Below, in pieces: positions 1 to 64,000 of a DNA stretch of 64,000 bases; within the stretch, counting starts at the first letter, position 1; each line of letters opens with the position of its first letter. Below the pieces are notes generated by a model. That model saw nothing but the letters and a program-made list of their open reading frames with translations, was not told where the DNA came from and did not search any database. Location: NCBI GenBank assembly GCA_018350325.1, contig JAEVLN010000007.1, positions 1,889,109 through 1,953,108 on the forward strand, read 5' to 3'. The translations under genes were made by a program, and so were the position numbers. This DNA comes from Globodera rostochiensis (Eukaryota; Nematoda; Chromadorea; Rhabditida; Heteroderidae).

Positions 1-56
1 TTAATGTAATTAATATTCATTTAATATGACAATATTTAAAAATGGTTTAATGAGCG

Positions 57-3000
57 CTAAGCTCCATCGACTAAATAGAACAGTTCCACCTTTGGATTAA
101 TCATATCCTGGGCCTTCTTTACCCTTTCCTTGGCCTTACGTGTAATCAGAAAGGTTGGCACATCAGTGACATTTTTTAAATCATTTGACTTGCGCCCACT
201 CAAACGCATATGCCTTTAAAATTCAATTTAAACGAATTAAAACTTATTGACAAATAAATTAAATTATTTTTTATTATCCTTTATAACTTTTTTAAAAATT
301 ATTTCGGCATATTAATTTTTTTGCAAAATTTAAACTGACTTTTCATCGGCATTGACCCGATCAGCCTTTTTGCCAGAATTTGGTGTTCGGTTCCTTCTTC
401 TCAAACAGCACATATGCGCCGAGCAAGGCACATAACCAGGCGGACACACACAACTTCCAGCTAAATGTCAATATATATTTTAATTAAGTAAATATAATAT
501 AATTAATAAAAAAAATTTCAACCAAATGGTGGTGGTGGTGGAGGTGGAACCATAACTGGCGGCGGCGGTGGTGGTTGAAAAGCAAATGGCGGTGGTGGAA
601 CAAGTGGCATAATCGGTGGTTGAGGCGGTAAACCTTTAATTTTTAATTAAACTTAATCTGCTATATTATATTTCAATCAATATATTACACTATTTTTCAT
701 TACAGTCTCAATATATATAGGTAATTAAACGCGAAAAATACCGCCTGCTACTGGGAGGCTAAAGCAGAATGTAACTGCCGGGGGTGCCTAAATTAAATTA
801 AATATCAATTAAATTATAGAGTTCAAGTTAAATTTTACAGCCGGTATTCCTGATAATGGCAGTTGTGGTGGTATCATGGGCATTGGTTGTGCAAGTACAA
901 CAGGTGGTGATGGTGGTATTGGTGGAGGTACCGGTGGTGGTATTGGAACGATCTGGTTTATTAATTAATTGTCATTTTTATTTGGGGTTTACTTATATAT
1001 CTAACAAATAATGCACTTATTTTTGGCAAAAATTTTTTAAAACATTAATGTTTTCTTAGTTTTAAAAATAATATTCTAATGATTTTTGGTAAAAATAAAT
1101 TAAATTATATTTATTATGTTTTTTTTTTTAATAATTTGCCTAAATTTAAAATTTTTGCACCATTTGAGGTGCTGCAAGTGGCTGCAATGGTTGTAGAATA
1201 GCTGGAGGCACGTCCGGAGCACAGACAGCCGTGCAGTAGGCGTTCAACGGCAGAGACGGATCAGCAGCTGACATTAAGGACGGGGGAAGAGGAGGCGGCA
1301 TTGGCACCGGTGGCATCACCAGCTTGGAATAATGATCGAAATTGAATAAAAAATAAATAAACTATTTAATTATTCTAATTGCATTTACTTCAAAAAAGTC
1401 TAAAATAGATTTTAAGTTAGATTAGCGTTGCATCATTCTTTAGCTGTAATTAAAAATTGTAAATAAAAAAAGTCAAAATAGCGAAAAAAATTGGCTAATA
1501 CATATGAAAAATTTTAATTTTGAGACCGGTTGACAAAAAGGCGGACAAAATGGCATCTGTGGAAGTGGAACTGGCGGAGGCGGTATCGGCGGCTTAATAA
1601 TATATTCAGCAATAATTTTTTTATTCAATAGAATTAAGAAAATAAATTTTTACTGGTGGTGGCGCCGAAAATAATGCTGAGGGTGGAAGCGCTGGAGGTG
1701 GTGGCATGGGCAAACTCATCACGAACTGTTTGAAGGATTTAAAACATTTTAATTGCAAATCAATTACCTAATATTATACAAAACCTGCTGCATACAAGCA
1801 GGTGGGCAATTTGGGGGAGGTGGAAGCATCATCGGCGGCTGTGTGAGAAGTGAAGGTGGTGGTGGGGGAGGTGGAGGGGGCATCACGGGTGGAATCATCA
1901 CAAACTCGAGATTATAAAATTAATTTTAGCTTTCTTGTTTTTTTTGTATCCAAAAATTTAAGCTAAAAATTTCACACCTTTTGACAGCTTTTCACCCCGC
2001 TTGGTAAAAGGTTCATCACTCCATTTTTTATATAAAAATTTCTGTTTTAAACCCAGGAACAACGGAAGGAATGAATAATTTTTTTGAAATAAAATTTTTA
2101 AAATAAAAAATGCCAATTAGAGGATTAACTTCCCAAATGGGAGGGAGCCCGCAGACGATAGAAATATTATTGTTTCCCATTCAATTTTATCAGAAAAATT
2201 CCTTAAATTAGAAAATATTTTTTATATTTTATTAAACACCTGTGGACATGGCTCGCATAATGGTGGTGCCATTAGGACTGGAGGTGGAGGTGGTAGAGGT
2301 GGGGATGGAAGAGGTAAGAAAAATTGCTGAACGCATTGCGGCAAGCACATAGGCTTAATTTTAAAATTGAATAAATATGGAATATTGATAAATACAAAAA
2401 AGTGATGACATCCCGCCCCCCTCAAAAAAATAGTCAAAACAAAATTTGATTAAATAAAGTAGGACAATAATATTTGTCAAACCTGGCATTGCGCAATGCA
2501 TTCCACTGGCGGAGGTGGAGGTGGAGCCATTAATGCCTGTTAGAGTGAAATATGACTCTTAAAACGGCATTAAAAATTAAAATTCTCAATTTCATTTTTT
2601 TGGATTTGATTAGTTATTTTTTGTTTTTCCTATGCAAGTATCACCATTGCGGGATGTCTTGGCAGTGGCGGTGCTAATGGTGCAGGTGGCACAACAAACA
2701 TTGGCGGTGCCATTGCCATTGGCATTGGCGGGGGTGGTAGTGGAGGAGGAGGCAATGGCATCATGCACTGTTGTAAGCACTAAAATGCATTTCCGGCATT
2801 TTATTATAATTTAATAAATTCCTTCAAAAAAAATTCCCCTGTTTTAAATACCATCGGTTGGCACATTGCTGGACATGGCGGCATCATTGCGGGAGGCGGA
2901 GGAGGTGGTGGTGGTGGAATAGCAGGCGGTTGCAAGTATATCGGAGGCGGCAATGGTGGTGGAAAGACAATTGGCGGAAATTCCTTGTAAAAAAATTCGG

Positions 3001-6000
3001 TATTTTTTTACGAGACCGCTGTTCGAGACTTGAAATATAACGAGACTCAAAAGTCGAGACCGAGAAATGACCCCGAGACTCTCGAACAGCCCTACCGCAC
3101 GCAGCACGCTTAGAATGTATTTACTTAGGGTGTAACATAAGTTTTTGCACTCTCTATTTTTGATTATTATTATTTTTTTTAATTTAACAAAACACAATCA
3201 CGACTCAAAATAATAATTATCATTATGATTGATGGCGAATTGTCATTTTTCTGGATTATATTATTGCCGGTACACATCATCTCGTGCCCATACTTCAGCA
3301 GTGCCAGCAATTGAAGGTCTAGAACTTTTTTTAAACTCAACCAAATCAAACAAACAAAATGTCAATCTAAGCTTTTTAAATTAATTTGGTTGAGTTTTAA
3401 AAAGTTATAGACTTTTAATTGCTGGTACTGAAATGTTCGGCATTGATGGGCACTGAATGATCCGCCCCGTATTATTGTCCCCCTGTCTTTTGAATGTTCG
3501 GATCTATGAGACAAAAACCAATTTGTGCTCTTTTTGAACCTGTGGTCTGTTTGGGATTCTATTAATAACCTTAGCGAATTTAAAGGTATGGATAGCGAAA
3601 ACAAAGATAGGAGAAGCTTCATGTTTGAGCCTTATTGCTCCACCCATTATTTTTATGAAACTCCAAAATGTGCTCTAATCACTTTAAAAAAACTTATCAA
3701 TTTTTTAATTGAAGTGAATTCGCTTTTAGAAATCGTTTCCTCTACCAATAAAATCAGTCACTTTTACTCTGTTCTGTTCCAAAAATAACAAAACAGTCAA
3801 TTCTGTTCTGTTCCAAGAAATCTTGAAACAGGCTAACTAAGTGAAAGGACTCAAAGAGGTGAAATAAAGTGAAAAGGTGTTTTATTTTATCCTGAATTTA
3901 AAAAAAATAAAAATTTTATTCGTAATTAAAATCATAAACTGTGTTATGGTGCATGCAGAATAAAACAATCTTTGCATTTTTTGAGAGGAGACTTTTCCTC
4001 AAATCATTAATTTAATGCTCAAATTTTCGCTTTTTTCATACAAAAGTGAAAGCAAAAAGTGTGGTCAAAAAGGTCAAATAAAGTGAAAAGTGATAAGTTT
4101 GCCCAGCCCTGAATCGTTAAATATGTAAAGAAATAACGGAGTAACATTTGAATTTCAAAAAATAATAACCTTCCTAAAATCAAATTCTTTCAAATAAACA
4201 CACATATATAGTTAATGATCGATTCAGGGATATTTTCTTACCTGGATGCAGGCTGGCGCGCATGTCGGCATACAAGGCGGTGCGCAAGGCATTGGTGGTG
4301 CCTGAAAAATCGGTTTTGAATTCTCCAAAATCTTAAATAAAAATACATTTTAACAAATATCTTGTATTTTTTAATAATTAATATAAAATATGAAATACAT
4401 TTTACCATTGGCAGCGGTGGTCGAGGAAGCGGCACTGGAGGAGCAAATGGTGCCGGCATAAGTGGAGGCGACATTGCAGGCGGGAAAATGCAGTGAATTG
4501 TGCAAGCTGGTTGACATACCTAATTTTCAAAAATAAATAAAAAACAAATAAAATTTTCAGAAACCGATCAAATAGATTGAAAATTTAATATTTGTAATAA
4601 CTTAAATTTTATTCTTTCTAAATTTTTACTTTCTTTTTCAATTTAAAAAATTACAGGTAGGCAAGGTGGTGGTCCTAACGGAGCAACTGGAACTGGAAAC
4701 GGTACGGGCGGTGGTGGTGGTGGAAGAGGTAGGGGTGGAGGCGGCGGCGGCGGAAGTGGTGGTAATAACTAAAATTATGTTCAATAATTTACAATTAATA
4801 AGTAAGTTGGGATACGGTAGGCAGAAATGACTGTGCCCTTTCAGAGTACCGTATGTTTATATTAATAATAATTGTAAAAAATTATTTTTAAAAATTATAC
4901 TGTAGGCGGAGGAGGCGGAGGAGGCGGAGGCGGGGGAGGTGGAGGCATTAGTGGCGGAGGTGGCATTGGTATCGGTGGGGGGCACACTTGGCCACAGGTA
5001 ACCTTTATAACTTTGCAATTTCGTATAATCTTTTTGCTTTATTTCACATGATATGTAAGTGGACAACCGCACTGAACCAACTGTTCTTGCCACATCGGAC
5101 ACTGGCATAGCATTGGAGGTACTGGTGCCGGAAGTGGCGGAAGAGGTGGTTGTAAAAACTAAAATTTAAACAAATTTTCTACTAATATAATAAAACTACT
5201 TAAAAATTATAATAATTAAGTATTAATATTGATTCAATATTAATTTATATTGGAATAATTTTTACGGGTGGTGATTGCGGCGGTGGCGGATGCGGCATTG
5301 GCATTGGCGGTGCCTCGATTAAAATAGGCGGAGTACATCCGCACTGGGCAGCTGCAAGTCCTCCACAATCACATTGTTGGACCTAAATTTTGTATATATA
5401 AAATTTATTTATTTTAAAGTTAAAGTTCAATTATAAAATTTATCCTTTTCTTACATTTTGTCAAAAATTATTTAAATAAGAAAACACGCTTTTTATTAAG
5501 ACCTGAATTTGTAGGGTCATGCATTGACATGGGCCGCCTGGTATAGCTAACATTGGTGGAGGTCCCATTGGCGGTGCCATTTGGGGCGGTGGCGGCGGTG
5601 GAAGCGGCTAATTAAATCAGAATTTATTTTTAATAATATTTTTATAAAAGACCATTTGCGCGCAACATGGCGTCATTGTCGGGTGACAACATTGTCGTTT
5701 AGCTCGTACCACGGCGGTTAGCTCATGTCTATGCTCGGTAGATGTTGAGTTTAAAGCCTTAATATACAAATAAGTTTTTAATTAAAATTTTATTTTTGAA
5801 TATTGAGATAATTAAATTTGGTTAAAATATTGTCAAAAGGGAATTACTTTTTTACTTGGATGGTTGGTAGTAGCATAGTTTGGTGGAATTGAAATAGTTA
5901 GAAAAAAGAGACTGAATATGACAGTGTGATTGAAGAGATGTTGAAAAATTGGCACTGAAAAAAAATTAATTACACAACAAAATGTTGTCACGGCAAAATT

Positions 6001-6130
6001 ATTTTGACATTAAACAATAAGAAATTTTTTTTATTATAATTAATTTTGAGTGTGTTCATTATTTTTTTATTTTTTAAAATTAATTTTCAAAACGTTTACC
6101 TTCTGTCCTCTTCCTTTTGTTTTTCACCAT
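57..6130 (-). CDS. Secreted proline-rich, cysteine-module protein, about 23 exons
   Basis: Function unknown. The start at 6130 gives exon 1 (6100-6130) and exon 2 (5848-5954), which encode a basic N-terminus followed by a hydrophobic signal-peptide-like stretch. Exon 3 (5653-5757) holds a furin-like RAKR site followed by CC...CC pairs. The next 17 or so exons each encode 18-54 residues of poly-Pro/Met/Ala sequence plus one or two short Cys motifs, such as CAPPC, CMPTC, CPPAC, CEPC, CIAQC or CTAVC, typically close to an exon edge. The last two exons (about 361-465, and 57-213) are different: a GSCVCPPGYVPCSAHMCC block and then a basic, non-repetitive tail ending at TAG (57-59). Reading phase is continuous through all exons, and nearly all introns are phase 0. 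The total is about 790 residues. The Cys/Pro make-up recalls extracellular or cuticle-associated nematode proteins, but no family is claimed. The intron at about 2980-4240 is enlarged by repeats. The 5' end has no clear trans-splice site. Exon borders in the middle are approximate. Confidence 0.78.
3012..3097. repeat. Short inverted-repeat element in intron
   Basis: The ends read GCTGTTCGAGA and TCTCGAACAGC, and the interior is built from CGAGAC and its variants. The interior text 'gtcgagaccgagaaatgacc' recurs in the larger element at 17910-19562, so this is probably a small internally deleted relative. It lies in the enlarged intron of the proline-rich gene. Confidence 0.55.
3303..3421. repeat. 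Foldback hairpin in intron
   Basis: The left arm starts CAGCAATTGAAGGTCTAGAA and continues to ACTCAACCAAAT. The right arm is its near-perfect reverse complement, ATTTGGTTGAGTTTT... to TTAATTGCTG. The spacer is about 35 bases and AT-rich. It is a MITE-like hairpin with no coding content. The rest of this intron (about 3100-4240) shows only AT-rich sequence and scattered 'ctgttctgttcc' repeats also found near 20640. Confidence 0.6.
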
Positions 6131-6604
6131 TGTTGAATTCGTGCCAAAAAATTTGACTTTGTTTTTCTATAAGTAGAATTTGTCAAAACAATTTCTTTAA
6201 ATCATAATATGCTAATTAGAACAAAGGTAGAGAATTTGCAAAATTTGCTGTTACAATATTTTGCTCGGCAAATTTTTGAAATAATTAAATCTTTTATTTA
6301 ATAAAATTGGTACTTGTGTTATTTTTATTTCAAAAATTTTGACAATCTGTTAACAATTTTATTCAATCGAAAAGGTCGCTTTTCAGAGCTCAACAGACTT
6401 GCGGGGACATCGACACACAATGCCCTAACAGAACAACCATCCGCTCGCTATCCGCATTATAAAGATGAACAAAATGTTGTGAGAAAAGATGATTCATTAC
6501 ATTTAGAGAGATGTCAGATTGTAAGGAAGAGAGAGAGTGATTCCGCTGGTTGGACGTGGACGGTAAAACGCCTCGGGCGAGGGCTCATCTAACGGAAAAG
6601 AAGG

Positions 6605-6685
6605 CGCACCGGTAGCGCAGTGGAAGAGCTGCCCTTGCATTGGGAGTGAAGGTCGTGGGGGTTCGACTCCTACCCGGGGTTACCA
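6605..6685 (+). repeat. tRNA-like SINE head or tRNA pseudogene
   Basis: It contains a good pol III A box (TAGCGCAGTGGAAGAGCT) and B box (GGTTCGACTCC) at tRNA-like spacing, followed by an acceptor-like end and TTACCA. The stems contain several mismatches and no clean anticodon arm can be drawn, so a functional tRNA is unlikely. It is most likely the 5' head of a SINE or a decayed tRNA. Confidence 0.5.
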
Positions 6686-7559
6686 TTTTGCCTATCCTTT
6701 ACTAGGTGGAATTGTGCTCGGATCGTTATCTTGATTAAGCCAATGATATTTATGTTGCAAAACTGGGCATTTTGCCAATAAATTTATTGTATATTTGGCA
6801 TCATTAAAGCTTGAAATAAAAATATTTAGCCAATAATAAAATGCTATTTATTTTTGTAAAAGTTTGGTTTAATCGCTAATAACTGGCCTAAAAATAAGAA
6901 GAAAGTAGAAAAAATGGTTGCTTCCCATCAAGTTAAATTTAATTTTTTTAAATTAATTATATTAATAGCTCTAGTAAAAAATCAAAAAATTTAATCCTTT
7001 GTCAAGTAGAGAACAAATGAAAATTTTGAGGACAATTCAAATTGAAAAATTCAAAGTTTCACCAAAAAATGAATGGAGTGAATATTGCTGAAAATTTAAG
7101 CATAGAGAATCCAAATGATCGTTGGACAGCAAATGAATACACAATTATATTGACAACTTACAGTAAACCAATGCAATAGAATTAGAAGCGCTTTGAGTGT
7201 GATTGTGAACTGCTTCTTTTTAAGAGCAGACCATTTAAAAATTCGTGAGAATGGGCAAAAAAATTAATCGCCTCTCGAGTGACTAACAAATAAGCAAAAA
7301 AATACGTCTCGGCTTCCTTCTTCCGACCGGTGCGGAGACCAAAAATAAAATCTCCGTTCCCGCGCTATGCATTCATTGTTAACTCAAATCGTTCGTGGCT
7401 ACTCATTTTAATGTTGATCATAAGATAGAAAAATAAAATTATTTCGAAATAAAAATTATTTCGTGTGTATAATAGTCAAAATTGATGAAGATCAAAGGGG
7501 GGATCAAGCATGATCGTTTTTATTACCTAAATAAAAATCAAACTACATTGAGCTGATTG

Positions 7560-7740
7560 ATTATTCTTCATTCGGGAGTGCCAAACTAAATCACACCACA
7601 AATTCAATGCCTGCCATAGTGTGTTAAATGATATAAATCTTTCGCAATAGTTATGATGATAGTACCGAATGGAAGGGGTCCGATTAAATCAGCACCAGCA
7701 GAGCGCTGTGTTCCACGACCACCTTTGTGTTGGTCAACAT
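7560..7740 (-). pseudogene. Relic of a Ty3/gypsy-type integrase
   Basis: In one minus-strand frame the string DLIGPLP is followed about 35 codons later by FGTPE. In Ty3/gypsy retrotransposon integrases these two motifs sit at about this distance in the catalytic core. Two stop codons lie between or beside them and no neighbouring domain is recognisable, so it is at most a small dead fragment. The match rests on short motifs only. Confidence 0.33.
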
Positions 7741-8608
7741 CATCTTCAGCCGAGCAGTCCATCCCCCCCCCGCCGAGCAGTCCATCCTCCACCCCCCACC
7801 CCCCGCAATGTTTGTCTTTAATTTCAGGAATTTATATAAAGCCGTCGGACCTCGCCCCTCTTCATGCCCGTCGTCGATTGGATTGGGGGGGGGGGGGCTC
7901 GGCCCCGACGACCAACAGCAGAAAATTGAATTGTGCTTGGTTGGTCCACTCCAAATCATATTTTGTGCATTGTTTGATTTTGATTTCCGCCGATGACGAA
8001 GTCGGCGGCTGGGGCTATAAGCTCTTTGGGGGCTGATTGTGGTGACAAAAAGAGCCTTCTGCTGACCAAAAGCACTGCTGCTCTGGGCTCAGCCATCGCA
8101 AAAGCTTTTGTTTGACCTTTCGGCTGAGCCAAATTCCTGAATCATTGGAGCAGGAAATGATTTAGACGATTGTCATGAGTAAGTAAGATTTATGGGATTT
8201 AAAAAAGTGGTGAGAAAAATTCACTAAAACTCTAAAATATAACCAGATTTTCAATGATATTTGTGAATCATTGGGTTGCGTTAAATCTTATAAATAAATA
8301 TTATAATAAAAGTTCCTTTTAATAATGAAGAAATTAATTTTTTAAATATTTAAAAAGGGACACATTGCAATTAACAAAACTGGACTCAAAGACCTAAAAA
8401 AATCGGTTATTATAGGTCTAAACCGTCTTCATACCGTATACAAATAGCAAATATTTTTTTGTATTAAAATTCTTTTTATGATTATCAGTCATTAAAATAT
8501 TATGTGAAAGTTTCAATTTTTATTCGACATCAATAGGCGCGCTCAGGGGCCGGAGTTTCGCATTTCCACGTCATCAACTAGAGAAAAAAAACATAATTTT
8601 TAGTGTAA

Positions 8609-10431
8609 TTAAAGTTTTTTGTCGAAATACTGTTTTTTCATCTTTAACATGCCTGCACGTGGTTCAATTTTTTTCGTGTCAGCTGTTGTGCCATTTAAAA
8701 CACTCTCAGCTACGACAGAATGCACGACAGTTGGAGCTGTGCCGTTCTGGTTGGCACTCAGAGAAGTGCCATTGAGTTGTGGGCCAGCAGCAAGGATGGT
8801 TTTCTGTTTGGAATTCAGAGAAGTGCCATTAGGTTCTGGGCCAGCAGCAGGGATGGCATTCTGTTTGGCATTCAGAGAAGTGCCATTGAGTTGTGGACCA
8901 GCAGCAGGGATGACATTCTGGTTGCCATGTTGAACAGTGCCATTGAGTTCTGGGCCAGCAGCAGGGATGGCATTCTGTTTGGAATTCAGAGAAGTGCCAT
9001 TGAGTTGTGGGCCAGCAGCAGGGATGGCATTCTGTTTGGCATTCAGAGAAGTGCCATTGAGTTGTGGGCCAGCAGCAGGGATGACATTCTGGTTGCCATT
9101 TTGAACAGTGCCATTGAGTTCTGGGCCAGCAGCAGGGATGGCATTCTGTTTGGCATTCAGAGAAGTGCCATTGAGTTGTGGACCAGCAGCAGGGATGACA
9201 TTCTGGTTGCCATGTTGAACAGTGCCATTGAGTTCTGGGCCAGCAGCAGGGATGGCATTCTGTTTGGAATTCAGAGAAGTGCCATTGAGTTGTGGGCCAG
9301 CAGCAGGGATGGCATTCTGTTTGGCATTCAGAGAAGTTCCATTGAGTTGTGGACCAGCAGCAGGGATGACATTCTGGTTGCCATGTTGAACAGTGCCATT
9401 GAGTTCTGGGCCAGCAGCAGGGATGGCATTCTGTTTGGCATTCAGAGAAGTGCCATTGAGTTGTGGACCAGCAGCAGGGATGACATTCTGGTTGCCATGT
9501 TGAACAGTGCCATTGAGTTCTGGGCCAGCAGCAGGGATGGCATTCTGTTTGGCATTCAGAGAAGTGCCATTGAGTTGTGGGCCAGCAGCAAGGATGACAT
9601 TCTGTTTGGCATTCAGAGAAGTGCCATTGAGTTGTGGGCCAGCAGCAGAGATGAAATTCTGTTTGGCATTCAGAGAAGTGCCATTGAGTTCTGGGCCAGG
9701 AGCAGAAGTAGGCTTGGCTTTACTATTCTTTCGTTTGCGACTCGACTTGACTTTAGGAGTTTTGCCATTGGGCCCCTTAATTGAACATTGGAATTTATAA
9801 CTGTGCAAAAGGATCACATTTGGTTTGCCATTCAGTGAAGTGACAATGAGTTCTGGGCCAGCAGCAGGGATGAAATTCCGGTTGGCATTTTGAACAGTGC
9901 CATTGAGTTCTGGGCCAGGAGCAGGAATGACATTCTGGTACGCATTTAGAACATCGCCATTGAATTCTGGGCCAGGAGCAGGGATGGCATTCTGATTGGC
10001 ATTTAAAACAGTGCCATTGAGTTCTGGGCCAACAGAGATGAAAATCGGATCTGCGCAACATTTTTTATGTAATTAATTGCTTGTTTTTGCTTACCGTGAG
10101 TTTCTTGGGGTTGTGCGTTCTGCAGCGTGCCATTGCCACCACCGTTTAATGGGTTTCTCTGGTTACGGTTGACGCCTTTGTTTATTTGGGTGTTGTAAAA
10201 GCCTTTGAATTTTGAATTTATAAATATTTATTATTTATATTAAGTAATACCTTGCGAGTTTGAGAGCGGGAATACAGGCGCTTTAAAAAATTATTAATAA
10301 CATTTAACTTTTAAATAAAATATGTTCCAATCATTTAATCGTTTTTGAAATTTTTTTTTCATACCTTCGTCATGAAGACTTTCAGCACCAATATAATAGC
10401 AAGTTAGAAAAAACAGTGAGAATATGTTCAT
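8609..10431 (-). CDS. Secreted 19-residue-repeat protein rich in NGT sequons
   Basis: Function unknown. There are four exons: 10365-10431, 10251-10280, 10095-10202 and 8609-10050, all with canonical GT-AG introns and continuous phase (549 codons including stop). Exon 1 encodes a signal peptide (MNIFSLFFLTCYYIGA, then ESLHDEG). After about 70 non-repetitive residues the protein is a run of about 20 copies of a unit like AAGPQLNGTSLNAKQNAIP, alternating with a variant in which SLNAKQ is VQHGNQ. Most copies carry the N-glycosylation sequon NGT. One interruption near 9720-9830 encodes a basic, Lys/Arg/Ser-rich linker (KSSRKRKNSK). The C-terminus is short and basic. The product is therefore likely a heavily N-glycosylated secreted or surface protein. 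The DNA repeats are nearly identical, which implies recent unequal exchange or gene conversion. An AG acceptor lies 6 bases before the ATG, compatible with trans-splicing. Open frames on the opposite strand here are shadows of the repeat. Confidence 0.85.
8740..9700. repeat. 57-bp coding tandem repeat array
   Basis: About 17 near-identical 57-bp units sit in direct tandem, with two main unit types that alternate: one contains 'gttgccatgttgaacag' and the other 'tttggcattcagagaag'. A second, more diverged block of four units lies at 9825-10040 beyond the basic linker. Unit length is a multiple of three, so copy-number change keeps the reading frame. Confidence 0.85.
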
Positions 10432-12272
10432 GATAATCTGTTAGAAATCTGGAATTTAATTAAAAATCATTGCCTTTAAACAATTTAGCGAACTGCTTAG
10501 ATTAATTACCTAATTAAAATTTTTAATGTTTACGGAGAGTAAAATGTAATATTCTTTACCCGTTTTTTTTTTTGTTAAAAGGATATTTTTAATAAAAAAT
10601 TTTGCCTGTGTCTATGGATATATACACATTGTCTCTTCATTTTATAAGAAAGAAGAAAAGAAGTGATCTTGATTCTATAATTTTGTGTCATTTTTATACT
10701 AAATGATGAACGCTTTATTCTCGACCATTTTTTGATTTTGAAATAAAGTGACTAGCCATTTTTTTAAGCATTGAATGACTGAACATATAGACCTTTTCTT
10801 ATAAAAAGCATTTAAACAAATCATGAGTAATATGCATGGGAGGAACCAAAATAGCAAAAAAATCATTCTTGAATTTTGATCGGAACACATTCATCGAAAT
10901 ATTTTGTTTTTGTAAATTTCGAATCTTTAAATGTTACTATGATATTTAAAGCATAAAAAATAAAATTTAATTTTGAAATAAGCATTAAACTTATTGTTTA
11001 CATTTTAAAAATGAAAACAAACTTGCAGCTCATACTTTGATGCAGCGACTGAAACAGGGCTGCCAACTCACCTTCAAGAAAATATGGCAACCGGTTCCAA
11101 AAATATGGCATTTTTATGGCAGTTTTTTTAAGGAATTTTTAAAAAAGCATATGGCAAAATTATGGCAAGTGTGGAAATATGGAAAAAAAAAGGCAAATTT
11201 CCAAAATTATGGGATTTGCCTTAAAAATAAGGCAATTTAGCACCCCTGGACTGAAGCACAGTAGGGGTTAAAAATAAAACTCATTTTTATTTTTTTTTTT
11301 ATTTCGCGTGCCGTAAAAATTTGGAGTCATGTTATAATCTAGTCGAATTAAATTTTAAAAACTTCATAAGATGCGAAGCAAACCTGATGCACTCCTAAAG
11401 ATAATTTTTTAAATTTTTTCTTTTCAAAAAGTTCACGAACGCTTTAAAGAGTTAAGCCCAAAAGAATTTTTTCTGAACAATTTTTAATTTAGAAAGACTT
11501 TTTAGTGTCTATTATCAGGAGTGTCATCTGTCCTTATTTATAAATTTTGTCCTTATTTTTCGAATTTATTGAACAAATTTTGAAACGAATTTTGTTTATT
11601 TTTTAAATCTTGCTTTGGAGAAATTGCATATTCGAAGCGAAGTTGAGAAAAATTAATGATGAAAAAAATTATTAGTAATTTATACAAAAATAATATTTGC
11701 CAAATTTAGAATGTTTTTAAAGTTTATCCTTACTTCGGATTTCTTTCCTTTATCTTGATTGTATTAAATCCGACTCTGTTGGGGTTATTAGTACCATTAG
11801 CAAAAAATTTGTTTTGATTATCATGGCCTGTTTAAGTCCGATCACATGACCATTGCCTGACCCGCTGACCCGCCTGTTATGAAACTATGCTCTTAACACA
11901 TTGATAAATTAGATGGAGTTGCGCTAATGAGTCTCTAAAAATGTTAGTTGATTTTGTAAGGAAGAGAGAGGTTTCCGCTAATTGGACGTGACCTAAGGCG
12001 GAGGCGCAAGATCCATAAAGAAGAAGTCAAATGTGACGTCCCGCCGGTGGATATGATTTTACAGTCATCAAAAATAATTTTGTCTACTTGTATTAAGAAA
12101 TTTGGTGATGGGCTTGCTTAAAAGGAATGTGCCTAATGACTATTTTATTTCCATTCTTTGAAATTTACTGATTAATGTAATAATTTATCCTCAAGGAATT
12201 TAGAATTATATTTTAAATCCGTTTTCATTTATGTTCTTAGTTAGTGTGTTTTTGATGTTCCTTCCATTTCTT
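10432..12272. other. Intergenic, AT-rich, one hAT MITE
   Basis: No gene is supported. Apart from the small hAT-type element at 11055-11248 and a dispersed repeat near 11955-12010, which matches 6520-6590 ('gtaaggaagagagag...ttccgct...ttggacgtg'), the stretch is plain AT-rich sequence. Short open frames here have no start context, splice signals or recognisable residues. Confidence 0.5.
11055..11248. mobile_element. Small hAT-type MITE
   Basis: It starts CAGGGCTGCC and ends TTAGCACCCCTG, with end sequences similar to other hAT-type elements here. The flanks GACTGAAA (11047-11054) and GACTGAAG (11249-11256) match at 7 of 8 positions and look like the 8-bp target duplication. The interior repeats 'atatggca/aaattatggca'. 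No coding content. Confidence 0.68.
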
Positions 12273-13568
12273 TTATTTATCTTTTTTTAGCTCCGTCGAG
12301 ATGTTCTTAGCTTCTTCTTCACAATCATCGCCAAAAACCTTTTTAGTTGCAAAAAATGCACAAATTGGTGCCATCCAATACACAACGAAGTGCCCAAAGT
12401 GGCTGGTCTAAAGCGTGAAAAATAATTGGCTGTTTTAGAAAATCCATAAATATTTACGAATTACATTGTTTTCAAAATTATTTTAATTGACGAAAAATAT
12501 TTATTAAATAAAAATTCTTACGCCCTCGCAATTGAATGTCAAAGCCCACGCCACAATTGGATTTGCATACATTCCGGTTATATTTATTCCTTAAAATCAA
12601 ATTGTCAGTAACTCGTTCAATATTTTATATATTTGTAATAATGCGAAAAAAAGTTTGGATGGAAACCTAAAATTGTGATCAATCCGGAGCAAAGTGCATT
12701 GATCAATGTGGCACCGTTTGGGGACAGAATTCTCTCATCTATACAAAACTCGGCTAACTTGCTGGCAAAAAGTCCCAAAGCCTCAACAATGGAGCCATAA
12801 ATAATGGCAACCTTTTATCATAAATGGCAATTAAATTAAAGAAAAACACCAATTATATGTCATGAATTTATTTATTAAAATTATATAAATTATAATGTAG
12901 CTAGCGAAAGTTTAGCCTTAATTGGATTAATTATTAATTTTTTTTAAATATAAAACTGACCGTCAAGTCGGCACTGCATTTCTCATCAAATGCGTTAACG
13001 TGTTGTGGATGAAGATTGAGTGCAAAAAATTGTTTCGAAATTAACCAAGATGCATAAGCTTAATTATTTTTTTAAAACAGTCATGCTTAAAAATTCCTTT
13101 GATAGTAATAAAATTAAACAATTCATAGCTACAGGAAGATTTTATAAAAAAAGACCCGCTATAAATTGAATAGCTAATAAAAGCGAAGAATAAATCACGG
13201 TGTGACGTCCTCTCAAATAGTTGTAAATCTGAATTTTGTATCTCTATTTAAAAAATCTTTTATTTTCTGTTTTCGTTGCTCCAAACCGGTAGTTTTTTTA
13301 TACCATAGCACAAGAATGGTGAATTATTGAACGTCAAAAAAAAATATTTAAATAAAAAATTTGAATACGTTTTTATTCCCAATATATTTTTAATATTTAG
13401 ATAACAAGCACTTGCCAGATGGCATGGATCAGCAAAAGCCCGCTGAAACAGAAATGCGTTAACAAATTCAATCAGTGCGATCTCAAGGAACACGCCGCCC
13501 AACCCGTAGTTATCCATAACAAAGTTCACATCGAACATTGGCGTACATAACTGCACCGTTCCAATGAA
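12273..13568 (-). CDS. Aquaporin, AQP11/12-like (superaquaporin), N-terminus not found
   Basis: A membrane channel for water or small solutes; members of this subfamily often act in intracellular membranes. Five exons read in one phase: 13412-13568, 12961-13058, 12667-12811, 12522-12589 and 12273-12407 (201 codons including stop). The first starts FIGTVQLCTPMFDV. The first pore motif is ADPCHLA, where the usual Asn of NPA is Asp and Ala is Cys. The second is ANPIVAW in the context TGMYANPIVAWALTF. The last exon has HFVVYWMAPICAFF, the typical last helix, and a Lys-rich end. Family members have about 260-280 residues, so about 70 N-terminal residues (first helices) are missing. I searched 13569-14700 on this strand and saw no exon that fits. 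It is either split by a long intron or truncated. Confidence 0.78.
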
Positions 13569-15331
13569 CTGAAAAAAAGAGAAACTAAAAAGAATTTAGC
13601 ATTTTTTAAGAAAATATTTAATTTTTAATTTACATTGGCTTCTTAATTTATTCAAAACTCCAGATCGGGAGTGATCTACTATAACAAAACAGGCATTCTG
13701 TTGTTCTTGTTTTTTCGGATTTTGTTTATTTATAAAAGTTTTATTTAATCGTGGGCCTTTTGATCTTTTTTTTAAATATTCATTTGTAGTACATATTATT
13801 CATTAAATCTCACAAATAGTTATTCAAATTTCTTTCAGAGTAATGCATCTCCAAAGGAACAGTTCAAATAAATAAGTCATTCCTGATAAGATATGTAATG
13901 TCGATGCCCCCCCCCTTCACCCTAATCATCAAACAAACATATTTTAAATATTTATTATAGTCTCTCAGCATTATAAAAAATTTTAAGATTTTATTTCATT
14001 CTTAGTTGCCTTGCATGAATTCAAAATGACACACATTCTCACTCACATATATTGGTGCCCAATTATTTAGTAGAATTTCTCGCCCATTTTCGCTCAATCT
14101 CATGCAAATCACGACAAGATTTTTAATGAATTTCCCCGTGATCACGGGGACCAAGGTTACACGGACTTTTATAGGACGATCACGTGCAACTCCGCAACCC
14201 TCTAATTTGTAAGATTAATGACGACGCATACTCCTCCTCCCCCCCCCCGCCAGCTATTGGCGACATCGCAAGGTCCATCTCCACACACCCCACGCGGCGC
14301 AGCTCATTAACCAAATATAATCCACCAGCAATCCATCATCACTTGTTCCTGAAAGAGAGTCAATCACTGAACAAACGAATCCATAACAGCGTTAAGCCCA
14401 TTTTATACATTTTTCAGAATTTACCTAAGCCAATGTTTGTAATGTTTAAAAGGATTAGCTTAAAGAAAGGAAGAAATTGTAATTGTTTTTGTAAAAAAAA
14501 ACCAACGTCTCGCAGCCTGGGAAATGATTTTTGCTCTGGAAATTTTCAAAACCCCAAAAATATGACCATTTTCATAAAAAATTAGCTCCTCCTCCTCTTT
14601 GGCTACGCGGTTGGAAAAATTCCATTCAATGAGATCACTCACACCACTCTGAATGTTATCAGAGGCGAAATAAAATTGCTCATATTATAGTGAGTGACCC
14701 AAAAGATCTGGTGATCATTCCAATTCAATGTCGGTTTTGGTTTGCAAAAGTTTCAATAAAATGCAAAAATATATATATATATAGCTATGTCGGCGTAGTT
14801 TGAGTTTTAGGATATTCGAATAATCCTAGTATTGCGAGTTAATATTATTTGAGTAAAAAATTCTTTTTAAACTCAGTATAGTAATTCGGATTTTCTTGTA
14901 AAATATGAAACTTCCGTTTTTCTTTTTGTTTCTATAAATATATTTTCTTTAGAAAAAAATAGGATTTTCAAATTTTACTAGTCAATGAGTAGAAGCTTTC
15001 AAATGCAAAAGCTAAGCGATTGGCCAACCCTCAAGCCAGAAAACGCTTTTTTGGTCACACTTGGCCATAACTTTTGTGAGGTTTGGCCAATCGCAAAACG
15101 TTTCTAGGGGTTTTTGGGGTCGTAGAAGCCGAATTTGACCTCAATATTTTTTAAACAATGCCTCCTTTTTGGGTTTTTGCCTGTATTTTTTTTTTGAAAA
15201 ATGAAGGTAAATTTTTTTTTGGAAAAAATCACTCCAGAAACAAAAAATCACCCGAGATAAAATTTTAAAAAACTTCCCCCCCCCCAAATTCGTTTCTCTT
15301 TACCCGAAATTTTTTTTTAGAGGTTTAGGGG

Positions 15332-16232
15332 CAGGGGTGCTCGTAATTACGAATTACGAATTACTTACTTTTACGGCGTTTTGGCTGTTAAGAATTACGG
15401 ATTACTTATTACGAATTTTTTTTGCCTTTTACGAATTACGGATTACTTTTTACGAATTTTTTTGCCTTTTACGAATTACGGATTACTTATTACGAATTTT
15501 GCAAAAAATTCGTAATTTTTTCGTAATTTTCTGTTTTTTGGGGCCGAGGGAGGGTCGGCGGTGACCGATAGGCGCCGCCGAGAAAATTTTGAATTTTGAC
15601 TCAATTTGTTAACAGATTTAACGGTATTTGTCAAGAAAATTGGGGTCCCACCCAACTCATCCATACCCATCTCATCCATGTCCAACTCATCCATGGAGCA
15701 TAACTTGCTTCAACCTTAACCGATTTAGAAAGTAACGCCATTCGATAGATCTCGAAAAGTTGAAGCTAACATCAAGTTAAAGCTTTGCGAATTGTCTAAT
15801 TGCAAACTTGATGTTAGCTTCAACTCTTCGAGATCTATCGAATGGCGTTAATACTAAGGTTGAAGCAAGTTATGCTCCATGGAGTTGGACATGGACCCGA
15901 AAATCTTAGAAGCTCCTCTTTTGGCACCACAATATCCTACTTTATAATTTTGATTATGATATGAAGTAAATTTTGAGATTCGATGTATTAAAAAAAATTT
16001 GAAAATTACGAGTTACGAATTACGAATTACTTACTTTTTACGGCGTTTTGGCTGTTACGAATTACGGATTACTTTTTACGAATTTTTTTTGCCTTTTACG
16101 AATTACGGATTACTTTTTACGAATTTTTTTGGCTTTTACGAATTACGGATTACTTTTTACGAATTTTTTTTGCCTTTTACTAATTACGGATTACTTATTA
16201 CGAATTTTTTTTGATGGTTACGAGCACCCCTG
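15332..16232. mobile_element. hAT-type non-autonomous element with subterminal repeats
   Basis: The ends are CAGGGGTGCTCGTAA and its inverse TTACGAGCACCCCTG. Both flanks carry an identical 8-bp duplication TTTAGGGG (15324-15331 and 16233-16240). Inside each end lie several copies of 'ttttacgaattacggattac', in direct orientation. The middle contains another inverted repeat (15674-15892) and one copy of the GGCGCCGCC hairpin repeat near 15553. The peptides it could encode are repetitive and meaningless, so no transposase is present. Confidence 0.82.
15674..15892. mobile_element. Nested foldback element
   Basis: The arms begin near CCATGGAGCATAACTTGCTT and return as AAGCAAGTTATGCTCCATGG. Each arm is about 95 bases, with the matching inner part 'gttgaagctaacatcaagtt', and the loop is short and AT-rich. 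It sits inside the 15332-16232 hAT-type element, so it inserted later. Tandem 'aactcatccat' copies flank its left end. Confidence 0.65.
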
Positions 16233-16489
16233 TTTAGGGGTCGTAGAACACGATTGTATGTATACAAAATAAAAGCGACTTCGACTCCACTTTTCTCTGT
16301 TTTCCAACCATGCAAGAAAAAGGTGCAGCATCATTTAATCAATAAATAAATATCCATTTTGCCCTTTCCAATGTTCCCCTCCCCTCTTTTACCCAACTAA
16401 AGGGATACATTTAAAAATGAGTCGCATATTTTTAAACAAGTGGTGCATTTTTACAAACTTTACCTAAAATTAAATTAAAAATGTTTTTA

Positions 16490-16491
16490 AG
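16490..16491 (+). promoter_or_regulatory. Probable trans-splice acceptor of the carrier gene
   Basis: The sequence TTTTTAAG ends three bases before the ATG. No upstream exon is visible, so this acceptor would receive a spliced leader. The start codon follows as AAAATGG. Similar sites precede the genes starting at 29445 and 52906. Confidence 0.5.
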
Positions 16492-16494
16492 AAA

Positions 16495-19400
16495 ATGGAT
16501 TTCCTGAAAATTGAGGAACGTCGAGTTTCGCGGTGGTATTTTGGAGGCATTGCCGGTTCTATGGCTGCATGTTCGTTAAAATGTTTAAAGCAATTAAACA
16601 TGTTTTCGAATTTTCAGCTTATTAAATCATTTTGTTAAAAATTCCGGTTATTTATTAATGAAATTGAAAATTTTTCAGGTTTTACACACCCGCTTGATCT
16701 CCTCAAGGTCCATCTTCAGACCCAACAGCAAGGAAAAGTGTCGCTGCCTGCAATGTCTGCAAAAATTTACAAAAGCGATGGATTTACGGGGTACAAAAAT
16801 TTCTTGAGGAATTTCCTTTTGGGTTTTTTAGCTTTTACAATGGTCTTTCGGCTTCAATTTTGCGGCAGCTCACCTACACCACGACACGCTTTGCTGTTTA
16901 TGAAACTGTAATTTTTCTAATTTATTTTTTTTCTAATTTAATTTAATTTTTTTTTCTTATCATTTAGGTGAAAAAACAGTGGTCTGGCGACCTGAATTTT
17001 GGGCAAAAAATGCTGCTAGCTGGAGTTGCAGGTGGAGTTTTTGTAAAAATCGATAAAATTTTTTGGGTACATTTTCTAACGCAGGTGCCGTTGGAGGGGT
17101 GGCTGGCTCGCCCGCCGATTTGGTCAATGTTCGCATGCAAAATGACATCAAATTGATGCCGGCTGAGCGGCGGAATTACAAAAATGCCGTCGATGGGCTA
17201 CTACGGATGGCCAGGGTCCTTTTTTTTGTTGGGAGATTGGAGCCGAACAAAAAAGGCTTCGGTCCGTCAAAGAGAGCACATTATAAAAAAACCCCAGCAC
17301 TTTTTATTTAAGGCTATTTATCAAGGGCGTAGCCAGAGCTTTTTTTCGGGAGGGGCTAATTTGAAAAAAAGTCAATATTTAGGGGTGCATTTTTAGGGTT
17401 TATTGCGCATTTTAGTTAAGGAATTTTTTCTAAAAAAAGTTGAATTTTTAGCGTAGTGGCATGGGCATAGCCAGGGGGGGGCGTAGGGCCCAAGCCCCCC
17501 CCCCCACTGAAAAAATTTTTTGAGGAAAAAAAACCAGCGGGGGAACCCTTTTGTTTTTGCAAAATTAATCATTTTTGGACTAATTTTGTTATCTTCAAAA
17601 AAAAATTGCAGTTTTTTAAAAATTTCTTGCCGATTCAAATTTTTTCTCGGCGGCGCCTATCGGCACCGCCGACCCCCTCCTCCAGATCTCAAGCAGAAAT
17701 CTCAAAAAAATCGTATTTTTGAAAATTCCTTAACAAAAAAGCAGTAAAAACGGAAAATGCACCCCCTAAAAACAAACATTTTCTGGAAAAATTGCTGCAC
17801 AAAAATGCAATAAAAAAGGAAAAATGCACCCCTAAGAATCGACTATTCCGGATCGAGCCTCCCCCCAAAAAAAATCCTGGCTACGCCCTTGCGGGGTGGG
17901 CCTAATCATTAGTGCTGCACGAGACCCGAAATTTACCGAGACTTGAGAGTCGAGACCGAGAAATGACCCCGAGACTCGAGACCGAGATCGAGACCCAAAA
18001 AAACCGAGAAATTTCCCGAGTCGAGACTCGAGACCGAGACTTTTTGAAAATTTTTTAATTTTTTGGTTCAAAAATTTGGAAAAGACAAATTTTTTTTGCA
18101 ATTTTTATTAAAGGGTTTTGCAGAGGACTAGCGGTACCGACAGGCGCCGCGGCGAACAAGAATAATTTTAGGAGTGTATTTTTGAGTTATTGGATTTTTT
18201 TAATTAAGAAAATTGGTCAGGAATACAAGTTTTTTGCAAATTCTGCTCTACTTTTAGGGGAGGGAGGGAGGGAGTCAGCGGTGCCGATAGGCGCCGTCGA
18301 AAAAATTTTGAATTTTTGACTCAATTTGTTAAGAGATTTGCAACTAAAAATTTTAAAAATGCGGTAATTTATGTAAGCTTTTTTAGGTGTAGGAAGGAGG
18401 GGTGTGCCTATAGGCGCCGCCGAGGAAGATGAAAGTCTTTTTGAATTCTGTTAAAAAAATTGCCAAAAAAAATTACATTTCATAAGGTTTCCTGATAGTG
18501 AGTGATGTTTTGTAAGAACTAATTATTAAATTAAAAAATAACTAATTTAATTTTGGGAATTGAACCGCCGTACAGAGTTTAACCACTGAGTCATAAGACC
18601 ATCCAATCAGGGCTGTGTCGAAAGTAAAAAAAAAAAGTCGAAATCGAAAATCGAAACTGAAAAGTTCGAAAATCGAAAGGAAAAAAACGTCGAAAATCGA
18701 AATTCGAAAATCGAAACAAAATCGAAAATTTTTTTTATGTGATTAGAAAAATTTTTTTAAAAATAATTTATTTAATAAATATTTTTTGAAATATTCACTT
18801 GTTCATTTTTAAAATTTTGAAGGATGCATTTTTTGTTTCAGAAGCCTTCATATGCCCATTTTAAGCTTTTATGAGGGTGGGGTGTCAGAAAATTTTGAAT
18901 TTTTGACTCAATTTGTTAAGAAAAATGATCCAAAAACCACATGAATTGGTCGACTTTATGCTTTCAGTGGCGGCCCGTCGGTGCCGATAGGCGCCGCTGG
19001 GAGAAATTTGGGGGTTTTGTTAAGCAATTTCACCAAAATTTTCGCAAAATTGAGCATTTTTCTTCGTAATTTCGGGGAACACATTTTTACATAAGAGTGG
19101 AGGATGTACGGCGGTCTTTTTTTGTAAGTATTTTAATTTAAAAATAATTGAAAATCATTAAAAATGTTCCGTTAATGGGGGATAAAATGTGAAGGCCGAA
19201 GAAAGGTTAAAAAAGTGATCGCACTGTAGCGGGTTCGAACCCAAAAGACAAAATCGTAAAGAAAAACCACTGAGCTATAAATTTACCTGTTGGACGCATG
19301 TAAAAAAGATTGAAATTTTGTCAAAAAGTTGGCAAGACCACTGCCCACCCTTGCCAAAAATTTAAAAACCTGGACCTCCGACTTTCGAAATTATTATCGA

Positions 19401-22400
19401 AAAACAGCCCATTTTTGTCGAAATCAAAAATCGAAAGGAAAAAACAAATTCTCTCTAAAAATGCCATCTTTAGGGGTGTAAAAAAGTCTCGATTTTCGAG
19501 ACCAAGTACCCGAGACTCGAGATCGAGTCGAGACTCGAGACCGAGACTCTCGTGCAGCACTACTAATCATACATGCCCAAGGGGGGGGGGTCAGACCCCC
19601 ATCGCCGCACTCGCCACTCCCCACTATAACAACTTCGCACCAAAATTTCAAAATTGTGAAAAAGAAAACTTTTTCTTAGCGTAGGAAAAGTAAAGCAAGA
19701 AATAACATCGCTAGTAATTTTTGACCAATTTTCTTAATAAATTGTCATCAAAAATCAAAAAAAAATTTCCAGCGGCGCTTGTCGGCGCCGTCGGGCCTTT
19801 ACAATTCCTAAAAAGCATCAAAAAATTACCGTATTTTTAATATTTTGGTCGCAAATCTGTTAACAATTGAGTAAAAAATTCCAAAACTCGGCGGCGCCCC
19901 GCCCCTCGCCTAAAAAGTAGTTGAAAAAATCGCACGTGAAAAAAAATCTTTAGAGGTGCATTTTTTTTGCGCACGCGGTTTAAAAATACTGTTTTTTAGG
20001 GCAGAGAATTTTGAATTTTTGACTCGATTTGTTAAGAAATTGTCCAAAAATACAAAATTTTGCAAAAGAAAAGGTTCCCGTGCCCCCCCCCCCTTTGGTT
20101 TTTTTTCTCAAAAATTTTTAGGAGGGGCTGTAGTCCATAGATGCGCAAGGGGGGTGGGGAGGGGTCGGCTTGAGCGCTGCGAGGTTGCTATCTGAACGCC
20201 GGCGCTCAGATGTTTCGGTATTCGCTACGGTATTTCGGTAAAAATAACAAAAAAAATACCGCGGTATTACCGTACCGTGCCGAACACTACTTTTTAGGGG
20301 GAGGGTGTGGGTGGGTCGGCGGTGCCGAAAGGCGCCGCCGAGAGAATTTTGGAATTTTTTATTCAATTTGTTAACAGAATGCGACCATAATTTTAAAAAT
20401 TCGCTTATTTGATGCTTTTTAGAAATTGGAGAGGTCCGGCGGCGCCGCCGGAAAAATTATTGGGATTTTGACTCAATTTGTTATGACTGCTCTTGTTATT
20501 TTTGGAGCAGAACAGAGTAGAAATTTAAGCTAAAAGATTTCAAATTTTTAAAAATATTTTTGAACACAATTTGAGGTTTTTCGTTTTTTCAATAAAGGTT
20601 TTTACTCGGAAAGTTTTTATTTGGAACAGTCTAAGCACAGTTACACTGTTCTGTTCCTCCTGTTCTAGAGGTTAGAACAGGAACAGAACAGCTCCAAAAT
20701 TCTTGGACAGCAAAACACTGAATTGAAACCATTTCTAGAGAAAATTTTTGGAAATACATAGTTAGTTACCTATTTTCGTTTAGTCAAAACTTTAAAAAAG
20801 GTGCAAAACTGAAATTTTTTATTTAAAAAAAAAATTATTAGGAAGAGGGCGTGTCAAAATGGTTTAACGGGTGCACCATGGCAACGGGCAGGGCAGTTTT
20901 GATGACCATTGGGCAGTTGTCATTTTATGACCAGATCAAGCAGGTTGGGTCGAAATTTAAAAATATATATTTATAAATACAATTTTTCATTATAAAATAA
21001 GATGCTGATTTCCGCAAATTTGGCCAAAGACAATATCTACACCCATCTGTTCTCATCCTTTTTGGCTGCATCGGGTGCAACCGTATTGACTCAGCCTATG
21101 GATGTGGGTGCCAAAAATATTTGTTTAATTTAAAAAATTAATTCAAAAAACACTGATTGTAGTACATAAAAGTTGCAATGAACAATTTTGAAAAAACACG
21201 ATTAAAAGTCTTATTTCAACAAGGTTTAAGGTTCTAAAAACGCGGCTGATGAACGCAAAGCCGGGCCAGTTCAAGGGGTTGTTGGATTGTTGTGTGCACA
21301 CGGCCAAGTTGGGCCCACTCGGCTTTTTCAAAGGCTTCTTTCCCGCATGGGTGCGGTTGGCTCCGCACACCATTCTGGTGAGGGAGGGAGGCATTTTGGA
21401 AATTTGTGACTAGAAGTGGTGTCAAGGCGTATCTAGAGCTTTTTTTCGGGGGGGGGGCAGGCACGTATTTAGGATTTTGCTCTGGAGGGGGTACCGAAAA
21501 AAAAAATCGATTTTTGGGTTTTATTGCATTTTTCTTAAGCAATTTTTTTCAAAAAATAGTTTTTTTGGGGTGTATTTTTTCCTTTTTATTGTATTTTTAA
21601 AAGCAATTTTTCGTAAATTGTTCGCTTATATGGGGTGCATTTTTCGTTTTTATTTTTTATTCCATTTAAGCCAGGGCTCCCAGATGAAAATTTTCAAAAG
21701 CCTCATTTGGCAGGCAAAAAAACCTCATTTGGGACCAAAAAACCTCATTAGTGGGGGGGGGGGGGGGGGGAGGTCGGCGGTGCCGATAGGCGCCGCCGAG
21801 AAAATTTTTCGCATTTTTGACTCGATTTGTTAAGAGATTGCAACTAAATTTGCAGAAGATGCGTGCTTTTTTGCTTTAAAAAAAATTTGAAAATCAGGTT
21901 TTTCTATTAAGGAAATTCCCAATTATTTCAAACCGGGACACGCTTTTTCATTAAAAAAATACACAGAAAAAAATGGATGAACATTACGCCAAAATTCAAA
22001 TTTAATAGAAAATTTCATTCTAACAGTGAAATTCTCAAAAAAACACACTAAAATCCTCAAAACACACAAAAAGCAGCAAAAGTCATCAGGAGCATCCAAA
22101 AAACACCAAAAAAGCATCAAATCCTCATTTTAAAAATTTAGCCTCATTGACATTCCAAAAAACACCAAAATGAGGCTAAACCTCAAATCTGGGAGTCCTG
22201 TATTTAAGCACTGTTCAAAAATGCAAATTTTTTTTTGAGATTCTGCTTTACTTTTGGAGGGGAGGAGTCGGCGGTGCCGATAGGCGCCGCCGAGAAAATT
22301 TTGACTCAAATTTGTTGAGATCTGCAACCAAAATTTTAAAATATGGCAATTTTAAAGCTTTTTAGGAAGAAGAATGGTCCGACGGTGCCGATAGGTGCCT

Positions 22401-22992
22401 GTCGGAGAAAAATTTTCAAGGATTTAAACGACATTTGTGAAGAAAATCGTCAGAATTTTTAAATTTGGGTTCTGAGAATGGGGTCGTCGGCGGTGCCGAG
22501 AGGCGTCGCCGGAGAAAATTTTTGATGGCAATTTGTTAGGAAAATTGGTCCAAAAACTATGAATTTTGTAATTCAAAAGGGTACCCCCTATGGTTTTTTC
22601 CCTCAAAAATTTCCTTTTGGGGCGGGGGGTGGGGGGGGGGGGGGGTACGTGACCCCTCGTACCCCCCCCCCCCCTAAATACGTGGCTGTCGGGGGGGGGG
22701 GGGGCTAATTTGAAAAAAGTCAATCTTTAGGGCAAGGCTGGGAGGGGAAGGGTAGGAATCCCTTCCCCCCCCCCAAATGAAATTTGAGTTTTTTGATATT
22801 TTCTTAACAAATTGCCATCAAAAATCAAAAAAATTTTTCCGGCGGCACCTATCCGAAAATTTCTCTGAACGCTTTAAAATATTATAATAATAATAATTTT
22901 AATAATTTCAGTTATTCGTCTTTTTCGAACAATTGCGTATGCGTTGTGGTTATTTGCCGGAAAAAAAGGTGGCTGAATCGGACAACAAATAA
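16495..22992 (+). CDS. Mitochondrial dicarboxylate carrier (SLC25A10 type)
   Basis: Inner-membrane exchanger of malate or succinate for phosphate, sulfate or thiosulfate. Nine exons in continuous phase: 16495-16570, 16679-16790, 16832-16907, 16968-17031, 17085-17215, 20842-20943, 21002-21103, 21231-21377 and 22912-22992 (296 residues, the normal family size). All three carrier signatures are intact: THPLDLLKV (Pro about 30), GSPADLVNVRMQ (Pro about 119) and TQPMDVLKTRLM (Pro about 219), each preceded by a Gly-rich helix. The dicarboxylate assignment rests on RWYFGGIAGSMAACFTHP, on VRMQND and on the end FEQLRMRCGYLP, which match animal DIC proteins as I know them. Five introns are under 130 bases, but intron 5 (3.6 kb) and intron 8 (1.5 kb) are filled with transposons. 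AATAAA overlaps the stop codon at 22988-22993. Confidence 0.93.
17320..17894. mobile_element. Inverted-repeat element, hAT-like ends
   Basis: It starts CAAGGGCGTAGCCAG and ends CTGGCTACGCCCTTG, a perfect inverted pair. The interior has long G and C runs, two lines of 'ggggtgcat/tgcacccc' and one hairpin repeat copy on the minus strand. No convincing target duplication is seen at the flanks, so ends may be eroded or family assignment uncertain. Part of a similar left end appears at about 21420. Confidence 0.6.
18547..18605 (-). repeat. tRNA-like SINE fragment
   Basis: On the minus strand, GACTCAGTGGTTAAACTC resembles a pol III A box and GGTTCAATTCCC resembles a B box. Spacing between them is shorter than in a normal tRNA. 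It sits inside the 17910-19562 element. Confidence 0.4.
19205..19292 (-). repeat. tRNA-like SINE fragment
   Basis: On the minus strand, TATAGCTCAGTGGTTT (A box) is followed by GGGTTCGAACCC (perfect B box) about 30 bases later. The intervening anticodon region does not fold well. It is a probable SINE head, and it shares the 'CTCAGTGGTT' core with the fragment at 18547. Confidence 0.5.
21672..22201. mobile_element. hAT-type element with 'cctcatttgg' ends
   Basis: It starts CAGGGCTCCCAGAT and ends ATCTGGGAGTCCTG(T). ATTTAAGC occurs on both sides (21664-21671 and 22202-22209), consistent with an 8-bp duplication. Just inside, 'cctcatttgg' repeats occur on the left and their inverse on the right. 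It contains a long G run and one hairpin repeat copy. It lies in intron 8 of the carrier gene. Confidence 0.72.
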
Positions 22993-24245
22993 AAGCGCAT
23001 CTTTATTATTGTCACTTTGGATTGCTAAAATATTTCCAACTTTTCACAAAATCTATTCCATTTTTGTAGCTATTTAGGATAATTATGAATTTTCTTAAGA
23101 TCTTTTTCTGTTGCCTGTCAATGCTTTTTCTTTCTACCCCTTGACGCAATAATTAGAAAATATGCGATTTTCCATTATTCTTATTATTACTGCCATAATT
23201 AAAATTAAAAAAATATTTTCATGAATTATTGAACAGAAGGTAATTTGACTTGAACTAAAAATGCTTATAAGTTAGATTTCATGAAAATTAAATTTTTAAA
23301 AACTAAAATTTTTGCTTATTCCCCACCTCATAAATCAAAGATGTGATCAGCTGATGATGTTTGCCTCCAAGCTGTGTGTAAACTTCGAACACGTTTGCGA
23401 AAAGGCGTAAAACCTCACAAAATATGAAGACGGATGAGTAAAAACAAAGTGAAGCCACCCAAAGTCGCATTATATTTACAAATTTGGAAGTTAATTTCGG
23501 GGGAAAATCTCGTTTATGTCTGAAAAGCCCATATTGCAGAATTCTTATTCAATTTATAAAGCTTTTTACGTGCAATTTTCTAAAATATTATTTATAACTT
23601 TTTGTTCTCTCGTTTCTGTAATTAAAGAACATTTCATTAAGAAAAGTAAGTAGTAAAATAATCAAAAAAAATGAATAGATTTTCAAAAGCCCCAAAAATT
23701 ATCATCAAACTGCCCCCCACCCAAATGCTTTTATTGCAAAAACTAAAAGTTCCGGCCCAGACTAGGGGACCCTGTTAAATTTCGTAGAGATTTTTATTGA
23801 CAAATGCTCACATTTTAACTAGCAAAAAAAACATATACACACACAGCTAAACACATGCCATCAACAATGAGAGGTGAGACAAAAGTTTTCTCAATTCACG
23901 AAAGCATGTCTCCGTCGGACGCATCAGTGCTTTATCGATATGGCAAAGTAATTAAAATGGATAAGGAGAACTCAGCTCAGTTAAAACTAGTGGAATTAGG
24001 CGCTGGAAAATTCCCTTTTCTGTCCTGGGTGTAATTTTATTTAAAAGCTCAAAATGAGCAGCTAATATAATTACAAACTTTAAAGTAAAAGTGCAAATTA
24101 GAATTATGTTTTTTGGCTTTGTTTTGTACCCCATAAATGGTTTTGAACATCTTCAACTCTGAAAAAACATAGATTTAAGTAATTGGTTAATTGATTGAAA
24201 AATAGTATTATGAAATGAGATCTCAAATGATCAATGTTTTATTAT

Positions 24246-25769
24246 TAGAGACCAGGTTTTTAAGGACTAAAAAACTTGAAAAAGGGACATATAATAGGGA
24301 CTAAAAACCCCCAAAATATAGACTAAAAACCCCCAAAATAGGGAAAAAAAGCCCAAAAAGTGGCAAAATAGGGACTAAAAAAAGGTGCTAAAACTGCCCA
24401 AATCCAGTCAATTTTTGCGTGAAACCTTTAAATATCCATCATTTTTTATTAATTTTCATCTTTCAATTGTAAATGTACTATTTTTTCACATGTTTTTGAA
24501 ACTTTTATAAATATCAATCGTTGGTGGGTAGATTTTTGGTCCAAGAAAAAAGTCTTTTTTAGGGGTGCATTTTTGGGAAAGAAAAAATTTTGATTTTAGG
24601 GGTAGTTTTTCTCCTTTTAATTGATTTTTCTTAAGAAATTTTCGGGAAAATGCCTGGAAAATATGGATCTGAGGGCCCAGACTCAAAATCGAACGAAATA
24701 TATATCAATCGACTCCTCTCGGTCTGTAATGTATGAATCCGAAAAAAATTTTTTGCGGAAACCACTTTGAAGCAAGTTATGAGCCCGGGACTGAAGTGTC
24801 TTTTTGACTGGGGACTCAGTTGTCCATTGATTAAAAAGGGCAAAATCACTCATATAGGCTTTCAAAATTACGAATCGAACTGAGTGGTACCTAGTGGGCG
24901 CATGGGGAAGTCAAAAAGGTGTGCGTGTGAAATGCTATTTTCATCAAACGGCTAAGATAAACTATTAATATTAGGCACGCGCGAAGCGCGTGCCTAATAT
25001 TAACAGATTAACTTAGCCGTTGATGAAAATAGCTTTTCACACACCCACCTTTTTGACTACCCCTTAATTTGCCACCCTCCGTCGGGGTCGCGTTAGGCTT
25101 AGGTTCGGGGGCGCGTTAGGCTTAGGCTTTAGGCTTAGCCTTCTCCTTCGGGGGTGCGTGAACAGTTGTCTTCTGTTTAAAGTTGTCTGCGGAGAAAGGG
25201 CTATTGATCCATATTTCCTATCGGCTCTGTAAATGGGCCATAAATAGCCTCGCCTTGGCAGCCATTCAATTTTGCGGCAAAGTGTGAAATGTTAATATTT
25301 GCATAATGTGCGATGCTTGGCTGGTTGGTGCTCCTATCGGCAAATGAGTAATTTTAAAAGCCTATATGAGTGATTTTGCCAATTTTTAATCAATAGACAA
25401 CTGAGTCCCCAGTTAAAAAGACACTTCAGTCCCGGGCTCATAACTTGCTTCAAAGTGGTTTCCGCAAAAAATTTTTTTCGGATTCATACATTACAGACCG
25501 AGAGGAGTCGATTGATATATATTTCGTTCGATTTTGAATCTGTCTGGGCCCTCAGATCCATATTTACCAAATGCCTAAAATATTGCGTTTTGGGGTAAAA
25601 ACGCAAAAACGGCGAAATAGGGATTTATTCTCAAAAAAGGCAAAATAGGGATTTTTAGGGACTAAAAAGTCGCTCTAATTCAATTTTTCAAAATGAATGC
25701 TATTTCTGGGCTTTTCTCGTCAAACCCTATCCGCAAAAAAAAGGTTAAACCCTAAAAATCTCGTCTCTA
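24246..25769. mobile_element. hAT-type element carrying a nested element
   Basis: The ends are TAGAGACCAGGTTTTTA and, inverted at the right, CTAAAAATCTCGTCTCTA. Flanks TTTATTAT (24238-24245) and GTTATTAT (25770-25777) match at 7 of 8 positions. Subterminal zones contain repeated 'aaaatagggactaaaaa' phrases. A related right-end fragment appears at 34780-34870 ('tttttcaaaatgaatgctatt...'). It is split by the younger element at 24656-25568. Confidence 0.7.
24656..25568. mobile_element. Nested hAT-type foldback element with central palindrome
   Basis: Long inverted arms (about 210 bases) start GGAAAATATGGATCTGAGGG at the left and GGTAAATATGGATCTGAGGG inverted at the right. The target duplication is AAATGCCT (24648-24655 and 25569-25576). 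Inside each arm is a 'ctgaagtgtctttttgactg' block. The centre has the palindrome TATTAGGCACGCGC-GAA-GCGCGTGCCTAATA (near 24970-25005). Related to the element at 37904-38583. Confidence 0.82.
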
Positions 25770-26256
25770 GTTATTATGGTCAACAGATTGTGTTTCAATT
25801 TTATTAAATTGGTGACCTTATTCTGATCTTTTTTTAAATTATGACTGAATTCGGATTTCTAATTCTAGTTTCTGCAATATAAAAGAAGCAACAAGGGTAA
25901 ATACCCGATTCCAACGTTGTTTTTATCAACCTCATTTGCTTCTTGGACGGTGGCTGGCCAATTTTCAGGCATGATTACTTTCTCCTTACCAAATTTGTGG
26001 ATTCTGTAGGAAGTGAGTCATGCTGAGGAAGAGACTGCTGTTGCAATTGATGAAGGAAGGCAGCCACCTCTCGCCCATTCGCTCTTACCGAAGAAATCGA
26101 CGGAGACATTGCATATCAAAAGCAGCACATCACCAATTTTCTGAATACCGACTTTGACGAAGATCAGTTCAATGCAGCGATGTCACAGTATTACGGACGC
26201 ATCGGACGTTTGATTGGATTTAACCCAGTTCGTCGTGCGGAAGTCGAAGAAATTAT

Positions 26257-27919
26257 TAGGGTTGCTCACGGTCGGTTTTAAACCGGTACCCCCGGTTTTC
26301 GGTTAGGCCGGTTTTGCGACCACCGGTTTTCGGTTTCGAACCAACTTTTTAACACTTGCGTTTTATTTAAAAAAATTTCTCAACATTTTTAATCAATTTG
26401 CTGTTGCAGAAGTACATTTTCTTCAATTTCTTCTTTGTTGTCTAATTCATCATCATCTGGCTCAACACTTGGCGCAAGCATTGTCTTCTTTAAACTGGCT
26501 TTAATAAGCATCAAATTTTCCGCCATTTTCGCGCCTAGCCTAAATAAATATGGTGATACCGTAAGGCAATAATTTTGTACCTATTCCTTAACGTGTTTGC
26601 ATAAAGGAGCCCTGCCATTGAAAATGTCCTCTCACTGCTTACAGAAGTGGCAGGAACTGACAAAAAACGTTTGGCCCCCTCAGCAATCAAAGGAAAACGA
26701 AATTTGTTGTTGCTCCACCATTCAAAAACATTTTCATCCCTCCCCAGTCGAACAATTCCATGCCGGAAAAGATTGAATTCAGCCTGAAACAACTCATCAG
26801 TTTTTAAACAATTCCAATTGTTACTTTATAAGCAGATTTTAATTCTCTCTGCGAATCCGTTGATTTTTGGGAAAGAGCCGATGGCGATCTAACGTCACGC
26901 GCCCACAAAAATATCCATCGAATCTTCGTCCAAAGGATCAATTCCGACCTCAGCAAACTCCTGATCATCAAATTCTGCAGTTCTTGCTTCGGCAACTGTT
27001 GTTGTACTGACACTGTCTTTTTCTTAGATTAGGTAATCAGATACAAATATAAATCAATTAAATTTTCAAATTCACCTCTGATAATTAAATGAATGAATTC
27101 GTCCTCCAAAATTTCCCATTCAAAGCCAAGTAAAAAATTTTCATCTAATGCGAATCGGGGATCAACCAACATGGAGAGTCTCAATATTTTGTTTGATTCA
27201 ATTGCCGCCAAACGAACTTGCAAATTTTGTGCCAAATTTTCTGAAATCATTTGGACATCCGCATTCCGACAACGCCTTTCTCCGCTTCGGCGTTTTTCTG
27301 AGCCCAGACTGATGTTAACTTAGGAGTCTGAAATTGATTCGTTTTGGTTAAGAAATTAGGCTTAACCATTTCTGCATTTTCCGACTCAAACAATTTGAGC
27401 GCATCCTCATGATTTTTGGTCTTCAGATGATTAATCATGTTTGATGTCGATCGGTCTTTGGGTGTCATCAATAACTCACGACATTTCAGGCATTTTCTCT
27501 TTCTTTCGGCTCCCGTTTTAACTTCAGAAAAGAATTTCCAAATTTTTGCGACCATCGCGCAATCTCTTAAATTAAAAAATACCGAATAACAAGTATAGAA
27601 ATATGGTTGAAGCATGAACAACACAATTACTATCGCAATTTTTGGTGTAAAAGTCAATTAGTTCGTGCAAACTGAATTATTAATTAAAAAATCATTTTTT
27701 GGCAAAATGTCTGATACAATATTTAATTTTCTCAACAAACTCCCATAAAATGCCATCATTAGGGGTGTAATTTTCAAACCGAAAAACCGATAAACCGGTA
27801 CCCCCGGTTTTCGGTTAGGCCGGTTTTACGACCCCCGGTTTTCGGTTTCGGTTTTTTGGCCAAAAAAGCCGGTTTTCGGTTTCGGTTTCGGTTCGGTTAA
27901 CCGACCGTGAGCAACCCTA
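26257..27919 (-). mobile_element. Decayed hAT transposon
   Basis: The ends are TAGGGTTGCTCACGGTCGG and its inverse. The 8-bp target duplication GAAATTAT is exact on both sides (26249-26256 and 27920-27927). Subterminal zones are rich in 'ccggttttcggtt' repeats. The interior encodes pieces of a hAT transposase on the minus strand, in transposase order: BED finger first (right), dimerisation domain last (left). The length of 1.66 kb is short for an autonomous hAT, so the catalytic middle is largely lost. Confidence 0.9.
26535..27657 (-). pseudogene. hAT transposase remnants (BED finger, hATC)
   Basis: 27247-27657 encodes a BED-type zinc finger region: WKFFSEV...KCLKC, then MINHLKTKNHEDA, with the C-x2-C and H-x4-H spacing expected of the family. 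27029-27250 encodes LRLSMLVDPRFA..., resembling the region before the dimerisation domain. 26535-26792 encodes the hAT C-terminal dimerisation domain: FEWWSNNKFRFPLIAEGAKR, then the hallmark VPATSVSSERTFSMAG. The pieces lie in different frames with stops between them, and most of the RNase-H-like catalytic part is absent. Confidence 0.85.
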
Positions 27920-28254
27920 GAAATTATGATGGATGAGTCGGCAAGAGAACTGGCGGAGGCGAGTTTGGACGAAAATGGACTTCTTGCCGAATTATCGGAT
28001 TTCAAAGACGCTGAAAATGTTGCTGCGCAGGTTTCTGATTCTGATGAAGAAGTTGATTGAAGTTGAAAGTTTGCAGTTTATTTATTTTGTTTATCCCAAC
28101 AAATTTTCAATACCGGTTCTTCAGAAATATTATTTATTATTCATTCTATTCATTGTTCAATAAATCATGTCTTCTTTTTGCTAATGGGAATTTTGAATAC
28201 CTAGTGTTGTTTTTTAATTCATTAACACGGAAAATTAAAAAAAAAGTGTAAAAA

Positions 28255-28395
28255 ACTCGTTTTTTTTTTTAAAAACGAATCGTCCCTAAAAAAACGAATC
28301 GTCCCAAAAAAAACGAATCGTCCCAAAAAAAACGAATCGGGTAAAAAACGAATAGGGTAAAAAACGAATTGGCCAAAAACGAATCGTCCTCCGTT
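28255..28395. repeat. Short tandem repeat (aaaaacgaatcgtccc)
   Basis: About eight imperfect copies of a 15-17 base unit 'aaaaaacgaatcgtccc', with variants 'aatcgggt' and 'aattggcc'. No coding meaning. Confidence 0.7.
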
Positions 28396-29439
28396 CAGCA
28401 ACAAGAACTCTATTTGTAATTTGAAAGGATCAACAGAATTCGTTTACTGATTCTGTTTTTATTATGGCAACCAAAATTTATTATTAAAACGGCCACTTTA
28501 TTCTGATCTGTTCTGTTTTTTTAAATTGGACTAATCGATTTCTAATTCTGGTTTTTGCTTTTAAATAGGAGAACCAAAAGTCTATTTCTGCTTTTTTGAA
28601 AGGCTAACTGAATTTGTTTAGTATTAATTACTATGGCCACCAGAATTTGTGTTTTAATTATATTAAACTGGCCACTATTCTGTTTTCTGCATGTTTTTAA
28701 AATTATGACTGAATTCGGGTCTTTAGCACCAAAAAAGTAACAGACAAAATAATTAGGTATTTTAAAATTTTATAAGTAAAATAAACATATAAATACAATT
28801 TTTGACTTGTAAAGTTGTAAAGGATAAAAGATGTACATACTTTTAGGTATTTTGTTCATATTTCTGATTTGCTTATTTTTATTTTAATTTCAATTATTTC
28901 GCAAAAAGTTTTTAATTATTTAGCGCCATATTATTTTAATTGATCATAAAACTATCAGCCCTTTTGGTTTATTGCCTCCCAATTCTGGGTTGAGCATCAT
29001 AAACAAAACTGGTTCAATATACTTTAAAAAGCCTTCACACTTTGATTTATTAATAATTGATAGAGAGCAAAATTTCTCATCAATTGACTGGAAATATAGG
29101 AAAAAAAACTTTGTAAATAAAACTCATTTGGTGATGGTGTGAAGAAAATTTGGAAAATTTATTACCGAAATTGGACGCAATGACGCATTAACGGAATGTG
29201 GGTAAAACCAGAACTACATTTCATTATTTCATTTTTGAAGAAATAAATTTTGCTCGTTTTCTTTCAATATTTAGCTCCAAAAATTGGAGGAATGGTACAG
29301 ATGGGTGCCAAACAAAAATTGATAAATAAATCCGATAATAATAAAATCGTTTTTTTTTGTATGCTTAAATTAGCGTTATAATTTCGTGTTTTAACTTTGC
29401 TTACAATCTTTCTTAGAGAAATATGATTTGATTTTTTTT

Positions 29440-29441
29440 AG
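29440..29441 (+). promoter_or_regulatory. Probable trans-splice acceptor
   Basis: TTTTTTTTAG lies three bases before the ATG of the mucin/coiled-coil gene. The long T run and AG, with no upstream exon, suit spliced-leader addition. Confidence 0.5.
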
Positions 29442-29444
29442 AAA

Positions 29445-32400
29445 ATGGCTTATTTTATAAAAGATATTTTGGTTTTATTAACACTCATTGGATATTTTGT
29501 GCCCGTAAAAGCCCCACTTCCAGGATCGCAATCAAGCTTGGGCGTAGATCAAGAGACAGCGCCAGGATTCAACTTTGTTAATTTAATTGAAGCAAAATTC
29601 AATAATTAATTGCTTTAGCAATCGCAACCAGTGTTCCAACCAAACTTGGCTCCGCCACCATCATCAAAACTTTCGCAACAGTTTAGCCAACCTCAGAGTC
29701 CAAGCCAAGTGGACGAGGAACAGTCGTTTCTACCACCTGGCCTTGAAGAATTTCCAGAAGCGCCCGGCCCCGCTTTTGAGCCTTCGAATGCGCCGGCACC
29801 TTTTCAAAACACAATCAAGGTCAATGGAATTGGACCAGAACCACCACCACGTTCAGTCAACACTACGACCCAAACAATCCCTGCAACACCAACAACACCA
29901 CCAAACAGATTGGTTGTGTCAACAACCCAAACAATTCCAACAAATCTAACAAAAAAATTGTTAATTTCAACAAACTCAACAGTTAGACCTTCTGCAACAA
30001 TTTCAACAACACCACCAAACAAATTGTTTGTGTCAACAACTCAAACAATCCCTGCAACAATTTCAACAACTCCAACAAACAAATTGTTAATTTTAACAAA
30101 CTCAACAATACCAACAGTTCCAACAACACCACCAAACAGATTGTTTGTGTCAACAACCCAAACAATCCCTTTAACAATTTCAACACCTCCAACAAATAAA
30201 TTGTTGTTAATTTCAACAAACTCAACAATACAAACAACTTCTGCAACAATTACTCCAACAACACTACCTTCAACAATTTCAACAACTCCAACAAACAAAT
30301 TGTTAATTTCAACAAACTCAACAATACAAACAACTTCTGCAACAATTACTCCAACAACACCATCAAACAGATTATTTGTGTCAACAAATGCAACAGCACA
30401 AACAACTCCAGCAACAATTCCAACGACTACTCTAACAACACCACACAGATTGTTTTTGTCAACAACCCAAACAATCCCTTCAACAACTCCAACAAACAAA
30501 TTGTTAATTTCAACAAACTCAACCATACAAACACTTTCTACAACAATTCCAACAACATCACCACTAAACATATTTCTTATGACAACAAATGCAACAGCAC
30601 AAACAACTCCAGCAACAATTCCAACGACTACTCTAACAACACCACCAAACAGATTGTTTTTGTCAACAACCCAAACAATCCCTCCAACAATTCCAACAAC
30701 TCCAACAAACAAATTGTTAATTTCAACAAACTCAACAATACAAACAACTTCTGCAACAATTACTCCAACAACACCATCAAACAGATTGTTTGTGTCAACA
30801 AATGCAACAGCACAAACAACTCCAGCAACAATTCCAACTACTACTCTAACAACACCACCAAACAGATTGTTTTTGTCAACAACCCAAACAATCCCTTCAA
30901 CAATTTCAACAACTCCAACAAACAGATTGTTAATTTCAACAAATTCAACCATACAAACACTTTCTGCAACAATTCCAACAACATCACCACTAAACATATT
31001 TCTTATGACAACAAATGCAACAGCACAAACAACTCCAGCAACAATTCCAACTACTACTCTAACAACACCACCAAACAGATTGTTTTTGTCAACAACCCAA
31101 ACAATCCCTCCAACAATTCCAACAACTCCAACAAACAAATTGTTAATTTCAACAAACTCAACAATACAAACAACTTCTGCAACAATTACTCCAACAACAC
31201 CATCAAACAGATTATTTGTGTCAACAACCCAAACAATCCCTTCAACAATTTCAACAACTCCAACAAACAAATTGTTAATTTCAACAAACTCAACAATACA
31301 AACAACTTCTGCAACAATTACTCCAACAACACCATCAAACAGATTGTTTGTGCCAACAACCCAAACAATCCCTTCAACAATTCCAACAACTCCAACAAAC
31401 AAATTGTCAACAAACTCAACACTACAAACAACTTCTGCAACAATTACTCCAACAACACCATCAAACAGATTATTTGTGTCAACAACCCAAACAATCCCTT
31501 CAACAATTTCAACAACTCCAACAAACAAATTGTTAATTTCAACAAACTCAACAATACAAACAACTTCTGCAACAATTACTCCAACAACACCATCAAACAG
31601 ATTGTTTGTGCCAACAACCCAAACAATCCCTTCAACAATTCCAACAACTTCAACAAACAAATTGTCAACAAACTCAACACTACAAACAACTTCTGCAACA
31701 ATTACTCCAACAACACCATCAAACAGATTGTTTGGGTCAACAACCCAAACAAACATATCAATACCAACTACTCCACTAAACATATTGCTTATGACAACAA
31801 ATGCCACAGGTGTAGCAGGTATTCAAATACCGTATTTTTCCTATTAGTAACCCATGGGTTACTATTGTTCAAACCCCCCTCGAGGGGGGGTTACAATTAG
31901 AGAGTGGGTAAAGAATAAAATCTACAAGTTTCTTCTCATATTCAATTGGTGGCTTTTAACAAACAGTCGTAGGAATACGGACGCGTAAGTTATGCCGAAG
32001 CATAAACTTGTTAAGCCAACCACAGCTCGCCTTAAAACTCATATTAACTTTTTCCAAACAACAAAAGCTCACTTTGAAAATTGTTTCCTCCTCATCTGCT
32101 TGGTTTGCGATCTGTAGAGCATGGATCTGAATTGTTCGTCGAGAAACTCGTTGATTACACGCTCGTTGTGTTCTGATCCATACAATCATTTGATCATCAA
32201 ACTCTGTCGCGGAGATGTCGTCCAGCACCGTCAAGTCTTAAACGCTTTCCAGATTTTGATTCCCTAAAGTAGTAAATTATTTTTTAACAAATGACAATCA
32301 ATCTACCGCAAAGAGAGCAGTTTTTGCTTTCGCTTTTGCCATTCTCTGATGTTCTGGCGATCTATTTTAAACTTCCGACTTGCTTCATTAATTGAATGGG

Positions 32401-35400
32401 ATTTGATGAAGTCGACGACTTCCAATTTTTCGTCGATCGTAAAAATGCGACGTTTTTTTGAAATATCACGCTGTTGTACTACCTCAGAATCTTCGTCACT
32501 CATTTTTCTATTAGTAAAACGCAAATTTTAATGTTTTAATGTAAATAAATGGTATGGCAAAAAATAGAAAATATGTTTGGACTTAGGTAGGTATATAATT
32601 TTAAAAGTTCACGCCTTGGGAGGGGGGGGGGGTTACAATTAGAGAGGGGTTTCAAATGGAGAGTGGGTTACTATTTTTCAATCCCCCCTCGAGGGGGGGT
32701 TACAATTAGAGAGGGGTTTCAAATAGAGAGTGGGTTACTAATAGGAAAAAACGGTAGTTGTATTGCTTTAGGGCATAGAATAGGGATTATTTCTAATTTA
32801 TAATAATTTAAATTAAAATCAGTGAAGGTTTCAAAAGAAATATTTTAGCATTTACACAAAACATTACGACGTCAACGTCATCTCAAAAACCGCTCGAAAT
32901 GCGCAAATCTCCGGAACAATTGAAGAAAGAAGTGGAAAAAGAAATGCCGAAGGATGCGAATGTGCCACTGGAACTAACTCCTGAATTTAAACAGCAAAAA
33001 GCAAAGGTGCAATTTTTAACGATATAAATATCATGTATTTATTGCTTTATTAATGTTCTAATCATTTAAAAATTCTTACAAATTAATAGAAATGAATAAT
33101 GAGCTAATGATTCATAATTAGGGATCGGATTTATATGCTCCAAAAACTTGAGCATTAAACATGCTATTTTTGGCATTTAGTCCAACCTCATCGAAAGTTT
33201 TTGATTTTATGCACAAAAATGGTTCAGAGCAAGATCTTTTTGTTGCAAAAAGCTCTTGGATCACATTGAAAACTTTTTACAAAAATTAGCCTATTTTTAA
33301 AACTTGACCACCAAATTGGCGTTCAGGATGGAAAAATGCATCTGCTGATTTTTAAAATTTATAATTGGGCAAAAAAATTTGAAATTTTGGCTGAATGCTT
33401 GTATTTTATGCAAAATTAAACATTCAATAGGATTTGAATAAAGTTACAAAAATCCGACTGGTGATTTGTTTTTGGAGCATATAAACCGATCCCTATTCAT
33501 AATGTAACAATCAAAATTAATATCTGACAAATGAAAAATTGTAAAAAAAAAATTTGTTTTTAAATTAATTTTTAGGAACAACAAAAAGATGCCAAGGCTG
33601 ACCAGCTTGAGAAGGATTGGAAAAACAAAATTGCTGAGTTGGATCGCGCTCGTCAGGCGCTGAACGACGAGGCCAGAACTGGTGCTCAGGGACTCAGCAA
33701 CGACGCATTATTCCAAGGCCTTCAAGCTGACTATCAACGCAAGTATGGCATGTTTTCTCAGCAAGACTAGGTCTTCTAAAGTAAACTGATATAATCAGTC
33801 ATTTAGGTTAGATTAATTTGTTTTTATTCTATCTATATGTATGTATAGGCTAGCTGAAATGGAGGAAGCAAAGCGACGCAAAGAACAGGCGCAACGTGAC
33901 GCGGAGGAGCAAGCAAGAAAAACAGAAATTCTTCAGGTGAAAAAATAAATAAAAATATTGAAGGTTGCATTGGAAAAAATGGACCATGGGTCCCAGACTC
34001 CAAATCAAAAGACCAACCAGTCCAAACCAGGGTTGCAACGGATTGGGAAAAAAGTCGGATACGGATTTCGGATCGGATTGTTCTTGAGAAAAAAGTCGGA
34101 TACGGATTTCGGATCGGATAACCCAAAATTTGTCGGATCGGATTTCGGATATCGGATTTGAAAAAACACCGGATTTCGGATATCGGATAACGGATTTCGG
34201 ATGAAAAATTTTTAATGGAAAAAACTGAATTGATGTTTTTTTAGAAGATTTCCGGGAAATGATAATTTATTCAATGTAACACTCAAGTTCAATAAGAAAA
34301 ATCGCAAATGGGCAAATTATGATGAAGAAAAAGTTTAACTTCCCATCCAGGGCCGTAACCAGAAAAATTTTTAGAGGGGGGGGGAAGCCAAAAAAAAGTC
34401 GATTCTTAGAATTTTTGTTGAAATTTAACTAAAAATTTTGTCGATTTTCATTTTTCAAAAATACAAAATTTTTTTGCGAATTCTGCTTGCGGGGTGGGGG
34501 GGGGGGGTCGGCGGTGCCGATAGGCGCCGCCGAGAAAATTTTGAATTTTTAATGTGAATTTGTTAAGAAAATTGGTCAAAAAAATGTAAAAGTTTATTTA
34601 TAAAAATACCAAATAAAAAAATTTTATGGAAAATTTCGATCTTTGGGGTGGATTTTTGGTAAAGAAAAAGTCCCTTTTTAGGGGGTACATTTTGTTTTAT
34701 TGCTTTTTTCTTGCGAAATTTTGGGGAAAAATATTGAATTTCTTCAAGAAATTTCTAACTAAAAACTCGCTCTAATTTTAAAATTTTTCAAAATGAATGC
34801 TATTTCCGGGCTTCTCTCACGATTCCCTATTCGCAAAAAAAAAATGTTAAAACTTGAAAATCTCGACCCTATTGATAAGCCCTTCGGTATGCTATTATAT
34901 TTTACTCTTTGGTTCATTTTTTGTGTTCTCATATCGGACAATTATCCGGATTTCGGATCGGATTTGCCAAAATTTGTCGGATCGGATTTCGGATATCGGA
35001 TTGGCGCCCAAATTTTGTCGGATCGGATTTCGGATATCGGATTGAGAAAAACACCGGATTTCGGATAACGGATAACGGATTTCGGATGATCCGTTGCAAC
35101 CCTGGTCCAAACCCCCAACTGGTCAAAAAAGGGGGTGCACTTCATTTCCCCCCCTCCCCCCCGCCGTTTCCCCCCCCCCCCGCCAGTTCGGAGCAGGACG
35201 TTTGGGCCCCGCCGTTTGGGCCCCAGGGAGCTTTGAAGGGCCATAACTCTTCTTGCACCTATCCAAACGAAACAAATTTGGTATCAATCGAAAGCTTTTG
35301 TTGGGTAGATTTTATATTCAAATCAACAAGGTAATTAAATCCTTTTCAAAAAAGTTATAATCGAAAATTACCACAAAACATAGGTTTTCGCTCTTTTTAA

Positions 35401-38400
35401 ACCATAACTTTTTAAAGGTTTAAATGATCGTTTAGTCCCTGCTAGATAATAGCTTCTAAACATAAAGAGCTTTCGATTGGTACCCAATTTGTTTCGTTTG
35501 GATAGTTCCAAGAAAAGTTATGGCACTTCAAATGTCCCTGGGGCCCAAACGGCGGGGCCCAAACGACCCACACTCCGCCAGTTCCCCCCCCCGCCGTCCC
35601 CCCCCCCCCCCGACGCCGGTTCCCCCTCGCCAATTCCCCCCCCCCCCCGAATCGTTTCCCCCCCGAGTCGTCCCCCCTCCAGCATTGTTTCCCCGAGAAC
35701 CATTAGCAATGCTCAAGCATTTATCCGACAAACTGAAAATGGTTACGCATTAATTCCGTACAAACATAAGGCATTCTCCTAATTTATTTTCCCCTTTCCA
35801 ATTTGTTTTGTTTTCTGTATATCCGACAACCCATTCGTCCATTTTCCAGCCAGAACCCCAATATTTATCGAATGGTGAGCATTCTAAGCTCGGCGTCTTT
35901 AGTTTCAAGAAGCATTCGTTTAAGTGCATCATTTTGAGAAAATTTTGCGACCAAACCACTCTGCAAAATCTGTTGTTTCTTTTGTTATTTGAATTTACGG
36001 GGGGAATTAAACCTCAAAACATTTTTCGCGCCATTCCGTCAAATTGAAACCATTTATGTTTTCGTCGCGGCCAAGTTTTTTTATAATGTTTGGGTCATTC
36101 TTAAAAAAACAAGACGTGAAAATCGGTTACACTTTGTTCATTTACTTGTGCCATAATTTTTGCGACCAATTGATTGTCTCCGAAGTGCTGCCGTAAAGGC
36201 GCTCGTAAGTGTTTCGCGAGTCGAGTCTTGTTTACGCTTGCTTTTATACAAAACCAAAGGAAAGAGGGGATTAACTGTTAAGGAAAAGAAGACGGGATTG
36301 ATTAAATGTTATACACACGTGCAGCAGCTGGCGATAGACGATGAGAGTGTGGGAGAAGCAAGACAATGAGGGGAGGGGGGGGGGGGGGACATGATGCGGA
36401 GGGGAAACGATTGGGGGGGAAACGGCGGGGGTGAAACGGCGGTGAGGGGAAACGATTCGGGGGGGGGGGGGGGGGAAACGGCGGGGGGGGGGGGGAACTG
36501 GCGGGGGGGAAACGGGGGGGGGGGGGGAAACGAGCTGTTCCGCAAAAAAAGGTTAATAATAAACAATTACAAAGAGATGCATGTGTTGGCGTATTAATTA
36601 AGTTAACCTTTTGACCGGTCCATTTTGACCGAATTTTTACTTTTTTGAAAATATCTTTTTTATTGAACTTTGAGCATATAACCAATCTATTTTTAGAAGG
36701 AATGGAAGAAAAAGCTGAATGAGCTTGATAATGCGCGACGTCGTCAGGAGGAAGAAGCGCGTGCAAGCGCACAAGCGCAAGCACATGCAGCTGCATTGCA
36801 ACAAAAAGAGGCTCAATTGGAAGCGGCAAAGCGACGAATTGCGGAAGAGGAAAGGTGTTAATTCCCTCCCTTAATTCAAATTATTAGACATGCCATCTGC
36901 TGGGTGCAAGTTTTTTCAATAATTATTTTGTTTAACTGAAAGTAAATGGTTAATATTAACGACAGTTATGATCAATAATAAGTGGCATATATTATAAATA
37001 CCTCATGAGCTGATTATGACCAATAAAGTTTTTTGTTTTATTTTAAAAAGTCCAACAATCAACTTTTATGGATAAATAATTTGGAAAGCATCATGCAAAA
37101 TTAATTTTATTCATTTTTTTAGAAGAGCAGCATTGGGACAACAAAACAAAGCACACCTCGATGCATGGAAGCACAAATTGGTCGAGATGGAAGCGGAAAA
37201 ACAACGCATTGAAGCAACGGCTAGACAAGCAGCACTGCAACGCCATCAGCAGGCAAAACAGGAGGAATGGGAACGTAAAATGGCCGAACTGGAGGAGGAG
37301 AAGCTAAACCAAGAAGAATTGGGAAAAGGTCATTTAGAAACACAGTATTGGCTGAATCCACCGCTCATCACTATTTTATTTTTATTTAAAACCATTAATA
37401 TATTAATAGTGGAAAAGCAGCGTCAAGAGGAGGCTCAACAAGCAGAATTACAACGCCAACAGGAAGAGGACTGGAAGCGTGAGATGGCCGAGCTTGAGGA
37501 GGCGAAACGGCAAAGAGAGGAAGCAGCTAAACGTACGTAATTTTTCAAAATAAATAGAGAATGGAATTCATTTTAGATTTTGAATTTTTTTTTTTTGAAA
37601 AATAGAAAAATGGGAGCGTCAGCAAAAAACACAAGACGCATGGAAACGTAAACTTGCCGAACTGGAGGAAGAGAAGCGTCGCAGAGAGGAAGCAGACAAA
37701 GGTAAGTACCAAATTTACCAAAGAAAAATCTAAAACATAATTCTTATTTTAATACTACAGTACCAAAGCACTCTAATTATCTATAAATTATATTTTGTTA
37801 AAAGCAAATAGTTTTAATCGCTGTTTATATTATATCTCATTAACTGCTAAAATAAACTAAAATGGTTAATTGTTTCAAAATCCCAAAAGGTGTATAAAAA
37901 ATGGGTAAAATTGTAGTTTATGGGCATGTCACCGAATTTGACTTTTTATAGCTCAATCGACACGAATATGCAATTAATCGGGGGCAAGCACTATGAAGAA
38001 ACTTATGAGCCCGGGACTGAAGTGTCTTTTGACTGGGGACTCAGTTATCCACTGATTAAAAAAATGGGAAAATCACTCATATAGCTTTCAAAATTACGAA
38101 TTAGTTGATAGAAAATAAAATTGGGAATTTAAATCCGTTTTTGAACCGGTTTAAAAGCTTGAAATTAAGGGAAAAAAATTGTAAAATGGACACTTCAGTA
38201 CCAAAAGTAAAAATGAAACCCTTTTCTCCGCAGACAACTGTAAACAGAAGACAACTGTGCACAGGACCCCGACGGGAGGGTGGCAAATTAAGGGGTAGTC
38301 AAAAAGGTGGGTGTGTGAAAAGCTATTTTCATCAACGGCTAAGTTAAGCTGTTAATATTAGGCACGCGCTTCGCGCGTGCCTAATATTATAGTTTTTCCC

Positions 38401-40804
38401 ATTTTTTAATCAGTGGACAACTGAGTCCCCAGTCAAAAGACACTTCAGTCCCGGGCTCATAACTTTCTTCATAGTGCTTGCCCCCGATAAATTTTAGCAT
38501 ATTCGTGCTCAGCTCAGCGAGCTCTGTCGATTGAGCTATAAAACGTCAAATTCGGTGACATGCCCATAAACTACAAATTTTCCAGAAAATGTTATTCTAA
38601 ATAATATCATAATTTACACTCACACAACACGAATCAAATTCAACTATTCCGTAAAAACAGGGAGGTCAGGAAAAAAATTAGAACGATATTGCATCCTAAT
38701 TATTATTAACCAATCTATTACGAAAAAATTCGCTGTACGATTTAATTACATTATTTATCATTAAGTTACATTGTTATTATATCTCTTTACTATATTGTAC
38801 AGCAGTGTTCCAACTGTTAATTTTTATTTAACAAAAAATCGCGAGCTACATATTTGTAACGGGACAATTGAGCTAATTTTTGTTCAATTTTCAAATATTT
38901 TTTTACTTTTTAATTAACCAACCGCTCACAATTGAGAACTAATATTTAACAAGCTAGCATCTAAATCAACATAGTTCATGCCATTTGAAGGCGGAATAAA
39001 TTTTTTGCCACAAGAAAAAGCGATTTTGCTTACTAACTGCTTCTACAAATACGGGTTTTTGTCAATTGTAACAAATAGATGCCCAATTGTCCATGTATCC
39101 ATTATTCGATAATTTCAGCAACACAACCGCTTCCCGACTGGACGTTTCCACCTTTGCATGCAACGGAAACTCCGTTTACCGTCTCCAGCTTTAATTGGCC
39201 AACTCAAGCACTTCCAGCAATTCCGATTTCGGGCGGAACAATTAAAGATCAAGAACCGCTTGCTCCTTCTGAACGCGAAGTGATGGAGAAGCGGCTAAAG
39301 CTTGAGGAGCAGCAAATTGCAGATTTGGCTAAAGTATTGACGGAACATCAACAACAGCTGACACAACTGAGACAGCGTCTTGGCTGAAATTAATTTTAAA
39401 TTAAAAAAGCTTTTGACAATTTTGAAATTTAAATCTGATATAATTCCAGATTTTTTTATAAATAAATTTAAAAAAATCTATTAGTTTTTCTATTATTGTT
39501 GAAAATTATATATTATTTATTAAAATTACTGATCTCAAAATAGTCAAAATAGTTGGCCCTATTATCGTTATACTTTTATTTTTACAAATATTACTTTGTG
39601 AGCGTAAATTAAGTCGATGTTTCTAAAAATATTTCGCTGCCATTGTTCTAACGAATACTTGTCATTTAACTTTGATTCCATCTACTTGTACATATTAGAG
39701 CATCTTTTGTATTTTAATTTTCACTTTGGCTGCTTTTGAGTTCTATAACAAATAATTGTAATTTTTATTGGTAAACGTTTTAATTGGGGGTTGATAAATT
39801 CTCAAAAATATCTATTTAAATATTAAAAATTTTCTCCAGTAAAATAAAGATAACCGCTACTCTAATTTCAAGTTAAATAAACTAGTAATTATTTGAGTAA
39901 TTTTAACAATTAAAAAATTAAGTAATAAAGAGTGTTTATTTAGTCCAACCACCACAAGAGTCAGAACCCATATCAAATTTGGAGGAGGAATGGAAGAGAA
40001 AAATGTCTGATCTTGAGGAGGAAAAACGTCGTCGGGAGTATGAGGCCAAAGAAGCCACATTGGCGCGTCAGCGTGTTGACATGCAGGTCAACCCAAAAAC
40101 ATTTTGTTACAACCGATTTTTAATTAAAAACATTCAAAAAATGTATTTAAACGACACCTTGGTAAATAGGTCAAGAGCATTTGCATTTTCATTAAATAAT
40201 TAAGACTTTCCGAATGAAGAAATTAATTTTTAGGAAAGGTTTTTTTGCTTTACGGTTTTAACAGAATTCTAAACTTTGTATTCAAGCATATCCCCCTCAT
40301 AGGAGGAAGCTGCAAAACAGAGAGATGAAGAGTTCAAACGAAAATTGGCTGAATTGGAAGCAGCAAAAACAAGGTCAATTCAGCGCGTAGTGCCGACCCA
40401 ATCGCCTGTAAGTGTTAATGTCGACGAACTGCAAGCATTGCCGGTAATTGAGTTAAACGAAGTTTAATATTTACATAAAAAGATTTTAATCCAGTCACTT
40501 GCGCCTGCGGAGCCCGATTTACGAACACTCACATTTGGTGCCAGTCAAGCGGTGGACAAAGCGATTAAAAAGTGGAAAGAGATTGACCCCCAGGTGGCCA
40601 ATTGGCTGAATAGCTTCAAAGTGCGTTCACTATTAAAATCATATTTAATTACCTAACTATTTAATTTTTTGCGAATGAAAAATCTAATTTTCTTTAGGTA
40701 TAATTAGAACGTTGTCTAAAAGCCAATTTTAGGGTATGTTGAATCGTCTCGGAACTGATGCTGAGAAATACCTTCCAAAAAAGCAGCCCCGTGTGATGAA
40801 TTAA
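29445..40804 (+). CDS. Secreted mucin-like / coiled-coil protein with alternative 3' ends
   Basis: Function unknown. Exons in continuous phase: 29445-29576, 29619-31809, 32849-33006, 33576-33742, 33849-33936, 36697-36854, 37123-37328, 37410-37532 and 37606-37701. It then ends either in 39119-39387 (1195 residues) or in 39944-40086, 40303-40443, 40495-40620 and 40733-40804 (1266 residues). Exon 1 encodes a signal peptide (MAYFIKDILVLLTLIGYF, then VPVKA). Exon 2 is 730 codons, mostly Thr/Ser/Pro with repeated TTQTIPSTI, TNKLLISTNSTIQ and NRLFVSTNAT phrases containing N-glycosylation sites and many possible O-glycosylation sites. From exon 3 on the protein is charged and helical, with repeats of W-x2-K(M/L)AELEEEKRRREE that predict a coiled coil. 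The join between exons 2 and 3 rests on matching phase (G|CA) across a 1-kb intron that holds a pogo-type element; two separate genes cannot be excluded. Introns carry several transposons. The extended charged coil could build an extracellular or secretory-granule filament. Confidence 0.75.
29850..31790 (+). repeat. Coding tandem repeats of the mucin-like exon
   Basis: Higher-order repeat of about 130-270 bp built from 'acaacccaaacaatccct', 'ccaacaaacaaattgtta' and 'caaactcaacaatacaaac' blocks. Later copies (31200-31730) are nearly identical, so the array is still expanding or being homogenised. The long open frame on the opposite strand is a by-product of the repeat codons. Confidence 0.85.
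31830..32754 (-). mobile_element. pogo/Tc1-type element with TA duplication
   Basis: It sits in intron 2 of the mucin/coiled-coil gene. Flanks are TA (31828-31829 and 32755-32756). The ends are CCGTATTTTTCCTATTAGTA and the inverse of CCGTTTTTTCCTATTAGTA, followed by GGGTTAC blocks and an internal C7/G7 palindrome (cccccctcgagggggg) that is repeated at the right end (about 32690). It encodes only DNA-binding domains on the minus strand. At 0.9 kb it is non-autonomous. Confidence 0.85.
31956..32524 (-). pseudogene. pogo-type DNA-binding domains without transposase core
   Basis: 32303-32524 encodes a short acidic start and a psq-like helix-turn-helix: KKRRIFTIDEKLEVVDFIKS, then SINEASRKFKIDRQNIREWQ. 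After a probable intron with GT at about 32301 and AG near 32264, the sequence continues as a GKRLRLDGAGR linker and a CENP-B-like second domain (FDDQMIVWIRTQR to GWLNKFMLRHNLRVR), ending at 31956. A one-base shift near 32203-32212 separates the linker from the second domain. No DDE catalytic domain follows. Confidence 0.75.
33119..33495. mobile_element. hAT-type MITE
   Basis: The ends are TAGGGATCGGATTTATATGC and its near inverse GCATATAAACCGATCCCTA. The exact target duplication is TTCATAAT (33111-33118 and 33496-33503). It is 377 bp and non-coding, in intron 3 of the mucin/coiled-coil gene. A lone end of the same family is at about 44285-44312. Confidence 0.85.
34028..35104. mobile_element. 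hAT-type element with 'cggatttcggat' arrays
   Basis: The ends are CAGGGTTGCAACGGAT and its exact inverse. The exact target duplication is GTCCAAAC (34020-34027 and 35105-35112). Subterminal arrays of 'cggatttcggatatcggat' lie at 34060-34210 and 34930-35090. A second element-like segment with a hairpin repeat copy and G run (34350-34700) lies in the middle. It sits in intron 5 of the mucin/coiled-coil gene. Confidence 0.88.
35137..36540. repeat. G/C-tract foldback region in intron
   Basis: Both ends consist of C runs (left, about 35147-35185 and 35585-35690) or G runs (right, about 36370-36530) joined by 'gccgtttcccc' or its inverse 'ggggaaacggc', so the ends can pair. Within the left part there is another inverted repeat: 35211-35305 against 35465-35558, both with 'tttgggcccc' and 'ccaaacgaaacaaattt'. 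The middle (35700-36370) has no convincing gene. G runs of 8-14 bases could form quadruplexes. Confidence 0.6.
37904..38583. mobile_element. hAT-type foldback element with central palindrome
   Basis: The ends are GGTAAAATTGTAGTTTATGG and, inverted, GGAAAATTTGTAGTTTATGG. Flanks AAAAAATG (37896-37903) and AGAAAATG (38584-38591) match at 7 of 8 positions. It shares with 24656-25568 the 'cccgggactgaagtgtctttt' block, the 'aaaagctattttcatca' block and the palindrome TATTAGGCACGCGC, here with loop TTC instead of GAA. It lies in the intron between the last shared exon and the alternative ends. Confidence 0.8.
39119..39387 (+). CDS. Alternative terminal exon (short isoform)
   Basis: TTTCAG precedes the exon, which joins exon 37606-37701 in phase 1 and encodes 89 residues: a Pro/Thr-rich stretch (LPDWTFPPLHATETPF), then a helical end (MEKRLKLEEQQIADLAK to LRQRLG) and TGA. 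AATAAA is present at 39461-39466. The other acceptor at 39944 has the same phase, so either choice keeps the frame. Confidence 0.7.
39461..39466 (+). terminator. Poly(A) signal of the short isoform
   Basis: AATAAA lies 74 bases after the TGA of the alternative terminal exon. Confidence 0.5.
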
Positions 40805-41406
40805 AATTTTAAACGAATAAGCATGATGATCATTAGGGCTAAGATTTTTAGGCTTATACCTATTTTTTCTGCAGCTTTATTTGGCGAGATATGCACAAAA
40901 CTGTTTTTGGCCGGGAATTTGTCTTACTCACCTCTAGCTATTCGGACCTAAAAAACTATTTTTACAAACCTTTTTTCACATTTATTTTTGCTTATGAACC
41001 CGGTTTTGTTTGGCATTTTTTCTCACCTATTTAGGTCCGTATTTCGAGATTTTCGAACCTAAAAATCTTAGCCTAATGGTCAGTATACTGTGCTTTTCAG
41101 GCATAGTCAGTACCAATTTTTAAAAAAACTTTGCTTTTATTTTGTGGATTGTTTTGTTTATTTTTTTTTAATTATTAAATTAAATGCACTACTTTATTCA
41201 TTTATTTTTACCAAATAAATATATTTGCTCATTTTTTTATTATTATTATTTTTATGGTCAAAACGACAGCTGACCAATGTTTTCAAGATCCGCATTTTTT
41301 GGTTCTTTAAAGCAGCTTTCTTTGTCAAAATAACAGTTGTTACCAACCATTCGTAAAAAATATTTTCATCTCAGTCTGTAACAAATTTTCTGAAAAATAA
41401 AATAAA
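40805..41406. other. Short intergenic spacer
   Basis: AT-rich spacer between two genes on the same strand. It contains a small inverted repeat: 'ggctaagatttttaggctta' at 40836 returns inverted as 'acctaaaaatcttagcct' near 41056. No coding feature. Confidence 0.5.
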
Positions 41407-43034
41407 ATGCCTACACCAGTTTATATTCCTAATGATGTTCTGTTTGATGTATTCAAATTTTGTAATAGATTTGATATCAATGAACGTTTTGAATTTGTTA
41501 ATGGTAAACTTTAATAACGTAAAAACTCCTTATAATATTCTAATTTTATAAAAAATAAAATTTTTATTTTAATTATTTATTAGCACAATGGAGAGGGTGT
41601 ATCGTTACAAATGAAGCGAAACATTTTCCGAAATTCAAAATAAACAAATTATGGATTTGCCCACTGTTTTGCTCCCTTCATTATTCAATGGTGCCATTTG
41701 AAGAAACCAATATTGCAGAAGTAATTAATATTTTGAATTAGGTAACTAATTCCATCTTTCAGCAGAAAACATCCATAAAATTCTTATTATCTAAATATTT
41801 TGTGAGCAATATTTGTTTATTTTTAGATTTTTAACAAATGCACAGACAATTGCAAATCAAAGTACTCAAAATTTATTAGTGATGAATGGCCTGCACAACG
41901 TGTACCATTTTGCATCTATATTCAGGCATTGTTTTGTAATCTAAATTATATCTTTATAGTGAATAAAAACAATTAACATTTTTAATTTTAGCGAAGCTCT
42001 AATGATATTACAACTTTAAAGAAGATTACATTGAATAATTACAGCTGGAAGGTTATTTCTATCTTTTATATTTAATAAAACATGTATTTAGATTGAAAGA
42101 CAAGAGTGTGCTCATTTCTTTTGGCATTTTAAGGATTTATGTTTTAGCGAAATGTCTATTGATGTTTTGAATGACAGGGCATTGACACTTTTCTTAATTG
42201 ATTGTCCGATATTTAAGGCATATAATATTAATTTTATTCTTAAAATAATTTTTTGTGCCTAAATATATAATTTAAAAATATTTATAATGTTAAGCCGCAC
42301 GGGAATTTCTTTGAAATCCGAACTTCCACCGAACCATGGGCCTTTATGCGAGTGGTAGAGCTTGTAAAGCAAAAAATTACGATTAAAAGTGAAGAAAAAA
42401 ATTGGATTGAAAAGTTGGAAATTGGCGAACATTTACTTCTGGCCGATGTGGAAAATCCTTTGGCGCGTTTTATTCTATTAGGAAGGCAATTTTGTTCGAA
42501 ACTCGTTTTGGAGGCGCACCAATTTACTGCACTTTTTGAGGTGGTTAAGGCAAAAATAATTCATCAAATTAGCCGTCATTTTTGGTATCACAAATTAAAT
42601 TTCTAATTTTAAACACACTCACGAGCAAGTTTCGAGGTTGAACTTCCTCATTTTATATGTCATGTAAATTTCAGCTGATTGAAGAATATAAATATGCAGC
42701 AAATTTGCAATTTGCAATCCCAAGTGTTGATTTATTTGTACCATCTTTTTCATGGCATCGACGACAATTTGTTGAAGGCACCTTATGCCAGGCATTTTAT
42801 TTTATTAAACAAATAAACTTAATGATTCTTTTTTATTTTCTGAAGATGTTTCATTCATCACAAAAGTTGTCTGCATTAGTGCATCAATTTGGAAATTTTA
42901 ATGAGTTCTCTACAACTGCAAAGTTTACCTGCTTGGTGCGATTTAAGGAAAATGAGGAGGACATAATTGATCATTATGAATTTCAGATCAATACTGATTA
43001 TTATTTACAATATATTTTAATAATTTTTTGTTAA
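41407..43034 (+). CDS. F-box-like protein with three GC-AG introns
   Basis: Probable substrate-recognition subunit of a ubiquitin ligase or a relative that lost this role. Eight exons in continuous phase: 41407-41503, 41584-41720, 41827-41925, 41992-42051, 42092-42217, 42295-42540, 42675-42791 and 42846-43034 (356 residues). The N-terminus YIPNDVLFDVFKFCNRFDIN, followed by a Trp after an intron (AQWRGCI), resembles a short F-box. The rest is Phe/Leu/Cys-rich without a named domain. The three introns after exons 3, 5 and 7 begin with GC in the context (C/A)AG|GCAT; reading on through any of them gives stops or loses phase. No signal peptide. The F-box call rests on the first 30 residues only. 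Confidence 0.62.
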
Positions 43035-43235
43035 AATAAAATAAAAAATGGTATAAAAGATGTTTACTGTTGGTTTTCAAACACAATAATCCGATGATTT
43101 AGAACAGCAATAGAGTTGCTTCGAAGTCTTTTTTGTAGTTAAAAAAATGAAACCTAAGTAGAATAAAAATTTTATAAGCAGATATATGGTTGGCTCAATA
43201 GCCTTTTTCAGTCAAAAATAGCTTGGCGGTTAAAC

Positions 43236-44103
43236 GGTGTGTAGACATTTGCGGCTCAGACATTTGCGGCCCAGAAATTTGCGGCCCAGACATTTGCGGC
43301 TTAAGACAAAATGTACATTTGCGACCCGACATTTGCGGCCAGACATTTGCGGCCCAGACATTTGCGACCCGGCTTTTGCGGTCAGACACTTGCGGCCTAA
43401 GCACAATAGACATTTGCGGCCAGACATTTGCGGCCCAGTCATTTGAGGCCTAAGACAAAATAGGCATTTGCGGCCAGCCATTTCGCCAAAATTCAAAAAC
43501 ATTAATTAGGCCCATAATTGTTTTCACTTTATGCCTCAGTAAAGCTCTTCATTTTCGATTAGTATCATTGTCGTATCGCAAAATCAAGCTTTAACAAAGT
43601 TTCTTGCGTTTTTCACTGAGACCTCTTGGATCAAGCTTGTAAACCTGATTCTGTTTTTCTAGTATTCCTCTTCCAATTTTAGTGCGGTGATAAATCTTTT
43701 TAAATTATTTGAAATACTTAAATGCCATCCCTCATTGCATTTTTAGTCCTATATAGGTTTAAAATAGTTGAGTCATGCATATTCCAATCATAGTGTGAAG
43801 CAAGAGTCAAGGAATAATGTGTTTAATTAATGTTTTTGAATTTTGGCGAAATGGCTGGCCGCAAATGCCTATTTTGTCTTAGGCCTCAAATGACTGGGCC
43901 GCAAATGTCTGGCCGCAAATGTCTGTTGTGTCTTAGGCCGCAAGTGTCTGACCGCAAAAGTCGGGTCGCAAATGTCTGGGCCGCAAATGTCTGGGCCGCA
44001 AATGTCGGGTCGCAAATGTCTATTTTGTCTTAAGCCGCAAATGTCATGTCTGGGCCGCAAATGTCTGGGCCGCAAATGTCTGAGCCGCAAATGTCGGCCA
44101 ACC
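43236..44103. mobile_element. Foldback element with 'catttgcggcc' tandem arms
   Basis: The left arm (43236-43500) is about 14 copies of 'agacatttgcggccc' variants. The right arm (43826-44103) is the inverse, 'gggccgcaaatgtct'. Arms meet a 325-base AT-rich spacer with no gene; the inner edges 'attcaaaaacattaatta' and 'taattaatgtttttgaat' pair exactly. Flanks GGTTAAAC and GTTAAAAC may be an 8-bp duplication with one slip. Open frames in the arms come from the repeat. Confidence 0.78.
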
Positions 44104-44284
44104 GTTAAAACAACCGGAATTTTATTTTAATTTTTCAAACACTAAATAATACGCTAAAAGGTTTTAGAGAAGAAAAAAATAAATATAATCAAATCTTCCC
44201 ATTTTTTGTGCAATTTTGCCATTTTGGCATATTTTGGTGCATTTTTTGGCTTTTTTGGGGGGGGGGATATATATGCGCATCCAT

Positions 44285-44312
44285 TTTCGGAGCATATAAA
44301 TCCGTCCCCTAA
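44285..44312. repeat. Solo end of a hAT-type MITE
   Basis: GGAGCATATAAATCCGTCCC followed by CTA matches the right end of the 33119-33495 element. No matching left end was recognised. Confidence 0.5.
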
Positions 44313-45612
44313 TCATCATAACATACATATTTATTCTTGATTCTTTTTTTATTTTCTTTCAACAGATTCATAACATTAATTCATGCTGAAGACTTGAATA
44401 TAAATTAATAAAACAAAAACAATTTTTTCCGAATCTAAACCATTTGAAAAAATAAAATATTTTTAATATTTTTATTTATAATTTTTACGAACCCGATTGT
44501 GTCGCGAAACACAATTATGAGTTAGCATTGTTAATATGAGCAACAATTCTAAGACAGGAACAAATAAAATTTCAAATCCTACTTTTTTTTTGAAAATAAA
44601 CTTTAAGTACAACATTATTGGAACGCCTGGTAGCTCAGATTTATACTTTATGTATCAACGAATTATTATCTCACAGTTTTTTGTTCAGATGATTGAAGAA
44701 TCATTGAACAAAATGTACTGGTCGACAATTTACAGCAAATTCACCAAATTATTGACACATTATATTTATTGATCAAACCGCATCTAAATTTCCGCACAAC
44801 TTCATTGATCTTATTATATTTTTATTTAAGTAGTGGTTGCGTTAAATTTCTTGTTTTAAGTTATTAATAAGTGATTTTTTTGAAATGCGGTTAAGGTGAA
44901 GAAATGTTTGGCCTTCATATTCTAATATTGATTTGGTATGTATTTTGCTTGCTCAACAAATTCAATTATACCTAATTATTTTTTAATATCTTAAAATTTA
45001 AAAATAAGGAAAAAGTTTAATAAAAAGAAAAAAGAATTTAAATTTTAAAGTTTTGTCGTTTCCATCAGCATTGTTATTGGCACTGAACAATCAATAAACA
45101 CAGATGAAGGTTGCGGGTGCGCAAATGAGCAAACCGGCACAATGCTTTTAGTCTGCATTTTTAAGTGTTGGGACAACGCAGTCAAAACAAGAAACAGTTG
45201 ATCAATGTGACAAATATTTATGCGTAAAAATTTTTAAACAATAATTTGGAAACAGATAAACATTTACAAAATTTGCTACGAAATTTTTTTAAATGTAATT
45301 CACTTAATAATTAGTTGTGATCTCAAAATTTTTAAAAGCAGCATTAGAACGTGAAAAAAGCAGCATTGCTCACCAAAAAGCAGCAAAATTCGGAGGTTTT
45401 CGTTTGTTGGATATTCTGAAACTTATATACAATATTCATTTTTTACTGCTTTTTGAACAATTAGTCGAAAAATCACATTAAATTTATTAAGTAATATTAT
45501 ACCAAAATTCAAATTTATAAGCTTTTTAAAAAAAATTTATATTCAAAAACCCACAAAAAGTCCACAAAACTCCTGAAACCCCACAAAAAGCAGCTAACAC
45601 ATCAGATATAAC

Positions 45613-46248
45613 GGCTCCCGGAAAATGCGTCAGTGGAAAATGCGTCAGTAGAAAATGCGTCAGTGGAAAATGCGTCAGTGATTATTAAAAGTCATGCAAA
45701 ACATTTTTCTGGAGGTTTTTGGGGTCTAAGAATCCAATTTGAGCTCTGTTACAGCCAATTCCGAACCCCGGACCAGAATTCGAACATTTAGTCGAAAATT
45801 CAAATTTTTCCAAAAATCAAGTTTGGCGGCTAACCCGTCCGAAGCCAACCACGATTGCCAATTCTGTCTAGTACTGAAGCTAAGCCTAAGCCAACCTCGC
45901 TTACGATTTGTTAGGCTGAGGCCTCTAAGCATAGCTTAAGCCTATGCTTAGGCTTAGCCTAAGACGTTAAGATTAAGTTTTGGCTTGGGTGGGATTCAAG
46001 ACACTTTACAACGAAAGTAATAATCGAATTTATACTTTTGAATGATTTGGAGACCAAAATGGATTTTTGTAAAATTGTTCGAATTTGGTTCGAGGTTCGA
46101 AATCGGCAGAAATGGATGTTAGAATTATAGTCTAAGCGCCTAAATCCGATAAAAAAACTTTTTTCTCGACTTTTGATAATCACTGACGCATTTTCCACTG
46201 ACGCATTTTCTACTGACGCATTTTCCACTGACGCATTTTCCGGTCACC
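45613..46248. mobile_element. Foldback element with 'aaaatgcgtcagtgg' arms
   Basis: The left arm has four copies of 'gtcagtggaaaatgc' starting GGCTCCCGGAAAATGCGTC; the right arm is the inverse ending GACGCATTTTCCGGTCACC. The exact target duplication is GATATAAC (45605-45612 and 46249-46256). The centre (about 45880-45965) is dense in TTAGGC-like words (cttaggcttagcctaag). No coding content. Confidence 0.85.
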
Positions 46249-46681
46249 GATATAACAACCCCGGGTTAAAAGAATGCAAATTCATAGAATCGATAGAAAG
46301 AATAACAGAAGTATAATTAATCAAGAATCACAGTCCCGTTGATTAATTGTATTGGTATCCACTCAGCCAAAAAGTTCTCTCGAACATACGGAGTGCCTAG
46401 ATATAAAGCTTATTGACTTAAAAATGCAGGACTTAAAATTCCCATTAATTATTATTGTTTTAACTGTAAAAAATGTTAGAACTCATTGGGCGTTACTTAA
46501 AAACCCTCAAATTTCTAAACCAAATTTTTATGACTATAAACAGTTGAAAATCATAATATAAAAATTAACTAATTGATTTTTTATTTGAAGTTTAGACTTT
46601 TGTTTTCAAGAGTTAAAAAACAGAGACTCTCTTTCCTTCCTCCATTCACTTCCCTCAAACATGTGCTGTGTGATGTCATAG

Positions 46682-47105
46682 TCACAAACTCAGCGATTTG
46701 CTGCGATCCCCCGAGGAAAAAACGTTGAGGATAAAGCTGTAATTATGTAGTAGAGAATCGCAGGAAGTTGTCGCAAACGCCATATCATCGCCCCGCGACA
46801 TCGCTTTAGGCAAAAAACCTTTGAAATAAGCTGAAAATTTAAAAATGGAATAAATAAAGCGTAAGTTTAATAAAATCTGTTTATTTATTTTCAAATCCCT
46901 CAAAAATTGTTTTTCAACTCCCATTAATGTGACAGAAATATTGCCAAATTTTTCCTAAATTAACGTTAATAATTGTAAGTGTATTTCCAATTTTACAAAC
47001 CCAAATTCTATTCCATGCTCTGTAAACTCTTTTTTGGACTCGATGCCAAAGTTCTTGAAATCTTCGATTCGACATGCACACAGAATTTATGAGCTTTGTC
47101 ATCAC
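46682..47105 (-). CDS. Possible small two-exon gene, unrecognised
   Basis: On the minus strand, 47105 starts MMTKLINSVCMSNRRFQELW..., and a second open stretch follows a TTTTCAG acceptor near 46832 (AYFKGFLPKAMSRGDDMAFA to DRSKSLSL and TGA at 46682). The join was not resolved in phase and no family is recognised. It may be spurious. Confidence 0.22.
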
Positions 47106-47149
47106 TATAGCTGTGGGCTGCAGAAATTGTTTTTGATGCGGATTCAGGA

Positions 47150-49130
47150 AAACTATAGACTTTTCAGTACCGTGCCCAAGTGAGGCCCAGCAGCGAGTTG
47201 CGGTGCACTTTGGCAGTTTTACTGTTACGAAATTTTTTCTTTTTACTTCAATCGCTTAGCGCTTGCTGGGAGGATTTTAAGTTGGAATGTTTCCGACAAG
47301 TTCGTAACCGAACACTTTTTGATCCGGACAAAACTGTGGTCTGCAAAAATTGGCAAAAATTGCTGGGTCGGAGTGCCGAATTTTGTTTTTTGACCCTAAC
47401 TTTTTTTGCTTTATCAGCAGCTCTTAGCTGTCTTTTGCATTGTTGTAGATCTTTGAAGCTGCGTCGAATGGTGTACTGTATGCGCTTGTGTGAGTTTGGC
47501 GTTTTGCACTAGGCGAGTTTGAAATTTTGGCGAATTTTAACCATAACTTTGCGGGGATTCACTTTAGCGGAAAACCGAATGCACTTTCAAAACCCAACTT
47601 TTCAAGAGCTTTCGAATGATGTAAACTTTCCCAGTCAAAATTCTTCATCTAAGCTTTGGCTGGGGATTTGGCGCTGGGATGGCCGAGTGGTGAGCGCTGG
47701 GGGCTGGGGTGGCCGCTGGCTGGGGGTTCGGACCCCCGTGCCTGAAATCTTTTTTTTTGACTTTGTACGCATCTCTATAGTGGGGGGAAAAATTTGTAAA
47801 ATCATTTTAAATTATTCCCGACTTTTTAAAAATATTTTTATGGGCTTATTGGGAGTTTTTTCATTTTTTCCCCCAGCCAAATTGGGTGAATATTTAAAAA
47901 ATTCATAACTTTGCTCAACCTTGAGCAATCTCAATTATTTTTATATCATAAAACGCAGAAAAATTAGCTTCATTTTTTAGTTAAAGTAATATTATGTTAA
48001 GTTTGAAACTCAAAAAGTTGTAGTAAATTTTGAGTAAAAAATGCATTTTTCACAAAAAAATACATAACAATTTTTGAAATGGAGTTATTCAAAAAGTCGC
48101 TAATTAGAAAAATAGCTAATTTTTTTCTCTATAAGTTAGTATTTGGGTTCATTCCAATAGCTCTGCGCTGAACGGAGTTACAAGAGTATAAGTGTTTTTG
48201 GAGTTCAAAACCAAAGGGGGGACCCTTTTGGTGGGTAATGGGAAAAAAATTTTTTTTTGACTTTCCCCGCCTCTTTATTGTGGGCGAAATAATTCCTAAA
48301 TATGTTTTATCTTATTCCCGATTTTTTAAAAATATTTTTGTGTGTTATTTTGAAATTTTTCAAATTCTCATTTTTTTGGTTGCCAAAATTGGTGGAATAT
48401 TTGAAAAAATTCATAACTTTGTTCAAACTTGAGAGATGTTCATAATTTTTATACCATAAAATGCAGAAAAATAAGCTGCATTTTTTAGTTAAAGAACTAT
48501 TGGCTTATTCAAGAAATTCATACTGTTGTAGTAAATTTTGAGCAAAAAATGCATTTTTCACAAAAAATTCATAATAATGTTTAATTTCAAATTCTGTTTA
48601 ATTACATAAATAGCTCATTTTTTGCTCTAAAAGAAAGTACTTGAGTTGATTCCAAAAGCTCAGCATTGAACGGACTTATAAGAGTATAAGTGGTTTTGAC
48701 TTTCAAACCCAAAGGGGGGACCCTTTTGGGCTCCAGGATAAACTTGGAACTCCTCTCAAAAAAGAATTTGAGCTTTTGGAGACCGTAGCCGCGCTGCAAG
48801 TTGTGCATTACTGAAGCAACTTTTTATCGCGCATACAGGAAAACTATAGACTTTCCAGTACGGTGGACAGGTGAGGCCCAGGCGCCGAGTTGCGGGTAGA
48901 AAGCATAGTTTTACTGTTACGAAATTTTTCCTCTTTGCTCTAATCGCTTAGCGCTTGCTGGGAGGATTTTAAGTTTCGGAGTGTCCATTTTCGTTTTTTT
49001 GTCCCTAACTTTTTTCCCTTTATCAACAGCTCTTTGGTGTCTTTTGCATTCTTGTAGATCTTTGTGAGCTGCGTCGAATGGTGTACTGTATGTGCCAAAC
49101 AGGTTTTGGAATTTTGCATTAGAAGCGTTT
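47150..49130. repeat. Diverged large direct duplication
   Basis: The segment at about 47150-47275 ('aactatagacttttcagtaccg', 'cgcttagcgcttgctgggag') recurs at about 48838-48970. 'gctgcgtcgaatggtgtactgtatg' recurs at 47458 and 49067. Inside, about 47795-48060 is also duplicated at 48275-48560 ('ttattcccgattttttaaaaatattttt', 'cataactttg'). These are copies of one dispersed element or local tandem duplication. No coding sequence is supported. Confidence 0.6.
47668..47757 (+). repeat. tRNA-Ser/Leu-like SINE head with T-run end
   Basis: TGGCCGAGTGGTGAGCGC is a perfect class-II tRNA A box and GGGGGTTCGGACCCCC contains a B box in a strong stem. A variable-arm-like insert (gtggccgctggctgg) lies before the B box, and TTTTTTTT follows. 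The acceptor stem is weak and the anticodon loop is G-rich and degenerate, so it is more likely a SINE or pseudogene than a working tRNA. Confidence 0.5.
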
Positions 49131-49149
49131 GAAATTTTGATTTGGTCTT

Positions 49150-49795
49150 CTCACAAAGTCGTCCGGGCCAGAATTTGCCTATAGGTTTCCGAAAAGCCAG
49201 TTCGAACCAGAATTTGTTATTTGATGTTCTGGAAATCAAGTATGCACCAGAATTTGCTGGTCCGGAAAGCCAACTGGACTAGAATTTGGTGTCCGGAAAA
49301 CCAATATAGACCAGAATTAGCAGTACGAACCAGAATTTGTTATTCGATGTTCTGCAAATCCCGGGTGCACCAGAATTTGGTGTTCCGGAAAGCCAGGTGC
49401 ACCAGAATTAGGCTTCCGGAAAATCGCACCAGATATTGTTATTTGTTGTTCTGAAAAACCAGAATGCACCAGAAGTTGCTATTTTAGGTTCTGGAAATCA
49501 AGCATGCACCAGAATTTGGTGTTCCGGAAAACCAATATAGACACGAATTAGGTTTCCGAAAAGCCAGTTCGAACCAGAATTTGTTATTTGATGTTCCGGA
49601 AATCCGGATACACCAGAATTTGGTTTCCCGAAAAGTCAGAATGAACCAGAATTTGATGTTCCGGAAAGTCAGTTGGACCGGCATTTGGTGTTCTGGAAAG
49701 TCAGCATGCACCTGAATTTGGTGTTCCGTAAAGTCAGGTGGACCAGAATTTGGTGTTCTGGAAAGCCAGTACGAACCAGAATTTGTTATTTGACA
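49150..49795. repeat. Minisatellite, about 36-40-bp unit
   Basis: About 16 imperfect copies of 'ccagaatttggtgttccgga' plus 'aagccagttcgaa', with 'ttgttatttgatgttctggaaat' variants. Units vary in length and order. Not CRISPR: no constant-repeat/unique-spacer pattern. Confidence 0.8.
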
Positions 49796-50665
49796 CAAAA
49801 CAAGTAAAATGTGTGGCAAAACACACTGTCATTTAATCCAAACAAAAACACAAAACATGTAAAATGTGGGAAACACACTGTCATTTAATCCTAACAAAAA
49901 CACAAAACAATCAAAATGTGTTGAAAACACAAACATTCAGCCATTTAAACCAAACAAAAACACAAACAAGTAAAATCTTTGGAAAGCACAAACATTCAGG
50001 CATTTAATCCGAACAAAAACACAAAACAAGTAAAATGTGTTGAAAACCCAAACATTCAGCCATTTAATCCTAACAAAAACACGACAAGTAAAATGTGCTA
50101 AAAACACAAACATTCAGCCATTTAACCCTAACAAAAACACATAACAAGGGAAATGTTTGGAAAGCACAAACATTCAGTCATTTAACCGAACAAAACACAA
50201 ACAAGTAGGTAAAATGTGCTGAAAACACAAACATTCAGCCATTTAATCCGGACAAAAACACATAACATGGAAATGTTTGGAAAGCACAAACATTCAGGCA
50301 TTTAATCCAAACAAATACACAAAACAAGTAAAATATGTTGAAAACACACTGTCATTTAATCCTAACAAAAACACAAAACAATCAAAATGTGTTGAAAACA
50401 CAAACATTCAGCCATTTAAACCAAACAAAAACACAAAACAAGTAAAATGTGTTGAAACACAAACATTCAGGCATTTAATCCGAACAAAAAACACAAAACA
50501 GTAAAATGTGTTGAAAGCACAAACATTCAACCATTTAATCCTAACAAAAACACAAACAAGTAAAATGTGCTGAAAACACAACCATTCAGCCATTTAATCC
50601 TTGCAAAAACACATAACGAGGGAGATGTTTGGAAAACACAAACATTCAGCCATTTAATCCTAAAG
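49795..50665. repeat. Minisatellite, about 60-bp unit
   Basis: About 14 copies of a unit containing 'cacaaacattcagccattta', 'atcctaacaaaaacacaaaa' and 'caagtaaaatgtgttgaaaa'. It starts directly at the end of the previous array, sharing the 'aaaacaagtaaaatgtg' junction. Frames in both strands are by-products. Confidence 0.85.
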
Positions 50666-52084
50666 CAAAATTCAGTCCCCGGACTATAACTCGTCGGCCA
50701 TTGCTCGTAGCTGGATGGAGTCATGAGTTGAAATGTAGAGTTTTTCGAGCTCTATCGAATGGTGTAGGTAACTTTTATGACAGCCCACCTAAAAGTTCAA
50801 CAAAAACACACACGTCTGTGCACTAGCAACGAAGTCCTTAAGCGCTTTGCGCTTTTTCCCATCAACATCCCACCGTCAATTTGCACCCCCGTCAGTTCCT
50901 ACCTAGTTTATTGTATAAATTAATAATTATATTTAAATTACTTTCTTACAATGTATTTAATCTTGCTGGCATAGACTGGAAAAATGTGTTCAATTTCATT
51001 TTCTTCCTCCGTTTCGTGGGCTCCATGTGATTTTTTGCATTTTTGGTCTACTTTAAAAATTGGTTTGCGCCCATACGGTTTCCCGATTCCATATAAAGAG
51101 GCAAAACGCCACTAAATTATGTATAATACGCCTTTTTTTTAATATATTTTAACTACAATTTGGTTATATTTTAACACAATTTGATTTCCAAGTCCGCCGC
51201 AAAGTCCTCCCCAAGTTGCATACAAGTATTTGTTCAAATTTTTTGGGAAAAGCCTGTAATTTTGTTAAATAAAATTTCACAAACAAATATTCTGAAAGTT
51301 AGATATAAAAGGCAGAATGTTTTAAATTTCAAATATATTATATTTTACCTTTCATATTCCTGTGCCGTTACACTTGCTTTGCACATTCTTGACCAATCAT
51401 TTTTCTTCTCATTTTCGATTTTCACTCAAATTTTTTCAGCAATGTTTAACTAGCTGGTCTATCATTCCAGATTTAGTATTAGTTGTGGATTTTTTTAATG
51501 AAATTTTTAATTGGAGTGTGTTATAATGCACATAAAACATTCCATTTGTTTATAAAATAAAATATTATTTATAATATACTATAGTTTATTTTAAAAAAAT
51601 ATTTTGATTTGAATTGTTTAATCATTTGATAAAAAATTGATCCGATCATAATTTAATCATGTTACAAACATTGATTTGAGCATTATCACAAATAGACATT
51701 TTGTGGAAATCTGGTACTGACCAGGTAAAAACAAGTCACTTTTTAAACGATTAAAGCAAATTTGAATGTTTTACGCGCGATTTTTAATTGGGGGGAGGGA
51801 ATAGGTCCGGTGATGCCGATTTATTCACTGTTTAGGTGCCGCCGTCAGGATGAACGTTCACAGACCGAAACCTTAAATGCGTTGGTAACAAAATTATCAG
51901 CTCTTGAAAGAAAAATTGTTTCAGCATTATATTTCAACATTTCAGATTTTTTCTTAAAAAAATACTTCCATTATTATTAATAAAAAATTTAAATAAAAAT
52001 TAGTTTACTTTGTCTAAATTTAAATTAGGTAGTTTCCTAGATTTAACTATTAGGCTTATCAACAAAATTTTTTTGTGTGTGAAA

Positions 52085-52838
52085 CTATTCGGACAGGTTG
52101 TTGTCGTTGGCGGCGGTATATCCGAAAATAGCCCATTTGATGATCCCTCTTAACGGATGTGGAAGTTTCTGTACAATCCAACCAATTTTGAGCATAACAA
52201 TGATGTTTCGCTTAATAATCCTCCGTACACCAAAATCGATATTAAAAAATAAAAATATTTTGATAAAACATACATTTAATAGCATTAAGAAGTTAAAAAA
52301 AAATTTCTTTAAAATATTCGAAATCAACTAAAAAAACAAATAAACACCCTAATTTATTTAGTTAGCTATTGTTAATAAATTTCATTGGATTCTGCACAAT
52401 TAATTTTGAGTTTACCAAAAACAATATCAGCTTAATTTAAATTTGCTATTTTTTCCTCTTCTTCTACATATAATGCAATTACTTTTATTAAATAGTTTTA
52501 TCAATTTGCATCAATCTTTCTTTAGGTTTCGTCTGTTGTTCACATTATCCCGCCGCCCCCATCCTAACAAAATTTCTCTGCTGTTGATGGAAGAGAAATC
52601 TTCGCACGATGCCCCAAATATCGCGGATTTGCTGCATTTTCGCCGAAATTCGACCCCGATTCCACCCCCAATAATGTTGATCATTTTGGGTCATTCTTTC
52701 TCTAATAGGGTGTAATATATGGGATTTGGTCATCAATTCCTCGAAGAAATTTCTTTCTTCATGTGTACTTGCAATTTCATCCGAAATATAGGAGAATTTG
52801 ATTTTTATGTAATAAAAACAAATTTTTATTAATAACAT
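52085..52838 (-). CDS. Possible small gene, unrecognised
   Basis: On the minus strand, 52838-52545 encodes a plausible mixed-composition protein (EIASTHEERNFFEELMTKSH, then QNDQHYWGWNRGRISAKMQQ, WGIVRRFLFHQQQRNF). A GT after RNF may splice to an acceptor near 52222 and continue IIVMLKIGWIVQKLPHPLRG to NDNNLSE and stop at 52085. Codon use looks coding, but start and splice sites are uncertain and no family is recognised. It would be divergent from the lipocalin gene with almost no spacer. Confidence 0.35.
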
Positions 52839-52898
52839 TTATTAAGTTTAAATAATAATAAAATTTTTTACTTCTGGATTGATTTTTAAATTTTAAAT

Positions 52899-52900
52899 AG
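52899..52900 (+). promoter_or_regulatory. Probable trans-splice acceptor of the lipocalin gene
   Basis: TTTTAAATAG ends five bases before ATG at 52906; no upstream coding exon is apparent. Confidence 0.45.
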
Positions 52901-52905
52901 AAAAT

Positions 52906-55900
52906 ATGTTGGGACAATTTTTTATTTTCTCATTTTGCTTGTTCACGTCGATCTTTGGCCAGCCTCCTACACCACAGTCATTCCAATACGAACCTCAGAC
53001 GCAGAATGGACAATCGCAGAAAACTGTTATTATGCGATTGGAACCGGTAAAGGATTTAATCAAATTTATCTAGACAAAACCTTTGTTATTAACAAGAATA
53101 AAATACCTATGCGTCATTTTCTTCAAAAATTTAAAAAATAAGTACTAAAATCCTGAAATTTATTTGCAATTAAATTAATAAACCAATCAATGAAAATTAT
53201 TTTTAAAAATATTTGATGCCACTTTAGCTTCCAACGAAACCGTCATTTATGCGCCAGGCAGATCCGCCTCGTGCCGTACCGCAGGCCCCAACTCGACACA
53301 TGCCATCACCAGCGAAACAGTCTCCGCCAATCAGTGCTTCGCCAGCACGATCATCGGCGGCATCAGTCGCAGCACAAGTAAAGAAATTTTTTTATTAATT
53401 TTTTATAATTCAATTTACTTTTAAAAATTTGCACCATTTCTCATCAACTCATTTGCAGAATTTGTTCCCCACTTATTTAAAAAAAAATAGAATATTCCGA
53501 GTGTGTCCACACCAAGTCCAATCGCAGCCCTACAGCCAGTTTTGCCTTTAAACCCAACTCAACAGAAATTCAGTGCGCGTGAAGAAGCAACGCCACCTCC
53601 AGCACCACCAAGTAAAAATTTATATTTAAAAAAATAAAATAATTTTTTACAATTAAGTGAACATACCGACAGATGTGCAAAATCAACTGATTAAATTCCT
53701 TGGTCTTGATTCATTCGGTAAATGAGTTTTAATAAATTACACATTAATACATTTAAAATTTAATAGGAATTCCTGGTCTTACTGGAAGCCATCCTGAAGG
53801 ATTTGCCGGTGCCGTAAAAGAACTTCGTTCGGCAGGGATTCCTGTTCAGGGAATGCCATTGGAACATATAGGAGGACAAACTGTCCATGCGCCTCAGGCA
53901 ATTTATATATAATTTTTTTAATAAATTGATTTCTCATTTATAAAAATAAGAAAACAGATGCTTTCAATGTTTAGTAATTTTTTTATACATTCATTTATTG
54001 TTCAGAATGAAGCGCTTGTCCAAGCAAACCCCAAATTTGGCAACGAGTTGAACACTTTTATCGAAAGTGCCAAGGCACCATTCAATCCATCCGGCAGCAG
54101 TGCTCCGTAAATTTAATTAGATAATTTAAAAGGTTATTGTAAGATTAAATAACATATTTATTAAGCTTACCGGATGCAAAACCGGGCGAAAATGGGCTAA
54201 TTGGATTGTTGAGCACTTCAGTGCGAAAAATTGTGAAGGACAGTAAGCAAGAAAATATTACATATTACTAAAATTTATTCCGAATTATTTATTCTATTGC
54301 TATATATTTTGGGAATAAAAAATAATTTAAGCTGGCATGGCGGATGCACTGTCCAACTCATTGCCGAATTTGCTTGGTACTAATAGTGGCACAAATGGAG
54401 CGACGGATACCAAATCAATTGCTTCGGCACTTGCAAACGCAGCGGAATCTACTTCTTCCACTGCTGGCGGTTCAACAGCACCAGCCGCATCTAGTGGCGG
54501 AACCGGTAAGATTTTAAAATTAAATGAATAGTGCCAGATGTATGTTTTTAGGAATTCGTCGTCAACAATCCCCGGCAGAGCGTGCCATTGCTGGGTTTGC
54601 ATCGGCTTTGGGTGGTGGTGGCAATGCCAACGGACCTGCGCATGCAGGACTTCCGAGAATTCCTGGTCAAATATTTTGCCTGTTTTAGGACTAAAACAAT
54701 AAATTCTAATTTTAATCAAAAATTACCTTGTAATTTTTTATTCTTAAGGTATTCCAATTTTACCCGGAGGCATCCCAAGAAATTCCCAGGGCCAGATTGA
54801 TGTGGTCCAGCTTATCGGTAAAATTTGCTCAAAAATGAACATTAAAACAAACATTAGGGTCCATTACACGACGAGTGTCAAATGGAACAACATTGGCTGA
54901 TGTGATCCCACCGGATCACTTGCAAACATTGGCAGACAATGTCACGGATGCTTTACTCCCGTCAACGCCTGAAGACTTTGAGCTCAGCAAATTTATGGGA
55001 CGATGGTTTGAGGGTATGAAAATATTCTCATATTTTATGCTTTTAAATGCTTTTCTTAGTTCGGTATTTTGCTTAAAATACCTTTTTTCTACCACTTTTA
55101 ATTGAAAGCAAAATAATTTTTAAACAATGCAGGTATAAACAGCCCAAGGGCAACAGAACAGCGTTGCATTGTTCATCACTGTAATAAAAATTTGTATATA
55201 TTATATAAATTTGGCTAATACAAATAAAATATTTTCTATTTTACACATTATTATTATTTTTTAGATGGAGGCCTGACTAAAAACGAAAAAACAGCCACAT
55301 TTACTGCACTGAAAATTTATCGAGATGGCAGCGAATTTGGTGCTGTCAAATATTCCATTGGCTACGCTTTCCGTGCCGGAAACAAGGATGCCATGCTTCA
55401 GCTGCATAGTTCGGAGAACTCGGATGCCCAACCATGTGAGAAAACTTGGAAAAAATTAGTTTACTTCAATTCGTCAATTATTTTTAAATTTTATTTTTAG
55501 TTTGGGTCTACAAATTGGGGCCTGAAGGCACTGACCCGTTCGGCAACAAACAATATGAATATGCCATAATCAGGTCGGTGCCTCCCTCGGTGCTCAATCT
55601 TTTGCGCCGCTACATTTGCGCCGGCACATTTGCGCCGATACATTTGCGCCGGCACATTTGCGCCGATACATTTGCGCCGATACATTTGCGCCGGCACATT
55701 TGCGCCAGTGACATTTGCGCCGGCAAAGTCTTAACTATTTTTATCTGCTTTTTGTCAGGGTTAATTTTTTCGCACTTGGGGGTTCGCCTAAGCACTCTGC
55801 GGTTTTTTATTTTTGAGTTTTTCTTTTATTTTTAATTTTTTGCAAAAAACTGAAGAAATATCAAAACATTTGAATTCCCATACAAGTTATATACCAATCG

Positions 55901-56613
55901 ACTCTGCGAACCCTAAGTCTAGGGTGCTTAGGCCTAAGCCTAACAAACCCCTGAGCTCAGGGTGGCTTAGGCCTAAGCCTAGCGAACCCATAAGTGCGTA
56001 AACATTAACCCTGACAAAAAGTAGACAAAAAAATTGTTAAGACTTTGCCGGCGCAAATGTGCCGGCGCAAATGTATCGGCGCAAATGTGCCGGCGCAAAT
56101 GTATCGGCGCAAATGTGCCGGCGCAAATGTAGCGGCGCAAAAGATTCCGGCGCAAATGTGTCGGCGCAAAAGATGCATCACACCTCCTCCCTCCACTGTT
56201 TTAATTTAAAATAGGGATGCATGCTTCCTTTTAGTAACTGGGTGAAATATCCCGTGACTGTGTTAGTCAGAGATCCGGACTCATTCAAGGTAAATTATGC
56301 TTTATTATAATATGTACCTTAAATATAATTTTTTTATTTTAATAAAAAGGACAATTTACTAAAGATTTAATTATAAACAATATTAGGCCAAGCACGAGGT
56401 GGAGGTATTGCGTTGGTTGGAGGACCAAGGCTTCATCAACGGCTTTATCCGAGCTTTTAACATGCTTCAACCGGCTAGGTAAGCTCATTTGTCTAAAAAT
56501 AAAATTTGTTTAATATTAACTACTTTAATAATGATCACACAACAAATAAATTTAGCTATGGTTCTTGTCAATACGCGGACAATACCTTCGAGTTATTTGG
56601 TAGAAAAAGATGA
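52906..56613 (+). CDS. Secreted protein with disordered N-terminal half and lipocalin-like domain
   Basis: Likely binds a small lipophilic ligand outside the cell. Seventeen exons in continuous phase: 52906-53046, 53228-53377, 53491-53611, 53658-53717, 53767-53897, 54006-54106, 54166-54242, 54332-54505, 54552-54665, 54749-54817, 54858-55013, 55133-55180, 55265-55435, 55501-55573, 56235-56289, 56387-56478 and 56556-56613 (596 residues). A signal peptide (MLGQFFIFSFCLFTSIFG) is followed by about 400 residues rich in Pro, Ser, Ala and Gly, with repeated GIPG/GIPxLPG phrases at exon joins. From about residue 420: FELSKFMGRWFEGINSP, the lipocalin G-x-W motif; then EQRCIVHHYGGLTK, a mid barrel strand set, YPVTVLVRDPDSF, a C-terminal helix (VEVLRWLEDQGFI) and a late Cys (GSCQYADNTFELFG) that could pair with the first. 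The intron after 53897 has a GC donor. The 55574-56234 intron holds a foldback element. AATAAA is at 56683-56688. The lipocalin call is by motif and layout. Confidence 0.85.
55589..56185. mobile_element. Foldback element with 'acatttgcgccgg' arms inside lipocalin intron
   Basis: The left arm (55589-55760) has about ten 'acatttgcgccggc' units and then 'ctttttgtcagggttaa'; the right arm is its inverse (55995-56185). Ends read GGTGCTCAATCTTTTGCG and, inverted, AGGTGTGATGCATCTTTTGC. The 8-bp duplication is CCTCCCTC (55581-55588 and 56186-56193), beginning only eight bases after the splice donor. The centre has 'ttaggcctaagcc' words. Same architecture as 43236-44103 and 45613-46248. Confidence 0.85.
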
Positions 56614-56785
56614 AAAAATATGTTCAATCAATTTGAGACATTTATCGTTCGATTGATTTTAACTAATATTTCTCAAAATATTAATAAATTTCTCTTTTTC
56701 GTTTTCATTTTGTGTCAGCACAAAATCGCTAAAGGTCAAAACCCTAATAATTTTACACACTTGGGGAACCAATAATCGGGTACCT
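56614..56785. other. 3' flank of the lipocalin gene
   Basis: AT-rich spacer with the gene's poly(A) signal (56683-56688), ending at the first satellite unit. Confidence 0.6.
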
Positions 56786-59700
56786 TTTGGCCAATCTCTT
56801 TTACCCGAAACTAGCTGAAAATTAACATTTAGAAGGGAGGTTTTAGGTTCCGCCAAATGGTTCTTTCACCCAAGACTTTTTTTGCAAACAATAAATTATT
56901 CCATTTTGGCCAATCTCTTTTACCCGAAACTAGCTGAAAATAGTAGTTTAGGAATTAACATTTAGAAGGGAGGTTTTAGGTTCCGCCAAATGGTTCTTTC
57001 ACCCAAGACTTTTTTTGCAAACAATAAATTATTCCATTTTGGCCAATCTCTTTTACCCGAAACTAGCTGAAAATAGTAGTTTAGGAATTAAGATTTAGAA
57101 GGGAGGTTTTAGGTTCCGCCAAATGTTCTTTCACCCAAGACTTTTTTTGCAAACAATAAATTATTCCATTTTGGCCAATCTCTTTTACCCGAAACTAGCT
57201 GAAAATAGTAGTTTAGGAATTAACATTTAGAAGGGAGGTTTTAGGTTCCGCCAAATGGTTCTTTCACCCAAGACTTTTTTTGCAAACAATAAATTATTCC
57301 ATTTTGGCCAATCTCTTTTACCCGAAACTAGCTGAAAATAGTAGTTTAGGAATTAACATTTAGAAGGGAGGTTTTAGGTTCCGCCAAATGGTTCTTTCAC
57401 CCAAGACTTTTTTTGCAAACAATAAATTATTCCATTTTGGCCAATCTCTTTTACCCGAAACTAGCTGAAAATAGTAGTTTAGGAATTAACATTTAGAAGG
57501 GAGGTTTTAGGGCCCGCCAAATGGTTCTTTCACCCAAGACTTTTTTTGCAAACAATAAATTATTCCATTTTGGCCAATCTCTTTTACCCGAAACTAGCTG
57601 AAAATAGTAGTTTAGGAATTAACATTTAGAAGGGAGGTTTTAGGTTCCGCCAAATGGTTCTTTCACCCAAGACTTTTTTTGCAAACAATAAATTATTCCA
57701 TTTTGGCCAATCTCTTTTACCCGAAACTAGCTGAAAATAGTAGTTTAGGAATTAAGATTTAGAAGGGAGGTTTTAGGTTCCGCCAAATGGTTCTTTCACC
57801 CAAGACTTTTTTAGCAAACAATAAAATATTCCATTTTGGCCAATCTCTTTTACCCGAAACTAGCTGAAAATAGTAGTTTAGGAATTAAGATTTAGAAGGG
57901 AGGTTTTAGGTTCCGCCAAATGGTTCTTTCACCCAAGACTTTTTTTGCAAACAATAAATTATTCCATTTTGGCCAATCTCTTTTACCCGAAACTAGCTGA
58001 AAATAGTAGTTTAGGAATTAACATTTAGAAGGGAGGTTTTAGGTTCCGCCAAATGGTTCTTTCACCCAAGACTTTTTTTGCAAACAATAAATTATTCCAT
58101 TTTGGCCAATCTCTTTTACCCGAAACTAGCTGAAAATAGTAGTTTAGGAATTAACATTTAGAAGGGAGGTTTTAGGTTCCGCCAAATGGTTCTTTCACCC
58201 AAGACTTTTTTTGCAAACAATAAATTATTCCATTTTGGCCAATCTCTTTTACCCGAAACTAGCTGAAAATAGTAGTTTAGGAATTAACATTTAGAAGGGA
58301 GGTTTTAGGGCCCGCCAAATGGTTCTTTCACCCAAGACTTTTTTTGCAAACAATAAATTATTCCATTTTGGCCAATCTCTTTTACCCGAAACTAGCTGAA
58401 AATAGTAGTTTAGGAATTAACATTTAGAAGGGAGGTTTTAGGTTCCGCCAAATCGTTCTTTCACCCAAGACTTTTTTTGCAAACAATAAATTATTCCATT
58501 TTGGCCAATCTCTTTTACCCGAAACTAGCTGAAAATAGTAGTTTAGGAATTAACATTTAGAAGGGAGGTTTTAGGGCCCGCCAAATGGTTCTTTCACCCA
58601 AGACTTTTTTTGCAAACAATAAATTATTCCATTTTGGCCAATCTCTTTTACCCGAAACTAGCTGAAAATAGTAGTTTAGGAATTAAGATTTAGAAGGGAG
58701 GTTTTAGGTTCCGCCAAATGGTTCTTTCACCCAAGACTTTTTTTGCAAACAATAAATTATTCCCTTTTTGCCAATCTCTTTTACCCGAAACTAGCTGAAA
58801 ATAGTAGTTTAGGAATTAACATTTAGAAGGGAGGTTTTAGGTTCCGCCAAATGGTTCTTTCACCCAAGACTTTTTTTGCAAACATTAAATTATTCCATTT
58901 TGGCCAATCTCTTTTACCCGAAACTAGCTGAAAATAGTAGTTTAGGAATTAACATTTAGAAGGGAGGTTTTAGGTTCCGCCAAATGTTTCTTTCACCCAA
59001 GACTTTTTTTGCAAACAATAAATTATTCCATTTTGGCCAATCTCTTTTACCCGAAACTAGCTGAAAATAGTAGTTTAGGAATTAAGATTTAGAAGGGAGG
59101 TTTTAGGTTCCGCCAAATGGTTCTTTCACCCAAGACTTTTTTAGCAAACAATAAATTATTCCATTTTGGCCAATCTCTTTTACCCGAAACTAGCTGAAAA
59201 TAGTAGTTTAGGAATTAAGATTTAGAAGGGAGGTTTTAGGTTCCGCCAAATGGTTCTTTCACCCAAGACTTTTTTTGCAAACATTAAATTATTCCATTTT
59301 GGCCAATCTCTTTTACCCGAAACTAGCTGAAAATAGTAGTTTAGGAATTAACATTTAGAAGGGAGGTTTTAGGGCCCGCCAAATGGTTCTTTCACCCAAG
59401 ACTTTTTTTGCAAACAATAAATTATTCCATTTTGGCCAATCTCTTTTACCCGAAACTAGCTGAAAATAGTAGTTTAGGAATTAACATTTAGAAGGGAGGT
59501 TTTAGGTTCCGCCAAATGGTTCTTTCACCCAAGACTTTTTTTGCAAACAATAAATTATTCCATTTTGGCCAATCTCTTTTACCCGAAACTAGCTGAAAAT
59601 AGTAGTTTAGGAATTAACATTTAGAAGGGAGGTTTTAGGTTCCGCCAAATGGTTCTTTCACCCAAGACTTTTTTTGCAAACAATAAATTATTCCATTTTG

Positions 59701-60405
59701 GCCAATCTCTTTTACCCGAAACTAGCTGAAAATAGTAGTTTAGGAATTAAGATTTAGAAGGGAGGTTTTAGGTTCCGCCAAATGGTTCTTTCACCCAAGA
59801 CTTTTTTTGCAAACAATAAATTATTCCATTTTGGCCAATCTCTTTTACCCGAAACTAGCTGAAAATAGTAGTTTAGGAATTAACATTTAGAAGGGAGGTT
59901 TTAGGTTCCGCCAAATGGTTCTTTCACCCAAGACTTTTTTTGCAAACAATAAATTATTCCATTTTGGCCAATCTCTTTTACCCGAAACTAGCTGAAAATA
60001 GTAGTTTAGGAATTAACATTTAGAAGGGAGGTTTTAGGTTCCGCCAAATGGTTCTTTCACCCAAGACTTTTTTTGCAAACAATAAATTATTCCATTTTGG
60101 CCAATCTCTTTTACCCGAAACTAGCTGAAAATAGTAGTTTAGGAATTAAGATTTAGAAGGGAGGTTTTAGGTTCCGCCAAATGGTTCTTTCACCCCAAGG
60201 ACTTTTTTTGCAAACAATAAATTATTCCTTTTGGCCAATCTCTTTTACCCGAAACTAGCTGAAAATAGTAGTTAGCATTAAGATTTAAAGGGAGGTTTTA
60301 GGTTCCGCCAAATGTTCTTTCACCCAAGGCTTTTTTGCAAACAATATTATTCATTTTGGCCAATCTCTTTTACCCGAACTAGCTGAACATTATTGGTTAG
60401 GTGGC
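56786..60405 (+). repeat. 133-bp satellite array, forward orientation
   Basis: About 27 tandem copies of a 133-bp unit that starts 'ttttggccaatctcttttac' and contains 'gaaactagctgaaaatagta', 'ttagaagggaggttttaggt' and 'tctttcacccaagacttttt'. The first copy is shorter (it lacks the tagtttagg segment). Common variants: aacattt or aagattt, ggttccgcc or gggcccgcc. The last two or three copies before 60405 carry many small indels. No reading frame runs through. Confidence 0.95.
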
Positions 60406-60411
60406 TAAAGC

Positions 60412-60498
60412 TTAGGCTTAGGCTTAGGCTTAGGCTTAGGCTTACTAAGGCTTAGGCTTAGGCTAGGCTTAGGCTTAGGCTTAGGCTTAGGCTTAGGC
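60412..60498 (+). repeat. Telomere-type TTAGGC repeat between inverted arrays
   Basis: About 14 copies of TTAGGC on the plus strand, with two faults (cttactaagg near 60443 and a lost base near 60463). TTAGGC is the nematode telomere repeat. All copies point the same way; no GCCTAA half is present. Confidence 0.92.
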
Positions 60499-63400
60499 GA
60501 AAGAACCATTTGGGAACCTAAAATCCCTTCTAAATGTTAATTCCTAAACTACTATTTTCAGCTAGTTTCGGGTAAAAGAGATGGCCAAAATGGAATAATT
60601 TATTGTTTGCAAAAAAAGTCTTGGGTGAAAGAACCATTTGGGGAACCTAAAACCTCCCTTCTAAATCTTAATGCCTAAACTACTATTTTCAGCTAGTTTC
60701 GGTAAAAGAGATTGGCCAAAATGAATAATTTATTGTTTTGCAAAAAAAGTCTTGGGTGAAGAACCATTTGGCGGAACCTAAAACCTCCCTTCTAAATCTT
60801 AATGCCTAAACTACTATTTCAGCTAGTTTCGGGTAAAAGAGATTGGCCAAATGGAATAAATTTATTGTTTGCAAAAAAGTCTTGGGTGAAAGAACCATTT
60901 GGCGGAACCTAAAACCTCCTTCTAAATCTTAATTCCAAACTACTATTTTCACTAGTTTCGGGTAAAAGAGATTGGCCAAAATGGAATAATTTATTGTTTG
61001 CAAAAAAAGTCTTGGGTGAAAGAACCATTTGGCGGAACCTAAAAACCTCCCTTCTAATGCTTAATTCCTAACTACTATTTTCAGCTAGTTTCGGGTAAAA
61101 GAGATTGGCCAAAATGGAATAATTTATTGTTTGCAAAAAAAGTCTTGGGTGAAAGAACCATTTGGCGGAACCTAAAACCTCCCTTCTAAATCTTAATTCC
61201 TAAACTACTATTTTCAGCTAGTTTCGGGTAAAAGAGATTGGCCAAAATGGAATAATTTATTGTTTGCAAAAAAAGTCTTGGGTGAAAGAACCATTTGGCG
61301 GAACCTAAAACCTCCCTTCTAAATCTTAATTCCTAAACTACTATTTTCAGCTAGTTTCGGGTAAAAGAGATTGGCCAAAATGGAATAATTTATTGTTTGC
61401 AAAAAAAGTCTTGGGTGAAAGAACCATTTGGCGGAACCTAAAACCTCCCTTCTAAATCTTAATTCCTAAACTACTATTTTCAGCTAGTTTCGGGTAAAAG
61501 AGATTGGCCAAAATGGAATAATTTATTGTTTGCAAAAAAAGTCTTGGGTGAAAGAACCATTTGGCGGAACCTAAAACCTCCCTTCTAAATCTTAATTCCT
61601 AAACTACTATTTTCAGCTAGTTTCGGGTAAAAGAGATTGGCCAAAATGGAATAATTTATTGTTTGCAAAAAAAGTCTTGGGTGAAAGAACCATTTGGCGG
61701 AACCTAAAACCTCCCTTCTAAATCTTAATTCCTAAACTACTATTTTCAGCTAGTTTCGGGTAAAAGAGATTGGCCAAAATGGAATAATTTATTGTTTGCA
61801 AAAAAAGTCTTGGGTGAAAGAACCATTTGGCGGAACCTAAAACCTCCCTTCTAAATCTTAATTCCTAAACTACTGTTTTCAGCTAGTTTCGGGTAAAAGA
61901 GATTGGCCAAAATGGAATAATTTATTGTTTGCAAAAAAAGTCTTGGGTGAAAGAACCATTTGGCGGAACCTAAAACCTCCCTTCTAAATCTTAATTCCTA
62001 AACTACTGTTTTCAGCTAGTTTCGGGTAAAAGAGATTGGCCAAAATGGAATAATTTATTGTTTGCAAAAAAAGTCTTGGGTGAAAGAACCATTTTGCGGA
62101 ACCTAAAACCTCCCTTCTAAATCTTAATTCCTAAACTACTGTTTTCAGCTAGTTTCGGGTAAAAGAGATTGGCCAAAATGGAATAATTTATTGTTTGCAA
62201 AAAAAGTCTTGGGTGAAAGAACCATTTTGCGGAACCTAAAACCTCCCTTCTAAATCTTAATTCCTAAACTACTGTTTTCAGCTAGTTTCGGGTAAAAGAG
62301 ATTGGCCAAAATGGAATAATTTATTGTTTGCAAAAAAAGTCTTGGGTGAAAGAACCATTTGGCGGAACCTAAAACCTCCCTTCTAAATCTTAATTCCTAA
62401 ACTACTATTTTCAGCTAGTTTCGGGTAAAAGAGATTGGCCAAAATGGAATAATTTATTGTTTGCAAAAAAAGTCTTGGGTGAAAGAACCATTTGGCGGAA
62501 CCTAAAACCTCCCTTCTAAATCTTAATTCCTAAACTACTATTTTCAGCTAGTTTCGGGTAAAAGAGATTGGCCAAAATGGAATAATTTATTGTTTGCAAA
62601 AAAAGTCTTGGGTGAAAGAACCATTTGGCGGAACCTAAAACCTCCCTTCTAAATCTTAATTCCTAAACTACTATTTTCAGCTAGTTTCGGGTAAAAGAGA
62701 TTGGCCAAAATGGAATAATTTATTGTTTGCAAAAAAAGTCTTGGGTGAAAGAACCATTTGGCGGAACCTAAAACCTCCCTTCTAAATCTTAATTCCTAAA
62801 CTACTATTTTCAGCTAGTTTCGGGTAAAAGAGATTGGCCAAAATGGAATAATTTATTGTTTGCCAAAAAAAGTCCTTGGGTGAAGAACCATTTGGCGGAA
62901 CCTAAAACCTCCCTTCTAAATCTTAATTCCTAAACTACTATTTTCAGCTAGTTTCGGGTAAAAGAGATTGGCCAAAATGGAATAATTTATTGTTTGCAAA
63001 AAAAGTCTTGGGTGAAAGAACCATTTGGGCGGAACTAAAACCTCCCTTCTAAATCTTAATTCCTAAACTACTTATTTTCAGCTAGTTTCGGGTAAAGAGA
63101 TTGGCCAAAATGGAATAATTTATTGTTTGCAAAAAAAGTCTTGGGTGAAGAACCATTTGGCGGAACCTAAAACCTCCCCTTCTAAATCTTAATTCCTAAA
63201 CTACTATTTTCAGTAGTTTCGGGTAAAAGAGATTGGCCAAAATGGAATAATTTATTGTTTGCAAAAAAAGTCTTGGGTGAAAGAACCATTTGGCGGAACC
63301 TAAAACCTCCCTTCTAAATCTTAATTCTAAATACGTTTTCAGCTAGTTTCGGGTAAAAGAGATTGGCCAAAATGGAATAATTTATTGTTTGCAAAAAAAG

Positions 63401-64000
63401 TCTTGGGTGAAAGAACCATTTGGCGGAACCTAAAACCTCCCTTCTAAATCTTAATTCCTAAACTACTATTTTCAGCTAGTTTCGGGTAAAAGAGATTGGC
63501 CAAAATGGAATAATTTATTGTTTGCAAAAAAAGTCTTGGGTGAAAGAACCATTTGGCGGAACCTAAAACCTCCCTTCTAAATCTTAATTCCTAAACTACT
63601 ATTTTCAGCTAGTTTCGGGTAAAAGAGATTGGCCAAAATGGAATAATTTATTGTTTGCAAAAAAAGTCTTGGGTGAAAGAACCATTTGGCGGAACCTAAA
63701 ACCTCCCTTCTAAATCTTAATTCCTAAACTACTATTTTCAGCTAGTTTCGGGTAAAAGAGATTGGCCAAAATGGAATAATTTATTGTTTGCAAAAAAAGT
63801 CTTGGGTGAAAGAACCATTTGGCGGAACCTAAAACCTCCCTTCTAAATCTTAATTCCTAAACTACTATTTTCAGCTAGTTTCGGGTAAAAGAGATTGGCC
63901 AAAATGGAATAATTTATTGTTTGCAAAAAAAGTCTTGGGTGAAAGAACCATTTGGCGGAACCTAAAACCTCCCTTCTAAATGTTAATTCCTAAACTACTA
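60499..64000 (-). repeat. 133-bp satellite array, inverted orientation
   Basis: About 26 copies of the same unit as in 56786-60405 but reverse-complemented, running to the window edge. The first five copies and those near 62860-63330 have many indels. Variant use differs from the left array: most copies carry the aagattt form, and a 'ctactgttttc' variant (61870-62280) is confined to this side. Confidence 0.95.

Follow-up and report, generated by a model that had tools for sequence, protein, structure and literature searches.

The window, by which we mean the whole stretch of 64,000 nucleotides analyzed here, corresponds to C67:1889109-1953108 in a Globodera rostochiensis assembly of 92.6 Mb and 80 contigs, and it ends in two arrays of a 133-bp satellite placed in opposite orientation on the two sides of a short TTAGGC tract (a junction spanning 56785-68376 in window coordinates). 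The left array of about 27 units, identified by TRF, BLAST, and unit alignment, occupies 56785-60387 on the forward strand; TRF reported a period of 133 with 26.9 copies and 98% matches at 56820-60387, and the start at 56785 was set by unit alignment and BLAST. It is followed by 24 bp of non-satellite, partly telomere-like filler (60388-60411, forward strand, by sequence inspection) and then by the tract itself (60412-60498, forward strand, by TRF and motif search), which comprises 87 bp with 12 exact and several imperfect TTAGGC units, has its G-rich strand pointing right, and appeared in TRF as a period of 6 (GCTTAG) with 15.3 copies and 90% matches at 60410-60498. The inverted right array, also defined by TRF, BLAST, and unit alignment, fills the window from 60499 to 64000 on the reverse strand (period of 133, 26.5 copies, and 97% matches at 60492-64000 by TRF) and continues to window coordinate 68376 (L010:4376, in the scaffold sequence beyond the window), with about 59 units in total, some of which lack about 24 bp through a deletion. 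The sequence-only reading had described this arrangement with 27 forward and 26 reverse copies and with the G-rich strand directed away from the left array; the anatomy, the orientation, and the forward count were borne out, whereas the reverse count of 26 is that up to the window edge and not that of the whole array.

The tract is located at C67:1949520-1949606 in a scaffold of 4,351,606 bp, at distances of 1.95 Mb and 2.40 Mb from its two ends, and no N gap is present in the window or in the next 20 kb beyond it. As assembled, it is thus a telomere motif lying away from a chromosome end, and it is short and imperfect, as is typical of an interstitial telomeric sequence (ITS); it does not have the terminal position of a chromosome end, although a misassembly could mask such an end. 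No GCCTAA run follows the tract, the sole GCCTAAGCCTAA found by motif search in the window being at 55932, and the earlier claim that the site holds no head-to-head telomere pair (a TTAGGC run followed by a GCCTAA run) was thereby confirmed. TTAGGC does run outward from one side, as in a fusion in which one telomere has been lost. The satellite unit is broken at about position 30 in the left array and at about position 91 in the right array. A 22-bp pattern over 60385-60406, which covers most of the filler, matched a single place in the genome with up to three mismatches, namely this one, and neither the left junction (three or fewer mismatches) nor the exact right junction was found a second time in the genome. 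With one mismatch allowed, two sites on C3 also matched the right junction, namely the edge of the array near 516 kb and position 2014210.

Other features of the window are three elements of about 0.6-0.85 kb (43242-44095, 45620-46241, and 55601-56170), the ends of which are inverted tandem repeats of 14-15 bp, as in fold-back or MITE-type elements; an inverted pair of C-run-rich and G-run-rich tandem repeats facing each other about 0.7 kb apart (35581-36527); and long repetitive open frames (8609-10072 and 29619-31847), which include 57-bp repeat units open on both strands and a 742-aa Thr/Asn-rich frame. No Rfam family matched the window at the gathering threshold.

Composition of the two arrays and their flanks

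The arrays were compared unit by unit. G50C is present in 18 of the 27 left units and T72G/T73C in four, whereas neither occurs in the first 25 full units to the right of the tract, four of which carry T32C. Near the tract on the right, G50C occurs only in the cut-off partial unit; farther to the right, some units carry it and several are only 106-109 bp long, owing to the deletion noted above. At 60235-60359, the final complete unit of the left array shows the variants that mark a second subfamily (-G42, A44C, and A99G), and two right units close to the tract carry A44C, as if both arrays ended there naturally. The right array differs from the left one in G50C, T72G/T73C, and break phase and is neither a mirror nor a second copy of it, which argues against a fold-back artefact.

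The flanks also differ. A 3.7-kb query from the left flank gave one full match, which is itself, and two short matches of 82-83%; a haplotype copy of this flank was therefore rejected. On the right, where the array gives way to non-satellite sequence, one raw frame exceeded the Pfam cut-off for SPRY and another fell just below it, and a SPRY-domain frame adjoins the array (L010:4400-8400). Among the best candidates scored, parts of the right flank recur at 2.1-2.8 Mb of C67 and on C16, C9, C7, and C27. The C27 paralogue diverges exactly at the array edge, with no satellite in the 8 kb read; it marks where the array begins and is silent on the join. A comparison of the window with the flanks of the other fetched arrays gave no more than short matches (about 150-430 bp) at some loci, and the array near the end of C67 had no flank match to the window.

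Distribution of the satellite and of TTAGGC tracts

A 401-bp query from the left array matched many places on C3, C8, C16, C23, C29, and C67 and weak pieces on C19 and C49, which is a lower bound since only the best candidates were scored and the window's own array was not listed among them. In the fetched stretches, arrays were found on C67 (three), C3 (four), C16, C23, C8, and C29; those on C3, C8, C16, C23, and C29 lie away from scaffold ends, and a further C67 array lies 33 kb from the scaffold end. The satellite is thus dispersed. The subfamily with G42, A44, and A99 makes up both window arrays, the array at C67:4314629-4318164, and an array near C3:523 kb, and it amounts to at least about 16 kb over these four arrays, or roughly 0.02% of the genome. 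The subfamily with -G42, A44C, and A99G is represented by the arrays at C3:304 kb and C3:516 kb and by two pattern-caught units near C3:538 kb, and the one unit caught by the pattern on C16 was too diverged to be placed. A large palindrome with arms of at least 4.6 kb and 99.3% identity, centered in inverted 133-bp units, was observed in both of two near-identical stretches (C23:5165582-5174999 and C8:1118000-1127999). Among the matches listed for Globodera literature on TTAGGC and on satellite DNA, no title describes this 133-bp satellite. Nothing at the tract site hints at a role other than that common to satellites in general.

Internal TTAGGC tracts are common in this assembly. The genome motif search gave at least 23 internal places with four or more perfect units, a lower bound obtained by clustering 30 starts (cluster ends) taken from 75 tract starts with a pattern that misses some tracts, such as that at C1:6541664. 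Among the shorter tracts are those of 510 bp on C21, 137 bp on C12, and 119 and 115 bp on C19, and kilobase-long tracts, also internal, are present on C5, C15, and C34. The C5 tract (1029149-1031401, 2.25 kb) follows a 10-N gap at 1029133, and the C15 tract (500896-504627, 3.7 kb, GCCTAA) has one 70-bp interruption and a sparser middle. In the stretch read on C34 (906500-913500), a TTAGGC tract at 908125-909975 (1.85 kb) directly faces a GCCTAA tract at 909979-911968 (1.99 kb) in ungapped sequence, and a head-to-head telomere pair is therefore present at C34:908125-911968. The only tract found near a scaffold start, among the few scaffold ends read, is one of 54 bp at C19:549-602. In the stretches read near this start (C19:1-1000, 8000-9500, and 17500-18600), GCCTAA tracts of 54, 119, and 115 bp were seen, of which at least the first two come after similar flanking sequence; their orientation would suit a left end, and the tracts are short. 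Many TTAGGC-type repeats interrupted by other sequence were also seen near C1:1798 kb, C4:1167 kb, and C7:1123 kb, and the units read on C1 and C7 are minisatellites with built-in TTAGGC pairs, internal to their scaffolds.

The joins at the long tracts were compared as well. C5:1060000-1060999 and C34:878524-879521 are 100% identical (rounded), as are C5:1300000-1300799 and C34:638523-639322, which are collinear with the former pair. Beyond the tract, this segment, shared by the C5 end and the left arm of C34, continues into the 10-N gap and other sequence in one copy and into the head-to-head telomere in the other, and one end with two different partners means that at least one of the joins is false or not fixed. 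The outer end of the C15 tract abuts, without a gap (C15:497500-506500), an array of a 117-bp satellite, of which the stretch read covers about 3.4 kb (29 copies, 96% matches); here too satellite lies beyond a tract, which makes C15 one rough parallel to the window.

The sequence-only reading had taken the left array for a subtelomere. This view was not supported, given the internal place of the tract 1.95 Mb into a 4.35-Mb scaffold, the dispersal of the satellite, and the tract length of only 87 bp, in contrast to 1.85-3.7 kb at C5, C15, and C34. Furthermore, the 133-bp satellite was absent from all 20 other TTAGGC loci read, three of which have kilobase-long tracts, with 0.8-7 kb read at each; these 20 come from the 22 other clustered places, with C5:1879012 and C34:57303 and the tracts missed by the start pattern lying outside this count. 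A role as a general subtelomeric repeat was accordingly rejected. Of the origins proposed earlier for the right array, assembly error and a captured telomere are both still live options. Chance alone would produce about 0.01 coincidences of a tract with an array, given 23 tract places and a summed array length of 38 kb in the 92.6-Mb genome; both inputs are lower bounds, since the start pattern misses some tracts and only the best candidates of the satellite search were scored. A chance origin of the two arrays is excluded.

Small indels at the join

Scoring of 86 units (27 left and 59 right; a few are shortened, and one row is a double) yielded 43 small indels, which are very unevenly distributed. 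Twenty-four of them, of 1-2 bases each, fall in the six full units scored around the tract (60101-61108), 13 in four units of a second patch inside the right array (62838-63366), and six in the other 76 units. In 100,000 trials in which units were shuffled, the junction sum was never reached, although the choice of the six units was made post hoc. The rough units show no excess of substitutions, with seven in these ten units and 58 in the 76 others. We read the patch as residual long-read error in poorly polished sequence, since substitutions, too, would be expected to accumulate at an array edge that had truly aged. The context in same-base runs was rejected as a mark of sequencing error, since the share of patch indels in such runs (29 of 37) is too close to that of unit positions in them (93 of 133). 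The near-copies on C23 and C8 likewise differ by indels nearly without substitutions: their alignment of 9,450 bp has 94 gap openings but just 11 mismatches. The pile-up of indels at the tract means that the join rests on poorly polished sequence. However, the C3 array edge at about 522.5-523.0 kb is also rough and stands against non-satellite sequence, so that roughness is no proof of a false join.

Origin of the junction

The arrangement is present as sequence in the assembly and is ordinary in kind, and its contiguity is uncertain. As the leading explanation, to which we give slightly less than an even chance, we propose that the site is a short ITS, and not a chromosome end, left by break-and-rejoin inside satellite DNA. 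A break would have occurred within the satellite, and one broken or eroded end would have carried a short TTAGGC stretch or received one from telomerase; this end would then have been ligated to another broken satellite end of opposite orientation, giving the order of left array, filler, TTAGGC, and inverted array. The sequence itself shows the anatomy, the interior scaffold place, a dispersed satellite that is absent near the other tracts read, two arrays of different composition, and the frequent occurrence of internal TTAGGC tracts; that the join exists in the animal, and the history outlined here, we infer. The length of 87 bp fits the other short internal tracts and not those of 1.85-3.7 kb, and the filler at the left junction together with the mid-unit break on the right looks like end joining. 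Both partners belong to the same rare subfamily, which makes a random ligation chimera unlikely, and plain read overlap presumably could not have joined a forward array to an inverted one. Against this explanation, the join sits in the rough patch, neither junction has a supporting second copy, and at least one telomere join elsewhere in the assembly is dubious.

Tracts of this kind are known from other animals. A review (PMC9071541) counts 1,229 ITS tracts in C. elegans; as a point against the explanation given here, it also describes Caenorhabditis tracts as unlikely to come from head-to-head telomere fusions, their abundance being unexplained. Mammalian ITSs are described as having been inserted during the repair of double-strand breaks (PMC2246262, PMC7215372). 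The site resembles nematode and mammalian ITSs in being a short, imperfect telomere-motif tract at an internal place with filler and abrupt ends; it differs in lying between two inverted arrays of one satellite and not in ordinary arm DNA, and it may not be contiguous in the animal. TALT elements of C. elegans also have telomere-like sequence adjoining internal DNA, but TALT1, as characterized in PMC4595603, is a unique block between two ITSs of the same orientation, whereas a single tract lies here between two satellite arrays.

It is quite possible, if somewhat less probable than an ITS, that the site is an assembly seam, at which arrays from different places were bridged within one scaffold by a single long read, or by a few, of poor quality or chimeric origin; in that case a true telomere, or another TTAGGC tract, may lie at the end of the left array and have been truncated. 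The concentration of indels at the tract and in the second patch, the two partners of the identical C5/C34 segment, the 117-bp array on the outer side of the C15 tract, and the single occurrence of both junctions are all in line with a seam, and a pipeline outlined in PMC11228951 for such a genome, which may not be that of this assembly, uses long-read scaffolding and gap filling. On the other hand, tracts of 1.85-3.7 kb were retained elsewhere in the assembly, as against only 87 bp here, and two arrays of one satellite subfamily would seldom be brought together by a chance join. By eye, the C34 and C15 joins show no indel pile-up right at the seam, which makes rough sequence an unreliable mark of false joins; the C3 edge is rough as well, and the run context gives sequencing error little support.

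An end-to-end fusion relic appears unlikely. Two satellite-bearing ends would have fused, the left one keeping 87 bp of telomere and the right one having already lost its own, and the product could be inherited because nematode chromosomes are holocentric. The outward direction of TTAGGC from the left array and the same orientation of the units of both arrays towards the join would be expected of such a fusion, but like orientation is a one-in-two chance, the satellite was seen at none of the other 20 tract loci read and occurs in the interior of several scaffolds, and nothing indicates separate chromosomal origins for the two halves of C67. End-to-end fusions are reported to be stable in holocentric nematodes, often with copied subtelomeric DNA at the breakpoints, as in the C. 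elegans telomerase mutants covered in PMC9071541. The site shares with those fusions a one-sided telomere remnant, inverted repeats at the join, and a presumably holocentric background, whereas its satellite does not stand beside the other tracts read.

We consider it improbable that telomeres of this nematode can gain satellite arrays beyond TTAGGC, either through capture or because an uncapped satellite end fuses to them, with C67 (133-bp satellite) and C15 (117-bp satellite beyond 3.7 kb) as the cases. The clade-specific telomeric repeats of Meloidogyne described in PMC10844300 offer a likeness in the plant-parasitic setting, which is likely shared, and in longer repeats near telomere-like DNA, but the Meloidogyne assemblies are reported there to be without TTAGGC repeats, whereas TTAGGC tracts reach kilobases here. 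Least credible is a fold-back artefact in which one end was read through and back: the inverted arrangement around a telomere tract would suit it, but no GCCTAA run follows the tract, the tract-adjacent right units do not share the variants seen in the left units closest to the tract, and a mirror of the left end is refuted for the whole arrays by the variants, the break phase, the right array being twice as long, and flanks that are single-copy on the left and of SPRY-domain sequence on the right.

If the site is a seam, it would be a warning that the assembly joins sequence through telomere and satellite tracts, a behavior that would misdirect studies of chromosome ends and of the region with SPRY-domain sequence to the right. 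If satellites are gained beyond TTAGGC, the site would represent an intermediate towards chromosome ends with longer repeats, as in Meloidogyne. If the junction is real, as the break-and-rejoin explanation holds, it would be the scar of a chromosome breakage or fusion in a probably holocentric nematode, and it would bear on the high frequency of internal telomere tracts.
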